Assembly (NCBI RefSeq): GCF_019375475.1
Contig: NZ_JAHXGQ010000001.1
Span: 682,001 to 746,000, forward strand
DNA from: Saccharothrix obliqua
GTDB taxonomy: Bacteria; Actinomycetota; Actinomycetes; Mycobacteriales; Pseudonocardiaceae
DNA length: 64,000 nt
Reading direction: 5' to 3'
A model generated the notes under the pieces. That model was not told where the DNA came from, did not search any database, and was given only the letters and a program-made list of their open reading frames with translations. Of this stretch, positions 1-64,000 are shown piece by piece (position 1 is the stretch's first letter; each line of letters opens with the position of its first letter). A program made the translations under genes and the position numbers.

Positions 1-569
1 ATGTCGAGGGTCTTGCTGCTCTTCAGCTCCGGGTCGTTCCACACCTCGGACAGGATCTCGTCCCGGTGCACCACCTGCCCGGCGCGCTGGATGAGCACCC
101 GCAGCAGCTCGAACTCCTTGTTCGCGAGCTGCACCTCCTGCCCGTCCACGGTGACGCGCCGCGCGGCGAGGTCGACCCGCACGCCGTTGACCTCCAGCGT
201 GCCCGGCGCGCGCCTGCGCAGCAGCGCCCGGATGCGGGCCATCAGCTCGGCCAGCCGGAACGGCTTGGCGACGTAGTCGTCCGCGCCCGCGTCCAGGCCC
301 ACCACGAAGTCCACCTCGTCGGACCGCGCGGTGAGCATCAGCACCGGGATGGCCCGCCCGCCGGCGCGCAGCCGGCGGCACACCTCCAGGCCGTCCATGC
401 CGGGCAGCCCCAGGTCGAGCACCAGCAGGTCCACGCCACCGTGCGAGGTCGCCCGGAGCGCGCCGGGGCCGTCACCGACCACCTGCACCTGATAACCCTC
501 CCGCTGCAACGCGCGGGACAGGGGATCCGCGATCGCCGGATCATCCTCCGCCAACAAGACCACGCTCAC
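1..569 (-). CDS. OmpR/PhoB-family response regulator (C-terminus cut off by window edge)
   Basis: Two-component transcription factor that is phosphorylated by a sensor kinase and binds promoter DNA. About 189 residues are visible. The receiver domain (about residues 3-115) has the acidic cluster E8-D9-D10, phospho-acceptor D52 in the LDLGLPGMDG segment, T80 and the conserved K102. The winged-helix DNA-binding domain begins near residue 130 and runs off the window. The GTG at 567-569 is chosen because a -10-like TACGCT (577-582, minus strand) lies seven bases upstream, which fits a leaderless start; a second in-frame GTG lies two codons later. It is divergent from hisN with only 32 bases between starts. 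The partner kinase must lie outside the window. The family is certain, the regulon is unknown. Confidence 0.93.
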   Translation of the reverse strand, partial: MSVVLLAEDDPAIADPLSRALQREGYQVQVVGDGPGALRATSHGGVDLLVLDLGLPGMDGLEVCRRLRAGGRAIPVLMLTARSDEVDFVVGLDAGADDYVAKPFRLAELMARIRALLRRRAPGTLEVNGVRVDLAARRVTVDGQEVQLANKEFELLRVLIQRAGQVVHRDEILSEVWNDPELKSSKTLD

Positions 570-576
570 GCCACCC

Positions 577-595
577 AGCGTAGGCGTGGGACGAT
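577..595. promoter_or_regulatory. Divergent -10 boxes between the response regulator and hisN
   Basis: On the minus strand TACGCT (577-582) sits seven bases before the regulator GTG. On the plus strand GACGAT (590-595) sits six bases before the hisN GTG. Both spacings fit leaderless transcription from a very short shared region. No convincing -35 boxes are seen, so this is inference from spacing. Confidence 0.45.
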
Positions 596-601
596 CCCCG
601 C

Positions 602-1375
602 GTGTCCTCCGATCTGACGCTCGCGTTGCGGCTGGCCGATGCGGCCGACGCGATCACCACGTCCCGGTTCCGCGCGCGTGACCTCCAGGTGGAGCGCAAA
701 CCCGACCGGACACCCGTGACGGACGCCGACGTGGCCGTGGAGGACGCGATCCGCGCGGTGCTCGCCGACACCGGTGACCAGGTGGCGGGCGAGGAACGCG
801 GTGGCGTGGTGGGCGCGGGCCGGACGTGGGTCGTGGACCCGATCGACGGCACCAAGAACTTCCTGCGCGGCGTACCCGTGTGGGCGACGCTGATCGCCCT
901 GGTCGTGGACGGGACGCCGCGGGTCGGCGTGGTCAGCGCGCCCGCGCTGGGCCGCCGGTGGTGGGCCGCCGAGGGGCAGGGCGCGTTCACGCTGGACGCG
1001 ACGGGGGAGCGGCGCATCGGCGTGAGCGCGGTGGCCGACCTCTCCGACGCCTACCTGTCCACCACGCACCTCGGGTCGTGGGTGGAGCACCACTCGCGGG
1101 AGGCGTACCTGCGGCTGGTGGACGCGTGCTGGGAGAACCGGGCGTTCGGCGACTTCTGGCAGCACTGCCTGGTGGCCGAGGGCGCGATCGACGTGGCCGC
1201 CGAGGCGGTCGTGAACCCGTGGGACGTGGCCCCGTTCCAGGTCCTGGTGCGCGAGGCGGGCGGGCGGTTCAGCGACCTGTCCGGCGCGGACCGGTTCGAC
1301 GGAGGGGACGCGTTGTCGACGAACGGTCGGCTGCACGAGGCGGCGTTGGCGTTGCTGGCGCGGCACCGGGCGTGA
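602..1375 (+). CDS. hisN: Histidinol-phosphatase, inositol-monophosphatase family
   Basis: Mg-dependent phosphatase of the IMPase fold, 257 residues, the usual size. The metal-binding signature is complete: G63-E64-E65, then D79-P-I-D82-G-T at 79-84, and the C-terminal W207-D208 motif. The NPWD version and actinobacterial context favour histidinol-phosphatase (step eight of histidine synthesis) over inositol phosphatase, but sequence alone does not exclude other sugar-phosphate substrates. The start is GTG, immediately after a -10-like box. The 3' end overlaps the convergent GtrA gene by 107 bases, so the tails of both proteins share DNA. No other his genes are nearby. Confidence 0.88.
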   Translation: MSSDLTLALRLADAADAITTSRFRARDLQVERKPDRTPVTDADVAVEDAIRAVLADTGDQVAGEERGGVVGAGRTWVVDPIDGTKNFLRGVPVWATLIALVVDGTPRVGVVSAPALGRRWWAAEGQGAFTLDATGERRIGVSAVADLSDAYLSTTHLGSWVEHHSREAYLRLVDACWENRAFGDFWQHCLVAEGAIDVAAEAVVNPWDVAPFQVLVREAGGRFSDLSGADRFDGGDALSTNGRLHEAALALLARHRA

Positions 1376-1871
1376 CCCTGGGCCGGGCGTCGGCCTGCGG
1401 GAACACCCACTTCTTGTAGCCGTACCACCGGAACGCCATGGCGACGAGCGTGCCGATGATCTGGGCGCTGGTGAAGTCGGCGACCTCCTGCACGAGGCGG
1501 CTGACCTCCGGCTCCTGGAGGTGCAGCAGGTAGCGCGAGACGCCCAGCGGCAGCGAGTTGAGGCCGATCGCGAGGCCGTTGACGATGAAGAACAACGCCG
1601 CCTCGTGGTGGCGTTCCCGACCGCCCCTGGTGCGGAACGACCACTCGCGGTTCAGGACGTACGACACGATCGTGGCGACCAGGGTCGCCACCACCTTCGC
1701 CGTCACCGGCTTCTCGTGCAGCACGGTCGTCTTGAGGACGAGGAAGATGACCGTGTCGATCACGAAGCAGATGCCGCCGACCACCGCGAACTTCAGCAGT
1801 TCCCGGTGCCGGAGCGCCAGGGAGCGCAGCGGCTCGGGCAGTCGGCGGACGACGTTCTCGACGGAAGACAC
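1269..1871 (-). CDS. GtrA-family membrane protein with long basic tail
   Basis: Small GtrA-type membrane protein, 200 residues. Four hydrophobic segments are visible at about 26-46, 55-75, 88-108 and 135-155, with the family's basic NREWSFR loop between them. GtrA proteins are thought to help move lipid-linked sugars across the membrane or to anchor glycosyltransferases; here no glycosyltransferase is adjacent. The last 40 or so residues are Pro/Arg/Thr-rich and encoded opposite the end of hisN; this tail is probably a read-through extension rather than a domain. The following upstream gene encodes a close paralogue, so the pair looks like a tandem duplication. Confidence 0.85.
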   Translation of the reverse strand: MSSVENVVRRLPEPLRSLALRHRELLKFAVVGGICFVIDTVIFLVLKTTVLHEKPVTAKVVATLVATIVSYVLNREWSFRTRGGRERHHEAALFFIVNGLAIGLNSLPLGVSRYLLHLQEPEVSRLVQEVADFTSAQIIGTLVAMAFRWYGYKKWVFPQADARPRVTPGAAPATPTPPRAADRSSTTRPLRRTGPRRTGR

Positions 1872-1907
1872 TCCGACGAGTGTACGGAGAACGGGTGAGA
1901 GCGCTGT

Positions 1908-2429
1908 TCAGGCGACGTCGCGCTGGTCGTCGGACACCACGCGGAGGCGGCGCACGGCGGGCCGCGCGTCGGCCTCCGGGAACACCACCCGGCGCATCGC
2001 CCAGAACTTGAACGCGGTGGCGAGCAGCATCCCGATGACCGAACCGCTCAGGAAGTCGGCGACCTGGCTGTGGAGGTCCAGCATGTGCCGGGACACGTAC
2101 AGCGGGGCCAGGTTCACGCCGATGCCCATGCCGCTGACGATGAAGAACAACGCGGCTTCGTGGTGCCGCTCGCGCCCGCCCCGGGTGTGGAACGACCACT
2201 CGCGGCTGAGCACGTAGGACGCGATCACCGCCACCAGGACCGCGATCGCCTTGGCCGTGACCACCTTGTCCTGGAGCACGGTCAGCTTCAGGGCGTACCA
2301 GATGCCGTTGTCGATCAGGAAGGTCGTCCCGCCGACCACGGCGAACCTGATCAGCTCGCGGTGCTTGTTGATCAGGAAGCGCACCGGCTCGGGGAGGAGG
2401 CTGAAGAGCCTGCGCACGACTGGTAGCAC
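1908..2429 (-). CDS. GtrA-family membrane protein (paralogue)
   Basis: Second GtrA protein, 173 residues, same four-helix layout and the same SREWSFHTRGGRERHHEAAL-type loop as its downstream neighbour. It lies 36 bases upstream of that gene on the same strand and probably shares its transcript. The two paralogues differ in the N-terminal segment and in the lumenal loop between helices three and four. Exact role unknown; family role is polyprenyl-linked sugar translocation or modification of cell-envelope glycans. Start ATG at 2429. Confidence 0.87.
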   Translation of the reverse strand: MLPVVRRLFSLLPEPVRFLINKHRELIRFAVVGGTTFLIDNGIWYALKLTVLQDKVVTAKAIAVLVAVIASYVLSREWSFHTRGGRERHHEAALFFIVSGMGIGVNLAPLYVSRHMLDLHSQVADFLSGSVIGMLLATAFKFWAMRRVVFPEADARPAVRRLRVVSDDQRDVA

Positions 2430-2464
2430 CGGGGCAGCCTACGCCCGCGTGACGCCACCGGACG

Positions 2465-4795
2465 TCAAGGGGTTCGGCAGGGCCGGTCGTGCGTGCCCGG
2501 GTGCGCCTGGGTCGTGTGCGACCGGCACGGCGGTCCGGTCCCCGTCGGCGACGTGGTCGTGGTGGGCGGTGTGGTGGAGGGCGTGGTGGAGGGCGCTGTG
2601 GGTGGTGACGTGCCCCGCGTCGTGGTCGGGTTCGTGGTCGTGAGCTGCGGCGATGACGTCGTCGGCGCCTTGGTGCCCGGTGTGCCGGCGGGCGGCTCGA
2701 CGGTCCCGGGCGTGGTGCGCTTGACCGGCGGCGGGGTCGGGGTCGTCGTCACGGGGAACCGCGTCGGGTCGTCGGGGCCCGGTGCGGGGAGTTCGGGCAC
2801 CGGGTTGTCCGGCATGTGGTGCCCCACCGGGACCCGCACGGACTGGCTTGCGTCGCCGAGGGTGGCCGTCACGGTCACGTGACCGTGCCGGAAGGGCATG
2901 CCGATCGCCCACACGGGCAGCCGGAACGACTCGCCACGCGCCAGCTCCCGCTCGCACACCACCCGGTGCGGGCCCAGCACGCAGTCCGGCCGCAGCATCA
3001 CCAGCACCACGTCGCGGTCGGCCTCGACGACCAGCCGCAACACGCCCGCCCGGCCGCCGGTGTTGGTGGCCGTGATGTCCAGCCGCGGGTCCCAGTGACC
3101 GGGGTGCCACTGGTGCACGCGCAGGTCGACGGCGTCGTCCGCGGGTTGGATCGCCATGTCGACCCGGATGCCCACGGAGATCGCGACACCGGCGCTGACC
3201 GTGCCGGTGATGGGGCCGGTCACGGCTTCCGGGTCGGCACGCAGGCGGAACACGAACGTCGCCGCCTCACCGGGTTCGATGCCCCGCTCGGTGGTGCAGG
3301 TGATGTCGCCCTCGCCCGCCGGGCAGGGCACCGTCTGGTCGGCCGCGCTGTCGAGGCGCGCGGGCCCCGGGCCGGCGAAGGCCGCGCCGGGACCGACCGC
3401 GTGCACGCCGGGCGGCAGGTGCAGCGCGGCGTTCGCGGGCTGCGACGCCGTCTCGCCGGTGTTGCGCACCTTGACCGGCAGGTCGACCGGCGGTGAGCCG
3501 GGGGTGAGCGTGAAACCGCTGGGCACCGTCGGCACGAGGAGCGGCGGCGTCGGCTCCGGCTCCGGCTCGGGGTCCGGCGGTCGTGACGTCGGGGGCTGCG
3601 AGGTCGGCGGGGTGGTCGTCGGTGCCGGTGGGTTCTGCGCGGGCGGTTCCCGCACCGGCGGTTCCTGCACCGGTGGTTCCTGGGCAGGCGGTTCCTGAGC
3701 CGGTGGGTCCTCGGCGGGCGGTTCCTGGGCCGGTGGTTCCTGGGCGGGCGGCTCCGGGGTGGCGGGCGGCGGTGCCGGCGGTTGGACCCGCGCGGTCGTG
3801 GTCGGCGGCGGAGGGGAGGTCTGGGCGGCGGGCACCTGCTGGTCGCCGCCGGACGCGAGCCCGACCGCCACGGCCACGACCAGCGCGGCGGCCGAGGCGG
3901 CGACGCCGAGCAACTGCCGGGGCGCCGAACCCAGCGCGCCCGCCGCACCACCCGTCCCGGCCGCGGCGGCGACGGCGGTCGCGGCCTTCGCGGTGGCGGC
4001 GGTCGCGGCCAGGTAGCCGCCCGCGCCCAGGCCGAGCACCAGCGGCGCGACGAAGGCGCGCAACGCGCCGTTGACGTCGGCGAGTTCGGCGGCCAGCGCC
4101 CGGCAGTCGGCGCACTCGTCGAGGTGCGCCTCGACCTGCGTGGTCTCCCGCCTGGACAGGCCACCGCGGGTCCACGCGCCCAGCCGGTCCACGGTGGCGC
4201 GGCAGCGCTCGGCCTGCGTCTCGGCCAGGTGCACCTGGAGGTACGCCTGCTTCAGCCCCTCGCGGGCGCGGTAGGCGAGCGCGGACACGCCGTTGGCGGT
4301 CAGGCCGAGCAGCGGCGCGACCTCGGCGGGCGACTGGCCCTCGATCTCGGTGTGCCACAGCACGGTCTGCCAGCGCTCGGGCAGCCGGGCGAACGCCCGC
4401 GCGGCCAGCGACCGCTCCAGCCCGGCCACCGCCGTGTCCCGGAACGGCACCGACGTGGCCTCGGGCGCGACCTCCGCGACGTCCTCGGCGAGGTCCACCT
4501 TCTTCTCGCGGCGCGTCTTGTCGTAAGCGGTGTGCCGCAGCGCGGTGAGCAGGTAGGCGCGGAACGCCGAGTCGGGCCCGCGGCCCGCGCGGAGGGCGTC
4601 GAGCACCTTGGCGAACGCGTCCGAGACCAGGTCGTCGGCCTCGGCGGAGGAGCGCGCGAGCTGGCGGGCCAGGTTGTAGGCCGCGCTCACGTGGCGCTCG
4701 TAGAGCTGTCCGTAGGCGTCCACCGCCCCGGCTCGCACGGAGTCGATCAGCTCCGCGTCACTCGGCCCCTGGACGTCGGCTGGAACTGTCGCCAC
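2465..4795 (-). CDS. ECF sigma factor fused to zinc-finger anti-sigma-like, membrane and Pro-rich extracytoplasmic parts
   Basis: A 776-residue multidomain protein. Region sigma-2 lies at about 13-95 and sigma-4 at about 125-190, so the N-terminus is an extracytoplasmic-function sigma factor. Next is an anti-sigma-type zinc finger with H224, C228 and C231, an Ala-rich stretch and a membrane helix near 297-315. Beyond the membrane come about eight PPAQE-like repeats (DNA 3630-3760), two beta-rich CARDB/DUF11-like segments, and a long Thr/Pro tail. This matches known actinobacterial ECF groups with a built-in anti-sigma and sensor. The GTG at 4793-4795 is chosen for its GAGGAGGGG ribosome site; the frame stays open upstream but that part is antisense to the next gene. 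It suggests one-protein signal transduction from wall to promoter; release could be proteolytic, an inference. Confidence 0.88.
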   Translation of the reverse strand: MATVPADVQGPSDAELIDSVRAGAVDAYGQLYERHVSAAYNLARQLARSSAEADDLVSDAFAKVLDALRAGRGPDSAFRAYLLTALRHTAYDKTRREKKVDLAEDVAEVAPEATSVPFRDTAVAGLERSLAARAFARLPERWQTVLWHTEIEGQSPAEVAPLLGLTANGVSALAYRAREGLKQAYLQVHLAETQAERCRATVDRLGAWTRGGLSRRETTQVEAHLDECADCRALAAELADVNGALRAFVAPLVLGLGAGGYLAATAATAKAATAVAAAAGTGGAAGALGSAPRQLLGVAASAAALVVAVAVGLASGGDQQVPAAQTSPPPPTTTARVQPPAPPPATPEPPAQEPPAQEPPAEDPPAQEPPAQEPPVQEPPVREPPAQNPPAPTTTPPTSQPPTSRPPDPEPEPEPTPPLLVPTVPSGFTLTPGSPPVDLPVKVRNTGETASQPANAALHLPPGVHAVGPGAAFAGPGPARLDSAADQTVPCPAGEGDITCTTERGIEPGEAATFVFRLRADPEAVTGPITGTVSAGVAISVGIRVDMAIQPADDAVDLRVHQWHPGHWDPRLDITATNTGGRAGVLRLVVEADRDVVLVMLRPDCVLGPHRVVCERELARGESFRLPVWAIGMPFRHGHVTVTATLGDASQSVRVPVGHHMPDNPVPELPAPGPDDPTRFPVTTTPTPPPVKRTTPGTVEPPAGTPGTKAPTTSSPQLTTTNPTTTRGTSPPTAPSTTPSTTPPTTTTSPTGTGPPCRSHTTQAHPGTHDRPCRTP

Positions 4796-4940
4796 GTGTA
4801 TTCCCCTCCTCGCGCGCTCAGTGTGACTCACCGGGCAGCGCAACGTCACCTCCGACCCCCCGACCGGGCGGCACGGCGACGTCATGGATCGCCTCCCACG
4901 ACGTCCCGTATCCGTGTTCCGAGGGCGAGGAGGCATCCGG

Positions 4941-5783
4941 GTGGGTGTGCGGGGAACGACGACCGCCGGCGAGGCCGGCGAACCGGTGTCCACGGGCCGG
5001 TCGCCCGGTGCGGACGCGGCGCGGGCGTTGCGGTCGAGGTGGCGGACGGCGACCACGGCCGCGGGGTGGGCGTTCCCCGCCGACTGGCCGCTGCCCGAGG
5101 TCGACGAGGTGTGCGCGGCGGTGCTGGGCGGCCCGGCCGACCCGTCCGCCGCGCTGTACCGGCTGGGCGGCGCGCGGGCCGAGGCGGGCGCGGACCTGGC
5201 GGAGACGCTGCTCGACCTGGCCGCGCTGCACGCGGTGCTCGCCGAGCCGCCCGGGTCGACCGGGATCGTGTCGCCGAACGTGGACGCCACGCCCGCGTCG
5301 ATGCTGCGGGCGACCGCGCTGGGCTGGGGCGACGTGGTGTGCCGGCAGATCGCGGACAGCGGTGCGGACGACCCGCTGACCGGGCTGGCCACCGGCGCGT
5401 ACCTGCGGACCAGGCTGCGCGAGGTGTACGCGGAGGCACGCGCGACGGGGCGCCGGGAGCACGTCCTGGTGCTGGTGGCGCTGGACCTGGACCGGGTCGT
5501 CGGCTGGTCGCGGGTGGTGGCGATGACGTTGCTGGCCGACGCGTTGCGCGAGGTGTTCGACGCGGGCCAGACGATCGCGGTGGTCGGGCCGGCGTTGGCG
5601 GCGGTGCTGGTGCGGCGGGACGAGGCGCTGCACCGGTCGATGGCCAACCTGCGGGTGCTGGCGGCCGACCGGCTGGCCGTCGACCCGCACGTGGCGCGGA
5701 CCGGACCGGCGGAGGTTTGGCTGGAGGAGCTGCCGGCCACTTATGGCGAGGCCGTCGCACTGCTGGCGGCTCCCGGGCGCTGA
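4941..5783 (+). CDS. Degenerate GGDEF-domain protein
   Basis: 280-residue soluble protein. The middle contains DDPLTGLATGAYLRTRL, the recognisable opening helix motif of diguanylate cyclase (GGDEF) domains, but the GGDEF active-site loop itself is absent and the domain is shortened. It is therefore unlikely to make cyclic di-GMP and may be a binding or regulatory remnant. The N-terminal 120 residues are Ala-rich and helical with no family I recognise. The start is set at GTG 4941 because GAGGAGG (4927-4933) lies seven bases upstream; an earlier ATG at 4884 has no ribosome site. It is divergent from the fused sigma-factor gene, leaving 145 bases between them. Confidence 0.75.
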   Translation: MGVRGTTTAGEAGEPVSTGRSPGADAARALRSRWRTATTAAGWAFPADWPLPEVDEVCAAVLGGPADPSAALYRLGGARAEAGADLAETLLDLAALHAVLAEPPGSTGIVSPNVDATPASMLRATALGWGDVVCRQIADSGADDPLTGLATGAYLRTRLREVYAEARATGRREHVLVLVALDLDRVVGWSRVVAMTLLADALREVFDAGQTIAVVGPALAAVLVRRDEALHRSMANLRVLAADRLAVDPHVARTGPAEVWLEELPATYGEAVALLAAPGR

Positions 5784-5822
5784 CGACCCCTGTCCGGCGC
5801 CCGCCCCCGGCGTTCCTCCCCC

Positions 5823-5861
5823 GAGGCCCGCGACGTTGAGCTTCCTCGCGTCGCGGGCCTC
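5823..5861. terminator. Strong GC-rich hairpin terminator
   Basis: A perfect 13-bp inverted repeat (5823-5835 with 5849-5861) with a 13-base loop, just after the GGDEF-like gene and before the gntR operator. It has no U-tract, as usual in actinobacteria. Confidence 0.8.
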
Positions 5862-5890
5862 CTCGTCTGCTTGACGCCTCGGCGGCTGGT

Positions 5891-5918
5891 CTAGTTCACT
5901 AGTGTCTTAGTTGACTAG
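5891..5918. promoter_or_regulatory. Probable operator of the YtrA-type GntR repressor
   Basis: 28-bp near-perfect palindrome built as CTAGTNNACTA-N6-TAGTNNACTAG, an AT-rich island in GC-rich DNA. It ends 25 bases before the gntR GTG. A -35-like TTGACG at 5871-5876 lies just upstream, so the operator would cover the -10 region. YtrA-subfamily repressors usually control their own operon from such a site, so autoregulation of gntR and the ABC transporter is inferred. Confidence 0.75.
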
Positions 5919-5943
5919 AACAATTTCGGACGGGGGTGATGGT

Positions 5944-6345
5944 GTGGAGTTCCGCGTGGACCGGTCGAGCGGGCTGCCCGCGTACCTCCAACTCGTGCGC
6001 CAGGCGCGGGAAGCGCTCCGGCTGGGCTGGCTCGGTCCGGGTGACCGGTTGCCGACCGTGCGGGACGTGGTCGCGACCAGCGGCGTGAACGCGAACACCG
6101 TGCTCAAGGCGTACCGGGAACTGGAGCGGTCCGGCCTGGTCGAGGCGCGTCAGGGCGCGGGCACGTTCGTGAAGGCCGGCCTCGGCTCCGCCGACCCCGC
6201 CGTGCTGGCCGCGTTGCGCGCGCGGCTCGTCGAGTGGGTGCGCGCGGCGCGCGCGGCCGGGTTGGACCGGGAAGACATCGACGCCCTGGTGCGGTCCGTG
6301 GTGACCGCCGGGGAGACCGAGGGGGAAGGGGTGGCGGTCACATGA
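5944..6345 (+). CDS. GntR-family regulator, YtrA subfamily
   Basis: 133-residue transcription regulator. An N-terminal winged helix (about 10-75) carries the GntR signature: PAYLQLVRQ, then GDRLPTVRDVV and NANTVLKAYRELE, followed by the short helical C-terminal dimerisation tail typical of the YtrA class. GTG 5944 is preferred over TTG 5911, because GGACGGGGG precedes it and TTG 5911 lies inside the operator. It overlaps the ABC ATPase gene by four bases (ATGA), so it is the first gene of a three-gene operon. It probably represses the transporter until an antibiotic or envelope stress signal is sensed; the ligand is unknown. Confidence 0.92.
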   Translation: MEFRVDRSSGLPAYLQLVRQAREALRLGWLGPGDRLPTVRDVVATSGVNANTVLKAYRELERSGLVEARQGAGTFVKAGLGSADPAVLAALRARLVEWVRAARAAGLDREDIDALVRSVVTAGETEGEGVAVT

Positions 6346-7214
6346 CCACTACCGTCGCGGAGCCCGCCGGAACGGCCGCGGTCGCGGTGCGGGCGAGCGG
6401 CCTGGGCAAGCGGTACCGCGCCAAGTGGGCCCTGCGCGAGTGCGCGTTCGAGCTGCCCGCCGGGCGGGTCGCCGCCCTGGTCGGCGCGAACGGCGCGGGC
6501 AAGACGACGCTGCTGAGCGTCCTGGCGGGTCTGGTCAACGCCGACGAGGGGTCGGCGGTGGCGACCGGCCGGGTCGCGTTCGTGGCCCAGGACAAGCCGG
6601 TGTACCGGGGCTTCACCGCCGCCGACGTGCTGCGCTTGGGCGCGCGCCTGAACGTCGTGTGGGACGAGGCGCGGGCGCGGCGCTGGCTGGAGCGCTTCGA
6701 GGTGCCGCTGGACCGGCCGTGCGGGAAGCTGTCCGGCGGTCAGCGGGCGCAGGTGGCGTTCGCGGTGGCCGTCGGCTCGTGCCCGGACGTGCTGCTGCTC
6801 GACGAGCCGCTGGCCAACCTCGACCCGCTGGCCCGCCGCGAGGTGACCGGCGAACTGCTCGCCGAGGTCGCCGCGACCGGGATGACCGTGCTGCTGTCCA
6901 CGCACGTGGTGACCGAGCTGGGTGGCGTCGCCGACCACCTGCTGCTGCTCGCCCGCGGCCGGCTGCTGGTCGGCGGCGACCTGGACGACCTGCTCGCCCG
7001 GCACGTCCGGTACGAGGGGCCGCGCTCGGACGTGCCGCCCGTGCTCGGCGACGTCGTCGAGGCGCGGCACCACGGCGGCCAGTCGTCGTTCCTGGTCCGC
7101 CTGCCCGAGGGGCCGCGGCCGGCGGTGGCGGGCCAGTGGGCGGAGCGGGCGGTGTCGTTGGAGGACTACGTGCTGGCGCAGCTCGCCGTGACCAGGAAGG
7201 AGCCGGCCGCGTGA
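6342..7214 (+). CDS. ABC transporter ATP-binding protein
   Basis: 290-residue ATPase subunit. Walker A is GANGAGKTT, the signature motif is KLSGGQRAQ, Walker B is DVLLLDEPLANLDPL, and the switch histidine is in LLSTHVV. The C-terminal 60 residues after the ATPase core form a small beta domain seen in many antibiotic or drug exporters. ATG 6342 overlaps the gntR stop, and its own end overlaps the permease GTG, so translation is coupled. Together with the permease and YtrA regulator it forms a bacteriocin/antibiotic-type exporter of unknown cargo. Confidence 0.94.
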   Translation: MTTTVAEPAGTAAVAVRASGLGKRYRAKWALRECAFELPAGRVAALVGANGAGKTTLLSVLAGLVNADEGSAVATGRVAFVAQDKPVYRGFTAADVLRLGARLNVVWDEARARRWLERFEVPLDRPCGKLSGGQRAQVAFAVAVGSCPDVLLLDEPLANLDPLARREVTGELLAEVAATGMTVLLSTHVVTELGGVADHLLLLARGRLLVGGDLDDLLARHVRYEGPRSDVPPVLGDVVEARHHGGQSSFLVRLPEGPRPAVAGQWAERAVSLEDYVLAQLAVTRKEPAA

Positions 7215-8209
7215 CCACCGCGATCCGCAGGGACCGGGTCGGCTGGCCCGACCTGCTGTGGCTGACCTGGCGGCAGCACCGCTGGCAGCTCCTCACCGTC
7301 GGCGGCGGGGCCGTGCTCGGCTCGCTGGTGTGGCTGGCGCTGGCGTGGCTGATCAACTCGACCGGCACCACCGACCACGGGTTCTGGTTCATCGGCGGCC
7401 TGCGTGGTCCCTCGCAGCTCATCGCCGAGCTGCCAGCCGCCGGCGCGGCGGTGATCGCCGTGTTCTGGGCCGCACCGCTGCTGTCCCGCGAGTACGAGCA
7501 GCAGACGCACCTGCTGGTGTGGAGCCAGGACCTGCCGCCGACCCGGTGGCTGCTCGGCAAGGTCGTGCTGCTGGGCGTGCCCGCGGTCGGGCTCTCGGCC
7601 GGTTTCGGCGCGGCCGTGCTAGTGCTGCTCGACGCGGTCAACGAGGCCATGCCCCAGGTCCCGGGGCGCGGGTACTACGTGCCGTTCTCCCCGTTCAGCT
7701 CGCTCTCGTTCGAGGCCGCGCCGCTGGTGCAGGTCGGCTACGCGGCCTTCGGCTTCGCGCTCGGCCTGGCGTTCAGCGCGCTCACCCGGCGGACCGTGTT
7801 GTCGATGGGGTTGACGTTGGGTGCGTTCGTCACCGTGCGCTTCCTGGTCGGTAATGTGTGGCGGCCTCACTTCATGACGCCCGTGCGCACGTACGAGATG
7901 TACGAGCCGAGGTTCCGCGACCCGACGGTCGTCGACGACCAGAGGGTGGGTTCGATGCACATCCGCGGTGGTTACGCGGACGCCGCCGGTCGCGAGGTGC
8001 CGTTCCCGAGCGTGTGCTCGGACGGGTATCGGGGCGGCGACGAGGACAACTACATCAAGTGCGTGACGGACCACGGCGTGGTGCAGTATTTCACCGACTT
8101 CCACCCGGCGGACCGCGTCGTGCCGTTCCAGCTCATCGAGTTCGGCGTCTTCGCCGTGCTCGCGGCCGGGTTGCTGGCGGTGGCGTTCACCCGGGTCCGC
8201 CGGCGCTGA
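7211..8209 (+). CDS. ABC transporter permease
   Basis: 332-residue membrane subunit with about six transmembrane helices: near 30-55, 78-100, 120-145, 180-205, 205-225 and 300-325. A polar extracytoplasmic loop of about 80 residues between the fifth and last helix contains two cysteines (SVCSDG and YIKCVTD) that could form a disulphide. GTG 7211 overlaps the ATPase stop (GTGA). This layout is common for actinobacterial permeases coupled to YtrA regulators. Substrate unknown. Confidence 0.9.
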   Translation: MTTAIRRDRVGWPDLLWLTWRQHRWQLLTVGGGAVLGSLVWLALAWLINSTGTTDHGFWFIGGLRGPSQLIAELPAAGAAVIAVFWAAPLLSREYEQQTHLLVWSQDLPPTRWLLGKVVLLGVPAVGLSAGFGAAVLVLLDAVNEAMPQVPGRGYYVPFSPFSSLSFEAAPLVQVGYAAFGFALGLAFSALTRRTVLSMGLTLGAFVTVRFLVGNVWRPHFMTPVRTYEMYEPRFRDPTVVDDQRVGSMHIRGGYADAAGREVPFPSVCSDGYRGGDEDNYIKCVTDHGVVQYFTDFHPADRVVPFQLIEFGVFAVLAAGLLAVAFTRVRRR

Positions 8210-8213
8210 GCAC

Positions 8214-8247
8214 GGGTCCCGCGCGCCTCGGGGGGCGCGCGGGGCCC
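8214..8247. terminator. Hairpin terminator after the ABC operon
   Basis: 14-bp stem (8214-8220 plus 8221-8227 with 8234-8247), one G-T wobble, six-base loop, directly after the permease stop and before the purK promoter. Confidence 0.78.
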
Positions 8248-8265
8248 GACCGCCATTTGCCCAGG

Positions 8266-8271
8266 TAGGAT
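8266..8271 (+). promoter_or_regulatory. -10 box for purK
   Basis: TAGGAT ends nine bases before the purK GTG. This places the transcription start at or just before the start codon, suggesting a leaderless or nearly leaderless message; an AGGTAGGA ribosome-like sequence overlaps it, so a short leader is the alternative. Confidence 0.5.
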
Positions 8272-8280
8272 CTGTCACCC

Positions 8281-9473
8281 GTGGACTCCCGAACTCGTCT
8301 CCCCGTCGTGGGCATGATCGGCGGCGGCCAGCTCGCCCGCATGACCCACCAGGCGGCCATCCCGCTCGGCCAGTCGCTGCGGGTGCTCGCCGAGACCGAA
8401 GCCGACCCCGCCGCCCTGGTCGCGCGGGACGTCGAGCTGGGCAAGCACACCGACCTGGACGCGCTGCGGGCGTTCGCCAAGTCGTGCGACGTGCTGACGT
8501 TCGACCACGAGCACGTGCCGCAGGAGCACCTGAAGGCGCTGGTCGCCGACGGCGTGAAGGTCCACCCCGGCCCGGCGGCGCTGGAGCACGCGCAGGACAA
8601 GCTGGTGATGCGGACCAGGCTCGCCGAGCTGGGCCTGCCCGTGCCGCCGTTCACCGCGGTGCGGGAGACGGCGGACGTCGTGCGGTTCGGCGCGGAGCAC
8701 GGCTGGCCGTGCGTGCTGAAGGCGGTGCGTGGCGGCTACGACGGCCGTGGCGTGTGGATGTTGAACACGCCGGAGAGCGCGCACCGCGTGGTGCCCGAGC
8801 TGCTGGCCGCCGGCACGCCGCTGATGGTGGAGCAGTGCGTCCCGATGCGCCGGGAGCTGGCCGCGCTGGTCGCGCGGTCGCCGTTCGGGCAGGGTGCGGC
8901 GTGGCCCGTGGTGCAGACGGTGCAGCGGGACGGCATCTGCGTCGAGGTCCTCGCGCCCGCGCCGGACACCGACGGCGTGCGTGCGCAGGAGCTGGCGCTG
9001 CGGGTCGCGGCCGAACTCGACGTCGTGGGGCTGCTCGCGGTCGAGCTGTTCGAGACCGAGGACGGCCTCGTGGTCAACGAACTCGCGATGCGCCCGCACA
9101 ACTCCGGCCACTGGACCATCGAGGGCGCGCGGACGTCGCAGTTCGAGCAGCACCTGCGTGCCGTGCTGGACTACCCGCTCGGCGCGACCGACCTCGTCGC
9201 GCCCGCCGTCGTCATGGCCAACGTGCTGGGCGCCGCCGCGCCGCCGGAGATGGGTCCGGACGAGCGGCTGCACCACCTGTTCGCCCGGTTCCCCGACGCC
9301 CACGTGCACCTGTACGGCAAGGCGGAGCGGCCGGGGCGCAAGATCGGCCACGTGACGTTCCTGGGTGAGCGGCCGGCGGAGGTGCGTGAGCGGGCGCGGC
9401 TCGCGGCGCACTGGCTGTCCGACGGCGTGTGGCTGGACGGGTACGACATCCACGGAGTCCACGGAGGGCAGCA

Positions 9474-9477
<4 letters not shown>
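8281..9477 (+). CDS. purK: 5-(carboxyamino)imidazole ribonucleotide synthase
   Basis: ATP-grasp enzyme of purine synthesis that carboxylates AIR to N5-CAIR using ATP and bicarbonate; cytoplasmic. 398 residues, full length. The N-terminus has the Rossmann-like [11 protein letters not shown] motif; the ATP-grasp core shows [11 protein letters not shown] and the Mg-binding [25 protein letters not shown] region. Start GTG, with the -10-like box close upstream. The stop overlaps the purE GTG, so the two enzymes, which act in sequence, are translationally coupled. Confidence 0.97.
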
Positions 9478-9962
<485 letters not shown>

Positions 9963-9969
9963 GGTGGTG

Positions 9970-10020
9970 TTGCGTGCGGGTGGTGAACGCGCGCTAACAT
10001 CTCGGTAGAACGCCCTACCG
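9970..10020 (+). promoter_or_regulatory. Promoter and palindromic operator of fadE25
   Basis: TTGCGT (9970-9975), 19 bases, TAACAT (9995-10000) form a plausible vegetative promoter. Directly downstream CGGTAG-N6-CTACCG (10003-10020) is a perfect inverted repeat covering the expected transcription start, well placed for a repressor such as a TetR-type lipid regulator. The regulator is not in the window. Confidence 0.5.
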
Positions 10021-10034
10021 GGAGGTAACTTAAC

Positions 10035-11198
10035 GTGGACCCGAGTTTCGGTACCTACCAGCTCGCCGAGGAGCACGAGGCGCTGCGCGAAGCCGTCCGG
10101 GCACTCGCCGACAAGGAGGTCGCGCCGCACGCGGCCGAGGTCGACGAGCAGGAGCGGTTCCCGGTCGAGGCACTGAACGCGCTAGTCAAGTCCGGCTTCG
10201 CGGCCGTGCACGTGCCCGAGGAGTACGACGGGCAGGGTGCCGACTCGGTCGCCACGTGCATCGTGATCGAGGAGGTGGCGCGTGCGTGCGCGTCGTCGTC
10301 CCTCATCCCGGCGGTCAACAAGCTGGGCACCATGCCCATCCTGCTGTCGGCGTCGGAGGAGTTGAAGCGCCTGGTGCTGCCGTCCATCGCCTCCGGCGAG
10401 GCGATGGCGTCCTACGCGCTGTCCGAGCGGGAGGCCGGTTCCGACACGGCGTCCATGCGCACGCGTGCGCGGCTCGACGGCGACCACTGGGTGCTCAACG
10501 GCACCAAGTGCTGGATCACCAACGCGGGCGAGTCCACCTGGTACACCGTCATGGCCGTGTCGGACCCGGACGCCCCGAAGAAGTCGCAGGGGATCTCGGC
10601 GTTCGTCGTGCACAAGGACGACCCGGGTTTCGTGGTCGGTTCGAAGGAGCGCAAGCTCGGCATCAAGGGCTCGCCGACGCGGGAGATCCACTTCGAGAAC
10701 TGCACGATCCCGGAGAACCGCCTCATCGGCGAGCCGGGCACCGGGCTGAAGACCGCGTTGAGGACCCTGGACCACACCCGTCCCACCATCGGGGCACAGG
10801 CCGTGGGCATCGCGCAGGGCGCCCTGGAAGCCGCGGTGGCGTACGTGAAGGACCGCAAGCAGTTCGGCAAGGCGATCGCCGACTTCCAGGGCGTGCAGTT
10901 CATGTTGGCGGACATGGCGATGAAGATCGAGGCGGCCCGCCACATGGTGTACGTGGCGGCGGCCAAGGCCGAGCGGGGAGAGCCGAACATCAGCTTCATC
11001 ACGGCCGCCGCCAAGTGCTTCGCGTCCGACGTGGCGATGGAGGTGACGACCGACGCGGTCCAACTCTTCGGGGGTGCCGGGTACACCCGTGACTTCCCGG
11101 TGGAGCGCATGATGAGGGACGCCAAGATCACCCAGATCTACGAGGGCACGAACCAGATCCAGCGCGTCGTGATGTCGCGCGCCCTGCTCAAGGGCTAG
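10035..11198 (+). CDS. fadE25: Acyl-CoA dehydrogenase, FadE25 type
   Basis: FAD-dependent dehydrogenase of fatty or branched-chain acyl-CoA oxidation, 387 residues, cytoplasmic. Signatures include YALSEREAGSDTASM and W-I-T-N in the FAD-binding middle domain, DRKQFGKAIADFQGVQFMLA, and the catalytic glutamate E370 in QIYEGTNQIQR. It is very close by eye to M. tuberculosis FadE25, and like it follows purK-purE. GTG 10035 has GGGAGGT upstream. The true acyl substrate of FadE25 is not settled. It ends just before the low-GC island. Confidence 0.93.
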   Translation: MDPSFGTYQLAEEHEALREAVRALADKEVAPHAAEVDEQERFPVEALNALVKSGFAAVHVPEEYDGQGADSVATCIVIEEVARACASSSLIPAVNKLGTMPILLSASEELKRLVLPSIASGEAMASYALSEREAGSDTASMRTRARLDGDHWVLNGTKCWITNAGESTWYTVMAVSDPDAPKKSQGISAFVVHKDDPGFVVGSKERKLGIKGSPTREIHFENCTIPENRLIGEPGTGLKTALRTLDHTRPTIGAQAVGIAQGALEAAVAYVKDRKQFGKAIADFQGVQFMLADMAMKIEAARHMVYVAAAKAERGEPNISFITAAAKCFASDVAMEVTTDAVQLFGGAGYTRDFPVERMMRDAKITQIYEGTNQIQRVVMSRALLKG

Positions 11199-11383
11199 GA
11201 CGGCGACCTCGGATCCGGTGTGGGGGCGGCGGTTCTCCATGACCATGCCGCCCCCGTGCCGCGATCTTGCGAACCGAACACGCCGTTGGTCGCCGAGCGT
11301 GCGCGTTCGTAGCTGGACGGGACCAGGTGCGTGTACGTCCGGAGCGTGAAGCCGGGGTCGAATGCCTTAGCGCGTGCATCCAT
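11195..11383 (-). pseudogene. Remnant of a tyrosine recombinase (integrase) C-terminus
   Basis: This frame encodes about 60 residues. The segment DPGFTLRTYTHLVPSSYERAR matches the end of actinobacterial phage/ICE integrases, where the tyrosine in TYTHL is the catalytic nucleophile. The rest of the catalytic domain (R, H-x-x-R) is missing upstream, and the frame drifts into the fadE25 terminator. So it is a decayed integrase tail marking the left end of a lower-GC island. It is too short to act. Confidence 0.6.
11222..11255. terminator. Hairpin terminator after fadE25
   Basis: GGGGGCGGC (11222-11230) pairs perfectly with GCCGCCCCC (11247-11255), 16-base loop, 23 bases after the fadE25 stop. 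Confidence 0.7.
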
Positions 11384-11715
11384 CTGACTGTTTGCGGTAG
11401 AGCAACCCTCTTGCCCCGAAGTTGTCCTGCCGGATCGCCTCGTGGAATAGATCGCCCGTGTGAGGCCGCTCGTTCTTGTCAGTGGCGATCAAGTTGTCGG
11501 ATCGCCTTCGGCTTGGTATGCCTCAAGGTGGTCTCGACTGGCGAAGGCAAGTTCTCTGCTTATCGACAAGTGGGATACTTCGCGGTTAACGGTGAGGGAC
11601 AAGCGGCCTTGTCAATTCGGCTGTAGCCACCGCCGGTTTCGCGAATCTTTTCAAGCCATCTACTGGCTTGGTTCGCAGTCCGTAGGGTGCGCCGCCTTCG
11701 TGTGACTTCGCATTG
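11384..11715. other. Gene-free lower-GC stretch in the island
   Basis: About 330 bases with markedly more A and T than the flanking chromosome. Only short open frames without ribosome sites or recognisable protein signatures are present. It is downstream of the membrane-protein gene and probably holds decayed mobile-element sequence. Confidence 0.5.
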
Positions 11716-12231
11716 CTATCGCCGCGAAATGGTGTGGGTCAGGTTTCGATAGGCGGCCCGCGTGCGCTTCAACACAAGGAGCAACGACAAGATCAAATGC
11801 ACCAGTAAGGCGCTCGCGGGTGCGCTGAGAACCACTGAAGCCGGTGTGTCCTTGGGGGTCAGGGCGATAGTTGTTATTAACAGTGCGGTAGTGAGTACGC
11901 CAACAAAAACCGTATACGACACGTTAGCTTCTAGCTCGTCTATCAGTCGAACCGGTTCGGGTGTCGCGGGTGGCTGGTCCAGCATGCGGATGCGAAGCTG
12001 AAATACATGGACCAGCAATCCGAAGAGGAGTGCCGTGTAAATAGAAACCCCGCTCAGCACGCCCTCCAGTCCGCGCAATTGGAACTCACCCAAAAATGCT
12101 GTTACCCCGACCAGGGTCGACGTGCCGTAAAACGCGACTATGTCCAGTGCGCGAGTCTTTCCTGTCCTGGCGTCGACCAAGGTCTTCCAATGGTCGCGAA
12201 GTATCCGCGCGGCTGACCACTTAGCCGTCAC
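11716..12231 (-). CDS. Four-helix membrane protein of an unknown two-gene module
   Basis: 171 residues from GTG 12231 (an earlier TTG at 12249 would add six). Four hydrophobic segments are visible: about 33-53, 58-84, 108-130 and 136-160, with a basic N-terminal cytoplasmic stretch and a basic tail (LKRTRAAYRNLTHTISRR). No catalytic motif or family is recognised. Base composition is well below the flanking genes and codons often end in A or T, a sign of transfer. The GTG overlaps the 3' end of the upstream 328-residue gene, so translation is coupled and the two proteins probably act together. A small multi-pass protein paired with a soluble partner is a common effector-sensor design in phage-defence modules; that role is inference only. 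Confidence 0.72.
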   Translation of the reverse strand: MTAKWSAARILRDHWKTLVDARTGKTRALDIVAFYGTSTLVGVTAFLGEFQLRGLEGVLSGVSIYTALLFGLLVHVFQLRIRMLDQPPATPEPVRLIDELEANVSYTVFVGVLTTALLITTIALTPKDTPASVVLSAPASALLVHLILSLLLVLKRTRAAYRNLTHTISRR

Positions 12232-13207
12232 GAACGGCTGCCAAGGCAACGCCGAGCTGCTGCCGTCCCCACTCTCCGGCCTCCCATGCGTACGGTAGTT
12301 TCAGCCCTATGCTGGTCCTGAGTTCTGACACTTTCTGCCTCATTGCTGCATAGACTTCGTCGTCCGTAGGCCGGTCGGCATTGTCGTCAGCTACTGGATA
12401 TACCAGGACGGGCACTCCGGGCTGGCCGACGAGCAGGCGCTTTTGTTGGACGCCATCGTTCAGGACCAGTTCGACTTCGTCGTCGTCTTGAGCCTTCAGT
12501 CCGATCACTTCTTGCGCTTTTACTTCGCTACTCAGCACCCGATCGCGCACAGTTCGAGGAAAACGCCTCTCGCCCCATCGGGGTTTGACCGCGCACACGA
12601 TCTTTCCGACAGCCTTCGCGACCGATCCGTCGGCAAAGTCGGATGATGCCCCATGTCGAGTCACCTCTATCGCGGTCATGTCCGCATTCTGAACGTACTT
12701 GTCCCAAGCCGCCTGGTCAAGCAATCCCTCGTAGTTGAAGATCAAATTGTCATCTTCGAATCGCTGCTTGAATGCACGTTTGAACTGTCCCAGTATCATG
12801 GACGCCGCACCACGACCACCGTAACGCTCGGCTAGGAATACCGCCGAATCGCCGGACTCGGGAGAAGCTAGAAGATTGCGCGTCGGCGATACCGCCGACT
12901 CGTCTTCGTCATAGTCGTGCGTTGTGTCCCCGGTCGTGGTGTCGATCAACCTTCCCGTTGTGCCGTACCGACCGTACTGCGTAATGAAGCGAATGCAGCG
13001 GCCTCGTGGTGAGATCGACTCGATGTCCAGGTAACGGCCAAACCTTTCGTCCTTTATGGGCTTGGCTTGGACATCGGAAAGAAAGCCATGGAAAAGCGCA
13101 AGGAAGTCGATTCCAGTTGCCTCCAGATCGCCGAGGTTCAACAGCGTGTCGGCCTGGCGCGCCTTAGTGACGGTCAGCTTGTAAGCGACATACGCGTGCT
13201 TAGCCAT
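12221..13207 (-). CDS. 328-residue soluble protein of an unknown two-gene module
   Basis: Not recognised. It begins MAKHAYVAYKLTV with a good ribosome site (GAAAGGGGCGA). The N-terminal third reads as alternating strands and helices; an acidic patch THDYDEDES lies near residue 98; the middle is helical and aromatic-rich (MILGQFKRAFKQRFEDDNLIF); the C-terminal third is a beta-rich stretch rich in acidic residues (QDDDEVELVL). No signal peptide or membrane helix. GC is clearly lower than in surrounding genes. It is first in a two-gene unit with the four-helix membrane protein, next to an integrase remnant, which fits a mobile defence or conflict module. The size and pairing resemble Kiwa (KwaA/KwaB) only in architecture; I see no sequence evidence for it. 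Confidence 0.75.
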   Translation of the reverse strand: MAKHAYVAYKLTVTKARQADTLLNLGDLEATGIDFLALFHGFLSDVQAKPIKDERFGRYLDIESISPRGRCIRFITQYGRYGTTGRLIDTTTGDTTHDYDEDESAVSPTRNLLASPESGDSAVFLAERYGGRGAASMILGQFKRAFKQRFEDDNLIFNYEGLLDQAAWDKYVQNADMTAIEVTRHGASSDFADGSVAKAVGKIVCAVKPRWGERRFPRTVRDRVLSSEVKAQEVIGLKAQDDDEVELVLNDGVQQKRLLVGQPGVPVLVYPVADDNADRPTDDEVYAAMRQKVSELRTSIGLKLPYAWEAGEWGRQQLGVALAAVRDG

Positions 13208-14126
13208 GGTCTCGCCCCTTTCAGCCCAGTGTAACGGGCGTCACGCAAGGTGAACGGAGATTACGCTGGACGCGTCGCCAAGCCAAGCATGACTTGCAAC
13301 TGGTCCGGTTTTACTTCGTGGAGTCAGCGGATGCCCACCGTGCGTAAGCAAAAACGATCGCAGGGCAACTCAGGATGGTGGAACCTGTGTGAGATGGCTT
13401 CACGGCCAAGGTGTGTCGCCGTCGGCGGTGCGCCCAGAGCCCGTTCCGCCGGTGCTTGCACCCGCATCCGCCCCGATTCGCGGACTCGCACTTCGCTTAC
13501 CAGCAGCGGTTTAGCGGTGCTGCCTGAGCTGCGTGTGGGAGTACGCCATCGACGACAGCGAGTTCGGCCGCGAGCCGGCGTCCACAGCCGGGGCGCTCGC
13601 GCGGTGAGTCACCGCAGGACTGGCTGTGTTCGGCGATGGACCGCCTCGACGACCTCGCTGCCTTGCCATCGGCTTGGCCACGTGGCAACGAGCGCTAGGG
13701 CCAAGACGTCAAGGGTGTTCCCTGACACGCAATGATTGACAAAGTTCAGTAGTGCCTGGTCGAGACATCCGGAGACGCGAATCGCATAGTGTGAACCACG
13801 GTGGTTCGCGTGCCCTCCGGCTTGAACTCCGTTGTATTCACCCTCGCTCCACGACTCGGCTGCGCGGTGCGCCGAGTGGGGCGTGATGTCCGCGTACTCG
13901 CCGCTTATCTCGCTGCCGCCTTCACGGCGCCACGCCACGTGCCACCGCCCACCCAGGCGCGGACTCCTGGAGACGCCACCACGCGTCGCGGTCAGCACTC
14001 GCAGGTGTGGCGGGTCGTGGACACGCCCTGTCGACATGCTGTCAAGGCCCCGCCCCGCCCCGAAGGTGGTTGAAATTTCATATAACGTCGGCCGTGCACT
14101 GACCGCGGGACGAAGGGAACGACAGC
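13208..14126. other. Gene-poor right part of the island
   Basis: About 920 bases upstream of doxX with lower GC at its left side. Several open frames of 90 to 180 codons exist on both strands, but they overlap, lack ribosome sites and show no family signature or G/C-ending codon bias. It probably contains degraded island DNA plus the doxX promoter; TATAAC at 14081-14086 is a possible -10 box. I see no tRNA or clear attachment repeat. Confidence 0.5.
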
Positions 14127-14537
14127 ATGGTTCGGGATGTGGCGGCACTCATCGGGCGCATCGGGGTTGGCGTGGTGTTCCTCGCCCACGGCTGGCAGAA
14201 GATCACCGAGTGGGGGCTCGACGGCACGGCCCAGGCGTTCGACGGCATGGGCGTCCCGCTGCCGACGCTGTCCGCCTGGTACGCCGCACTGGTGGAACTC
14301 GCCGGCGGCGCGCTGCTCATCGCGGGCGCGGCCCTGCCGGTGGTCGGGATCCTGCTCGCCATCGACATGGCGGGCGCGTTGTTCATCGTGCACCTGCCCA
14401 ACGGCCTGCTCGGCCAGGGCGGCTTCGAGCTGGTGCTCGCGCTCGGCGTCGCGGCACTCGCCCTGGGCTTCAACGGCGGCTCGCTCACCGTCGACCGGCT
14501 GATCAGCAACCGCCGCACGGCGGAGGTCCGGTCCTAG
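14127..14537 (+). CDS. DoxX-family membrane protein
   Basis: 136-residue four-helix membrane protein of the DoxX family: it opens with LIGRIGVGVVFLAHGWQKI, the family hallmark, followed by three further helices (about 48-70, 72-92, 97-118). DoxX-like proteins are linked to thiol/oxidative stress membrane complexes in actinobacteria, though biochemistry is thin. Start ATG with AAGGGAACGAC upstream. It is the first regular high-GC gene after the island and may be cotranscribed with the glycosyltransferase ten bases downstream. Confidence 0.88.
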   Translation: MVRDVAALIGRIGVGVVFLAHGWQKITEWGLDGTAQAFDGMGVPLPTLSAWYAALVELAGGALLIAGAALPVVGILLAIDMAGALFIVHLPNGLLGQGGFELVLALGVAALALGFNGGSLTVDRLISNRRTAEVRS

Positions 14538-14547
14538 GCTGGACCGG

Positions 14548-15663
14548 GTGAAGGTCCTCTTCGCCTGCCTCGGCGCACACGGCCACACCTACCCGATGCT
14601 GCCGCTCGCCGCGGCCGTCCGCCGGCGGGGCCACGAGGTCGCGTTCGCCACCACCACCGAGTTCGCCCCGGCCGTGCGGCGGCACGGCCTCCGGCACGTC
14701 CCGGCGGGCATCGCGCCGCACGCCCCGCTCGGCGACCGGCCACCGGCCGAGACCCCGCGCGACGTGATCACCGCCCTCTTCACGTCGACCCTCCCGCGCC
14801 GCAACCACGCCGACCTGTCACCGTTCCTCCGCCGGTGGCGACCGGACCTCGTGGTGCGGGAGGTGGCGAACCTCGGCGCGGCACTCGCGGCGCGGCAGGC
14901 GGGCGTGCCGGGGGTGTGCCACGGCTACGGCGGCATGTGGCGGGACGAGGACCTGCCCGCCGGGTGGGAGCCGACCCTGGCGCTGGCCGCCGAACTGGGC
15001 GTCGACCTGCCCGCCGACGACCCGCTGGTGCACGGCGACCCGTACCTGGACGTGTGCCCGCCGTCGTTGCAGAACCCCGGTTTCCTGGCCCGGCACGACG
15101 TGCTCCCGTTGCGACCCGTGCCGTTCGCCGAACCGGGCGAGCTGCCCGCGTGGGTGGGCGAACACCCCCTGGTGTACCTCACGCTCGGCACCGCCTACGG
15201 GCACGCGGGCGTGCTGCGTGCCGCGATCACGGGCCTGGCCGCGCTGACCGGCGTGCGGGTCCTCGTGGCCGCCGGACCCAACGTCGCGGTGGCGGAGCTG
15301 GGCGCGGTGCCCGACCACGTGACCGTGTTGCCGTGGGTGCCGCAAGCGGCATTGCTGGCGCACGCGGACCTCGTCGTGCACCACGGCGGCAGCGGGACCA
15401 CGTTGGGCGCGTGCGGCGCGGGCGTGCCGCAACTGGTGCTCCCGCAGGGCGCGGACCAGTTCGGCAACGCCGCCGCCGTCACCGCACGCGGGCTGGGCGA
15501 CCGGCTGGTGGGCGGCGACGTCACGGCCGACGCGATCGCGGACCGGGCACGGCGGCTGCTCGCCGACCCGGCCGTCCGGGACGCCGCCCGCGTGGTGGCC
15601 GCCGAGGTGGCGGCCATGCCGTCACCGGACGACGTCGCCGCCCTCCTGCCGGGTCTCGCCTGA
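14548..15663 (+). CDS. GT1 (macrolide-type) glycosyltransferase
   Basis: 371-residue GT-B enzyme of the UDP/dTDP-sugar GT1 family. The N-terminus has LFACLGAHGHTYPMLPLA, and the nucleotide-sugar-binding C-terminal domain has VPQAALLAHADLVVHHGGSGTTLGACGAGVPQ-type residues around 275-310 and QGADQFGNA. Such enzymes move sugars onto macrolides, polyketides, flavonoids or sterols; there are no biosynthetic genes next to it, so the acceptor is unknown. GTG 14548 follows a TAGGCT box by seven bases and may be leaderless. It is shorter than many GT1 members but complete. Confidence 0.9.
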   Translation: MKVLFACLGAHGHTYPMLPLAAAVRRRGHEVAFATTTEFAPAVRRHGLRHVPAGIAPHAPLGDRPPAETPRDVITALFTSTLPRRNHADLSPFLRRWRPDLVVREVANLGAALAARQAGVPGVCHGYGGMWRDEDLPAGWEPTLALAAELGVDLPADDPLVHGDPYLDVCPPSLQNPGFLARHDVLPLRPVPFAEPGELPAWVGEHPLVYLTLGTAYGHAGVLRAAITGLAALTGVRVLVAAGPNVAVAELGAVPDHVTVLPWVPQAALLAHADLVVHHGGSGTTLGACGAGVPQLVLPQGADQFGNAAAVTARGLGDRLVGGDVTADAIADRARRLLADPAVRDAARVVAAEVAAMPSPDDVAALLPGLA

Positions 15664-15664
15664 C

Positions 15665-16360
15665 TCAGCCCACGAGGTCCAGATCCGTGTGCTCGCTCGC
15701 CCGCCGCGCGGGCAGCAGGGCCGGGTCGGCGTTGCTGCACTGGACCAGCGAACCACCACCCGCGAGCACGGCCAGGAAACCGTTCAGCAGCCCGTCGGGC
15801 TGACCCCACTCGACCGTCGACAGCACGCGCGTCCCGGCGGTGATGCCGAGCGTCGCCGCCCGCTGCCGCGCCTCCGCCACCACTTCGTCCACAGTGGACT
15901 TGCCGAGGGCGGGCGTGTCGCCCGGCACGGGCGCCCACGGCGTGAACTCGTCGCCGAACACGCGCACCTCGTCCACGTAGTCCAGGTCCGCGCCGCAGCC
16001 CAAACCCATGGGGTGCAGGGAAACCGTCGCCACGGCCGCCGCGCCGGGCGCTTCGCCCGCGGGCGGCACGAAGGCGACCTTCGCGCCCGCCGGGTCGTCG
16101 GTCACGGTCGCGCCGCACCACCACGCGCCCAGCAGCACGCCCGCGGTCTGCCAGTGCGCGGGCAGCCGCACGGCCACCGGGTCGCCCGGCTCGACGTCCA
16201 GCTCGTCGCGCAGCCAGTTGGCCGTCTTCGCCGCCCAGTTGCCGATTGTCGCGTGGGACAGCTCGACGCGCGTGCCGGCCGCGTCGTCGTAGTGGGTGAT
16301 CAGCGGACGGCCGGGACCCGCGGCGAACAAGGGCGTCAGCAGGGCTTCCGTGACGGTCAT
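15665..16360 (-). CDS. TIGR03089-family protein (partial AMP-binding fold)
   Basis: 231-residue actinobacterial protein resembling the N-terminal half of AMP-forming acyl-CoA synthetases: HYDDAAGTRVELSHATIGNWAAK near the start and a later GLLNGFLAVLAGGGSLVQ segment. It lacks the catalytic P-loop and the C-terminal lid of true synthetases, so adenylating activity is unlikely. In M. tuberculosis the homologue (Rv3268) also neighbours an LCP gene and rmlD. ATG 16360 is chosen from the family N-terminus MTVTEALL; a GTG three codons earlier is possible. It is convergent with the GT1 gene, with one base between stops. Confidence 0.85.
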   Translation of the reverse strand: MTVTEALLTPLFAAGPGRPLITHYDDAAGTRVELSHATIGNWAAKTANWLRDELDVEPGDPVAVRLPAHWQTAGVLLGAWWCGATVTDDPAGAKVAFVPPAGEAPGAAAVATVSLHPMGLGCGADLDYVDEVRVFGDEFTPWAPVPGDTPALGKSTVDEVVAEARQRAATLGITAGTRVLSTVEWGQPDGLLNGFLAVLAGGGSLVQCSNADPALLPARRASEHTDLDLVG

Positions 16361-16414
16361 GACCTCCACCCTGCCATCCGCCCGGTCACCGCGGGCGACG
16401 GGGTCCGGACCGCC

Positions 16415-17572
16415 TCAGTCGACGCACGGCGGGCCGGCCGCGGCCTGCCGCCGGACCGCGCCGTCCAACGCCACGGCACCGCCACCGCCGAACTTCCGCG
16501 CGCCGGTGGTCGTCGGCGCGGGCGCCTTCTCGCCCAGCACCCGCGTCACGAACGCCCGCACCGCGTCCCGGTCGACGGTCACGATGCTCTGCCCGCGCTC
16601 GTTGCGCGCGCCGACGCCGGTCACCGGGATGGTGGTGAACTCGACGTCGCCACCCGCCAGGTTCCGCGCCTGCTCGGCGAGCGTCGCGAGGTCGAACCGC
16701 TCGTCCACGACCACCGACGCGGACACGGCCTCCAGCAACCCGTTGAGCTTCGCCGGGTCGGCGAACGTGCCCGCGGACAGCAGGCCCGACACCGCCGCCT
16801 TCAGGAACACCTGCTGGCGGGTGATGCGGCCGAGGTCGCCGTTCGGGATGTTCTTGCGCTGCCGCACGAACGCCAGCGCGTCACCGCCGGAGACGGTCTG
16901 CACGCCGGCCCGGAAGTTGGCGCCCGAGTCGGGGTCGCTGGTGGCGTTGTTCAAGCACACCTCGACCCCGCCGATGACCTGCGTCAGCAGGTAGAACCCG
17001 TACAGGTTCACCTCGGCGTAGTGGTCGACGCGCACACCGGTCAGGTCCTGCACGACCTGCACCAGCGCCCGCCGCCCCGCCTGGTCGCCCAGCTTGGTCC
17101 GCTCGGCCAGGTCGTGCCCGCCCTCGGCGGCGAGGCGCTCCATGGTGAAGTACCGGGTCAGGCCGTACGCGGAGTTGATCTTCTCCTCGCCGTGGTCCGG
17201 GATGCGCACGTAGGTGTCGCGCGGGATGGACACCGCGTGCGCCTGACCGCCGTTGCGCGGCACGCGCAGCACGATGATGGTGTCCGTGTTGACCGTGTCG
17301 GTCGCCTCGGTGCGCAGCTCGCGCAGCACCCGGTCCGGCAGCGGCCTGCCCTGCGCGTCGGTCCGGCTGTCGCTGCCGACCAGCAGCACGTCCACCGCGC
17401 CGTCGTCGGCGGGCGGCGCGTCCGGTGTGTCGGAGAGCTGGTTCAGCACGTCGGTCTTGTTGACGCTGCGGTCCACCCGCACCACCGCCGACCAGCTGTA
17501 GCCCGTCACCACCAGCACGGCCGCGGACAGCAACGCCAGCAGCGTGCGCCCGGTGATCACCGCGGCCTTCAC
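16415..17572 (-). CDS. LytR-CpsA-Psr (LCP) phosphotransferase
   Basis: 385-residue type II membrane protein. One N-terminal helix (about 8-30) anchors an extracytoplasmic LCP domain with LLVGSDSRTDAQGRPLPD, NTDTIIVLRVPRNGGQAHAV, SIPRDTYV and FVRQRKNIPNGDLGRI. LCP enzymes transfer polyprenyl-phosphate-linked glycans, such as arabinogalactan-like or teichoic polymers, onto peptidoglycan. No LytR_C domain is present; the tail is Gly/Ala-rich. GTG with AGGAGG upstream. It lies 33 bases after a larger LCP paralogue on the same strand; the pair sits beside rhamnose genes, matching a wall-polymer attachment role. Confidence 0.94.
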   Translation of the reverse strand: MKAAVITGRTLLALLSAAVLVVTGYSWSAVVRVDRSVNKTDVLNQLSDTPDAPPADDGAVDVLLVGSDSRTDAQGRPLPDRVLRELRTEATDTVNTDTIIVLRVPRNGGQAHAVSIPRDTYVRIPDHGEEKINSAYGLTRYFTMERLAAEGGHDLAERTKLGDQAGRRALVQVVQDLTGVRVDHYAEVNLYGFYLLTQVIGGVEVCLNNATSDPDSGANFRAGVQTVSGGDALAFVRQRKNIPNGDLGRITRQQVFLKAAVSGLLSAGTFADPAKLNGLLEAVSASVVVDERFDLATLAEQARNLAGGDVEFTTIPVTGVGARNERGQSIVTVDRDAVRAFVTRVLGEKAPAPTTTGARKFGGGGAVALDGAVRRQAAAGPPCVD

Positions 17573-17605
17573 GGGCGGTCCTCCTAGTCTGCGGGTGTCC
17601 GGCGT

Positions 17606-19102
17606 TCAGTTGACGCAGACCACACCTTGCGCGGTGATCGGCGGCGGTACCGGCGCGGTGGTCGTGACGGCGCCCGCCGAGGCCGGGTCGGGCACGTCGG
17701 ACGACGGGAAGTCCGCGCCGACGTACACCTGAACCTGCCCTCTCGGCACGGAGTCGTCCTCGACGGCCGTCGCGTTACCGCCCAGGGCCGAAATCACTCG
17801 ATCCGCGCTCGACCGCTCACCCGGCGCGTGCCGGACGGCGGTGGTGTCCAGGTACGTGCCGCTGGTCGCCTCGCCCCGCTGGAAACCCTTGCCCGCCAAC
17901 ATCTCCAGCACGCTGATGGCCCGGCCCCCCACGCCCGAGGAGTTGAACACGTGGGTGGTGATCGACGACGGCGGCGGTCCGCTCGGCGTCGTGGTCGCCC
18001 CGCCGGTCGGCTCGGGCTCGGTGGCGAGGCCCTTGATGAACTGGCGCACTCCCGCCGGGTCCACCGGCAGCACGTTGCCGTCGGACCAGGTGTCGGTGGG
18101 CGGGCCGACCGGGATGGTGCGGAACTGGATGTTGCCCGACACCAGGCCCTGCATCTGCTCGGCGAACTCGGTGATGTCCCACCGGTCGCTGAGCACCACG
18201 GACTTCTTGATCGCCGTCACGAGCTGGTCGAGCTTGGCGAAGTCGGTCAACGTGCCCGTGGAGAGCACCTTGCGGGCCAACGCGCCGATGAACACCTGCT
18301 GCCGCACGATCCGGTCCAGGTCGCCGCCGGGCAGGCCGCCGCGCTGCCGCACGAACGACAACGCCTCCGCGCCCGCGACGGTCTGCGGCCCGGCCGGGAA
18401 GTCCGCGCCCGAGTCGGAGTCGCGGGTGGCGTTGGTCAAGCACACCTCGACGCCGCCCACGGCCTTGGTCACCTCGTAGAACGAGGCGAGGTTCACCTCG
18501 GCGTACCGGTCGACGGTGACCGCGCCGCCGGTCAGGCCCTCGATGGTCTTGATCAGGGTGCGGCGGCCGAGCTGGCTCGACTCCCGCTCGATGCGTGCCT
18601 CGTCGGTGACGCCCTCGGTGCGCAGCCGGGCCGCGGTGTCGTTCTTCTGCCGTGCCATCGCCGAGTTCAGCTTGTGCTTGCCGAAGCCGTCCGCGATCTC
18701 CACGTACGAGTCGCGGGGGAACGAGATGGCCACCGCACGCGTGCCGTCCTGGGGGATGTGCACCAGGATCATCGTGTCCGTGTTCAGCGTGCCGTCCGCC
18801 ACACCGCCGTTGAGCAGCGCCAGCACCTCGTCCGACAGGGGCTTGCCCTGGGCGTCGGTGCGGCTGTCCACGCCCACCAGCAGGATGTCGATGGCGCCGT
18901 CGAGCGGCTTGCGCGCCGCGCCCTGCTCGGCCACCGAGGACGGGATGACGTCGGTCGTGACCAGGCCGTCGTGGATGTCCCGCAGGTACGTCCAGCCGTA
19001 CCAGGTGATCATCAGCACGGCGGCCGACACCAGGGCGACGAGCGAGCGCCAGGTGGTGAGGAGGACTCGCAGCGCGACCGGTCTGCGCGGACTGGTGCCC
19101 AC
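17606..19102 (-). CDS. LCP phosphotransferase with C-terminal LytR_C domain
   Basis: 498-residue LCP protein. A cytoplasmic Pro/Arg start precedes one membrane helix (about 18-38). The LCP domain has LLVGVDSRTDAQGKPLSD, NTDTMILVHIPQDG, FPRDSYV and FVRQRGGLPGGDLDRI. A second domain (about 360-440) starting THVFNSSGVGGRAISVLEML is LytR_C, which is common in mycobacterial CpsA-like proteins. GTG 19102 is chosen because GGGGGAGG lies eight bases upstream; the frame continues 55 codons further without a ribosome site. It is divergent from rmlB across 170 bases, consistent with co-regulated wall polysaccharide synthesis. Confidence 0.94.
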   Translation of the reverse strand: MGTSPRRPVALRVLLTTWRSLVALVSAAVLMITWYGWTYLRDIHDGLVTTDVIPSSVAEQGAARKPLDGAIDILLVGVDSRTDAQGKPLSDEVLALLNGGVADGTLNTDTMILVHIPQDGTRAVAISFPRDSYVEIADGFGKHKLNSAMARQKNDTAARLRTEGVTDEARIERESSQLGRRTLIKTIEGLTGGAVTVDRYAEVNLASFYEVTKAVGGVEVCLTNATRDSDSGADFPAGPQTVAGAEALSFVRQRGGLPGGDLDRIVRQQVFIGALARKVLSTGTLTDFAKLDQLVTAIKKSVVLSDRWDITEFAEQMQGLVSGNIQFRTIPVGPPTDTWSDGNVLPVDPAGVRQFIKGLATEPEPTGGATTTPSGPPPSSITTHVFNSSGVGGRAISVLEMLAGKGFQRGEATSGTYLDTTAVRHAPGERSSADRVISALGGNATAVEDDSVPRGQVQVYVGADFPSSDVPDPASAGAVTTTAPVPPPITAQGVVCVN

Positions 19103-19272
19103 TGGTGGTGCCTCCCCCGTACTGCCACGACTGCGAACCAGATTAGTGGCCGACCGGGGTCCCGGCCTGCCGTTCCACTTAATACGGGAGACGCTGTAAC
19201 GGGGAAGTGGGTTGCACGGTAAACACGGGTGACAGACTGGGTGTGGACGACGGCTGCGGAGAGGCATTGACG

Positions 19273-20262
19273 ATGCGCGTTCTGGTGACGGGTGGGGCCG
19301 GGTTCATCGGCTCGCACTACGTGCGGGAGTTGGTGGGCGGCGCGTACCCGGCCTACGCGGACGCCGAGGTGGTGGTGCTGGACAAGCTCACCTACGCGGG
19401 CAACGAGGCCAACCTGGCACCGGTCGCGGACGACCCGCGGCTCACCTTCGTGCGCGGCGACATCTGCGACCGCGAACTGGTGGCCGGGCTGATGGGCCGA
19501 ACGGACGCGGTCGTGCACTTCGCGGCCGAGTCGCATGTGGACCGCTCCATCGCCGGTTCCGCGGATTTCGTGCTCACCAACGTCCTCGGCACGCAAACGC
19601 TGCTCCAAGCGGCCCTGGACGCGAACGTCGAGAAGTTCGTGCACGTGTCCACCGACGAGGTGTACGGCACCATCGACGAGGGTTCCTGGGCGGAGAACCA
19701 CCTCCTGGAGCCGAATTCGCCGTACTCGGCGTCGAAGGCGTCGTCGGACCTGTTGGCGCGGGCCTTCCACCGCACGCACGGCCTGCCGGTCAGCATCACG
19801 CGGTGCTCGAACAACTACGGTCCGTACCAGTTCCCGGAGAAGGTGATCCCGCTGTTCATCACCAACCTGTTGGACGGCCGGAAGGTCCCGCTGTACGGCG
19901 ACGGTCTCAACGTCCGGGACTGGCTGCACGTGGACGACCACTGCCGCGGCATCCAACTGGTGCTGGAGAACGGCCGGGGCGGTGAGATCTACAACATCGG
20001 CGGCGGCACCGAGCTGACCAACCGGGAACTCACCGAACGCCTCCTCGCGGCCACCGGTCGCGACTGGTCGTCGGTTGAGCCGGTGGCGGACCGCAAGGGC
20101 CACGACCGCCGCTACTCGGTCGACATCACCAAGATCGCCACCGAACTCGGCTACGCGCCACGCGTCGACTTCACCGCCGGCCTGGCCGGGACCGTCGCGT
20201 GGTACCGGGACAACCGGTCCTGGTGGGAGCCGCTCAAGCAGCGCGCGGCGCTGGCCGGCTGA
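19273..20262 (+). CDS. rmlB: dTDP-glucose 4,6-dehydratase
   Basis: NAD-dependent short-chain dehydrogenase/reductase that turns dTDP-glucose into dTDP-4-keto-6-deoxyglucose, the second step to dTDP-L-rhamnose. 329 residues. GGAGFIG at 7-13 binds NAD; the catalytic triplet T127-D128-E129 (STDEVYG) and Y151-x3-K155 (YSASK) are present, with SNNYGPYQFPEKVIPLFI beyond. ATG 19273 has GGAGAGG upstream. It overlaps rmlD by one base (TGATG). rmlA and rmlC are not in the window. Confidence 0.97.
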   Translation: MRVLVTGGAGFIGSHYVRELVGGAYPAYADAEVVVLDKLTYAGNEANLAPVADDPRLTFVRGDICDRELVAGLMGRTDAVVHFAAESHVDRSIAGSADFVLTNVLGTQTLLQAALDANVEKFVHVSTDEVYGTIDEGSWAENHLLEPNSPYSASKASSDLLARAFHRTHGLPVSITRCSNNYGPYQFPEKVIPLFITNLLDGRKVPLYGDGLNVRDWLHVDDHCRGIQLVLENGRGGEIYNIGGGTELTNRELTERLLAATGRDWSSVEPVADRKGHDRRYSVDITKIATELGYAPRVDFTAGLAGTVAWYRDNRSWWEPLKQRAALAG

Positions 20263-21152
20263 TGCTCGCGCTGCTGGTGCCGGGCGGCAAGGGCCAGCTC
20301 GGGCACGACCTGCTGGCCGCGGCCCCGGCCGACGGCCTGGTGCACGCGCCGTCCTCGGCGGAACTGGACGTGACGGACGGCGGCGCGGTGGCCGACGCGG
20401 TGGCGTCGATCGCCGCCACCGCGCGGGACGGCGGTCTGCGGCCGGTGGTGGTGAACGCCGCCGCCTACACCGCGGTCGACCGCGCCGAGGAGGACGAGGA
20501 CCGCGCGTTCGCGGTGAACGCCGTCGGACCGGGCCTGCTGGCGGCGGCGTGCCGGGAGCACAACGTGCCGCTGCTGCACGTGTCCACGGACTACGTGTTC
20601 CCCGGCGACGGGTCGCGGCCCTACGAGCCGGCCGACGAGACCGGGCCGCGGTCCGCGTACGGGCGGACGAAGCTCGCCGGCGAGCAGCGGGTGCTCGCCG
20701 AGTGGGAGCGGTCCTGGGTGGTCCGCACGGCGTGGGTCTACGGCGCGAGCGGGCACAACTTCGTGAAGACGATCATCCGCCTGGCGGGCGAGCGCGAGGA
20801 GTTGTCCGTCGTGGACGACCAGCGCGGCTCGCCGACCTGGTCGCTGGACCTCGCCGCGGGCCTGGTGGAACTGGCCGGCCGGGCGGTGCGCACCGGGCCG
20901 CGGGCACGCGTGCTGCACGCGACCGGCGGCGGCGAGACGACGTGGTGGGGTTTCGCGCGGGCGATCTTCGAGGAGCTGGGCGCGGACCCGGAGCGCGTGC
21001 GCCCCAGCGCCACCTCGGACTTCCCCCGCCCCGCGCCGCGCCCGGCCTACTCGGTGCTGTCCGGCCACGCCTGGGCCGCCGCCGGCCTCACCCCGCTGCG
21101 ACCCTGGCGGGACGCGCTGCACGCGGCCTTCGCCACCGGGGCGGTGCCCTAG
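20262..21152 (+). CDS. rmlD: dTDP-4-dehydrorhamnose reductase
   Basis: NADPH-dependent last step of dTDP-L-rhamnose synthesis. 296 residues. The N-terminus has VPGGKGQLGHDL, the middle VVNAAAYTAVDRAEED and STDYVFPGDGSRPYEP, and the catalytic Y133-x3-K137 (YGRTK). It is translationally coupled to rmlB. dTDP-rhamnose is the donor for the WbbL-type transferase at 30.3 kb. Its last four bases overlap the convergent Imm1-like gene. Confidence 0.96.
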   Translation: MLALLVPGGKGQLGHDLLAAAPADGLVHAPSSAELDVTDGGAVADAVASIAATARDGGLRPVVVNAAAYTAVDRAEEDEDRAFAVNAVGPGLLAAACREHNVPLLHVSTDYVFPGDGSRPYEPADETGPRSAYGRTKLAGEQRVLAEWERSWVVRTAWVYGASGHNFVKTIIRLAGEREELSVVDDQRGSPTWSLDLAAGLVELAGRAVRTGPRARVLHATGGGETTWWGFARAIFEELGADPERVRPSATSDFPRPAPRPAYSVLSGHAWAAAGLTPLRPWRDALHAAFATGAVP

Positions 21153-21604
21153 CCCTCCCCGGGGCTCGCCGCCGTCCACGCGACGTCGCCCGGACGGCGC
21201 GCGGTGGCCAGGAACTCCTTCAGCGCGGCGGCGAGCACGACCACCGGCACGCCCGCCCCGGCGGGGAAGTCGACGTACTCGGAGCGGTACCCGGGTGAGT
21301 TCGGCTCGCCCGCCAGGGTGGCGTAGTCGTGGTCGGGGTCGGCGTAGGTCAGGTAGCCGTAACCGGCGTGCACGGCCGCCGCGACGTCGTGGTCCGGGAT
21401 GCGGGTCTTACCGGGCGGGCCGAGCAGGCCCTCGGTGTCCTCGATGAGGTCGCGCTCCCGGTGCTCGACCACCGCGGGACCCGCGCCGGGTTCCGCGAGG
21501 CGGCGCAGCAGGGCGTCCACGTCGTCCGGGGTCTCGACGGTCATCTCATCGGCGGATTCGGCGCCCGCGGCGTCGGTGGTCGGCCACACGGCGGTGAAGC
21601 TCAT
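21149..21604 (-). CDS. Imm1-family immunity-like protein
   Basis: 151-residue soluble acidic protein from ATG 21604; ATGs at 21613 and 21616 are alternatives and no strong ribosome site separates them. The layout (VETPDDVDALLRRLAEP, then a beta-rich body with YGYLTYADPDHDYATLAGEP and SEYVDFPAGAGVPVVVLAAALKEFLAT) matches Imm1 immunity proteins, which neutralise polymorphic toxin domains, often deaminases. No toxin gene is adjacent, so it is an orphan; many actinobacteria carry such orphan copies. The family call is from memory of the pattern. Confidence 0.65.
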   Translation of the reverse strand: MSFTAVWPTTDAAGAESADEMTVETPDDVDALLRRLAEPGAGPAVVEHRERDLIEDTEGLLGPPGKTRIPDHDVAAAVHAGYGYLTYADPDHDYATLAGEPNSPGYRSEYVDFPAGAGVPVVVLAAALKEFLATARRPGDVAWTAASPGEG

Positions 21605-21723
21605 GGTCGGCATCATCGCAGCGAACGCGGGGAGTGACCAGCCGGCCCGGCGGTTGCGCCGTTGGAGTGGAGGTGGCGTGTCGCACTAGTTTTGCATATG
21701 CGCCTTGCGGGAGCCTTTGCGCC

Positions 21724-21882
21724 ATGTCCGAGCACGGGCGTTCGTCAGAAGCCGTCGCGCAACGCTCCGACTGGGAGCGCCAGCGCTTCCTGCGCCGGGT
21801 CTGCGCCGTGACGGGTTCGCGGCAGATCTCGTGGAGCGTGCTGACCGGGCCCCGCGAGACCGGCCCGGCGAAGCTCCACTGA
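21724..21882 (+). CDS. Small hypothetical protein (52 residues)
   Basis: Short open frame with GCGGGAG eleven bases before the ATG and an AT-richer TTTTGCATATG upstream that could hold a -10 box. The product is basic and polar with one hydrophobic stretch; no family is recognised. It ends six bases before the stop of the convergent glycosyltransferase. It may be a real small protein or chance. Confidence 0.35.
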   Translation: MSEHGRSSEAVAQRSDWERQRFLRRVCAVTGSRQISWSVLTGPRETGPAKLH

Positions 21883-21887
21883 CCCCC

Positions 21888-22979
21888 TCAGCGGGTCCGT
21901 GACGCGGCCAACCGGTACGCACCCACGGTCAGCTCCGCCGTCCGCCGCCACGTGAACCCGGCCGCGTGCGCTCGCCGCGCCGCCTGGTCTGCCGGCGTCG
22001 GCGGCGCCTCCACGGCGTCCACCAGGGCCTGGCCCAGCGCCTCCGCGTCGCCGACCGGCACGTGCGTGGCGTGCCCGCCCGCGACCTCGCGCAACGCCGG
22101 CACGTCCGTGCACACCACGGGCACGTTGCACGCCAACGCTTCCAGCACCGGCAGGCCGAAGCCCTCGTCGCGGGACGGGAGCACCAGCGCCGCCGCGCCC
22201 GCGACCACGCTGCGCAGGTCGACGTCGCTCAGGTAGCCCGTCCGCACCACGCGGCCGTCGACGCCCGCGTGACCGGGACCGGCGAGCACCAGCGGCGGCA
22301 GCGTCGGGTGCGTCGCGTGCGCGTCGAACAACGTGCGCAGACCCTTGCGCGGCCCGCCCGCGCCGACGAACAGCAGGTACTCGGCGGGCAGCCCGAGGCG
22401 GGCGCGCAGCGGGGCGGACGGCGCCCGCGCGGCGAACCACGCGGGGTCCACGCCCAGCGGCGTCACGACGATCTTCTCCGGGTCGACCTCGAACCGCTCC
22501 GTGACGACGTTGGCCACGGCACGCGTCGGCGTGCACACCACGTCCGCGCGCACGGCCGACTTCCGCACCAGTTCGGGCAGCCTGCGGTCGGCGGGCGGCA
22601 GGTCCTGCGGCGCGTCCAGGAACGCGAGGTCGTGGATCGTGGTCACGCCGCCCGCGCGGATCGCGGGTGGCAGCACGAAGTTGGTGGCGTGCATGACGTC
22701 CGCGGGCCCGGCCAGGAACTCCACCGGCGGGAACGGCGCGCGCAGCCAGCACTGGCGCAGCAGCCGCGCCGACACGGGCAGGCCGCGGGCCACCACCTCG
22801 TGCGGCAGCACGGTCCGCAGCGCGCGCCAGCCGCGCAGCGTGAACGCGACCGCGCGCACCTCCACCTCGTCGGGCATGGACGCCAGTTCCTCGGCCAGCG
22901 CGGCGGTGTAGCGGCCGATGCCGGTGCGGTGGCCGAGCAGGGGTGTGCCGTCGAGCAGCACCTCAAGCGGTTCAGCCAT
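21888..22979 (-). CDS. GT4 glycosyltransferase
   Basis: 363-residue GT-B enzyme. It opens with VLLDGTPLLGHRTGIGRYTAAL, has ATNFVLPP and TTIHDLAFLD in the acceptor domain, and LFVGAGGPRKGLRTL and LPSRDEGFGLPVLEALACNVPVVCTD (with the conserved E-x7-E) in the donor domain. It is of the mannosyl/rhamnosyltransferase type. ATG 22979 overlaps the stop of the upstream 830-residue transferase by eight bases, so they are co-translated and probably act on the same glycan. Donor sugar not determinable from sequence. Confidence 0.93.
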   Translation of the reverse strand: MAEPLEVLLDGTPLLGHRTGIGRYTAALAEELASMPDEVEVRAVAFTLRGWRALRTVLPHEVVARGLPVSARLLRQCWLRAPFPPVEFLAGPADVMHATNFVLPPAIRAGGVTTIHDLAFLDAPQDLPPADRRLPELVRKSAVRADVVCTPTRAVANVVTERFEVDPEKIVVTPLGVDPAWFAARAPSAPLRARLGLPAEYLLFVGAGGPRKGLRTLFDAHATHPTLPPLVLAGPGHAGVDGRVVRTGYLSDVDLRSVVAGAAALVLPSRDEGFGLPVLEALACNVPVVCTDVPALREVAGGHATHVPVGDAEALGQALVDAVEAPPTPADQAARRAHAAGFTWRRTAELTVGAYRLAASRTR

Positions 22980-25464
22980 GGCCGCGCAGCTTCTTGAGCA
23001 CGCGGCCGGTCGCGCGCTTCGCGACCTCGCCCGCACCGCCCTGGTCGAGGTACTCGCGGAACAGCCGGGCGTCGCGCCGCAGCTTCTCCGCCCGGCCGAG
23101 CGGCCGGTCGCGGACCATCGGCGAGATGCCCGCCAGCCGGTCGGTGGCGGGTCGCGGGTGCCGGCAGAAGTCGACCAGCGGCGCGAGCGCCGCCTCCCAA
23201 GTGAACCGCTCGCGGACGCCCGCTATGCGCTCGGCGCACGCCGTCGCGAACTCCTCGTCGTACAACACCTTCTCCAACGCCGCCGCGAGCGCGGCCGGGT
23301 CCTCGGCCGGCACCACGACGCCCAGCCCCTCGCGGGACACCAGGTCGGCGAACGAGTCGCCGTCGGTCGTCACGATCGGCAGCCCGGCCCACAGGTAGTC
23401 CAGCACGCGGGTGCGGAACGCGAACGTCGTCTCCACGTGCTCGTAGTGCGTGGTGACGCCGCTGTCCGCGTCCAGCAGCCAGTTCTGCCGGTCGTGGTAG
23501 GGAACCCACGTCTCGTTGAAGAACACGTGCTTGTCGACGAGGTCCAGGTGCGCGGCCAGCGCCCGCGTCCGGCCCGCGACGTCCATGTCCGGCACCTGGG
23601 GGTTGGGGTGCTTCATGCCCAGGAACACCAGGCGCGCGTCCGGCCGCGTGGCGCGCAGGCGGTCCATGGCGTGGATCAGGGTCAGCGGGTCGAACCAGCT
23701 GTAGACACCGCCCGCCCACAGCACGACCTTGTCGTCGGGGCCGATGCCCAGCGCGTCGCGCAGACCGGGACCGGTGCGTTGCGGCGGCTTGCCGGACAGG
23801 CCGAACGGCGCGACGGCGAGCAGCGACTTGACCGTGGGGTCGGTGTCGTACAGCGCGGGCGTCAGGCGGCCCATCGCGGCCAGGTGGCCCAGCCAGAAGT
23901 GCCGCTGCCGCTCGGACGCGCAGAGGAAGAAGTCGCCGCGCGCCAACTGGTTGGCCAGCACGCGGGTGACGCCGACGAGGTCGCGCGCGCGTTGCTCGTC
24001 GGTGTCGTCGCGGCCCTGCTCCAGCAGTTCCAGGTGCATCGGGTCGTAGATGTCGCAGACGACGATCTTGGTCGAGCCCGGCTGCTTGAGCTGCGGCAGG
24101 AACTCCAGCGCGTGGCCCTGGAGCACGATCACGTCCGCCCACGCCAGGTGGGGGTCGACGTCACGCGGCTGCACGCCCCGGACGTCGAACGGCGCGTCCG
24201 GCGGCAGGCACAGCGGGTTGATCGTCACCAGCCGCACGTCGTGCTCGTCGGACAGCACGTCCGCCATGTTCCACGCGCGGATCGCGGGACCGGCCATCCG
24301 GTCCGAGATCGCGTCGCCGGTGACGATGAGGACGCGGCGCGGCCTGCCGTACAGCTCCTCGATGCCGAACACGTCGACCAGCACCTCGTGCGCCTTGAGG
24401 TACCGCTCCAACGGGTAGGCGGGTTCCAGCGCCTTACGCATCAGCGGGACCAGGTCGGCGTCGGACACGCGTCGTGCCGCCTGCTCCACCGCGCGCGACT
24501 CGGCCAGCGCCGGCAGCAGCTCCACGAACTGGTCGATCGCCAGGAAACCGGCGAGCGCCTGCCGCGGCACCGGCACCGGCGCGGCGTCCTCGGCCGGGTC
24601 CGCCGGGCGGCGGGTGATCTCCAACTGGGTCGGGTCGAGCGCGCCGCGCGCGGTCGCCCGCCGGACCACCAGCGCCAGCGCGGCGGGCAGCGCCTTCGCC
24701 AGCGTCTCGTCCGACGCGTTCTTGTAGAGCGCCGCCAACGCGTTGCGCTCCAACAGGTACAGCTCGCGGCTGGGGTCCACGGCGGACATGGAGGCGTGGT
24801 GCTTGTGGTAGGTCAGCGAAGCGGGCTCGTAGCGGACGCGCCAGCCACGCAGGTTGAGCCGCCAGCCGAGGTCCACGTCCTCGTAGAACATGAAGAACCG
24901 CTCGTCGAAGCCGCCCAGCTCGCGGAACAACCCGGCACGCACCAGCAACGCCGAGCCGGTGCCGAACAACACGTCCCGGGGCACGTCGTGGGAACCGTCG
25001 TCGGGCTGCCCGGCGTGCCGCTTGTACCCCATGCCGAACCAGGTCAGGCCGCCGTCCACGAAGTCGACCGCCCGGCCGTCCCAGTCCAGCACCTTCGACG
25101 CCACCGCGCCCACGGTCGGCTCCGCGCGCAGCACCCGCACCGCCGCGCGCACCCAGTCCGGGTGCGGTCGCGCGTCGTTGTTGAGGAAGGCGAGCACCGT
25201 GCCCGTCGCGCGCCGCGCGCCGAGGTTGCAGCCGCCCGCGAAACCGAGGTTGGTCGGCGAGTCCACCACGAGGGCCCGCGGCACGGCCGCCCGGATGCGT
25301 TCCGCGCTCCCGTCGCCCGACGCGTTGTCCACGCAGATGACCTGGAGCTTGTCCGCCGGGTAGGACAGGTCGGCGAACAAAGCGCGCAGGCAGGTGATGG
25401 TGTCTTCGGTACCGCGGTGGTTCACCACGACCACCGACACGTCAGGCAGGCTCGCTCGCTCCAC
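22972..25464 (-). CDS. Bifunctional GT2-GT4 glycosyltransferase fusion
   Basis: 830 residues with two catalytic modules. The first (about 5-270) is GT2: SVVVVNHRGTEDTITCL, VDNASGDGS, LAFLNNDARPHPDW, then FFMFYEDVDLGWR. A helical linker (270-370) follows. The second (about 380-790) is GT4-like: VLIVTGDAISDRMAGPAIRAW, VVLWAGGVYSWFDPLTLI, LGMKHPNPQVPD and VLDYLWAGLPIVTTDGDSF. Such fusions typically add two consecutive sugars to O-antigen- or wall-polysaccharide-like chains. GTG 25464 follows a weak GGCTTAGGA. It is the first gene of a two-gene unit with the next GT4. Confidence 0.92.
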   Translation of the reverse strand: MERASLPDVSVVVVNHRGTEDTITCLRALFADLSYPADKLQVICVDNASGDGSAERIRAAVPRALVVDSPTNLGFAGGCNLGARRATGTVLAFLNNDARPHPDWVRAAVRVLRAEPTVGAVASKVLDWDGRAVDFVDGGLTWFGMGYKRHAGQPDDGSHDVPRDVLFGTGSALLVRAGLFRELGGFDERFFMFYEDVDLGWRLNLRGWRVRYEPASLTYHKHHASMSAVDPSRELYLLERNALAALYKNASDETLAKALPAALALVVRRATARGALDPTQLEITRRPADPAEDAAPVPVPRQALAGFLAIDQFVELLPALAESRAVEQAARRVSDADLVPLMRKALEPAYPLERYLKAHEVLVDVFGIEELYGRPRRVLIVTGDAISDRMAGPAIRAWNMADVLSDEHDVRLVTINPLCLPPDAPFDVRGVQPRDVDPHLAWADVIVLQGHALEFLPQLKQPGSTKIVVCDIYDPMHLELLEQGRDDTDEQRARDLVGVTRVLANQLARGDFFLCASERQRHFWLGHLAAMGRLTPALYDTDPTVKSLLAVAPFGLSGKPPQRTGPGLRDALGIGPDDKVVLWAGGVYSWFDPLTLIHAMDRLRATRPDARLVFLGMKHPNPQVPDMDVAGRTRALAAHLDLVDKHVFFNETWVPYHDRQNWLLDADSGVTTHYEHVETTFAFRTRVLDYLWAGLPIVTTDGDSFADLVSREGLGVVVPAEDPAALAAALEKVLYDEEFATACAERIAGVRERFTWEAALAPLVDFCRHPRPATDRLAGISPMVRDRPLGRAEKLRRDARLFREYLDQGGAGEVAKRATGRVLKKLRGHG

Positions 25465-25511
25465 GTCCTAAGCCTGCCTCATCGGGGTCCGGGAGGTTGC
25501 CGGAAGGTGGC

Positions 25512-25907
25512 CTACGCCTCCGCCTGATCGCCGTCGCCGCCGGCCGGCGTGCTCTCGGCGTCCTCCGGCGCGGGCGCGGGCAGGCTCGCCCGCTGCCACT
25601 CGACGGTGATCTTGATGTGCGCCTCGGCCGACGACTTCGCGATCGCCAGCGCCGCGCCCGAGCTGACCTTCAGGCCGATCTCCACGGCCACCTTGTCCGG
25701 TCGCGGGTCCGGCATCGAGCCGATCCGGGCCGCCACCGAGCGCGCCACCTTCCGCGCCCGCTCGACACCGGCCTCCAGCGTCTCGTCGGCCTTCTCCAGC
25801 GCGGCGTCCCACCGCCGCCCGGCCCGCACCGGCCCGTCGTACTCCTCGTCCAGCTCGAACGGCACCAGGTCGCCGTCCGCCGTGCGCACCTCGACGTACT
25901 CGGCCAC
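25512..25907 (-). CDS. CU044_2847-family (trypsin-co-occurring domain 1) protein
   Basis: 131-residue protein of a family seen across actinobacteria: VEVRTADGDLVPFELDEEY at the start, a helical centre, and VAVEIGLKVSSGAALAIAKSSAEAHIKITVEW, a beta-hairpin with conserved G-A-I. Members occur beside trypsin-like proteases and conflict-system modules, where they have been named trypsin-co-occurring domains; function is untested. GTG 25907 has GAGAGGAG upstream. No protease gene is nearby. The family call is from memory and fairly specific. Confidence 0.75.
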   Translation of the reverse strand: MAEYVEVRTADGDLVPFELDEEYDGPVRAGRRWDAALEKADETLEAGVERARKVARSVAARIGSMPDPRPDKVAVEIGLKVSSGAALAIAKSSAEAHIKITVEWQRASLPAPAPEDAESTPAGGDGDQAEA

Positions 25908-25930
25908 GACACTCCTCTCGACAGGCCCGC

Positions 25931-26545
25931 TCAGCCACGCGCCCGGACCAGCAGGTGGGCCTGGCGGAACCGCTCGCCCGCGCCGGGCTCGCGCACCAGG
26001 CGGGCGACCTCGGCGAAACCGGCCTCGCGCAGCAGTTCCGCGAGCCGGTCGGGCGACCACCGGTAGGCGGGCGCGACCTTGTGGTCGAACTCGCGGGGGA
26101 GCGCGTCGTCGCCGGCGAAGAACCCGATCAGCAGGTGGCCGCCGGGCGCCAGCACCCGGCGGAACTCGGCGAACACGCCGGGCAGCAGCGGCGGCGGGAG
26201 GTGGATGGTGGAGTAGGAGGCCAGCACGCCGCCGAGCACGCCGTCCGCCAGGTCCAGCGCGGTCATCGTCCCCACCTCGAACCGCAGGTCCGGGTGCGCC
26301 CGGCGGGCCAGGTCGACCATGGCGGGCGACAGGTCCACGCCGAAGGCGGTCAGGCCCAGCCCGGTCAGGTGCGCGGTCACGTGGCCCGGACCGCACCCGA
26401 CGTCGAGGACCGGCCCGCTGCCCCGCACGCGTTCCGCGAACGCGGCCAGCAGCGCCCGTTCGAACGGCAGCGATTCCAGCACGTCGCTGAACAGCTCGGC
26501 GTAGAGGGGCGCGACGGCGTCGTAGGCGGGGGAGACGTCGACCAC
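25931..26545 (-). CDS. Class I SAM-dependent methyltransferase
   Basis: 204-residue enzyme of the Rossmann methyltransferase fold. Motif I is VLDVGCGPGHVT (about 45-56); the acidic D at the end of strand two is in FGVDLSPAM; EFRRVLAPGGHLLIGFF marks motif III. Substrate unknown; small-molecule or quinone-type acceptors are usual for this size. GTG 26545 lies six bases after TAGCTT (26552-26557), which fits a leaderless message. It precedes the TCD1-like gene by 23 bases and may be cotranscribed. Confidence 0.9.
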   Translation of the reverse strand: MVDVSPAYDAVAPLYAELFSDVLESLPFERALLAAFAERVRGSGPVLDVGCGPGHVTAHLTGLGLTAFGVDLSPAMVDLARRAHPDLRFEVGTMTALDLADGVLGGVLASYSTIHLPPPLLPGVFAEFRRVLAPGGHLLIGFFAGDDALPREFDHKVAPAYRWSPDRLAELLREAGFAEVARLVREPGAGERFRQAHLLVRARG

Positions 26546-26577
26546 GGCGAGAAGCTACCACCGCCCGGCGCGCCGGT

Positions 26578-27492
26578 TCAGCGTCCTGCCCAGACCCGCC
26601 ACACCGCGGTCCTCGGGACGGTGGACCGCCGCGTCACCCCGATCCGCTGCCCGATCGTCGCGGGCAGGCGGAGCACCACCTCGGCGAGCACCTGGAGGCG
26701 CAGCCCGACGCGGAAGTTCCACGGCCGCGGCCCGCGGCGCAGCGGCAACGCGGCGGTCAGCGCGGCGAACCGCGCCACCTGCCCCACCGCCACCCCCGGC
26801 GGCGCGCAGCGCAGCAGGGCCAGCAGCCGGTTGCGCTCGTTCCAGCGGTGGAACCGGCGGGAGCCGGGGCGGGTGCTCGCGCCGTGCCGGTGGTGCACGC
26901 GGGCCGCGGCGACGGAGAGCACGTCGTGGCCCGCGAGCCGCAGCCGCCACGCCGTGTCGGTGTCCTCGTAGTAGCAGAAGAACCCGCCCGGCACGCCGCC
27001 CGCGGCACGCAGCGCGGCCGTCCGCAGCAACGCCGCGCCGCCGCAGAACCCGAACACGTCGTGACCCGTGACGACGTCCGCGCCGTGCCCGTCGGCGGTC
27101 AGCCGCACACCCACCGACTGCGTCGAGCCGTCCGCGCGCAGGAGCGCCGACGTGGCGGCAGCGGCGGCCGGCGCGGCACGCAGGGCGTCTTCCAGGTGGG
27201 CGAGCCACGTGTCCTCGGGCGCGGCGTCGTCGTTGAGCCACGCGACGAATTCGGTGTCCACGTGCGGCAGCACGGCGGCCAACGCGCCCGCATAACCGCG
27301 GTTGCGGCTCAGCCGCACGACGCGTGGCGCGCTGGGGTGCGTGGCGATCAGGGCCGCGGTGCCGTCGTCGGAGGCGTTGTCCACGACGACCGCCCGGTGC
27401 GGGCGTTGGCGGGCGAGGGCGTCCAGGCAGGCGGTGATGTGCTCGCGACCGCGCCACGTCACCACGACCACCGTCGTGCTGGGTTCGGACAC
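26578..27492 (-). CDS. GT2 glycosyltransferase
   Basis: 304-residue GT-A enzyme. It has TTVVVVTWRGREHITACL at the N-terminus, VVDNASDDGTAAL, the catalytic acidic triad WLNDDAAPEDTW, and FFCYYEDTDTAWRLRLAGHDV. It belongs to the rhamnosyltransferase-like GT2 group (WbbL/RfbN). A C-terminal hydrophobic helix and basic tail suggest membrane association. GTG 27492 is chosen: TACCGT (27501-27506) is eight bases upstream and the family N-terminus fits. It is divergent from the next GT4 gene with only 20 bases between the starts, so their promoters must interleave. Confidence 0.91.
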   Translation of the reverse strand: MSEPSTTVVVVTWRGREHITACLDALARQRPHRAVVVDNASDDGTAALIATHPSAPRVVRLSRNRGYAGALAAVLPHVDTEFVAWLNDDAAPEDTWLAHLEDALRAAPAAAAATSALLRADGSTQSVGVRLTADGHGADVVTGHDVFGFCGGAALLRTAALRAAGGVPGGFFCYYEDTDTAWRLRLAGHDVLSVAAARVHHRHGASTRPGSRRFHRWNERNRLLALLRCAPPGVAVGQVARFAALTAALPLRRGPRPWNFRVGLRLQVLAEVVLRLPATIGQRIGVTRRSTVPRTAVWRVWAGR

Positions 27493-27512
27493 GACGTGAG
27501 ACGGTACGCGAC

Positions 27513-28562
27513 ATGCCCAACCTCGTGGTGCTGACCGAGCAGCTGCTGGCACCCGTGCCCGGCGGCACCGGGCGCTACACCCGGGAACTGGCCGCCGCGC
27601 TGGCCGCGACCGCGCCGCCCGGCTGGGAGGTCACCGGCGTGGTGGGCAGGCACGCGGACCCGGCCGCGGCGGAGGTGCCCGGGGTGCTGGGGCCACGCGT
27701 GCTGCCGCTGCCCCGGCGGGCGTTGATCGCGGCGTGGGAGCACGGCGTGCCGTACTGGCCCGGTGGCGACGCGGTGCACGCGCCGACGCCGCTCGCGCCA
27801 CCGCGCGGGCCGGTGGTGGTGACGGTGCACGACTGCGTGCCGTGGACGCACCCCGAGACGTTGACGCCGCGTGGCGCGGCGTGGCACCGCAAGGTGATCG
27901 GTCGCGCGGTGGCGAAGGCCGCCGCGGTCGTGGTGCCGACCGCCGCCGTGGCCGCCGAGCTGCGGCGGTACGCGCCGGGCCCGGCTCCGGTGCGGGTGGT
28001 GCCCAACGGCGTGACCGCGTTGCCCGCCGAGGAGGCCGTGCCCGACCTGCCCGACCGGTACGTGCTGGCGATCGGCACGATCGAGCCGCGCAAGGGTTTC
28101 GACGTGCTGGTGGCCGCGACCGCCGAGATCGGCGTGCCGCTGGTGGTGGTCGGACCGCGGGGGTGGGGCGGGGTCGACCTGCGCGCGCCGCACGTCCGGC
28201 TGCTCGGCCGGCTGAGCGACGCCCGGCTGGCGCACGTGCTGCGGCGCGCCGCGGTGCTGGCCGCGCCGAGCCTCGCCGAGGGGTTCGGGCTGCCGGTGGT
28301 GGAGGCGATGGCGGCGGGCGTGCCGGTGGTCCACTCGGACGCGCCGGCGCTGGTCGAGGTGGCGGGTGGCGCGGGCCTCGTGACGCCGCGCGGCGACCGG
28401 GCCGCGCTCGCGGCGGCGTTGCGGTCCGTGTGGTCGGAACCCGGTGTAGCGGACCGCATAACCGCCGCCGGCAAGGCCCGCGCCGCCGCGTTCACCTGGG
28501 CGGACGCCGCTCGCGCCGTCTGGGAGCTGCACGTGGCGGTCGGTCGGCGGCGTGCGGTTTGA
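27513..28562 (+). CDS. GT4 glycosyltransferase
   Basis: 349-residue GT-B enzyme: LTEQLLAPVPGGTGRYTREL at the start, VTVHDCVPWTHPETL, then the donor domain with LAIGTIEPRKGFDVLV and APSLAEGFGLPVVEAMAAGVPVVHSD. Mannosyl- or rhamnosyltransferase-like. Same domain architecture as the next gene and the transferase at 21.9 kb, so the three look like paralogues diverged for successive linkages. ATG 27513 has no clear ribosome site. Followed 46 bases later by another GT4 gene. Confidence 0.92.
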   Translation: MPNLVVLTEQLLAPVPGGTGRYTRELAAALAATAPPGWEVTGVVGRHADPAAAEVPGVLGPRVLPLPRRALIAAWEHGVPYWPGGDAVHAPTPLAPPRGPVVVTVHDCVPWTHPETLTPRGAAWHRKVIGRAVAKAAAVVVPTAAVAAELRRYAPGPAPVRVVPNGVTALPAEEAVPDLPDRYVLAIGTIEPRKGFDVLVAATAEIGVPLVVVGPRGWGGVDLRAPHVRLLGRLSDARLAHVLRRAAVLAAPSLAEGFGLPVVEAMAAGVPVVHSDAPALVEVAGGAGLVTPRGDRAALAAALRSVWSEPGVADRITAAGKARAAAFTWADAARAVWELHVAVGRRRAV

Positions 28563-28608
28563 GCCGTTTCGCGGTAACCGCGGGGCCCTCACCCGTACCC
28601 TTCTGCGC

Positions 28609-29754
28609 GTGTCACCGTCCGAACCAAGCGTGCTGATCGACGCCACGGCCGTCCCGACGGACCGCGGGGGCGTCGGTCGGTACGTGGATTCCCTGGTGGC
28701 GGCGCTGGACGCGGACGGCGCGCGGCTGAGCGTGGTGTGCCAGCCGCGGGACGCGCGGCTGTTCGACCGGCTCGCGCCGCGGTCGCGGGTCGTCACGGCG
28801 GCGGACGCCGTCGCCACCCGCACCGCGCGGCTGACCTGGGAGCAGACGTCGTTGCCGCGCCTGGCGTCGCGGCTGGGCGTGCAGGTGGTGCACTCGCCGC
28901 ACTACACCGTGCCGCTGGCGAACCGGGCGGCGTCCGTGGTGACGCTGCACGACGCCACCTTCTTCACCGACGCCGCGCTGCACTCGTCGGTGAAGGCGCG
29001 GTTCTTCCGGGCGTGGACGCGGGCGTCGCTGCGGCGCGCGGCGTTGTGCGTCGTGCCGAGCCGGGCCACGGCGGACGAGCTGGCGCGGGTGGCCGGCGCG
29101 GACCGCCGGGCGCTGCACATCGCGCAGCACGGCGTGGACACCGACCGGTTCCACCCGCCGACCGCCGCCGAGGTGGCGGAGGTGCGCCGGTCGCTGTCGC
29201 TGGGCGACGCGCCGTACGTGGCGTTCCTCGGCGCGCTGGAGCCGCGCAAGAACGTGCCCGCCTTGATCCGGGGTTTCGCGCAGGCGTGCCGGGGCCGGAC
29301 CAACCCGCCGACGCTGGTGCTCGCGGGCCAGCCGGGCTGGGACGGCCAGGTGGAGCGGGCGCTGGACGCGGTGCCGCACCGCGTCCGCGTGATCCGGGCG
29401 GGTTACCTGCCGTTCGAGCGGCTGGCCGGTTTCCTGGGCGGTGCCGAGGTGGTGGCCTACCCGTCGCTGGGCGAGGGTTTCGGCCTGCCCGTGCTGGAGG
29501 CGATGGCGTGCGGCGCGGCGGTGTTGACCACGCGCCGGTTGAGCCTGCCCGAGGTGGGTGGCGACGCGGTCGCGTACTGCGGTGTCGGCGCGGGTGACAT
29601 CGCGGCGGCGCTCGGTGCGCTGCTGGACGACCCGGTGCGGCGGGACGCGCTCGCGGCGGCGGCCCTGGTGCGTGCCAAGGACTTCTCGTGGGCGTCGTCG
29701 GCCGCGCGGCACCGCGTGGCGTACGAGCGGGCGGCGCGGGCGCACCGCCGCTGA
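28609..29754 (+). CDS. GT4 glycosyltransferase
   Basis: 381-residue GT-B enzyme. LIDATAVPTDRGGVGRYVDSL, VVHSPHYTVPL, VTLHDATFFTD in the N-terminal domain; FLGALEPRKNVPALI and YPSLGEGFGLPVLEAMACGAAVLT in the donor domain. GTG 28609 is preferred because TACCCT (28596-28601) sits seven bases before it, fitting a leaderless message; the frame is open further upstream into the previous gene. Likely part of the same wall-polysaccharide assembly set. Confidence 0.92.
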   Translation: MSPSEPSVLIDATAVPTDRGGVGRYVDSLVAALDADGARLSVVCQPRDARLFDRLAPRSRVVTAADAVATRTARLTWEQTSLPRLASRLGVQVVHSPHYTVPLANRAASVVTLHDATFFTDAALHSSVKARFFRAWTRASLRRAALCVVPSRATADELARVAGADRRALHIAQHGVDTDRFHPPTAAEVAEVRRSLSLGDAPYVAFLGALEPRKNVPALIRGFAQACRGRTNPPTLVLAGQPGWDGQVERALDAVPHRVRVIRAGYLPFERLAGFLGGAEVVAYPSLGEGFGLPVLEAMACGAAVLTTRRLSLPEVGGDAVAYCGVGAGDIAAALGALLDDPVRRDALAAAALVRAKDFSWASSAARHRVAYERAARAHRR

Positions 29755-29795
29755 ACCGGTATCGCGTGGATCACTCGATCCCGCGGGTGCTTTTG

Positions 29796-29812
29796 ATACC
29801 CCCCGGGGGTAT
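29796..29812. promoter_or_regulatory. CsoR/RcnR-type operator
   Basis: ATACCCCCCGGGGGTAT, a 17-bp near-palindrome of the type bound by CsoR copper repressors and their persulphide-sensing relatives. It overlaps the -10-like TATGGT (29810-29815), which lies seven bases before the DUF4396 ATG. Position and sequence indicate repression released by copper or a thiol-reactive signal. No csoR gene is in the window. Confidence 0.75.
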
Positions 29813-29822
29813 GGTTCCCGGC

Positions 29823-30266
29823 ATGAACGCGACCTGGAAGACGGCGGCCTCCGCGACCCTGCACTGCCTCACCGGCTGCGCCATCGGCGAAGTCCTGGGC
29901 ATGGTGATCGGCACCGCGCTGGGGCTGTCCAACGGCGGCACCATCGCGCTGGCCGTGGTGCTGGCGTTCTTCTTCGGCTACGCGCTGACCCTGCGCGGCG
30001 TGCTGCGGGCCGGCGTCGGCTTCAAGGCCGCCGTGAAGACCGCGCTCGCCGCCGACACCGTGTCCATCCTGGTGATGGAGGTCGTGGACAACGGGGTCAT
30101 GCTGGTCGTGCCGGGCGCGATGGACGCGGGTCTCGGGTCGTGGTTGTTCTGGGGCGCGTTGGCGTTCTCGCTCGCGGTCGCGTTCGTGCTCACCGTGCCG
30201 GTCAACCGGTGGCTGATCGCACGCGGCAAGGGGCACGCCGTCGTGCACCACCTCCACCACCACTAG
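29823..30266 (+). CDS. DUF4396 membrane protein, probably metal- or sulphur-related
   Basis: 147-residue membrane protein of the DUF4396 family. It starts MNATWKTAASATLHCLTGCAIGEV: an H-C-x3-C cluster at about 14-19 opens the first helix. Four helices follow in all (about 14-35, 40-60, 73-95, 100-122), and the tail is His-rich (HAVVHHLHHH). The Cys and His residues plus the CsoR-type operator suggest a role in copper handling or a related thiol chemistry, an inference since the family is uncharacterised. Probably leaderless. Ends 11 bases before wbbL. Confidence 0.82.
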   Translation: MNATWKTAASATLHCLTGCAIGEVLGMVIGTALGLSNGGTIALAVVLAFFFGYALTLRGVLRAGVGFKAAVKTALAADTVSILVMEVVDNGVMLVVPGAMDAGLGSWLFWGALAFSLAVAFVLTVPVNRWLIARGKGHAVVHHLHHH

Positions 30267-30276
30267 GGTGACCGCC

Positions 30277-31131
30277 GTGACGCGCTACGGAGACGGACTG
30301 GCGGTCGTGACCGTCACCTACTCGCCAGGGGAAACCCTCGACGGCTTCCTCACCACCCTCGCGGCGGCCACCACGCGGCCGGTCACCGTGGTGCTCGCCG
30401 ACAACGGCTCCACCGACGGCGTGCCCGAGCGCGCGGCGGCCGAGCACGACCACGTCGAGTTCCTGCCCACCGGCGGCAACCTCGGCTACGGCGCGGCGGC
30501 CAACCGGGGTGTCGCCGGGCTGCCCGACGACATCGGCTGGGTGGTCGTGGCCAACCCCGACCTGTCGTGGGGCGCGGGCAGCCTCGACGTGCTGCTGGAG
30601 GCCGCGAAGCGGTGGCCGCGCGGCGGCGCGTTCGGTCCGCTGATCCGCGAGCCCAACGGGGTCGTGTACCCGTCCGCGCGGCAACTGCCCGCACTCGGCC
30701 GCGGGCTCGGGCACGCCGCGTTCGCGAAGGTGTGGCCGGACAACCCGTGGACCGCCGAGTACCGGCAGGAGAAGGCGGCGGTGCGGGAGCGCACCGCGGG
30801 GTGGCTGTCCGGGTCGTGCCTGCTGCTGCGGCGCGAGGCGTTCGACTCGGTCGACGGGTTCGACCCGCGTTACTTCATGTACTTCGAGGACGTCGACCTG
30901 GGCGACCGCCTCGGCCGCGCCGGGTGGCTGAACGTCTACGTGCCGGACGCCGAGGTGACGCACATCGGCGGCCACTCCACGGCCCGCGCGTCCAAGCGGA
31001 TGCTGGCCGCCCACCACAGCAGCGCGTACCGCTACCTCGCCGACCGCCACCAGGGCCCGTTGTGGGCGCCGTTGCGGCTCGCCGTGCGTGCCGGGCTCGG
31101 GTTGCGCCTCAGGCTGGTCACCCGCGGCTGA
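30277..31131 (+). CDS. wbbL: WbbL-type rhamnosyltransferase (GT2)
   Basis: 284-residue GT-A enzyme matching the actinobacterial dTDP-Rha:decaprenyl-pyrophosphoryl-GlcNAc rhamnosyltransferase, which lays the linker between peptidoglycan and arabinogalactan-like polymer. Motifs: LAVVTVTYSPGETL, VLADNGSTDG, LGYGAAANRG, VVVANPDLSWG, LSGSCLLLRREAF and YFMYFEDVDLGDRLGRAGW. GTG 30277 is chosen over GTG 30268 because TAGGGT (30264-30269) lies seven bases before it and family members begin MTRYGDGLA. In M. tuberculosis wbbL1 stands between rmlD and the GDP-mannose pyrophosphorylase gene, as here in outline. Confidence 0.93.
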   Translation: MTRYGDGLAVVTVTYSPGETLDGFLTTLAAATTRPVTVVLADNGSTDGVPERAAAEHDHVEFLPTGGNLGYGAAANRGVAGLPDDIGWVVVANPDLSWGAGSLDVLLEAAKRWPRGGAFGPLIREPNGVVYPSARQLPALGRGLGHAAFAKVWPDNPWTAEYRQEKAAVRERTAGWLSGSCLLLRREAFDSVDGFDPRYFMYFEDVDLGDRLGRAGWLNVYVPDAEVTHIGGHSTARASKRMLAAHHSSAYRYLADRHQGPLWAPLRLAVRAGLGLRLRLVTRG

Positions 31132-31143
31132 CCGGCCCGCCGC

Positions 31144-32034
31144 TCACATCGCGCGGTAGTCGCGCGGGGAGAACCGCGGGCCGAAGCGCGGCTTGCGCGC
31201 CCCGGACAGCTCCAGGTACCGCACCGCGCGGTGGCGCTGCGGCGCGTACGGCGCCAGCACCTCGGCCATGCCGTCGTCGTCCAGCGGCCGGCCGAGCAAC
31301 GCCCAGCCCACGAAACCCGCCAGGTGGTAGTCGCCGAAGCTGACCGCGTCCGCGTCACCCCACGCCCGCTGCGCCACCTCGGCCGCCGTCCACGGACCGA
31401 TCCCGGGCACCTTGCACAGCAACGCGCGCCCGGCCGCGCCGCGCAACCCGGCCGCCGCCTCCAGCCGGTGCGCCACCTGCGCCGCCGCGACCAGCGCCCG
31501 CCGCCGCGCACCGTCCACACCGGCCCGGTGCCACTCCCAGTCGGTGATGGCGAGCACCGCGCGTGGTGTCGGCGGCACCCGCAGTCCCGTCGGCGCGGGA
31601 CCCGGCGCGGGCGTGCCGAAGCGCGTGCACAGCTCGCGGTAGGACCGGTGCGCCTCGACCAGCGTCACCTTCTGCTCCAGGACCGCGGGCAGCAACGCGT
31701 CCCACACCCGCCCGGTCGAACCCAGCCGGACGCCGGGCAGCCGGCGGCGGGTCGTGGCGACCAGCGGGTGGTGTGCCACGAACGCCGCGTCGTCGTCGTC
31801 CGCGCCGAGCAGCGCGGGCAACCCGTCCAGCAGCCACGCCGCCCCGTCGCCCCACGCCTCGGCCACCACGTCGTCCGGCCGGGTCACGCGCAGCGTGCCC
31901 GGCCCGTCCGGGGTGTTCGCGGTCAACCACACCCCGTCGTCGACGTGGTGCGCGACGTCACCCGCACCCCGCCGGAGCGGGGCCAGCACCGCGGCCACGT
32001 CCAGCGGGAACGGGGGACGCCACGTCCTAGACAT
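31144..32034 (-). CDS. DNA-3-methyladenine glycosylase II-like (HhH-GPD)
   Basis: 296-residue base-excision repair enzyme of the AlkA type, which removes alkylated bases. The N-terminal beta domain (1-100) precedes the helix-hairpin-helix: VLEQKVTLVEAHRSYREL, then LCKVPGIGPWTAAEVAQRAWGDADAVSFGDYHL, in which G-x-G-P-W-T-A and the following catalytic Asp are intact. ATG 32034 overlaps the upstream manC-type gene stop by eight bases. It replaces nothing in the mycobacterial order and may be a lineage insertion. Confidence 0.92.
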   Translation of the reverse strand: MSRTWRPPFPLDVAAVLAPLRRGAGDVAHHVDDGVWLTANTPDGPGTLRVTRPDDVVAEAWGDGAAWLLDGLPALLGADDDDAAFVAHHPLVATTRRRLPGVRLGSTGRVWDALLPAVLEQKVTLVEAHRSYRELCTRFGTPAPGPAPTGLRVPPTPRAVLAITDWEWHRAGVDGARRRALVAAAQVAHRLEAAAGLRGAAGRALLCKVPGIGPWTAAEVAQRAWGDADAVSFGDYHLAGFVGWALLGRPLDDDGMAEVLAPYAPQRHRAVRYLELSGARKPRFGPRFSPRDYRAM

Positions 32035-33106
32035 CGGCCGAGAACCGGATCCCCGCCTCGGGCAGCACCACACCCGGCCACACCCGCGCGCCGCCGACCA
32101 GCTCGCACCGCGCGCCGATCACGGCGTTGTCGCCGATCACCGCGTCCGCCACCACCGCACCCGCCTGGACCAGCGCGTTCGCCCCGAGCACGCTGCGCTC
32201 GACCCGGGCGCCCTCGCCGACCACGGCGCCGTCGAACAACACCGCGCCGTCGACCACCGCGCCCGCCGCGACCGTGCAGCCCGCGCCGATCGTCGCGCCG
32301 CCGGTCACCACCGCGTCCCCGGCCACCCGCGCGCCCGGCAGCACGACCGCCTCGCCCGCCGGCGCGGGCAGCGCCGCGGACGGCGCGACACCGCGCACCA
32401 GGTCCGCCGAGCCGCGCACGAACGCCGCCGGCGTGCCCAGGTCCAACCAGTACGACGCGTCGACGTGGCCCTGGAGCCGCGCGCCCGCCGCCAGCAGACC
32501 CGGGAACGTCTCCCGCTCCACCGACACCGGCCGGCCCGCCGGGATGCCCTCGACCACCTCGCGCCGGAACACGTAGCAGCCCGCGTTGATCTGGTCGGTC
32601 GGCGGGTTCTCCGTCTTCTCCAGGAACGCGGTCACCCGGCCCTCGGCGTCGGTCGGCACGCAGCCGAACCGGCGCGGGTCCTCGACCTTCACCAGGTGCA
32701 GCGTCACGTCCGCGGCGGACTCGCGGTGCGTGGCGAGCACGCCACGCAGGTCCACACCGGACAGGATGTCGCCGTTGAACACCATCACGTCGCGCTCGCG
32801 CAGCTTGTGCGCCACGTTCCGGATCGCGCCCGCCGTGTCCAGCGGCACGTCCTCGACCACGTACTCCAGTTCGAGGCCGAGCGCCGAGCCGTCGCCGAAG
32901 TGCTCCTGGAACACCTCCGCCTTGTACGAGGTGCCCAGCACGACGTGCCTGATCCCGGCCTCGCGGATGCGGGACAGCAGGTGCGTGAGGAACGGCACCC
33001 CGGCCGTGGGCAGCATGGGCTTGGGGGCGGACAGGGTCAGCGGCCGCAGTCGGGTTCCCCTACCCCCGACCAGGACCACCGCCTCGACGCCTTGCAGCTC
33101 CGACAT
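32027..33106 (-). CDS. Mannose-1-phosphate guanylyltransferase (NTP_transferase plus hexapeptide repeats)
   Basis: 359-residue sugar nucleotidyltransferase that makes GDP-mannose from mannose-1-phosphate and GTP. The N-terminal domain opens VVLVGGRGTRLRPLTLSAPKPMLP, the classic signature; VFNGDIL holds the catalytic Asp; the C-terminal third is a left-handed beta-helix of hexapeptide repeats (about 265-345). The M. tuberculosis homologue Rv3264c is called ManB or ManC in different sources, so I give no symbol. ATG with AGGAGG upstream. GDP-mannose feeds mannosyltransferases and lipoglycans; manB and manA upstream in the pathway lie at 43-47 kb. Confidence 0.92.
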   Translation of the reverse strand: MSELQGVEAVVLVGGRGTRLRPLTLSAPKPMLPTAGVPFLTHLLSRIREAGIRHVVLGTSYKAEVFQEHFGDGSALGLELEYVVEDVPLDTAGAIRNVAHKLRERDVMVFNGDILSGVDLRGVLATHRESAADVTLHLVKVEDPRRFGCVPTDAEGRVTAFLEKTENPPTDQINAGCYVFRREVVEGIPAGRPVSVERETFPGLLAAGARLQGHVDASYWLDLGTPAAFVRGSADLVRGVAPSAALPAPAGEAVVLPGARVAGDAVVTGGATIGAGCTVAAGAVVDGAVLFDGAVVGEGARVERSVLGANALVQAGAVVADAVIGDNAVIGARCELVGGARVWPGVVLPEAGIRFSADV

Positions 33107-33250
33107 GCCGTTTTTCCTCCTCCGCTTACTTCAGCCCGTGGATGCGAATACTCTGGCATGAGCACCATGCCGACCCGGGCGCAGGTCCGGGTCGCCGATC
33201 GGCACCGCCGGCGCACCCGCCGGCCCAAGGGACACGCAGGAGAGATCCGG

Positions 33251-33622
33251 ATGGACCCCCGCGCTCGGGCCGACGCGGCGCTCGCCCGTGCTCGTGCACG
33301 TGGCATCCACGTCGTGACGCCGGACAACATGACGTCGCCGATGGACTCGTCGGCCACCCAGCAGATCCCGCGGTCGATGGTCGACGCGGCCGATCCCCGC
33401 CAGGCGGACCCGGACTCCACCATGGTCCTGTCGGCGCACGTCGCGGCGGGCGGCGCGCCCACACCGCCCGCGCCGGAACCGGAGCTGCGGGTCGCACCCG
33501 GACCGGTGCCGACCGTGCAGCAGGTGGAGACGTCCCGGCCGTCGTTGTCCCAGCGGTTGTCCGGCGGGCAGGAGCAGCGACCCCGGGGCCTCACCCAGCG
33601 CCTGGGCGGCGACCACCGCTGA
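33251..33622 (+). CDS. Conserved actinobacterial hypothetical protein
   Basis: 123-residue hydrophilic, probably disordered protein: MDPRARADAALARARARGIHVVTPDNMTSPMDSSATQQIPRS region, then a Pro/Ala-rich middle and LSQRLSGG...LTQRLGG tail. I recall similar short proteins beside these genes in Pseudonocardiales but no function. ATG 33251 is preferred because AGGAGAG sits six bases upstream; an ATG at 33158 would add 31 basic residues. Its 3' end overlaps the convergent NUDIX gene by 32 bases. Confidence 0.68.
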   Translation: MDPRARADAALARARARGIHVVTPDNMTSPMDSSATQQIPRSMVDAADPRQADPDSTMVLSAHVAAGGAPTPPAPEPELRVAPGPVPTVQQVETSRPSLSQRLSGGQEQRPRGLTQRLGGDHR

Positions 33623-34208
33623 TCCGGTCGAGCGCCGCCTCGACCATCGGGTGCAGGTCGTCCACGTTGGACGGCATGGCGTCCAACGGCCACCACTGGA
33701 GGTCGAGCGACTCGGCGCTGCGCACCGGCCGCGCACCCAGCGGGGCGCGGACCAGGAAGCGGACGTCGAAGTGCCGCGTCGGGACGCCCAGCGAGCACGT
33801 GATGGGGTGCACGTCCAGGTGGATCGGCGTCGGCTCGATGCGCAGCCCCCGGATGCCCGACTCCTCCGCGGCCTCCCGCAACGCCGCACCGGCGAGCGTC
33901 ACGTCCGACGGCTCGCAGTGGCCGCCGAGCTGGAGCCAGCGGCCGACCCGCGGGTGCAGGGTGAGCAGCGTGTGCTCACCGGTGGCGTCCAGGACGAGTG
34001 CCGACGCCGTGAGGTGGCCGGCCGCGCACGACCGCAGGCAGGCGTCGTCGCGCGCGGCCAGGAAACCGAGGTAGGACTGCCGCAACGCCTCCTGCCCCCG
34101 GTCCGCCGGCCGCCACGCGTCGAGCACCGCCACCGCGTCCGCGTGCAGCGCGCCGACCGGGTCCGGCCCGATCCCGTCCGGTTCGCCCCGCGGTGATCGG
34201 GTCGTCAC
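33591..34208 (-). CDS. NUDIX hydrolase
   Basis: 205-residue enzyme with the NUDIX box [25 protein letters not shown] (GX5EX7REUXEEXGU pattern, about 105-127), preceded by [27 protein letters not shown]. These enzymes cleave nucleoside diphosphates linked to other groups; substrate unknown. GTG 34208 overlaps the fbiB stop (GTGA), so it belongs to the fbiA-fbiB operon. An F420-related substrate would be speculation. Confidence 0.9.
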
Positions 34209-35539
34209 AGTTCCAGGAACCCCTCGTCCAGCGCCCGCGGCGGGCGGGGTGTCAGCGGTTCGGCCGGGTGGCCGACGGCGACCGCGCCCAGCGGCTCCCA
34301 CGACGGGGGCAGGTCCAGCACCTCGCGCACCACGTCGGGGCAGAAGATGGTGGACGACACCCAGCAGGAGCCGACGCCCTCCGCCGCCAACGCCACCAGC
34401 AGGCCCTGCACCGCCGCGCCGCCCGCGATGGTGAACATGGTGTGCTCCGCCGCCGACCGGGCCGGGTCCGGGTAGTCGTGCGCGCCCTCCGCCACCAGGA
34501 ACGGCAGGACGATCTCCGGCGCGTCGCGCAGGAAGTCGCCACGCGCGAGCCGCCGCTCGACCTGCTCCGGCCGGAAGCCGTCACCACGCAGGTCGGCCGC
34601 CCAGCGCTCGCGCATCGCGTCGAGCAGCGCGGTCCGGCGTTCCCGCAGGTGCGCGAACCGCACCGGCCGGGTGTGGTGCGGCGCGGGCGCGGTGAGCGCC
34701 GCGCCGACGGCCCGCCGCAGCACGGCCGGGTCCACCGGCTCGTCGGTGAACGAGCGCACCGAGCGGCGCACCAGCAGGGCTTCCGCCCGACCCCGCGCCA
34801 CCGCCTCCTCGACCCCGAGGTGGAACAGGTCGTCCGCGACGGGCCGGGTCAGGTCGCGGGCGGTGGAGCCGTCGTCGGCCACCGGCAGGCCGCGCACCAC
34901 GGCCACCGGCACCCCGCCGAGCTTGCCCTTCACCAGGTCGGCCGCCGCGGCGATCTCGTCGGCCACCGCGACCTCGGTCACGTGCAGCTCGTTGCCCTGG
35001 CCGTCCACCGCGCCCGCGTAGCGGTGCACGACGGCGAGACCCGCCGCGCCGATCGCGGCATCGGTCTGGCCGACCCGCCACGCCCGGCCCATGGTGTCGG
35101 TGACCACCACGGCCACGTCCACGCCGAGCGCCACGCGCAGGCTCGCCCGCAACGCCGCCGCCGAGCCGTCCGGGTCCACCGGCAGCAGGGCGATCTCGTC
35201 GCCCGCCACGTTCGACGCGTCCACACCGGACGCCGCCTGCACGACGCCGAGCTTGTTCTCCGTGATCAGCGTCCGGCCGCGGCGGGCCAGCACGCGCACC
35301 GCCTCGGACTCCACGTAGGACCGGCGCACGGCGTCCCGCTGCTCCGGGTCGGCGGGCACGGCGACCAGCCGACCCTCCACTTTGGACAACACCTTGCTGG
35401 TCACCACGACCACGTCGCCGTCCGCGAGCCACGGCGCGGCCGACGCCAGCGCGCCCGCCAGGTCGTCACCGGGCCGGAACTCCGGCAACCCCGGCACGGG
35501 CAGCACGGTCAGCCCGCCGGCCGCCGCGTGGTCGGGCAC
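34205..35539 (-). CDS. fbiB: Coenzyme F420-0:L-glutamate ligase / FMN reductase domain protein
   Basis: Bifunctional FbiB, 444 residues, the mycobacterial length. The N-terminal CofE domain (about 8-250) adds gamma-linked glutamates to F420-0: [60 protein letters not shown]. The C-terminal domain (about 255-444) is nitroreductase-like ([35 protein letters not shown]) and reduces dehydro-F420-0. GTG 35539 lies four bases past the fbiA stop. fbiC and fbiD are not in the window. Confidence 0.95.
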
Positions 35540-35543
35540 CGCC

Positions 35544-36509
35544 TCAGCCAACCCGCACCCCGGCGAGTTCCAGCGCGGCCCGCGCCATCGCGGCCGTCGC
35601 GTCCACATCGGACATCAGCAGCGGCACCGCGCGCACCGCGACCCCCGGCACGTCGGAGCGGTCGCCGGTGTGCACCAGCCAGCCGTCCAGGACGCCGTCC
35701 TCGGTGGTCTTGCGGGAACCGTAGAGCCGGCCGACCGCCTCGGCGGAGGTGTCCACGCCGATCGCGGTCAGGCACGCGTCCGCCATGCCGCGCAGCGGCT
35801 TGCCGCCGACGATGGGCGACAGGCCCACCACGCCCGCCTCGGTCTTGCGCAACGCGTCCCGCACGCCCGGCACGTTCAGGATGGTGCCGACGCTCACCAC
35901 CGGGTTGGACGGCGCGACCAGCACGGCGTCCGCCGCGAGCACCGCGTCCACCACGCCCGGCCCGGCGGTCGCGGTCTCCGCGCCGACCGACGCGAACGAC
36001 TGCGCCGGCAGGCCCGCCCGGTGCTTCACCCACCACTCCTGGAAGTGGATCGCCCTGGTCTCGTCGCCGTCGGCGACCACGACGTGCGTCTCCACCCGGT
36101 CGTCGGACATCGGCAGCAGCCGCACGCCCGGCTCCCACCGGTGGCACAACGCCTCGGTCACCGCCGAGAGCGGGTAGCCCGCGCGGAGCATCCGCGTGCG
36201 CACCAGGTGCGTCGCGATGTCCCGGTCGCCGAGCCCGAACCACGTCGGGTCGGCCCCGTAGGCGGCGAGTTCCTCCTTCACCGCCCACGACTCGCCCGCC
36301 CGGCCCCAGCCGCGCTCGACGTCGATGCCACCCCCCAGGGTGTACATGCAGGTGTCGAGGTCGGGGCAGATCCGCAGCCCGTGCATCCACACGTCGTCCC
36401 CGGTGTTCACCACCGCGGTGATCTCGTGCTCGGGCCCACCCAACAACGCCTTGAGGCCGACGAGGAACCGCGCCCCGCCGACCCCGCCCACCAGTACGAC
36501 GACCTTCAC
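35544..36509 (-). CDS. fbiA: 2-phospho-L-lactate/PEP transferase
   Basis: Transfers the phospholactate-like moiety onto Fo to form (dehydro) F420-0. 321 residues, CofD/FbiA family. [17 protein letters not shown] at the N-terminus, [37 protein letters not shown] and [14 protein letters not shown] motifs are intact. GTG 36509 has GGGAGGAT upstream. First gene of the fbiA-fbiB-NUDIX operon; divergence from whiB2 across the site-2 protease gene matches mycobacterial order. Confidence 0.96.
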
Positions 36510-36558
36510 GGGTCGCCATCCTCCCACCGCTGCCCGGAGGGGCGGCGGTGAGGGCGGT

Positions 36559-37311
36559 TCACCGCCAGAACATGAACGTGGCCTGCCCGAACCGCGCCCA
36601 CAGCTCCTCGCCGCCGACCAGCCCGAACACGGCGTAGGAGAGGTCGAAGAACACGCGTGCGATGCTCGGGAACCCGATCAGCACCGCGAAGAGCACCAAC
36701 GGCGCCCACGGCCGGGCCTTCGCGCCGAACTGCCGCGCCTGGTACGACATGTACGGCTCGATCACGCCCCACCCGTCGAGGCCGGGGATCGGCAGGATGT
36801 TCAGCACGAACGCGAAGACCTGCAACAGCGCCAGGTAGGACAGCGCGGCGGCGAGGCCGGCGGGCGGTGTGAACAACAGCACGGACAGGCTCAGCACCGC
36901 GCCGAGCACGAGGTTGCTCAGCGGTCCGGCGAGCGACACCATCGACTCGACCCGCTTGTCGCGCAGGGCGTGGTGGTTGATCCACACCGCGCCGCCGGGC
37001 AGCGGGATGCCGCCGAACGCCAGCAGCACCAGCGGCAGCACGACGGACATGACCGGGTCGGTGTAGCGGCGGATGTCGAGCGTGAGGTAGCCCTTCGCCG
37101 CCACCGCGTGGTCGCCGCCCCGGTAGGCGACGATCGCGTGCCCGAACTCGTGCAGGCACAGTGAAACCGCCCACCCGCCGAGCACGAACAGGACGGTGCC
37201 CCCGATCAGCGCGGGGTCGGACTCGTCGAACAGGGTCAGCACGGCGCCTGCCACCGTCACCGCGAGCAGGCTGAGGAACAGTGGACTCGGTCGCACCGCT
37301 GATCGCTTCAC
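36559..37311 (-). CDS. Site-2 protease family (M50) membrane protein
   Basis: 250-residue intramembrane metalloprotease-like protein. HEFGH at 54-58 provides the zinc ligands and catalytic Glu; NILPIPGLDGWG supplies the third ligand (Asp) in the NPDG-like motif. About six transmembrane helices. Such enzymes cut anti-sigma factors or other membrane segments; a natural nearby candidate would be membrane-tethered regulators such as the fused sigma factor at 2.5 kb, but there is no direct evidence. GTG 37311 starts at VKRSAVRPSPLF; the ribosome site is weak (GGAAGG). Confidence 0.9.
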   Translation of the reverse strand: MKRSAVRPSPLFLSLLAVTVAGAVLTLFDESDPALIGGTVLFVLGGWAVSLCLHEFGHAIVAYRGGDHAVAAKGYLTLDIRRYTDPVMSVVLPLVLLAFGGIPLPGGAVWINHHALRDKRVESMVSLAGPLSNLVLGAVLSLSVLLFTPPAGLAAALSYLALLQVFAFVLNILPIPGLDGWGVIEPYMSYQARQFGAKARPWAPLVLFAVLIGFPSIARVFFDLSYAVFGLVGGEELWARFGQATFMFWR

Positions 37312-37580
37312 CCTTCCAGTGTGGCCTCCTCGATCCGGTGCCACACAAGGGCGTGTTAGGCCATCCGCGCAGCCGTTATAGCTCGGCGTGCCGCCTAAAT
37401 CACCGTGTGTGCTGCCAGTCAAGGTTTTTGCGGCCGACCGCGCGAATATCCCCCGTCCTGTGGACTCCGCTTGACCGGGTGTTGTGACACAGGTGTAATC
37501 ACATCGGTGTCATTCGGCGTTGTGGGGACGTCGAGTGGTGTCCGCCAACCGGGGAGAGCGGAAGGCGAGGAGGCGGACGG
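37312..37580. promoter_or_regulatory. Intergenic control region between the M50 gene and whiB2
   Basis: The whiB2 promoter is clear: TTGACC (37471-37476), 17 bases, TGTAAT (37494-37499). TGTGA-N11-TCACA straddles the -10 region (TGTGACACAGG...TCACA), a possible regulator site that is too widely spaced for a standard CRP box. A leader of about 75 bases ends in AGGAGG before the ATG. On the minus strand TTGACT (37417-37422) may serve the protease gene. Confidence 0.7.
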
Positions 37581-37889
37581 ATGCGGGAATTCGACGGGGG
37601 TCGCAACGTGGACGGGGACGCGTCGGCACGGGAGCCGGCGGTGTTGTCCGATCTGTTCGACGCGACCGACGAGCAGGACTGGCAGGAGCGCGCCCTGTGC
37701 GCGCAGACCGACCCCGAGGCGTTCTTCCCCGAGAAGGGCGGCTCCACGAGGGAGGCCAAGCGGATCTGCCTCGGCTGCGAGGTGCGCTCCGAATGCCTGG
37801 AGTACGCGTTGCAGCACGACGAGCGCTTCGGCATTTGGGGCGGGCTGTCCGAACGCGAGCGGAGGAAGCTCAAAAAGCGCGCGGTGTGA
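37581..37889 (+). CDS. whiB2: WhiB2 / WhmD-type iron-sulphur transcription factor
   Basis: 102-residue Wbl protein. Four cysteines C40, C63, C66 and C72 ligate a [4Fe-4S] cluster; GIWGG (84-88) and the basic tail RERRKLKKR (92-100) are the beta-turn and DNA-contacting parts. Wbl proteins bind the principal sigma factor region 4; WhiB2/WhmD is needed for septation in mycobacteria. Placement beside fbiA-fbiB supports the WhiB2 assignment. ATG 37581 has AGGAGG; a GTG nine codons later is possible. Confidence 0.95.
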   Translation: MREFDGGRNVDGDASAREPAVLSDLFDATDEQDWQERALCAQTDPEAFFPEKGGSTREAKRICLGCEVRSECLEYALQHDERFGIWGGLSERERRKLKKRAV

Positions 37890-37959
37890 TCCGCTTCGTG
37901 ATCGTGCCGGCTTACCGTGGGCGTCCCACGGCGTAGTCGGACGAACGAGGAGCGGCTAG

Positions 37960-40900
37960 TTGACCAACGGCGCCACGCCACGGCTGCGCAGCGCGCCCGT
38001 GCTGGCCGTGCTGGTGTGCCACGACGGTGATCAGTGGCTGGGCACGGCGTTGTCCGCGCTGCGCAGGCAGCGGCCGAAACCGCGGCACGTGATCGCGGTC
38101 GACACCGGGTCGCTGGACCGCACGCCCGATCTCCTCGCGGAAGCCGCCGAAGGTCCCGACCGGGTCCTCGACGGCGTGCTCAGGCTGCCCCGCGGCACCG
38201 GTTTCGGCGCGGCCGTGCACGCCGCCGTCACGCACGCCGTCGAGCGCTGGGGCGACCCCGGCGCCTGGCTGTGGCTGCTGCACGACGACTGCGCCCCCGC
38301 GCCGGACTGCCTGTCGTCGCTGCTCACGGCCGCCGAGGTGGCGCCGTCCGCGGCGGTGCTCGGCCCGCTGGCCCTGGACTGGGCCGATCCGCGGCTGGTC
38401 GTGGAGGCGGGCGTGTCCACCGACGCGTCCGGGCACCGGCAGACCGGGTTGGCCGGCGCGGCGCCCGCCGGGCTGTCCACCGCGTTCGAGCAGAGCACCG
38501 AGGTGCTGGCCGTGCCGTCGGCGGGTTCGCTGGTGCGGCGCTCGGTGTGGGACGCGCTCGGCGGGTACGACCGGCGGCTGCCGCTGTTGCGCGACGACGT
38601 GGACTTCGGCTGGCGCGCCAACCGCGCCGGCCACCTGGTGTTGTCGGTGCCGGTCGCGCGGGTGCGGCACGCGCGCGCGGTGTCGCGCGGCGTGCGCCGG
38701 TTGGACGCCGCCGCCGCCCGGCCCGGCCCCGCGCTGCGCGGCGTCGACCGCGCGCACGGGCTGCGCACGTTCCTGGTGAACTGCGGCACGGTGTCGTTCG
38801 CCCTCGGCCTGCCCCGGATCGCGGTGCTCGGCGTGCTGCGCGCGGTGGGTTTCCTGCTGCTGCGCAGGTTCGGCGACGCGCACGCGGAACTCGGCGCGCT
38901 CGGCTACCTGCTGGGCGGGCGCGGCGGGCTGCTGGCGGCCCGCGCCGCGCGGCCCGCGAAGGGCGTCGTGCGCGGGTTGTTCACCAGCAGGCTGACCCGG
39001 CTGCGCAACGCGGCGCGTGGTGCGGCGGCGTACCTCGTGCGGCGGCGCGTGCAGGCGGACGCGGCGCTCGGCCGCTTACCCGAGGGCGACGCGTGGTCCG
39101 ACGCGTGGTCCGCACCGTCCGATGTGGAGCGTCGCGTGCTCGGCCCGGCGGCGTTGCCCGCGGGCGCGTTGTCCCGCAGGCGGCCGGTCCGGGTCACCGG
39201 CGGGTTGCGGCTGCCCGCGACCACCGTCGCCGTCACCGAGGTCGCTCCGCCGTCGCCCCGGCCGTCGCCCGGACCGCGGGGCGCGCCCACCCGGCCCGAG
39301 GTGCTCTTCGTCGAGGTGGACCGCGCGCGGGTGTTGCGCTCGCTGCTGCTCGGGCCGCCGCTGCTGCTGGTGCTCGGGCTCGCCGTGTTCGGGGTGCTCG
39401 CCAACGCGGGCCGGCTCGGCCTGGACCTGACCGGTGGCCGGCTCCTGCCCGTGCGGGACCTGGCGGACACCTGGTCGTCGTACCTGGCGGCGTGGCACCC
39501 GATCGCCGGCGGCACGACCGCGCCCGCGTCGGCGGCGCTGGCCGTGCTCGGCGTGCTGGGCGTGCTGCCCGGCGGACCACCCGCCGCGGTGGCCGCGTTG
39601 TTCATCGGCGACGCGCCGCTGGCCGGACTGGCGGCGTACATCGCGACCCGTTCGCTGCCCGTGCGGCGGCCGGTGCGCGCGGTGGTGGCCGCGGTGTACG
39701 GCGTGCTGCCCGCCGCCACCGCGGCCGTCGGGCAGGGGCGGCTCGACGTGGTCGTGGTGCACGTCCTCGTGCCGTTGGTGTTCGCCGGCGGGTACGCGGT
39801 GCTGCGTGGCGGGAGCGCCACCACGTGGCTGCCGGTGGCGTCCGGGACGGCGTTGGCGCTGGCCGCGCTCGGCGCGTTCTCCCCGTTGGTGCACGCGTTG
39901 GCGGCGGTGGCCGTGCTGGTCGGGTTCGTCGTGGTGCCCGGTCGGGTCGGTGACGGCAGGCGGCGGGTGGCGGGGTTGTTCATCGTCGTGCTGCTGCCGA
40001 TGGCGTTGCTGCTGCCGTGGCCCGCGGTGGTGTTGCAGCACCCGGCCGTGGTGCTGCACGGCGTCGGGGCGCGCGCCGCGTCCGTGCCGGTCGGCGTGGT
40101 GGACTTGCTGGCGCTGCGGCCCGGCGGACCTGGCCCGGTGGCGTTCACGGGTGTGCTGGTGGTGGTGTTCGCGCTGGTCGCGGTGGTGACGCGGCCGTCG
40201 CGGGCGATGCTGCCGGGGCTGGCCGTGGTGGTGTTGGCGGGGTTCGCGGTGATCGTGCTGCGGACCGTCGGGATGACCCCGGTGGGTGGCGGTCCCGCCG
40301 TGACCGGGTGGACCGGCGGCCCGCTGGTGGTCGCGTCGTGGGGGTTGCTGTGGGTGGTGCTGGCCGCGTGCCGGCGTGACGCGGTGCCCGTGCCGTGGCC
40401 GCGGGTGGCGGGTGTCGCGGGTGTGGTGGGGCTGGTCGGGATGGCGGGCGCGGGTTTCGCCGGCCTGCGCTCCGGGCCGTTGACGGCGGGCGCGGCGGAG
40501 CTGCCGCCGTCCGTCGCGCAGGAGCTGCCCCGGACCGGGCGGTCGGTGCTGGTGCTCGGCACGCCCGTCCGGCAGGTCGCGGGCCGGCTGCCCGCGTTCG
40601 GCGACGACGACCTGGTGCCGGTCGCGGGTGCCGCGGCGAGGCTGGAGCGGTGGGGGCGTGACCTGCTGTCCGGCTCGGGCGCCGAGGCCGGGGCGGCGCT
40701 GGCCCAGGCCGCGGCGGCGGGCGTGGCGTTCGTCGTGGCGCCGGACGAGGCGGCCGGCCGGCGGTTGCACGAGGCGGTGGGCGACTTGGCCACCCCCGCG
40801 CCACCGATGACCGATGGGCGGCCGGTGTTCCGGGTGCAGCTCGCGGCGGGCAACGCGGTGCTGCTGTCACCCGAGCTGGCCCGCCGGGCGCGGACCGGCG

Positions 40901-41253
40901 GCACCCCGCCCGACGCGCTGGGCGCACCGGGCATGGCCCCGGTCGAGGCCGGCCCACCCGACGTCGGCGTCCGGGTGTCCGACGGTCCGGACGGTCGTCT
41001 CCTGGTGGTGGCGGCGGAGGAGGAACCCGGCTGGACCGCGCTGGTGGACGGCCGTCCCGCGCCGGTGGTCCGGGCGTGGGGGCACCTGGTCGGCGTGCCG
41101 GTGCCCGAGGCGGGGGCGGAGGTGCGCGTCGAGGTGCCCGGCACGCAGCGCGAGCTGTTGCTGCTGGTTCAGGCGGCGGCAGCCTTGTTCACCGCCCTGA
41201 CCGCCCTACCCACGCGCCGCCGACCGGACCCCACAAGAAGCCGCGCCCCCTAA
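37960..41253 (+). CDS. Very large membrane GT2 glycosyltransferase
   Basis: 1097 residues from TTG 37960, which has AGGAG upstream. The first 270 residues are a GT2 catalytic domain: VLVCHDGDQWLGTALSAL, AVDTGSLDRT, WLWLLHDDCAPAPD (catalytic acids), and LLRDDVDFGWRANRAGH. A basic linker (270-440) leads to a hydrophobic region with about ten helices (450-850), then an extracytoplasmic C-terminal domain (860-1070) ending in a helix. Proteins of this plan stand next to whiB2-type genes in many actinobacteria and likely polymerise or export a wall glycan; the product is not known. Low-complexity Ala/Val/Gly helices are typical. Confidence 0.9.
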   Translation: MTNGATPRLRSAPVLAVLVCHDGDQWLGTALSALRRQRPKPRHVIAVDTGSLDRTPDLLAEAAEGPDRVLDGVLRLPRGTGFGAAVHAAVTHAVERWGDPGAWLWLLHDDCAPAPDCLSSLLTAAEVAPSAAVLGPLALDWADPRLVVEAGVSTDASGHRQTGLAGAAPAGLSTAFEQSTEVLAVPSAGSLVRRSVWDALGGYDRRLPLLRDDVDFGWRANRAGHLVLSVPVARVRHARAVSRGVRRLDAAAARPGPALRGVDRAHGLRTFLVNCGTVSFALGLPRIAVLGVLRAVGFLLLRRFGDAHAELGALGYLLGGRGGLLAARAARPAKGVVRGLFTSRLTRLRNAARGAAAYLVRRRVQADAALGRLPEGDAWSDAWSAPSDVERRVLGPAALPAGALSRRRPVRVTGGLRLPATTVAVTEVAPPSPRPSPGPRGAPTRPEVLFVEVDRARVLRSLLLGPPLLLVLGLAVFGVLANAGRLGLDLTGGRLLPVRDLADTWSSYLAAWHPIAGGTTAPASAALAVLGVLGVLPGGPPAAVAALFIGDAPLAGLAAYIATRSLPVRRPVRAVVAAVYGVLPAATAAVGQGRLDVVVVHVLVPLVFAGGYAVLRGGSATTWLPVASGTALALAALGAFSPLVHALAAVAVLVGFVVVPGRVGDGRRRVAGLFIVVLLPMALLLPWPAVVLQHPAVVLHGVGARAASVPVGVVDLLALRPGGPGPVAFTGVLVVVFALVAVVTRPSRAMLPGLAVVVLAGFAVIVLRTVGMTPVGGGPAVTGWTGGPLVVASWGLLWVVLAACRRDAVPVPWPRVAGVAGVVGLVGMAGAGFAGLRSGPLTAGAAELPPSVAQELPRTGRSVLVLGTPVRQVAGRLPAFGDDDLVPVAGAAARLERWGRDLLSGSGAEAGAALAQAAAAGVAFVVAPDEAAGRRLHEAVGDLATPAPPMTDGRPVFRVQLAAGNAVLLSPELARRARTGGTPPDALGAPGMAPVEAGPPDVGVRVSDGPDGRLLVVAAEEEPGWTALVDGRPAPVVRAWGHLVGVPVPEAGAEVRVEVPGTQRELLLLVQAAAALFTALTALPTRRRPDPTRSRAP

Positions 41254-41600
41254 CCACCACCGCCCGCCAACCCCCAGGCCACCCCCACCCGGGCCACCCA
41301 CCCGAGCCACCCCCACCCGGGCCACTCGCCCGCCCGCCTGTTCGCGCACTCGCTTGCCCACTCGCCCGCCCCACGCTGCCTGCCAGCCCCCCGCCGCCGC
41401 AGCCTGCCTGCCCGCCCCCGCCTGCCCGCGCGCCCGCCGCGCGCCTGACTGCCCGCGCGCCCGCCACCGGTCCGCCGCTCGGTCAGGCCGCTCGCCCTTC
41501 GGTCCGGCTACTCGCCCCTCGCCGCCGCTCGCCCGCGAATCCACCGCGGACCAGTGGGCGCGCCGACCGACTCGGCTGCCGACCGGGCCGCGCGTTCGCC

Positions 41601-41637
41601 GGATTAACTTTCAGGGAGCCTGCCTGATGATTAGGCG
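41601..41637 (+). repeat. 37-base direct repeat, copy 1
   Basis: Begins GGATTAACTTTCAGGG and ends in the imperfect palindrome GCCTGATGATTAGGC. 35 of 37 bases match copy 2 at 41825. A second shared block (41666-41697, GGCTAGGCGGCTCGCC...) follows 65 bases after its start. Confidence 0.85.
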
Positions 41638-41824
41638 TGGATCTGTTCGGAGGCGGGCTGTCGCTGGCTAGGCGGCTCGCCAGCCGAGTCGCTTGCCGTC
41701 CCGCCGCTGCCATCCCGCCGCTTCCCGTTCCGCCGCTTCCCGTTCCGCCGGTCGCCGCCCGCCTGTGGGCGGGCTGGCCGCGGGCCGCCGGCCGGCTTGG
41801 CTGCCGATGGGGCTGTGCGTGGCT

Positions 41825-41861
41825 GGATTAACTTTCAGGGAGCCTGCCTGATAGTTAGGCG
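41825..41861 (+). repeat. 37-base direct repeat, copy 2
   Basis: Matches copy 1 except two bases in the palindrome centre (TGATAGTTAG). The companion block recurs at 41878-41909. Upstream flanks also share CGGCTGCCGA. This indicates a duplicated unit of about 212 to 224 bases rather than chance. Confidence 0.85.
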
Positions 41862-42136
41862 CGGGCCGTTTGGGGTTGGCTAGGCGTCTCGCCAGCCGAG
41901 GCGCGTGCCCCGCGGTGTCGGTCGGCTGCGGACTGGGACTGGCGGGCCGCTCGCCGTACCGGCCGGTCGAGCGACCGGCGTTGCCGGCTCGCCCGACCGC
42001 CCGTCGTCGGCCGTCGAACGAGCCCGCGTCGACCTGCTTGCCGCTCTGCGCAGACAACCCGGTCCGAGCCGGGACTATGTCGCGATTCACCCACCTGAAA
42101 ATCGAGTGCAAAACCACCCGCATGAGTGAAATGCGG

Positions 42137-42583
42137 CTACTCCCCGTCAATTACGTCCGGGTCGAGGCCGAGGTAGTTGGCCACCTGCTCCACCAGCACG
42201 TCGTGCACCAGGTCGGCCAGGTCGGCCCCGTCCTTGGCCCGCGCCTCCAACGGCCGGCGGTACAGGACTATGCGCGCCCTCCGGTCGGCACCGGCGGGCA
42301 GCAGGCGGGCGAGTGGGACGTTGCCGTCCTCGACCACGTCACCGTCGTCCGTCGCCGCCTTCACGTCCGGCACGTCGTCCACCGCCACGTCGAGCTGCGT
42401 CAACTCCGTGCGCCACCGGGCCTCGATCGGCTCCAACGCCTCCAGCACCAGCGCGTCGAACCGCTCCGCCCTGCTCCGCGCGGCCGGCAGGCCGGCCGGG
42501 TACAGGGGACCGCGCAGGCCGCGGCCGTGGCGGTCGCGGTTGCGGCGGCGAGGGCTGCCCTGACGTCGGGAACCTCTGGCCAT
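42137..42583 (-). CDS. Metallopeptidase-family (Rv3259-like) protein with decayed zinc motif
   Basis: 148 residues. A basic N-terminus (RRQGSPRRRNRDRHGR) leads to the DUF1025-type zincin core: FDALVLEALEPIEARW, LDVAVDDVPDV, RARIVLYRRPLE and the C-terminal DLVHDVLVEQVANYLGLDPDVID. Where active relatives have HExxH, this protein has V-E-Q-V-A, so zinc binding and proteolysis are probably lost. The homologue in M. tuberculosis is in the same place beside whiB2 and DUF3499. ATG 42583; two in-frame GTGs just upstream are alternatives. Divergent from the DUF3499 gene. Confidence 0.85.
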   Translation of the reverse strand: MARGSRRQGSPRRRNRDRHGRGLRGPLYPAGLPAARSRAERFDALVLEALEPIEARWRTELTQLDVAVDDVPDVKAATDDGDVVEDGNVPLARLLPAGADRRARIVLYRRPLEARAKDGADLADLVHDVLVEQVANYLGLDPDVIDGE

Positions 42584-42709
42584 CACCACGGGGTAGAGGG
42601 TAGTTGGCGGGCCCCGCGGGCTGTCGGCGACCTGCGGACTTGCCGAAGTCGACCGCCGCGCCGGAGGTAATCCAACACACCTCAGCCCGGACGCGATATC
42701 GTCCCCGCC

Positions 42710-43069
42710 GTGCGGAGCGTGAGACGGTGCTCGCGAACCGGGTGCGCTAACCCGGCAGTCGCCACGCTCACGTACGCCTACGCGGACTCGACGGCCGTCG
42801 TCGGCCCCCTCGCCACCTACTCCGAGCCGCACAGCTACGACCTCTGCGAGGAGCACGCGCTGCGCCTGACCGCGCCACGCGGCTGGGAGGTCGTCCGCCA
42901 CCAGGGCGAGTTCCGCACCCCCGAACCGACCGTGGACGACCTGACCGCGCTCGCCGAGGCGGTGCGCGAGGCGGGCCGGGCCGACCGGCCGGTCGAGCCC
43001 CCGGAGGTGCCCGCCGGCACGATCAGGCGTGGTCACCTGCGGGTTCTGCCCGATCCTAACGAAGACTGA
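42710..43069 (+). CDS. DUF3499 protein (Rv3258c-like)
   Basis: 119-residue actinobacterial protein with a zinc-ribbon-like set: C7 and C12 at the N-terminus (RRCSRTGCANPAVATLTYAY) and LCEEHALRLTAPRGWEVVRH in the middle, giving C-x4-C and C-x2-H ligands. Function unknown. GTG 42710 lies seven bases after TATCGT (42697-42702), fitting a leaderless message. It precedes manB as in mycobacteria. Confidence 0.9.
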   Translation: MRSVRRCSRTGCANPAVATLTYAYADSTAVVGPLATYSEPHSYDLCEEHALRLTAPRGWEVVRHQGEFRTPEPTVDDLTALAEAVREAGRADRPVEPPEVPAGTIRRGHLRVLPDPNED

Positions 43070-43147
43070 TTGTGCCGGGCACGGCTCGGGCGGCCACGCC
43101 GGTAGGCTTTCGACGCCCACGTCAAGAGCCGATCCAGGAGTGTGGCT

Positions 43148-44500
43148 GTGCGCGATCTGTCCGGCATCGTCAAGGCTTACGACATCCGCGGTGTCGTCGG
43201 CGAGCAGCTTGACGCGGAGGTCGTCCGCGAGTTCGGCGCCGCCTTCGCGCGGCTCGTCGGCGGGTCGGCCGTGGTCATCGGCCACGACATGCGCGAGTCC
43301 TCGCCCGCGCTCGCCGCGGCGTTCGCGGAGGGCGTGACGCGGCAGGGCGTCGACGTCGTCAGCATCGGTCTGGCCAGCACGGACATGCTCTACTTCGCCT
43401 CCGGCAAGCTGGACCTGCCGGGCGCGATGTTCACCGCCTCGCACAACCCGGCGAAGTACAACGGCATCAAGCTGTGCCGCGCGGGCGCGGCGCCGGTCGG
43501 CCAGGACAGCGGCCTCGCGCAGATCCGCGCCGACGTCGAGCAGGGCGTGCCGGACGCCGAGGGCGTGACCCCGGGCACCGTGACCGAGCGCGACATGCTC
43601 GGCGAGTACGCGGCCTACCTGCGGGAGCTGGTCGACCTGTCCGGTTCCCGCCCGCTGCGGGTCGTGGTCGACGCCGGCAACGGCATGGGCGGCCACACCG
43701 TGCCCAGCGTGTTCGACGGCCTGCCGATCGACGTCGTGCCGATGTACTTCGAGCTGGACGGCAGCTTCCCCAACCACGAGGCGAACCCGCTGGACCCGAA
43801 GAACATCGTGGACCTCCAGGCGCGGGTGCGCGCGGAGGGCGCGGACGCGGGTGTCGCGTTCGACGGCGACGCCGACCGCTGCTTCGTGGTGGACGAGCGG
43901 GGTGAGCCGGTCTCGCCGAGCGCCATCACCGCCCTGGTCGCGGTGCGCGAGCTGGCCAAGGACCCCGGCGGCACCATCATCCACAACCTGATCACCTCGC
44001 ACGCCGTGCCGGAGATCGTGCGCGAGCACGGCGGCAACCCGGTGCGCACCCGCGTGGGCCACTCCTTCATCAAGGAGGAGATGGCGCGGACCGGCGCCAT
44101 CTTCGGCGGCGAGCACTCCGCGCACTACTACTTCCGCGACTTCTGGCGCGCCGACACCGGTATGTTGGCGGCACTGCACGTGCTGGCCGCGCTGGGCGAG
44201 CAGGACGGCCCGCTGTCGGCGCTGACCGCCGACTACGCGCGGTACGCGGCGTCCGGCGAGATCAACTCGACGGTGGACGACCAGGCGGCGCGGCTGGCCG
44301 CCGTCAAGGCCGAGTACGGCGGCCGGGACGGTGTCGAGCTGGACGAGCTGGACGGCCTCACCGTCGTCCTGCCGGACGGCTCGTGGTTCAACCTGCGGGC
44401 CTCCAACACCGAGCCGCTGCTGCGGCTGAACGTCGAAGCCGCCGACGAGACCTCGGTCGCCGCGCTGCGCGACGAGGTCCTGGCGATCGTGAGGGGATGA
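43148..44500 (+). CDS. manB: Phosphomannomutase / phosphoglucomutase
   Basis: Interconverts mannose-6-phosphate and mannose-1-phosphate. 450 residues. Domain 1 has VKAYDIRGVVGEQLD; the phosphoserine loop is TASHNPAKYNGIK; the Mg-binding loop is AFDGDADRCFVVDE; the sugar-binding loop GGEHSAHYYF; and RASNTEPLLRLNVEA is the phosphate-binding end. GTG 43148 is preferred, because AGGAG (43136-43140) is seven bases upstream, over GTG 43142. It overlaps the Trm112-like gene by four bases. Acts between ManA and the guanylyltransferase. Confidence 0.95.
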   Translation: MRDLSGIVKAYDIRGVVGEQLDAEVVREFGAAFARLVGGSAVVIGHDMRESSPALAAAFAEGVTRQGVDVVSIGLASTDMLYFASGKLDLPGAMFTASHNPAKYNGIKLCRAGAAPVGQDSGLAQIRADVEQGVPDAEGVTPGTVTERDMLGEYAAYLRELVDLSGSRPLRVVVDAGNGMGGHTVPSVFDGLPIDVVPMYFELDGSFPNHEANPLDPKNIVDLQARVRAEGADAGVAFDGDADRCFVVDERGEPVSPSAITALVAVRELAKDPGGTIIHNLITSHAVPEIVREHGGNPVRTRVGHSFIKEEMARTGAIFGGEHSAHYYFRDFWRADTGMLAALHVLAALGEQDGPLSALTADYARYAASGEINSTVDDQAARLAAVKAEYGGRDGVELDELDGLTVVLPDGSWFNLRASNTEPLLRLNVEAADETSVAALRDEVLAIVRG

Positions 44501-44694
44501 CCACCGTGGTCGACGCCAAGCTCCTGGAGATCCTGGCCTGCCCGTGCCCCGCGCACGCCCCGCTGACGCCGGGCACGCCCGAGGACCCGCGGGCCGATTT
44601 CCTCACCTGCACCGCGTGCGGTCGGTCGTTCCCGGTCCGCGAGGGCATCCCGGTGCTCCTGCTGGACGAGGCCGTCCCGCCGACGGCGGGGTGA
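44497..44694 (+). CDS. Trm112-family small zinc protein
   Basis: 65-residue protein with C15 and C17 in the first strand (LEILACPCPAH) and C38-x2-C41 (LTCTACGRSF), ending VREGIPVLLLDEA, the Trm112/YcaR signature. Such proteins act as zinc-stabilised partners of methyltransferases or, in actinobacteria, as small companions in mannose clusters with unknown role. The ATG overlaps the manB stop (ATGA), so it is co-translated. Confidence 0.92.
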   Translation: MTTVVDAKLLEILACPCPAHAPLTPGTPEDPRADFLTCTACGRSFPVREGIPVLLLDEAVPPTAG

Positions 44695-44700
44695 CGTCCG

Positions 44701-45777
44701 GTGCTCGACGACAGCCTCCTCGACGACCGGACCCGCCTGCTCGAAGCCGACGTCGCCGGGCTGCTGCGCGCGGCGGCCCGCGCGGGCGCGCAGGTGCGGG
44801 CCACCGCCGAGGTGGCGGACGAGCTGGGCGTCCGGCGGGTGTTCCAGGAACGGCCGCGCGCGCTGGTGCTGGTGACCCGGCCGGGTGTCGCGCCGGCGGT
44901 GGCCGCGCTGGTCACCGCCCTGCTCGGGCCGCGCTGCCCGGTGCCGGTGGTCGTGGTGGACGACGTGCCCGGCTGGGTCGGCCCGCTGGACGTGGTGCTC
45001 GCGCACACCGAGGACCCGGGTGACGTGGTGCTCGCCGAGGCCGTGGACCGGGCCGCCCGGCGCGGCGCGCGGGTGCTGCTGACCGCCGAGGCGGACGGCC
45101 CGGTGGCGGCGTCCGCGGCGCAGCACGCGCTGCTCATCCCGCCACGCGTGCCGGTGCCGCGTGGTTTCGGCTTCCCCAGGGCGTTCGCGGCGTGGGTGGT
45201 GGCGTTGCACGCGTTGCGCCTGCTCGACGTGAACGTGTCGGTGATCGCCGACGAGCTGGACCGGGAGGCCGAGCGCGACCATCCGGTGCACGAGTCGTTC
45301 GTCAACCCGGCCAAGTCGCTCGCGCTGCGGGTGGCCGACCGCACACCGCTGCTGTGGGGCCTGGACGACCCGGCCACCGCCGTCGCCGCGCACGGCGCGC
45401 ACGTGCTGGCGTGCTACGCGGGGCTGGTGAGCGACGTCGCGCCCTACCCGCAGGCGCTGACCAGGTCGGTGCTGCACCGCCGCGCCGTGCGGGGCTCCTC
45501 CGGGGCGGACATCTTCGCCGACCCGGAGGACGAGCAGGACGGGCTGGTGCGCGTGCTGCTGCTGGCCGTGCGCCAGGACCGCGCGGCCGAGCGGGCGCGG
45601 CGGTCGGCGATGGAGACCTTGCCGGGAGCCGACGTGCTCGAACCGGCCGAGGAAGTGACCGGCGGCGACGCGGTGTGCTCCGCGTTGCTCGCGCTGCGGT
45701 TCGAGATGGCCGCGCTGTACCTGGGCCTGGCCGCGGGAACGCTGGGCGGCCCGGGGCTGTACGCGCCGGCCGTGTGA
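44701..45777 (+). CDS. SIS-domain / TobH-like protein (Rv3256c-like)
   Basis: 358-residue soluble protein of the bifunctional phosphoglucose/phosphomannose isomerase family as found between manB and manA in actinobacteria. LVLVTRPGVAPAVAAL and VVVVDDVPGWVGPLDVVLAHTEDPGD correspond to the degenerate SIS sugar-phosphate fold, and NPAKSLALRVADRTPLLWG to its second half. The catalytic residues of PGI/PMI are not obvious, so activity is uncertain. GTG 44701 starts six bases after the Trm112 stop. Confidence 0.88.
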   Translation: MLDDSLLDDRTRLLEADVAGLLRAAARAGAQVRATAEVADELGVRRVFQERPRALVLVTRPGVAPAVAALVTALLGPRCPVPVVVVDDVPGWVGPLDVVLAHTEDPGDVVLAEAVDRAARRGARVLLTAEADGPVAASAAQHALLIPPRVPVPRGFGFPRAFAAWVVALHALRLLDVNVSVIADELDREAERDHPVHESFVNPAKSLALRVADRTPLLWGLDDPATAVAAHGAHVLACYAGLVSDVAPYPQALTRSVLHRRAVRGSSGADIFADPEDEQDGLVRVLLLAVRQDRAAERARRSAMETLPGADVLEPAEEVTGGDAVCSALLALRFEMAALYLGLAAGTLGGPGLYAPAV

Positions 45778-45789
45778 GGGGATTTCGCT

Positions 45790-46989
45790 GTGGAACTGCT
45801 GCACAACGCGGTGCGGTCGTACGCGTGGGGATCGCGCACGGCCATCGCCGAGCTGCTCGGGAGGGAGGTGCCCGCGCCGCACCCGGAGGCCGAGCTGTGG
45901 ATGGGCGCCCACCCGGGCGACCCGTCGCGCGTGGGCACGCGTTCGCTGCTGGAGCTGCTCGCCGACGACCCGCGGGGCCAGTTGGGCGACCGGTGCGGCC
46001 GGCGCTGGGGCGGGCGGCTGCCGTTCCTGCTGAAGGTGCTGGCGGCGGAGGAGCCGCTGAGCCTCCAGGCGCACCCCTCGGCCGAGCAGGCCGCGCTGGG
46101 TTTCGCCGCCGAGGAGCGGGCGGGCCTGCCGGTCGACTCGCCGGTGCGCAACTACAAGGACCCGTCGGCGAAGCCCGAGCTGGTGTGCGCGTTGACCGAG
46201 TTCCACGCGCTGGCCGGGTTCCGCGCGCCGGAGCGGACCGTGGCGTTGCTGCGGTCGCTGGAGGCACCGGACTTCACGCCGTACACCGAGCTGCTGGCCG
46301 CGCAGCCGGACGAGAACGGGCTGCGCGCCCTGTTCACCACCCTCATCACGCTGCCGCAGCCCACCCTGGACGCGTTGCTGCCGCAGGTGCTGGACGCGTG
46401 CGTGCTGCACGTGAAGGAGCACGGCGAGTTCGACCTGGAGTGCCGCACCGTCCTGGAGCTGGGCGAGGCGTACCCCGGTGACGCGGGCGTGCTGGCCGCG
46501 CTGCTGCTCAACCGCCTGGTGCTCCAGCCGGGCGAGGCGATCCACCTGCCCGCCGGCAACCTGCACGCCTACCTGCACGGCACGGGCGTGGAGATCCTCG
46601 CCAACTCCGACAACGTGCTGCGCTGCGGCCTCACGCCGAAGCACGTGGACGTGCCGGAGCTGATGCGCGTGCTGGACTTCACGTGCGGCGACATGCCGGT
46701 GCAGACCGGTGAGCCGACGGCCGACGGGCTGTGGACCTACCGCACGCCGAGCCCCGAGTTCGAGCTGTCCCGGCTGGAGTTGGCGCCGGGCGTGGAGGTG
46801 CGCGTCGACCACGACGGGCCGCAGATCCTGCTGGTCACCGAGGGCCGGGCGCGGCTGGCGAACCCGGCCGGCGAGGTGCTGGAGGTGGACCGCGGGCAGT
46901 CGGTGTGGCTGCCCGCGGCCGACCCGGCGGTCGTTGTGTCCGCCACGACTCCCACGCGCGTATTCCGCGCAACGGCAGGCGGGGATTAA
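45790..46989 (+). CDS. manA: Mannose-6-phosphate isomerase, class I
   Basis: Zinc enzyme converting fructose-6-phosphate to mannose-6-phosphate. 399 residues. SYAWGSRTAIAEL at the N-terminus; zinc ligands Q and H in SLQAHPSAEQA, E in KPELVCALTEFHAL, and H in HLPAGNLHAYLHGTGVEI; NSDNVLRCGLTPKHVD follows. GTG with GAGGGGA upstream. It completes the manB-Trm112-TobH-manA operon supplying mannose-1-phosphate. Confidence 0.95.
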   Translation: MELLHNAVRSYAWGSRTAIAELLGREVPAPHPEAELWMGAHPGDPSRVGTRSLLELLADDPRGQLGDRCGRRWGGRLPFLLKVLAAEEPLSLQAHPSAEQAALGFAAEERAGLPVDSPVRNYKDPSAKPELVCALTEFHALAGFRAPERTVALLRSLEAPDFTPYTELLAAQPDENGLRALFTTLITLPQPTLDALLPQVLDACVLHVKEHGEFDLECRTVLELGEAYPGDAGVLAALLLNRLVLQPGEAIHLPAGNLHAYLHGTGVEILANSDNVLRCGLTPKHVDVPELMRVLDFTCGDMPVQTGEPTADGLWTYRTPSPEFELSRLELAPGVEVRVDHDGPQILLVTEGRARLANPAGEVLEVDRGQSVWLPAADPAVVVSATTPTRVFRATAGGD

Positions 46990-47047
46990 AGTCCGCCCGC
47001 TAGGGTCACCCCCCGGACCGGGGGCGCACTCCCGGCAAAGCGGACTT
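46989..47047 (+). promoter_or_regulatory. Structured intergenic element before the CDF gene
   Basis: Closing arms AAGTCCGC (46989-46996) and GCGGACTT (47040-47047) are perfect inverted repeats enclosing an inner hairpin CCCCC-GGACC-GGGGG (47010-47024). It could be the manA terminator or a regulatory leader for the cation transporter; TAGGGT at 47001-47006 might also be a -10 box. I do not recognise a known riboswitch. Confidence 0.5.
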
Positions 47048-47064
47048 CGGTGAGGGAGCTTGTC

Positions 47065-47985
47065 GTGTCAGCAGGTGGCGGTACCAAGGCGATCATCGCC
47101 GCGCTGGTGGCCAACGCGGGCATCGCGGTGGCCAAGTTCGTCGGCTTCCTGGTGACCGGTTCGTCGTCGATGCTCGCCGAGGCCGTGCACTCGGTGGCCG
47201 ACACGTCCAACCAGGGCCTGCTGCTGCTCGGGCAGAAGACGTCCCGGCGCAAGGCGACCCTGAACCACCCGTTCGGCTTCGGCCGGGACCGGTACTTCTA
47301 CTCCTTCGTCGTCGCGCTGCTGCTGTTCAGCCTCGGTTCGGTGTTCGCCCTGTACGAGGGCATCCACAAGCTGGAGGCGCACGAACCGCTGTCGTCGCCG
47401 CTGGTCGCGGTGATCATCCTGGTGATCGCGATCGGCCTGGAGTCGTACAGCTTCAAGACCGCCATCGCCGAATCGCGGCTGATCAAGGGCGACGCGACGT
47501 GGTGGCAGTTCATCCGCCAGTCGAAGGTGCCGGAGCTGCCGGTCGTGCTGCTGGAGGACGCGGGCGCGTTGTTCGGCCTGGTGCTGGCGCTGCTCGGCGT
47601 CGGCCTGTCCACGCTCACCGGCGACCCGGTGTGGGACGCGGTCGGCACCATCTGCATCGGCGCGCTGCTGGGCGTCATCGCGATCATCCTCATCGTGGAG
47701 ATGAAGTCGCTGCTGATCGGCGAGGGCGCCGCGCCGGCGGAGCTGGACGCGATCGTGGACGAGCTGGCGGCGGGCAAGGTGCAGCGCGTCATCCACATCC
47801 GCACCCAGTACATCGGGCCGGACGAGCTGCTGGTGGCCGCGAAGATCGCGCTCGACCCGGGCCTGCCCGCCGAAGAGGTGGCGCAGGCCATCGACGACGC
47901 CGAGCTGCGCGTGCGCAACCGGGTGCCGGCGGCCCGCCTGATCTACCTGGAGCCCGACCTGGACCGCTCGCTCACCGGCGCCTGA
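47065..47985 (+). CDS. Cation diffusion facilitator family transporter
   Basis: 306-residue inner-membrane metal exporter. Six helices; the metal-site motif in helix two is AEAVHSVADTSNQ, and HPFGFGRDRYFYSF follows as in the actinobacterial CDF branch. The cytoplasmic C-terminal domain (about 215-300) has the usual beta-alpha-beta fold. Zn, Mn or Fe could be the ion. GTG 47065 is preferred to GTG 47050, since GGGAG lies seven bases before it. Confidence 0.92.
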   Translation: MSAGGGTKAIIAALVANAGIAVAKFVGFLVTGSSSMLAEAVHSVADTSNQGLLLLGQKTSRRKATLNHPFGFGRDRYFYSFVVALLLFSLGSVFALYEGIHKLEAHEPLSSPLVAVIILVIAIGLESYSFKTAIAESRLIKGDATWWQFIRQSKVPELPVVLLEDAGALFGLVLALLGVGLSTLTGDPVWDAVGTICIGALLGVIAIILIVEMKSLLIGEGAAPAELDAIVDELAAGKVQRVIHIRTQYIGPDELLVAAKIALDPGLPAEEVAQAIDDAELRVRNRVPAARLIYLEPDLDRSLTGA

Positions 47986-47990
47986 GCCCG

Positions 47991-48027
47991 ACGCGCGGGG
48001 GGAACCGGACCCGGTTCCCCCGCGCGT
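47991..48027. terminator. Bidirectional hairpin terminator
   Basis: Arms 47991-48008 and 48011-48027 pair almost completely with one bulged G. It sits between the convergent CDF and permease genes and can serve both. Confidence 0.82.
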
Positions 48028-48032
48028 GCCGG

Positions 48033-49556
48033 TCAGGGCACCTCGTCCGGTCGGACGACGGGCGTCGCGTCGGCGTGGTGCTTGCGGCCCAGCAACGAGT
48101 TCCGGCGGCTGTAGGCGAAGTACACGACCACGCCGAGCGCCATCCACGCCAGGAACCGCACCCACGTCAGGGCGGTCAGGTTCAGCATCAGCCAGGCGCA
48201 CGCGATGATCGCCAGCACGGGCACCAGCGGCACCAGCGGGACGCGGAAGCCGCGCGGCAGGTCCGGCCGGGTCTTGCGCAGCACCAGCACGCCCGCCGAC
48301 ACCAGCACGAACGCGAACAGCGTGCCGACGTTGACCATCTCCTCCAGCTTGCCCGCCGGGAAGAAACCCGCCGCCACGGCGACCAGCACGCCGATGCCCG
48401 CTGTGATCCGGTGGGGCGTGCCGAACCGGCCGGTGCGGGCCAGGCCGCGGGGCAGCAGGCCGTCGCGGGACATCGCGAACAACACCCGCGACTGGCCGAG
48501 CATCAGCACCATCACCACGGTGGTCAGACCGGCCAGCGCGCCGACCGAGATCACGGTGGCGGCCCAGTCCACGCCGTTCTCCGCGAACGCCGTGGCGAGC
48601 GTGGCGCGACTGCCGTCCGGCTGCGTCTTGAGCCGGTCGTACGGCAGCATCCCGGTGATCACCAGCGACACCGCGACGTACAGCACGGTCACGATGACCA
48701 GCGAGCCGAGGATGCCGCGCGGCACGGCCTTCTGCGGGTTGCGGGTCTCCTCGGCGGTGGTGGCCACGACGTCGAAGCCGATGAACGCGAAGAACACCAG
48801 CGACGCCGCCGCGAGCAGGCCGAGCACGCCGTACGTGCTGCCCGCGTACCCGGTGATCAGGGAGAACAGCGATTGCTCCAGCCCGGTCCCGACGCTGTCG
48901 CCGGTCTCCGCCGGCGGGATGTAGGGGCGGTAGTTGTCGGTGTTGATGTACGCGATGCCCAGCACGATCACCAGCAGCACCACGGCGACCTTCACGGCCG
49001 TGATCACGGCGCTCACCCGCGACGACAGCTTGGTGCCCACCACCAGCAGCGCGGTCAGCGCGAACACCAGCAGCAGCGATCCCCAGTCGACCTCCAGCGA
49101 GCCGAGCACGGCGGTGGTCTTCAGGTCCAGGCCCAGTTGGCCCAGCACGGTCTCCAGGTACAGCGACCAGCCCTTGGCCACGGCCGCCGCGCCCACCGCG
49201 AACTCCAGGACCAGGTCCCAGCCGATGATCCACGCCATGAACTCGCCGAACGTGGCGTAGGAGAACGTGTACGCGCTGCCCGCCACGGGCACGGTGGACG
49301 CGAACTCGGCGTAGCAGAGCGCCGCCAGCGCGCACGCGACGGCGGCGAGCACGAACGCGAGCGACACCGAGGGGCCGGCGAGGTTGCCCGCCGTGGACGC
49401 GGTGAGCGTGAAGATGCCCGCCCCGATGACCACGGCGACGCCGAAGACCGTGAGGTCCCAGGCGGTGAGGTTCCTGCGCAGCTTGGTGTCCGGATGGTCT
49501 GTGTCGGCGATCGACTGCTCGATCGACTTGGTGCGCCAAAGCCCGTTCCCCGGCAC
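48033..49556 (-). CDS. APC-family amino acid permease
   Basis: 507-residue permease with about twelve helices. The first carries VVIGAGIFTLTAS, the substrate-binding GAGIF motif; EFASTVPVAGSAYTFSYATFGE and FFAFIGFDVVATTAEETRNPQKAVPRGI are the cationic amino acid transporter hallmarks. Homologous to the permease Rv3253c of the same neighbourhood in M. tuberculosis. GTG with GAGGAGGAG upstream. Substrate likely basic amino acids; not proven by sequence. Confidence 0.94.
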   Translation of the reverse strand: MPGNGLWRTKSIEQSIADTDHPDTKLRRNLTAWDLTVFGVAVVIGAGIFTLTASTAGNLAGPSVSLAFVLAAVACALAALCYAEFASTVPVAGSAYTFSYATFGEFMAWIIGWDLVLEFAVGAAAVAKGWSLYLETVLGQLGLDLKTTAVLGSLEVDWGSLLLVFALTALLVVGTKLSSRVSAVITAVKVAVVLLVIVLGIAYINTDNYRPYIPPAETGDSVGTGLEQSLFSLITGYAGSTYGVLGLLAAASLVFFAFIGFDVVATTAEETRNPQKAVPRGILGSLVIVTVLYVAVSLVITGMLPYDRLKTQPDGSRATLATAFAENGVDWAATVISVGALAGLTTVVMVLMLGQSRVLFAMSRDGLLPRGLARTGRFGTPHRITAGIGVLVAVAAGFFPAGKLEEMVNVGTLFAFVLVSAGVLVLRKTRPDLPRGFRVPLVPLVPVLAIIACAWLMLNLTALTWVRFLAWMALGVVVYFAYSRRNSLLGRKHHADATPVVRPDEVP

Positions 49557-49670
49557 GGTGCTTCTCCTCCTCGTTGAGGCGTTGTGGCCCGATCAGCCTA
49601 GAGGCCGGGCGCGGCGGGGACCGGCCGGCGAGCACCCGACGTGATCTTCCGGACACGGAGGAGGGTCGGC

Positions 49671-49676
49671 TAGGTT
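49671..49676 (+). promoter_or_regulatory. -10 box for the GlmL-like gene
   Basis: TAGGTT ends seven bases before the ATG, indicating a leaderless message. Confidence 0.5.
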
Positions 49677-49683
49677 GCCGGGC

Positions 49684-50943
49684 ATGGCCGTGCTCTGCCT
49701 CGACGTTGGCTCGACGTGGACCAAGGGCGCGCTGGTGTCCGCGACGGGTGAGCTGCTGGGCGTCGCGCAGCACCCCACGTCGCCGCCCGAGGTGTTGGCG
49801 GGCGTCGCCGCGGTGCGGGCCGAGCTGGGTGCGGCGGACGAGGTGCTGGCGTGCTCGTCGGCGGGCGGTGGCCTGCGGTTGGCCGTGGTGGGGCACGAGC
49901 GGCTGGTCAGCGCCGAGGCCGGGTACCGGGTGGCGTTGTCGGCGGGGGCGCGGGTCGTGCACGTGTCGGCGGGGCCGTTGGACGGCGCGGGGGTGCGTGC
50001 GTTGCGCGCGGCCCGGCCGGACCTGGTGCTGCTGGTCGGTGGCACGGACGGTGGTGATTCGGCCGTGCTGCTGCACAACGCGCGGAAGCTGGCGCGGGTG
50101 GCGTGTCCGGTCGTGCTGGCGGGCAACGCCGAGGCGCGGGCCGAGGCGCTGGAGCTGCTGGCCCGGCGGACGGTCGTGGCGACGGACAACGTGCTGCCGG
50201 ACGTGGGCTCGCTGGTCCCCGGCCCGGCGCGGGACGCGATCCGCGAGGTGTTCCTGCGGCACGTGATCGGCGGCAAGGGTCTGTCGCGCGGGCCGGCGTT
50301 CCGGCGGTTGGTGCGCGCGGTGACCCCGGACGCCGTGCTGGGCGGGGTGTCCCGCTTGGCGGCGCGTGACCGGGAGGGCGCCGTCCTGGTGGTCGACGTG
50401 GGCGGCGCGACAACGGATGTCTACTCCAGTGTGTCCACTGTGGACGAAGGTCCGGAGAGGACGGTGGCGCTGCCGCCCGACCGGCGGACGGTGGAGGGCG
50501 ACCTCGGCGTGCGCTGGTCCGCGGCGGGCGTCGTGGCGGAGGCCGTGGCGGAGCGGTTGGTGGATCGGGCGGAAGCCGTTGTGCTGCAACGGGAGGCGGA
50601 GCGGCGTGCGGTGGACGTGACGTGGCTGGCCGACGACCCGGGCACGGATCTGCGGCTGGCCGGGCTGGCTGCGGTCCTGGCGGCGCGCCGCCACCTGAGG
50701 TTGGTGGACGGCAGGCTCGGCCCGCGCGGCGCGGGGCTGCTCGTGCTGTCCGGTGGCGTGTTCCGGCACGCGCCGGACGTGGGGGCGGTGGAGCGGGCGT
50801 TGCGCGCCGACCCGGTCCTGCGGCCGGTGCTCAAGTCGGCCGCGGTGGTGGTGGACCGGGACTACGTGCTCGCCCCGACGGGCCTGCTGGCCCCCACCCA
50901 CCCGGTTGCGGCCGACCGCCTCCTGACGCGCCTGGCGGTCTAG
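49684..50943 (+). CDS. GlmL/MutL-family actin-like ATPase
   Basis: 419-residue protein of the glutamate-mutase-L family, an ASKHA-fold ATPase. Phosphate-1 loop LCLDVGSTWTKGAL at the N-terminus and phosphate-2 loop VVDVGGATTDVYS near 238-250 are intact; LVLLVGGTDGGDSAVLLHNA and LPDVGSLVPGPARDAIREVF are family blocks. GlmL genes normally stand between glutamate mutase E and S subunits and are thought to serve as a reactivase or chaperone for B12 mutases; no mutase genes are adjacent here. It is likely leaderless from ATG 49684. Confidence 0.88.
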   Translation: MAVLCLDVGSTWTKGALVSATGELLGVAQHPTSPPEVLAGVAAVRAELGAADEVLACSSAGGGLRLAVVGHERLVSAEAGYRVALSAGARVVHVSAGPLDGAGVRALRAARPDLVLLVGGTDGGDSAVLLHNARKLARVACPVVLAGNAEARAEALELLARRTVVATDNVLPDVGSLVPGPARDAIREVFLRHVIGGKGLSRGPAFRRLVRAVTPDAVLGGVSRLAARDREGAVLVVDVGGATTDVYSSVSTVDEGPERTVALPPDRRTVEGDLGVRWSAAGVVAEAVAERLVDRAEAVVLQREAERRAVDVTWLADDPGTDLRLAGLAAVLAARRHLRLVDGRLGPRGAGLLVLSGGVFRHAPDVGAVERALRADPVLRPVLKSAAVVVDRDYVLAPTGLLAPTHPVAADRLLTRLAV

Positions 50944-50994
50944 GTACGGGGACCCCGCCTGCGCCAGTAACCCTTCGATTAACAGTCGAACGCC

Positions 50995-51024
50995 CTGGAC
51001 CGGCCCCGCCGACGCGGGGAAGAC
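50995..51024 (-). repeat. Inverted CRISPR-like repeat
   Basis: Read on the minus strand this 30-mer is GTCTTCCCCGCGTCGG..., a diverged copy of the repeat unit found to its right but in opposite orientation. It abuts the degenerate first unit of the array. Confidence 0.7.
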
Positions 51025-51288
51025 TCTTGGTGACCGGATGACGGAGTGATCCAGAGGCGATGACCCCGGCGTTGCGCCGCCGGTCGTCTTCCCGCGCCGG
51101 CGGGGGTGGTCCGACGACGCACATCAACGCCGAAATCTGCTCGCTGTCTTCCCCGCGCCAGCGGGGGTGGCCCGATCCCCGTCACCTTCGGGGGCAACAT
51201 CTACTCGTCTTCCCCGCGGCAGCGGGGTGATCCGGAGGTGCGAGGACGCTTCCCGGGTCGGCGTCGCACCTTCCGGCGAGGTGGTCCG
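51024..51288 (+). CRISPR. Decayed type I-E-like CRISPR array without cas genes
   Basis: Repeat consensus GTCTTCCCCGCGCCAGCGGG plus GGTGGTCCG (29 bases). Clear repeats: 51086-51113 (one C short), 51146-51174 (29 bases), 51207-51234 (28 bases). Degenerate repeats flank them at 51024-51054 and 51263-51288. Spacers are 51055-51085, 51114-51145, 51175-51206 and 51235-51262; the two best-bounded spacers are both 32 bases and the period is 61, exactly as in type I-E. No cas gene exists in the window, and the mutated repeats suggest an inactive fossil. Confidence 0.85.
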
Positions 51289-51363
51289 GGGCGCGTGTGG
51301 CGAATGCGTGGTTGTGACATGCCGCCGCGCCGACGGGAGTGTTCCGGGCTTCGCGGACGGCCC
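51289..51363. other. Spacer between the array and the membrane hydrolase gene
   Basis: 75 bases of mixed sequence; a further very weak repeat-like CGCGCCGACGGGAGTGTTCCG lies at 51326-51346. Nothing else is visible. Confidence 0.4.
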
Positions 51364-53754
51364 CTAACGCGCCTCGGGCTTCGGCGCGGCCACCGGAGCC
51401 TGGCGTGCCACCGGCAGCACCAGCCCCGCCGCCGGCGGCGCCGTCACGTCCTCCAACCCCGCCGCCACGGCCACCGCCCGGTCCCACTCCGGGTCGGACG
51501 TGTAGTCCGCGTGCCGGTTCACGCCCGCCGCCCACCGCCGCCCCGGGAACGGACCCCGCTGCGGGTCGGGCAGCCAGTGGTCGCCACCGAGCACCAGCGC
51601 CCCCGTCGGCCCGCGCAGCGCGGGTGGCAGGGCGCCGGTCGTCCCGTCGGGCAGGAAGCCGACACCGAGCAGCATCCCGTCGAACACCTGCCGGTCCCAC
51701 GTCGTCACCGCACCGCCGAGCGGGTCGGTGCCCCGGCACAGCGCACGCCACCGACCGGCCAGCCCACCCGCCAGTCGGGCCAGCGAGTCGTGCGGCACGA
51801 CCGCCGGGAACGCCCTCGGGTACGCCCACTGCAACTGCGACCCCGCGGTCACCAGCCCGAGCCGGGACGCCTGGTCGGCGGGCAGCTCCTCCAGCAACCG
51901 CGCCGCCGCCACGGCCGCCAGCAGGCTGCCCTGCGAGTGCCCGGCGAGCACGACCCGCGTGCCGGGGTCCGCCAGGTGCTCCCGCACCCGCGACACGAGT
52001 TCCGGCACGACCTTCAACGCGTAGCACGGCGGCACGACGGGATGCGCCTCGCGCGGCCAGAACGCGGCCAGGTCGGCGAGCACACCGAGCTGCCGCGCCG
52101 TTTCCGGCCTCCGCGCCGCCAGCCACACGGCACGCAGCAGCGCCAGCGCCAGCACCGCCAGCACGGCGACGCCGAGGCCGGTGAGCGGACGCGACCACGC
52201 CGGCGGGTCGACCTCGCGCAACCGCAGCAACGCCGCCGGCACCGAACCGCCCACCAGCACGCACGCCACGATCAGCACCACGTGGTGGCTGTGCCGCCGC
52301 TCCCACCGGGCCCACCACCACGCGCGAGCCGCGCGGTGCAGGTCGCGCCCGCGGCCGGCGTGCAGCAGCGCCGCCTCCCGCGCCCACTCCTTGCCGCGCC
52401 GCAGCGAACTCCACCGCATCGCCCCGGTCGTGGCCGCCACGAACAGGAACGCCACGAACGCCAGCACGCCCGCCACGCCCCACAGCAACGCGATGTAGTC
52501 GTAGCCGCGCGGCAGGACGCCGTGGCCGAGCGCGCGCCGCACCGTCAACGCCACCCCGGCGCCGAAACCGCCACCCAGCAACGCCGCGACCGCCACCACG
52601 GGCGCGGCCATCCACCCGCCCGCCCACGGCCTCAGCTCCCGGGGCAGCTCACGCCACGTCCGGCGGGCCAGCAACGCGGCCGGCACCAGCAGCAGCCCGA
52701 GCAGCAGGCACACCAGCGCCACCGCCGCCGCGACGAGCTGCACCGCGAGGTCCGCGCCGGTGAGCTGCGCCGGCAACCGGGTCAACAACCCCACCGACGT
52801 GAAGAACAACGTCCACGCCACCACCAGCAGCACCCGCCGCGGCCGACGCGCCAGCGCGGCCCGCAGCCACCGCCCGCCCCGGTGCGGCGCGCCGCCGGTC
52901 GGGTCGTCGAGCAGCATCGCCGCCAGCGCCGAGAAACCCACCAGCACCACGCCGAGCGCCCACGCCGCGGTCAACGCGCCGCCGTGCCCGCCGGGCGCGA
53001 CCAGCGGACCGGGCGGGCCGCCCAGCGCGACCACGACGGCCGTGCCCAACCCCGCCACGAGGTGCAGCACGCGCAACGCCGGCACGTCCGGGTCGGTCGC
53101 CACGTGCGCGCCGGGCAACCCCGAAGCGCCGACCGCCGACGCGGGCACGTGCCTGCGCTCGATCCGCCAGTCGACCGCCGACACGCGGTGCAACACCAGC
53201 AGCAGCAACGCGATGGGCGTCATGCCGAGCACCGACCGGGCCCACGGCGCCTCCCCGAGCCACGTCGGTCCCCACAGGCACGTGGAGCCGGGCGCGAGGC
53301 ACTGCGCCGCCACCAGGTCCAGGGTGATCACCGCCAGCTGGGCCACCAGCAGCACGGTCAGCAGCAGCGCCGCGAGCCGCAGCAGCGACCGCAGGCAGAT
53401 GCCCAGCAGGTGCGCCACCACCGACCCGGTCGGCACCGGCGGCAGCATCCAGTGCGCCACGTTCGCCAGGGAGAACGGGAACAGCAGCGCCCACGTCGCC
53501 TTCGCCCACCCACCGGAGGTCATGCGGCCCCACACGTAGCCCTCGACGACGCGCGGCACCGGGCGACCGCCCGCTTGGAGCACCGGTCCCGGTGCGGGTC
53601 TGCGCAGTCGGTCGGCGGGGCGCACGATGCGGCCCAGGCCGTCGCCGGCCACGTCCACCGCGGCCACGGCGTCCACCAATGACTGGGGCGTTGTGCCCTG
53701 GACACCGTGCACCCGCAGTTCGACCACCCGTGTGTCGGGGCCGGGAATCAGCAC
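51364..53754 (-). CDS. Multi-pass membrane protein with C-terminal lipase-like alpha/beta hydrolase domain
   Basis: 796 residues from GTG 53754, preceded by GGAGG. The N-terminus ([21 protein letters not shown]) resembles the start of lipase-like hydrolase folds. A central portion (about 100-540) holds around ten hydrophobic helices. The C-terminal segment has [20 protein letters not shown], a nucleophile elbow G-H-S-Q-G at about 600, followed by [18 protein letters not shown]. It thus looks like a split hydrolase interrupted by a membrane module, an odd layout seen in a few actinobacterial proteins of unknown function. An ATG at 53772 or 53799 is possible. Confidence 0.8.
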
Positions 53755-53845
53755 GAAACCTCCAGCGAACATCACGTCGGCCAGGCCATAGTGGGGCATC
53801 GAAGCCGCAGTCGCAGCCGACCCCGGGCCCCGGCGTGGCGGGCGG

Positions 53846-53851
53846 TAGGGT
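53846..53851 (+). promoter_or_regulatory. -10 box for sahH
   Basis: TAGGGT lies 31 bases before the sahH ATG, giving a short leader with GGAGGA at 53871-53876 as the ribosome site. I looked for an SAH riboswitch in the 128-base gap and saw none. Confidence 0.5.
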
Positions 53852-53882
53852 CGAGACAACCCCGAATTTGGAGGAACCCGCG

Positions 53883-55346
<1,464 letters not shown>

Positions 55347-55358
55347 TCGTCGTTGGAC

Positions 55359-55392
55359 CGACGGGCCGGGGTGGCGACGCCCCGGCCCGTCG
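55359..55392. terminator. Bidirectional hairpin terminator after sahH
   Basis: Perfect 13-bp stem (55359-55371 with 55380-55392), eight-base loop, between the convergent sahH and XRE genes. Confidence 0.85.
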
Positions 55393-55404
55393 CCGTGCCG
55401 GGGC

Positions 55405-56373
55405 TCAGCTCCACTCCACGCCGATGCCCGCCATCCCCGGCCCCACGTCGGTGAAGTACGCGCTGACCACCCCGCCCAGCCCGCACACCAGCTCCTCCAC
55501 GTCGACCGGCGTGGAGGCGGGGTCGACGCGGAACTGCTTGGTGCACCGCGCGGGCAGCGCGCGGCGGTGGAAGGCCAGTTGCAGCAGGTAGCCGCGGCAC
55601 GGTTCGCGGAACGTCCGGTGGTGGCCGGGTGTCGGCCCGCCGGTGTCGTCCACGACGGTGAAGCTGAAGACGTGCTCCTCGCCCTCGGCGAGGCGGCGGT
55701 CGAAGAGCAGCTCGAAGGCCAGGCCGCGGGTCGCGCTCTGCCGGCGCAGCCGACCCTGCCGGCAGCCCTCGGCCGGTCGCACCAACGCGTTCTCGATGAC
55801 GCACCCCGCGTCGCCCTGGTGCACGGCCAGGTACCGGTCCGGCCCGGCGCGCAACGCGCGCACGACCAGCCGGGTGGTGATGGACCGCTGCTCCCGCTGC
55901 CCGCCGATCAGCACCGTGTCGTGCACGGACAGCACTTCGAGGTCGGCGTTGGCACGCGCGCTCGCCGGCACGGCCTCGAACTCGGCCAGCAGCGGCGCGG
56001 TGCGCACCCACGCGTCGGCCAGCTCGGTGAACGCGGGCCGGGGCAGGCGGGCCGCGGGCCGGTGGCCGACCAGCGCCACGAGCGAGTCGGCGGGCAGCCG
56101 CAGCACCGTCTCCAACGCGCGCACGGTGGCGAGTGCGCGGGGCACCTCGGGGTGGCGCAGCCCGCGCTGCCAGTAGCTGAGGGTGGACTGCCCGACCTGC
56201 ACGCCCTCCTGCTCCAGGTGCGCGCGCAGCCGGGCCAGGGACAGCCCGCGGTGGGCGATGGCGTCACGCAGCGCCCGGTGGAACGGTCCGTAGCGCAGGG
56301 TTTCGGCCAGCTCGTCGGGCAGCACCGAGGGGTGACCCAGCGGCTGGTCGACCGGCCCGGATTCCGCGGTCAC
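55405..56373 (-). CDS. XRE-type helix-turn-helix regulator with C-terminal sensory domain
   Basis: 322 residues. An N-terminal HTH (about 30-95): FHRALRDAIAHRGLSLARLRAHLEQEGVQVGQSTLSYWQ region, with RALETVLRLPADSLVALVG after it. The remaining 220 residues are beta-rich, containing LEVLSVHDTVLIGGQREQRSITTRLVVRALRAG and CVIENALVRPAEGCRQGRLRRQ; no family is recognised. This looks like an actinobacterial regulator whose C-terminal domain senses something in the cytoplasm. GTG 56373 is chosen because GAAGGGG lies upstream; a GTG seven codons earlier is possible. Divergent from tmk by 139 bases. Confidence 0.82.
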   Translation of the reverse strand: MTAESGPVDQPLGHPSVLPDELAETLRYGPFHRALRDAIAHRGLSLARLRAHLEQEGVQVGQSTLSYWQRGLRHPEVPRALATVRALETVLRLPADSLVALVGHRPAARLPRPAFTELADAWVRTAPLLAEFEAVPASARANADLEVLSVHDTVLIGGQREQRSITTRLVVRALRAGPDRYLAVHQGDAGCVIENALVRPAEGCRQGRLRRQSATRGLAFELLFDRRLAEGEEHVFSFTVVDDTGGPTPGHHRTFREPCRGYLLQLAFHRRALPARCTKQFRVDPASTPVDVEELVCGLGGVVSAYFTDVGPGMAGIGVEWS

Positions 56374-56500
56374 CGCGGCACCACCCCTTCGCACGGTCCC
56401 GAATTGGGTTCACCGTAGTCACTCGATCTGGTGAGAGAAAGATCTCCAGTCGCCCAACCGGGCGACGTGATGCCTCCAATCGAGGTGGCGCGCCGACCCT

Positions 56501-56506
56501 TAGGGT
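56501..56506 (+). promoter_or_regulatory. -10 box for tmk
   Basis: TAGGGT ends six bases before the tmk GTG, consistent with leaderless transcription. Confidence 0.55.
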
Positions 56507-56512
56507 GGTGGC

Positions 56513-57163
56513 GTGGGAAAACTCGTGGTGATCGAGGGTTTGGACGGCGCGGGCAAGCGCACCCTCGCCAAGGCGCTCACCGACGCGCTCTCGGCACGCG
56601 GCCGGAAAGTCGCCACCGGCGCGTTCCCCCGGTACGACGACGACATCCACGCGGAACTCGTCCGGGACGCGCTGCACGGCCGCCTCGGCGACCTGACGGA
56701 CTCGGTGCACGGCATGTCCGTCCTCTACGCGCTCGACCGGCGTGGCGCGGCCGACGACATCCGGGCCGACCTGGAGCACTACGACGTCGTGCTGCTCGAC
56801 CGGTACATCGCCTCCAACGCCGCCTACGGCGCGGCACGGCTGCGTGAGCACGCCGACGGCGAGTTCGTCGCGTGGTTGCGGGGCCTGGAGGTCGATCGCT
56901 TCGGGTTGCCGATCCCGGACCTCCAGCTGCTGCTGCGCGTGCCGGTGTCCGTGGCGGCGGACCGGGCGGCCCACCGCGAGGCGGCCGAGAACCGCGCGCG
57001 GGACGTGTACGAGTCCGACGACGACCTGCAGGCCCGGTGCGCCGCCGTGTACGAGGAACTGGCCGCCGCGAACTGGCTGTCGCCCTGGGAGGTCCTGAGC
57101 GGCACCGACGGCGCGGCGAGTTCACGCGTCGAAACGCTCCTCGACCGGTACTTCACCCGATAG
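56513..57163 (+). CDS. tmk: Thymidylate kinase
   Basis: Phosphorylates dTMP to dTDP for DNA synthesis. 216 residues, normal length. P-loop VIEGLDGAGKRTLAKAL near residues 6-22; the DRY-type motif in LLDRYIASNAAYGA; LPIPDLQLLLRVPVSVA in the lid region. GTG start close to its -10 box. Precedes mtrA as in mycobacteria; the gap of 186 bases leaves room for a separate mtrA promoter. Confidence 0.95.
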   Translation: MGKLVVIEGLDGAGKRTLAKALTDALSARGRKVATGAFPRYDDDIHAELVRDALHGRLGDLTDSVHGMSVLYALDRRGAADDIRADLEHYDVVLLDRYIASNAAYGAARLREHADGEFVAWLRGLEVDRFGLPIPDLQLLLRVPVSVAADRAAHREAAENRARDVYESDDDLQARCAAVYEELAAANWLSPWEVLSGTDGAASSRVETLLDRYFTR

Positions 57164-57173
57164 TCTCACGTCC

Positions 57174-57188
57174 GTAACGAAACGTGAC
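57174..57188 (+). promoter_or_regulatory. Candidate OmpR-family direct repeat upstream of mtrA
   Basis: GTAAC (57174-57178) and GTGAC (57184-57188) repeat with a ten-base period, the spacing expected for tandem binding of an OmpR-class dimer such as MtrA. It lies about 160 bases before the mtrA start. Autoregulation is inferred, not shown. Confidence 0.35.
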
Positions 57189-57349
57189 GGCCTCACCGAT
57201 GAGTCGCTGACGAACCCCCTGCGACGAGGCGAGGTGGGCACGTGGAACGGCGACCGAGACCGGCGACGGAGCGGACGCGCGCGGCGACCAGCGGCGATGA
57301 CCGCTGGGCGGTGCGGGGGAGTCCGACCGCAAGTGGGACGATGTTGGGT

Positions 57350-58027
57350 ATGAAGGCACGCGTGCTCGTGGTGGACGACGACCCCGCTCTGGCGGAGATG
57401 CTGACCATCGTGCTGCGGGGCGAGGGTTTCGATACCGCGGTGGTGGCCGATGGCGCCCGCGCGCTGCCCGCGCTCCGCGAGTTGAAACCGGACCTGGTGC
57501 TGCTCGACCTCATGCTGCCCGGCATGAACGGCATCGACGTGTGCAAGGCGATCCGCTCCGAGTCGGGCGTCCCGATCGTCATGCTCACCGCCAAGAGCGA
57601 CACCGTCGACGTGGTGCTCGGCCTGGAGTCCGGCGCGGACGACTACGTGGTCAAGCCGTTCAAGCCGAAGGAGCTGGTGGCGCGCATCCGCGCCCGCCTG
57701 CGGCGCACCGAGGCCGAGCCCGCCGAGGTGCTCCAGATCGGCGACCTGACGATCGACGTGCCCGGTCACGAGGTGCTGCGCGAGGGCAGGCCGATCCAGC
57801 TCACGCCGCTGGAGTTCGACCTGCTGGTGGCGCTGGCCCGCAAGCCGCGCCAGGTGTTCACCCGCGAGGTGCTGCTGGAGCAGGTGTGGGGTTACCGGCA
57901 CGCGGCCGACACGCGGCTGGTGAACGTCCACGTGCAGCGGCTGCGGTCCAAGGTGGAGCGCGACCCCGAGCACCCCGAGGTGGTGCTGACCGTCCGCGGT
58001 GTCGGCTACAAGGCGGGCCCTCCGTGA
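57350..58027 (+). CDS. mtrA: Response regulator MtrA
   Basis: Essential actinobacterial regulator of cell-wall, division and replication genes. 225 residues from ATG 57350 (ATG 57341 is an alternative). Receiver: D9, D10, phospho-acceptor D53 in LLDLMLPGMNG, K102. The C-terminal winged helix has LTPLEFDLLVALARKPRQVFTREVLLEQVWGY and VNVHVQRLRSKVERDPEHP. It is nearly identical by eye to mycobacterial MtrA. Eleven bases separate it from mtrB. Confidence 0.97.
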   Translation: MKARVLVVDDDPALAEMLTIVLRGEGFDTAVVADGARALPALRELKPDLVLLDLMLPGMNGIDVCKAIRSESGVPIVMLTAKSDTVDVVLGLESGADDYVVKPFKPKELVARIRARLRRTEAEPAEVLQIGDLTIDVPGHEVLREGRPIQLTPLEFDLLVALARKPRQVFTREVLLEQVWGYRHAADTRLVNVHVQRLRSKVERDPEHPEVVLTVRGVGYKAGPP

Positions 58028-58037
58028 TCGGCGCCCG

Positions 58038-59759
58038 ATGAAGGTGCTTGATCCCGCGGTCCGCGAGCTTCGCCGCGGGGTCGAGCGCGCCCGGCGGCGG
58101 GCCGCCGCGTTCGGCGAGCTGTGGCGGCGGTCGCTCCAGCTCCGGGTCGTGGTCAGCACGCTCGCGCTGTCCTCCGCCGTGGTGTTCGTGCTGGGCATGG
58201 TGCTCCAGGTGCAGATCACGGGTCAGCTCCTGGAGACCAAGACCGAGGCGGCGATCCGGCAGACCGAGGCGTCGGCCGCGGCCGTGCAGCCCGACCTGTC
58301 CGGTCTGAACCCCGGCCCCGACAGCGTCAAGGCGCGGTTCACCGCCGCCTTGAACAAGATCAGCTCGGCGGGCGCGGGCCTGGACGCCACGTCGTCCGGC
58401 GCGGGCGCGTTCGAACCCGCGCTGGTCGACCCGGCCGGCGTCGGCTCGGACGGGCTGCCGACGGCCGTCGGCCCGTGGCAGGACGTGCCCGAGGGCCTGA
58501 CCAAGATGCTCGAACGGGGCAGCGCCGGCTACCAGATCCACACCGTCGAGCGCAGCACCGGACCGACCACGCTGCTGGTCGTCGGCAAGCCCGTGAACAG
58601 CTCGGCGCGGGCCATGCACCTGTACCTGCTGTTCCCGCTGACCGGCGAGCAGGCCACGGCCGAGGTCGTCCAGTCGACGCTGGTCGTCGGCGGCCTGGTG
58701 CTGCTCCTGCTGCTCGCGGTGATCGCGAACCTGGTGACGCGGCAGGTGGTGCGCCCCGTGCGGCAGGCCGCCGAGGTGGCCGAGCGGTTCGCGGACGGCA
58801 GCCTGGACGAGCGGATGCCCGTGGTCGGCGAGGACGACGTGGCACGCCTGGCCGAGTCGTACAACGAGATGGCCGCGAGCATCCAGCGCCAGATCCACCA
58901 GCTCGAGGAGTTCGGCCAGCTCCAGCGGCGGTTCACCTCGGACGTGTCGCACGAGCTGCGCACACCGCTGACCACGGTGCGGATGGCGGCGGACGTGCTG
59001 CACGCCTCCCGCGAGCAGTTCCCCAGCGGCCTCGCCCGGTCCACCGAGCTGCTGGTGGACGAGCTGGACCGGTTCGAGTCGCTGCTCGGCGACCTGCTGG
59101 AGATCAGCCGCCTGGACGCGGGCGTGGAGGAGCTGGCGGCCGAGCTGGTCGACATCCGGGTGCTGGCGCGGCGCGCGCACGACTCGGTGCGGGCCATCGC
59201 CAACAGCAGCGGCACCGAGATCGTGATGGACATGCCCGACCACGAGGTGACGGCCGAGCTGGACTCCCGCCGCGTCGAGCGCATCCTGCGCAACCTGCTG
59301 GCCAACGCCATCGACCACGGCGAGGGCCTGCCCGTGGAGCTGACCCTGCGGGGTGACGGCGACGCGGTGGCGGTGACCGTGCGCGACCGCGGCGTGGGCC
59401 TGCGGGCCGGTGAGGCGGACCTGGTGTTCAACCGGTTCTGGCGTGCCGACCCGTCGCGCAACCGGCGCACCGGCGGCACCGGCCTCGGGCTGTCCATCAG
59501 CCTGGAGGACGCGCGGCTGCACGGCGGCTGGCTGGAGGCGTGGGGCGAGCGCGGCCACGGCGCCGTGTTCCGGCTGACGCTGCCGTGCCGGCGGGGGCAC
59601 GAGCTAACCGCCAGCCCGTTGCCGCTGGAGCCGCCGGACCTGCCCGCCGTGCCCGCGGAGGCCGAGGAGGAGCCGACCGGGGAGGTGGAGCTGACCGAGG
59701 GCGAGCTGACCTGGCAGCCCGCCGAACCCGTGGCGGGCGACCGCGAGGAGGTCCGGTGA
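58038..59759 (+). CDS. mtrB: Sensor histidine kinase MtrB
   Basis: 573-residue membrane kinase that phosphorylates MtrA. Helix one at about 35-57, an extracytoplasmic domain to 215, helix two near 216-238, then HAMP (about 240-295). The dimerisation box is FTSDVSHELRTPLTTVRMAADVL with the phospho-acceptor histidine; N box LRNLLANAIDHGEG, and G boxes VRDRGVGL and GGTGLGLSI. The acidic tail (ELTEGELTW) is typical of mycobacterial-type MtrB. The stop overlaps the lpqB GTG. Confidence 0.97.
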   Translation: MKVLDPAVRELRRGVERARRRAAAFGELWRRSLQLRVVVSTLALSSAVVFVLGMVLQVQITGQLLETKTEAAIRQTEASAAAVQPDLSGLNPGPDSVKARFTAALNKISSAGAGLDATSSGAGAFEPALVDPAGVGSDGLPTAVGPWQDVPEGLTKMLERGSAGYQIHTVERSTGPTTLLVVGKPVNSSARAMHLYLLFPLTGEQATAEVVQSTLVVGGLVLLLLLAVIANLVTRQVVRPVRQAAEVAERFADGSLDERMPVVGEDDVARLAESYNEMAASIQRQIHQLEEFGQLQRRFTSDVSHELRTPLTTVRMAADVLHASREQFPSGLARSTELLVDELDRFESLLGDLLEISRLDAGVEELAAELVDIRVLARRAHDSVRAIANSSGTEIVMDMPDHEVTAELDSRRVERILRNLLANAIDHGEGLPVELTLRGDGDAVAVTVRDRGVGLRAGEADLVFNRFWRADPSRNRRTGGTGLGLSISLEDARLHGGWLEAWGERGHGAVFRLTLPCRRGHELTASPLPLEPPDLPAVPAEAEEEPTGEVELTEGELTWQPAEPVAGDREEVR

Positions 59760-61492
59760 AGCGCCTGGTCGTGTTGTTGTCGGCGGTGCTGGCCCTGGCC
59801 GGCTGCGCCGCCATCCCCACCCAGACATCACCCATCCCGGTGAATCCATCGGCGGGCAGCGCCACCGAGGCCGCCGCGCCGAAACCGGTCAAGGGCATCG
59901 ACCCGCTGAGCCTGGTCCGCGAGTTCGTCAACGCCGCGGCCAACCCGGAGGGCGACTACGCCGCGGCCAGGGCGTACCTGACCGACGAGGCGAAGCGGAA
60001 GTGGGACACCAAGGGCACGCCGACCATCATCGACTCGACCTTCAGCACCGTCCCGACCGGCGGCGACCTGCTGACCGACGCCAAGCACCGGACCGTGCTG
60101 CTCCAGGGCAAGAACGTGGGCTCGCTGGAGGTCGACAACTCGTTCGTGCAGCGGGTCGGCGACCTGTCCGCGCCGGTGGGCCTGGAGACCGACAAGGACG
60201 GCGAGTGGCGCATCTCCGAGCCGCCCAACGGCATCTACGTGCCGTTGATCGGCTTCCACGCCAACTACCGCCGCGTGACGCTGTACTTCTACAACCCCGA
60301 CTTCACCGTGCTGGTGCCCGACCCGCGGTACGTCGTCGTGCCGCCGTCGACGTCCATCCCGCGCCGGGTGACCGAACTGCTGCTCAAGGGGCCCGCGGTG
60401 GGTCTCCGGGGCGCGTTGGCCACGGCGGTGCCCAACGGCGCGGCGCAGCGCAAGGACACCCACGAAGCCGACGACGGGGCGTTGGAGGTCGACCTGACCA
60501 AGGTCGGCGACCTGACCGCCCAGATGCGCAAGTTCGTCGTCGGGCAGGTGGTGAAGTCGCTGGCCGGCGTGACCAGCAGCCGCATCCGCATCCTGGTGGA
60601 GGGCGCGCCGATCTCCGCCGAGCAGATCGAGTGGCGGCCCGCCGACATCCAGTCCGGCGAGGCGCTGGTGACGCCGGACGCGGACCTGAGCGGCCTGGTG
60701 GCCAGTGGCGGCCAGGTGCGGCGGATGGCGACCGGCGAGGCGTTGCGCGGTCCCGCGGGCACCGGTGAGTACCAGGTGGTCAGCGCGGCGCAGTCGTTGG
60801 ACGGCGCGGAGCTGGCCGTGGTGAGCAGGCTGGACGAGAAGGCCGTGCGGCTGCGGGTGGGCAACGTGGAGGAGGCGTTGTCCGCGGTCGACCTGCCCGC
60901 GATGACGCTGACCAGGCCGACGTGGCTGCTCAGCGGCCGTGCGGGCGACCCGAGCGCGGAGGTGTGGACGGTCGTCGACGGCGCGAACGTGGTCCGCGTG
61001 ATCAAGACCGACGCCGGTTGGATCGCGAACGCCGTGAACGCGTCGGAGCTGACCCAGTTCGGGTCGATCACCGAGCTGCGGCTGTCCCGGGACGGCACGC
61101 GCGTCGCGGCCGTGGTCGGCGGTCGCCTGGTGGTGGCGGCCGTGGTGCGTGACGGCGACTCGTCGGTGTCCGTGCGGCTGGCGCGCAACCTCCAGCCCGC
61201 CGTGCTGGGCACGGCGACGTTGTCGGTGGACTGGCTGGCGCAGGACGTGCTGGTGGCGAGCACGTCGTTGCCGTCGTGGCCGATCGCCAAGGTGAACGTG
61301 GACGGGCTCAAGATCGACCGGTACAACACGTCGAACCTGACCGTGCCGGTCGCCTCGGTGGCCGCCGCGCCGGGGCGCAACGTGGTGGCGGTGGACCAGA
61401 GCGGGTTGTGGAGCGCGGGCGACGTGGGCGACGTGTGGCGGGCGAGCGGCGTGAAGGTCGACGCCGGGGCCCAGGCGTTCTACCCGGGCTGA
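59756..61492 (+). CDS. lpqB: Lipoprotein LpqB, modulator of MtrAB
   Basis: 578-residue lipoprotein. Signal peptide with lipobox LALAGC places the lipidated cysteine at C17. A GerMN-like region lies at about 190-330 (TVLVPDPRYVVVPPSTSIPRRV, LLLKGPAVGL), and the last 300 residues form a beta-propeller-like domain. LpqB binds the MtrB sensor domain in mycobacteria. GTG 59756 overlaps the mtrB stop; GAGGAGG is upstream. Third gene of the mtrAB-lpqB operon. Confidence 0.95.
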   Translation: MKRLVVLLSAVLALAGCAAIPTQTSPIPVNPSAGSATEAAAPKPVKGIDPLSLVREFVNAAANPEGDYAAARAYLTDEAKRKWDTKGTPTIIDSTFSTVPTGGDLLTDAKHRTVLLQGKNVGSLEVDNSFVQRVGDLSAPVGLETDKDGEWRISEPPNGIYVPLIGFHANYRRVTLYFYNPDFTVLVPDPRYVVVPPSTSIPRRVTELLLKGPAVGLRGALATAVPNGAAQRKDTHEADDGALEVDLTKVGDLTAQMRKFVVGQVVKSLAGVTSSRIRILVEGAPISAEQIEWRPADIQSGEALVTPDADLSGLVASGGQVRRMATGEALRGPAGTGEYQVVSAAQSLDGAELAVVSRLDEKAVRLRVGNVEEALSAVDLPAMTLTRPTWLLSGRAGDPSAEVWTVVDGANVVRVIKTDAGWIANAVNASELTQFGSITELRLSRDGTRVAAVVGGRLVVAAVVRDGDSSVSVRLARNLQPAVLGTATLSVDWLAQDVLVASTSLPSWPIAKVNVDGLKIDRYNTSNLTVPVASVAAAPGRNVVAVDQSGLWSAGDVGDVWRASGVKVDAGAQAFYPG

Positions 61493-61582
61493 AATCCCGC
61501 CGCATTATCCACCCTTTCGAGTGATAGCGCCCGGTGTGGATCGGGCCCGGAATTGTCGTACCCCGCCGGCAGGCTCGATCAC

Positions 61583-62221
61583 ATGCCGATCAACCTGCTG
61601 TTTCCACCCCGTTGCGCCGGGTGCCGGGCGGAGGGCGCGAGCTGCTGCGCGCGGTGCCTCGCCGCGTTCGGCGCGCCGAGACGGGTCGACGTGCCCGGCA
61701 AAGGGCCGCCCGTGTTCGCGCTCGCCGATTACCGCGGGCCCGGCGGCGCACTCGTGCTCGCGTTGAAGGAGCGCGGGCGGCGCGACCTCGTGCCGGTCTT
61801 CGGGGCGTTGGTGGCGGCGGCCGTGCCGAAACTGCCGCGGCGCTATCCGGGCGAGTTCCGGGAATGGCGGCTGGTGCCCGTGCCGTCACGCCGCGCAGCC
61901 GCCCGGCGGCGTGGTGGCTCCCACCTGGTGGGAATCGTCCGGCGTGCGGGCCTGCCGGTGGCGTGCGCACTGGCGTTCGGGCCCGGCGTGGCGGACTCGG
62001 TCGGGCTGGGCGCGGCGGCGCGGCGGGCGAACCTCGCGGGCCGGGTGCGGCTCGTGCCGGGCGGCCTGCCACCGCCGGGTGCGGCCGTGGTGCTGCTGGA
62101 TGACGTGGTCACGACCGGTGCGACGGCATCGGCGTGCGTTTCGGCGTTGAAGATCGGTGGTTTCCGGGTACCCGCCGTCCTGACGCTGACGACGGCGCGC
62201 CGCACCCACCCACACGAGTGA
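61583..62221 (+). CDS. ComF-family phosphoribosyltransferase-like protein
   Basis: 212 residues. N-terminal zinc-finger cysteines C11, C14, C21/C22 and C25 (LLFPPRCAGCRAEGASCCARC), then a phosphoribosyltransferase core with VVLLDDVVTTGATASAC, the PRPP-binding loop. ComF proteins in Gram-positive bacteria are linked to DNA uptake; most actinobacterial copies have no tested role. ATG 61583; a TTG ten codons earlier is less likely. CAGGCT seven bases upstream may be a -10 box. Confidence 0.88.
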   Translation: MPINLLFPPRCAGCRAEGASCCARCLAAFGAPRRVDVPGKGPPVFALADYRGPGGALVLALKERGRRDLVPVFGALVAAAVPKLPRRYPGEFREWRLVPVPSRRAAARRRGGSHLVGIVRRAGLPVACALAFGPGVADSVGLGAAARRANLAGRVRLVPGGLPPPGAAVVLLDDVVTTGATASACVSALKIGGFRVPAVLTLTTARRTHPHE

Positions 62222-62652
62222 TTCCGGTCGGGAACCCGGAGGCGCGTTCGGGCGTTGGCCGGATATGAGGCGCGATCGGACGCTGTTCGGCCCAGTCACC
62301 ACGCCGACGACCACCGGCACGGTGCTGAGCCGTTCGGGTGAGCTTCCGCTCGCGTCGCGCTCCGGTGCGCCCTCCTGGGGCACCGCCGGTGCCGGATTTC
62401 CGTCGCTCTGCGTCACGGCCGGAAAATCATGGATTTCCCCCGCCTCGGGGGCTGTCGCAGCGGCGAATACCGGGCTAACGTGCACCGCAATCAGCGTTCC
62501 CGGCACGCGGGGAGGAGGCGAACAGCCCATGACCCTGGCACCGGTCGAGCGCTGAGGACATCCCTCGGCGACAAACCCGCGAAGGCGATCGCGGGACCGG
62601 TGTCGCAACGATCCGAAAGCCATTGCTCGCAGCAACGCGAGGGAGGTCGTGT
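62222..62652. other. Leader region of hpf with a small unproven open frame
   Basis: 430 bases with no certain gene. A 96-codon frame (62265-62555) starts ATG just past the SigR-like promoter but its product is Ser/Thr/Gly-rich without signature, so it may be chance or a leaderless small protein. Hairpin CCCCCG-CCT-CGGGGG lies at 62437-62451. The long leader before a ribosome-hibernation gene suggests post-transcriptional or multi-promoter control. Confidence 0.5.
62230..62256 (+). promoter_or_regulatory. SigR/SigH-type promoter candidate
   Basis: GGGAAC, exactly 18 bases, GTT: one mismatch from the thiol-oxidative-stress sigma consensus GGGAAT-N18-GTT. The predicted start would lie about ten bases later, at or before ATG 62265, and nearly 390 bases ahead of hpf. 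Confidence 0.4.
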
Positions 62653-63333
62653 ATGGACATCGTCGTTAAGGGCCGCAACGTAGAGGTGCCCGATCACTAC
62701 CGGGTGCTCGTCACCGAGAAGCTGGCCCGGCTGGAGCGGTACGACCGCAAGGTCATCCGTTTTGACGTGGAGCTTTTCCACGAGCCGAACCGCAGGCAGT
62801 CGAAGAACTGCCAGCGGGTGGAGATCACGGGGAAGGGACGTGGCCCGGTGGTCCGCTCGGAAGCGTGCGCGGGCGATTTCTACGCCGCCCTGGACTCCGC
62901 GATCACGAAGCTCGAAAACCGGCTGCGCCGCGTCCACGACCGCAGGCGGGTGCACCACGGGCGCCGCGGTCCGAGGTCGGTGGCGGAGGCGACCAGCGGG
63001 TTGCCGCCGGTCGTGGCCGAGCACGACGGGCAGGCGCAGGGCATGTGGTTGGGCCACACCGCGGTGCTCGAAGCGGACGCCGAGCCGACCCGCGAGGGTG
63101 TGGCGGAAGTCCCCGCCCAGGGCCGTTGGGACACCGACGACGAGGAGTACCGGCCCGGCCAGATCGTGCGCGAGAAGGAGCACACGGCCAAGCCGATGAC
63201 CGTGGACCAGGCCCTCTACGAGATGGAGCTGGTCGGCCACGACTTCTATTTGTTCTCCGACGCGGACTGCGGACGTCCCAGCGTCGTCTACCGCCGAAAG
63301 GGCTTCGACTACGGCGTGATCAGGCTGGCGTGA
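62653..63333 (+). CDS. hpf: Long-form ribosome hibernation promoting factor
   Basis: 226-residue long HPF that dimerises 70S ribosomes into 100S particles in stationary phase or stress. The N-terminal domain (1-105) is the S30AE/YfiA fold: MDIVVKGRNVEVPDHYR, LERYDRKVIRFDVEL, SEACAGDFYAALDSAITKLENRLRR. A variable linker leads to the C-terminal dimerisation domain (about 170-226): EHTAKPMTVDQALYEMELVGHDFYLF, VVYRRKGFDYGVIRL. ATG 62653 with GAGGGAGG. secA is normally next and would lie beyond the window. Confidence 0.95.
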   Translation: MDIVVKGRNVEVPDHYRVLVTEKLARLERYDRKVIRFDVELFHEPNRRQSKNCQRVEITGKGRGPVVRSEACAGDFYAALDSAITKLENRLRRVHDRRRVHHGRRGPRSVAEATSGLPPVVAEHDGQAQGMWLGHTAVLEADAEPTREGVAEVPAQGRWDTDDEEYRPGQIVREKEHTAKPMTVDQALYEMELVGHDFYLFSDADCGRPSVVYRRKGFDYGVIRLA

Positions 63334-63578
63334 CCAGGCAGGCGTGACCCACCCACCCTGACCAACCAGCCCCACCAACCTCCGCGGCCCCGGCACCCCT
63401 CGCCGGGGCCGCCCCTCTCCGCCCGTCCGGCACCCCGCCGGACCGTCCCCTCATCGCCACGGGCACCGGGCCCACCCGCTTCCCCACCTCGCGACCGGGA
63501 TCGCCGACCAGGGCGGCACGCGACACCCCGGACCCGGTGCCCACCCCGCGCTGCCCCAGCCCGCCGCCGGCCACCCAC
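63334..63578. other. C-rich region after hpf
   Basis: 245 bases of Pro/Arg-word composition. CCCCGGCACCCCTCGCCGGGG (63389-63408) can form a hairpin and may terminate hpf. A plus-strand frame stays open from 63348 through the window end; GTG 63537 would be its first good start, without a ribosome site. Confidence 0.45.
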
Positions 63579-63902
63579 CCGCTGCCGGCCGCCTACCCGC
63601 CGCTGGCCGCCTACCCGCCGCTGGCCGCCTACCCGCCGCTGGCCGCCTACCCGCCGCTGGCCGCCTACCCGCCGCTGGCCACCCGTCCGCCGCTGGCCAC
63701 CCGTCCGCCGCTGGCCACCCGTCCGCCGCTGGCCACCCGTCCGCCGCTGGCCACCCGTCCACCGCTGGCCGCCTACCCGCCGCCGGCCACCCGCCCGCTG
63801 CCAGGCACCCGCCCGCTGCCAGGCACCCGCCCGCCGCTGGGCACCCGCCCGCCGCTGGGCACCCGCCCGCTGCCCGGCACCTACCCGCCGCCGGGCACCC
63901 AC
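63579..63902 (+). repeat. 18 x 18-bp tandem repeat (minisatellite)
   Basis: Exactly 18 contiguous 18-base units, no indels. On the plus strand each encodes a hexapeptide: five PPLAAY-like units, five PPLATR, then single or paired PPLAAY, PPPATR, PLPGTR, PPLGTR, PLPGTY and PPPGTH. The frame has no stop and runs off the window, so it could be part of a Pro-rich protein, but equally a non-coding array after hpf. The period being a multiple of three and substitutions keeping Pro are consistent with, but do not prove, coding. Confidence 0.9.
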
Positions 63903-64000
63903 CCGCCGCCGATCAGCCGGCCGCCCGTGCGCCCCGCCGGCGCGCGCCTCTCCGGTCCGCCGGCGGTGCCGACCCGCGCCGCCCTCCCCGCCGGCTGCCG

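Follow-up and report, generated by a model that had tools for sequence, protein, structure and literature searches.

A stretch of 64,000 nucleotides from the Saccharothrix obliqua genome (here, “the window”) contains two overlapping genes that very probably encode a RexAB-like abortive-infection system of the CarolAnn/Sbash type; the element that would have carried it in by integration has decayed to an integrase scrap. The initial annotation of this DNA described the pair as an unrecognized module and the best candidate for a new system, with the design of a soluble sensor and a small membrane effector as in several abortive-infection systems, a mobile context, and pairing. That design has held up. 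The claim of novelty has not: homology leads to the actinophage exclusion pairs of CarolAnn, Sbash, Butters, and DumpsterDude, published between 2019 and 2024. The pair is a stranded chromosomal member of a known RexAB-like family in a soil-type actinomycete, and not a new system. Both proteins are homologous to experimentally tested pairs; the gene order is conserved, pairing is strict within the bacterial family, the frames are intact, the homologs show constraint, and the setting is that of a mobile element. The papers surveyed on RexAB and its relatives covered phage and prophage systems, Butters ortholog pairs in Actinobacteria, and CarolAnn-type operons behind CapK/CapS, and no description of this locus was seen among them.

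Organization and coding state of the gene pair

Gene 1 (positions 12221–13207, minus strand) has an ATG start codon and encodes a RexA-like soluble protein of 328 amino acids, which by homology is the proposed infection sensor, or activator. Gene 2 (11716–12231, minus strand) has a GTG start codon and encodes a RexB-like small membrane protein of 171 amino acids, by homology the proposed membrane channel effector. Gene 1 ends with a stop codon at 12221–12223, and the GTG at 12231 falls just within it, giving an overlap of 11 bp between the two genes. Both frames are fully open, and the stretches on either side are decayed.

The pair differs from its surroundings in base composition. GC content is 57.6% in gene 1 and 56.9% in gene 2, GC content at third codon positions (GC3) is 0.65 as compared with 0.95–0.96 in three flanking genes, and a 1-kb GC profile runs at 0.58–0.63 across 11–14 kb. 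The open frames, the GC content of ~57%, and the GC3 contrast bear out the two overlapping, lower-GC genes of the initial annotation. The same annotation described the product of gene 2 as a 171-residue, four-helix protein. The length is correct; as for the helices, a simple hydropathy scan finds three (range of three to five over the 17 proteins scanned, including that of the window), and it also finds three in CarolAnn gp43, a protein published as having four.

Among four close homologs, codon-position differences for both genes are 0.28–0.47 at position 1, 0.13–0.33 at position 2, and 0.62–0.73 at position 3. This is the pattern expected for proteins under selection; the comparison cannot date the constraint in this genome.

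Homology to phage-encoded exclusion pairs

No model in Pfam, NCBIfam, or PADLOC scores above its cut-off for either window protein, and none in PADLOC-DB 2023 matches either protein at E values up to 10. The gene 1 protein alone matches phrog_36224 (E 2.2e-5), a family that CarolAnn gp44 matches at E 1.6e-228 and that is matched by 10 of the 15 soluble homologs in our alignment A4. A Pfam match to Bestrophin (E 0.043) was dismissed, as its 13.8 bits fall well short of the cut-off of 27. Searches of the PDB by sequence gave no match for gene 1 alone, and best E values of 0.68 and 0.47 with profiles, which we take to be chance.

When both window proteins were compared by tblastn with 50,697 phage records, the closest phage relative was Gordonia phage DumpsterDude, with gp44 matching gene 1 (E 5e-12, 25% identity, query coverage 69%) and gp43 matching gene 2 (E 7e-16, 41.5% identity, query coverage 66%); gene 2 also matched Gordonia phage Doggs (30% identity, E 3e-6). 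The DumpsterDude genes are arranged in the same order as those of the window, in the series immunity repressor-44-43-...-integrase, and the Doggs pair likewise adjoins an integrase and a repressor. DumpsterDude is named among the phages with Rex homologs beside a CI-like repressor in a 2024 study of lambda RexA in NAR (PMC11077077). The phage pair directly follows its immunity repressor, whereas the window pair lies in a decayed element without a recognized repressor. DumpsterDude gp43 is annotated as starting at 5040 (115 amino acids), whereas homology and an open frame begin at 4842 (181 amino acids; L010 4842–5387), so the annotated start codon probably lies downstream of the true one.

Profile comparisons extend these links to the studied pairs. 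Alignment A4 and its counterpart A5, of 15 membrane homologs, were compared with the studied proteins by hhalign. With A4, the scores were 172.2 for Sbash gp30, 150.7 for Sejanus gp46 (annotated as “RexA family abortive infection protein”), 147.5 for CarolAnn gp44, 127.4 for Doggs gp33, 54.9 for Butters gp30, 47.2 for Pf ORF1, and 17.2 for lambda RexA; the best of 97 decoys scored 21.6. With A5, the scores were 142.3 for Doggs gp34, 120.9 for Pf ORF2, 62.1 for Butters gp31, 54.5 for CarolAnn gp43, 47.9 for Sbash gp31, 32.2 for Sejanus gp45 (with a probability of only 54.7), and 14.0 for lambda RexB; the best decoy scored 20.4, in a small control of 10 hydrophobic proteins. The soluble protein is thus homologous to CarolAnn gp44 and Sbash gp30, and its small multi-helix membrane partner to gp43 and gp31. 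In the hhalign alignments, identity to CarolAnn is 18%. As in those pairs, the soluble gene comes first and is followed by an overlapping or adjacent membrane gene.

The lambda proteins themselves are another matter. The A4 and A5 scores for RexA and RexB fall within the decoy range; larger profiles of 20–21 rows that included phage relatives gave no link to lambda RexA (scores of 14.6 and 13.0) or RexB; and the window proteins do not match the Pfam models for RexA (PF15969) and RexB (PF15968), although the lambda proteins match both. On the hhalign and PHROG results, the pair therefore belongs to the actinophage Rex-like family and not to the lambda RexA/RexB sequence families, with which it shares architecture and proposed mechanism only. 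The absent sequence link lowers the case that the pair is lambda RexAB, not the case that it works like RexAB.

The CarolAnn (gp44/gp43) and Sbash (gp30/gp31) pairs have the same architecture as the window pair, with profile homology over most of both proteins, but they are phage-borne and have known triggers (Kita gp53, and Crossroads gp132 and gp141). Mycobacteriophage Butters gp30/gp31 shows weaker but clear profile homology, and orthologous pairs have been described on chromosomes in Actinobacteria; unlike in the window pair as we read it, the reported roles are reversed, with the soluble protein as the antiviral agent. The RexABpp system of Pseudomonas putida is similar by description, with a prophage-borne, DNA-binding RexA and a four-helix RexB associated with membrane damage (PMC12894663). 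CarolAnn-type pairs have also been counted as bacterial immune operons, with DUF4747/CarolAnn behind CapK/CapS at 17 of 443 capK loci (PMC13373217); CapK and CapS, by contrast, were not recognized among the neighbors of the window pair as read.

A soluble and membrane pair near the repressor of the filamentous Pseudomonas phage PfAC16 (OR863247, positions 412–1883) is the Pf entry in the profile comparisons above and is homologous to the window pair. In the table of its source paper, PfAC16 is entered with TA and PfsE, and none of the papers surveyed on this point names RexA or RexAB.

Pairing and distribution

Within the bacterial family, the two proteins travel together. In profile searches of 200 family genomes, with at most 11 and at most 17 candidates scored per genome, the soluble and membrane profiles found the same 10 genomes and the same 11 places, and the matches were always adjacent. 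Eight of the 11 loci had contributed rows to each profile; those in G198 and G191 had contributed to neither and are still paired. In G191 the soluble match is weak (E 3.5e-4), and in G135 it holds a stop codon. The pair in G027 (G027:C1:10722652-10724015) is decaying, with a membrane gene broken across two frames and a soluble protein that falls short at the N-terminal end. Outside the family, a membrane ORF adjoins the soluble gene in six genomes (G594, G220, G839, G694, G621, and G736); in a further one, G794, the soluble gene is truncated, and no membrane partner was seen by eye among ORFs of at least 130 amino acids in 3.3 kb. The expectation of the initial annotation that the genes would occur as a pair was thus upheld at all 11 places, with one truncated, unpaired soluble gene outside the family. 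Between-homolog distances for one protein track those for the other (r 0.88 over 17 pairs), which is weak evidence because common inheritance also predicts a correlation.

Gene 1 alone found matches in 8 of the 200 family genomes, a count that the profile raised to 10, and two close relatives are from Actinokineospora, in the family Pseudonocardiaceae. Within the genus, one genome of 25 yielded the window protein. A search of the order with one homolog found 8 of 348 genomes, and a search of the phylum with A1, in which up to 5 candidates were scored in each genome, found at least 3 of 396; the genome that supplied the query is included in both counts. Gene 1 had no match among plasmids at E 0.01. 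Among viral contigs, query A3 found one contig of 52,018 bases and the query from G169 returned its own contig; no relative of the two window proteins, or of the second copy described next, was found there.

The genome that contains the window has a second pair (G000:C49:211523-213011), whose gene 1 is 18% identical to the first. An integrase scrap lies 1.7 kb from this second pair (L037 12774–12947; 39.7% identity over 58 columns, E 7.7e-7).

The island and its host locus

The pair lies between two conserved host genes on the plus strand, which from their sequences we take to encode an acyl-CoA dehydrogenase (10035–11198) and a DoxX-like membrane protein (14127–14537). The DoxX gene is found at E 1e-20 in 23 of 25 genomes of the genus, including this one, and the dehydrogenase is present in the flank at 11 of the 22 loci examined in relatives. 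The gap between the two genes is 2931 bp in the window and 554–1226 bp in the 10 relatives measured (locus L062 was left out, with only 23 residues matched). These retained flanks agree with the otherwise conserved locus of the initial annotation.

Both sides of the pair are disturbed. On the dehydrogenase side is the scrap of a tyrosine integrase C-terminus (11276–11485, minus strand), corresponding to residues 194–266 of a 277-residue tyrosine integrase, with 43% identity over 76 columns and an E value of 6.6e-12 in a single-subject search; it retains the last tyrosine box, and the integrase remnant noted initially is therefore real. What other frames add is faint (E 0.015 and 3.3), so the integrase gene is truncated and apparently frameshifted. 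Of the six integrases compared with the scrap, the only one to match is an open integrase that adjoins a homologous pair in genome G089; Pfam did not detect the scrap, which is too decayed. The disturbed stretch is bounded at its other end by the remains, spread over two frames, of an SRPBCC host gene (13755–13959, minus strand), a gene that is matched across 141–159 of its 159 residues at 16 of 22 relatives' loci. The insertion was not clean, as the SRPBCC gene was also damaged. With the integrase scrap on one side and the SRPBCC scrap on the other, the pair is best described as open cargo between two decayed stretches.

No clear att sites were found at the ends of the island, which have short two-copy repeats only; no tRNA gene was found in the window; and no phage gene or repressor was recognized beside the pair, the neighbors seen being host genes and scraps. 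In the relative G195, the corresponding site downstream of the dehydrogenase gene also contains a similar integrase scrap (L047 295–438; 62.5% identity over 48 residues), where the search of 25 genus genomes did not find the pair. Either the element is older than the present genome or one inserted there too, and the site is possibly an old integration site.

Mobile and defense context of related pairs

Related pairs are close to an integrase more often than expected. Of 15 pair loci in 14 genomes, places that were read by hand, at least 4 (G594, G089, G694, and G736) have a tyrosine integrase detected by Pfam no more than 5 kb away, as compared with 0.30 expected from the number of integrases in each genome; at a limit of 10 kb the count is at least 5 (G100 in addition), as compared with 0.59 expected; P is about 2e-4 at each limit, the limits having been set after the places were seen. 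In addition, a large serine recombinase lies ~0.8 kb from the pair in G135, and the pair in G169 is within a predicted viral contig. The mobile context proposed initially is thus supported among related pairs; what is left beside the window pair itself is an integrase scrap, in a setting with no phage genes, and chromosomal pairs are described among Butters orthologs and CarolAnn-type operons.

A defense-island scan covered 109 proteins, namely 108 of 180 called neighbor genes at 14 loci and one further gene; there was no matched control set, and no enrichment is claimed. Pfam integrase models matched 5 of the 109. Among the best 25 of 52 PADLOC families, RmrA models matched at most 3 of the 109 and SIR2-pAgo-like models matched 1, alongside small candidate families. 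Follow-up of 10 large neighbor proteins identified a BrxHI/DpdF-like helicase in one; the RmrA and pAgo matches were not traced to genes. In the closest relative, G014, the region upstream of the pair (L031 7203–8835) contains genes for a GntR-like regulator and an HTH/DUF433 protein, together with one that by eye resembles a PIN-type toxin partner, a possible toxin-antitoxin neighbor.

Possible mechanism and alternative explanations

By analogy with the homologous pairs, the gene 1 protein would be the soluble component, probably a DNA-binding dimer, and its cue would be something made early in phage infection, either a product or a DNA-protein intermediate. Once triggered, the protein would activate the gene 2 product, a predicted four-helix membrane protein, which would open as a channel or pore. 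The cell would be depolarized and its growth stopped, such that the phage would not propagate. CarolAnn gp44, Sbash gp30, and Toast gp42 are described as dimers with non-specific DNA binding (PMC11077077). The CarolAnn and Sbash pairs are reported to defend only when both genes are present, the membrane protein being the effector proposed for them, and channel opening by the actinophage pairs is a model in the cited papers. In P. putida, raised RexA reportedly acts through RexB to halt growth, and part of the population suffers membrane damage (PMC12894663). The roles of sensor and channel that we assign to the window pair are extrapolated from these systems.

The assignment of roles could be the wrong way round. 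If the pair worked as described for Butters, gene 1 would be the antiviral agent, and gene 2 would hold it at the membrane until infection freed it. Butters gp30 alone is reported to inhibit phages, with gp31 dampening it; both window families are detectably related to these proteins, and for the membrane family the score with Butters gp31 (62.1) slightly exceeds those with its CarolAnn and Sbash counterparts. For the soluble family, however, Butters scores far below CarolAnn, Sbash, and Sejanus (147–172), and the CarolAnn and Sbash systems depend on both genes, with a proposed membrane effector, making the reversed arrangement unlikely. We give somewhat more weight, although still only a minor share, to the explanation that the pair is a dead relic, left silent and without a function today when the element decayed. 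The integrase and the neighboring SRPBCC gene are scraps, the pair is present in just one of the genus genomes, and a scan for sigma-70-type promoters, the one type covered, found none in 11190–14130. Against this, both frames are open between decayed stretches, and the codon-position differences point to constraint among the homologs, without dating it in this genome.

Two further explanations carry far less weight. The pair, as two small overlapping genes on a mobile remnant, might be a toxin-antitoxin module kept for maintenance of the element and not for defense; this is quite improbable, given that neither CarolAnn gp43 nor gp44 is reported to be toxic alone and that the system is described as not evidently toxin-antitoxin. 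The last candidate is a Kiwa-type system, with a four-helix KwaA sensor and a DUF4868 KwaB effector. Kiwa similarly combines one membrane protein (KwaA) with one soluble protein (KwaB), of sizes similar to those of the window pair, with the gene order reversed. PADLOC appears to hold Kiwa models, kwaA and kwaB having been found with it in one paper, but neither is matched at E values up to 10, and homology leads instead to the Rex-like pairs. We consider Kiwa extremely improbable. A RexAB-like system with a membrane effector is the reading that we retain.

Use of diverged chromosomal pairs

Only five RexAB-like systems have been described, according to a 2026 paper, which also states that activation of lambda RexAB by T4 rII is still unexplained some 70 years on (PMC12894663). 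The pairs considered here escape the PADLOC-DB 2023 defense library, as the result for the two window proteins indicates. Tentatively, and with the odds against it, we suggest that this pair and its chromosomal relatives form a Rex-like lineage that moves on small elements of its own, each with an integrase and without a prophage repressor, that may be present in more than one diverged copy per host (two here, each near an integrase scrap) with different triggers, and that extends past the tailed phages to the filamentous Pf phages.

Diverged chromosomal pairs that sit apart from prophages are natural variants with which to ask which part of the system senses the phage, and the same variants can be used to ask where on the membrane protein contact is made. 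At one end of a loop of the membrane protein the A5 consensus reads LIDxLxxNVSYAV, which we suggest as a candidate contact site for gene 1.
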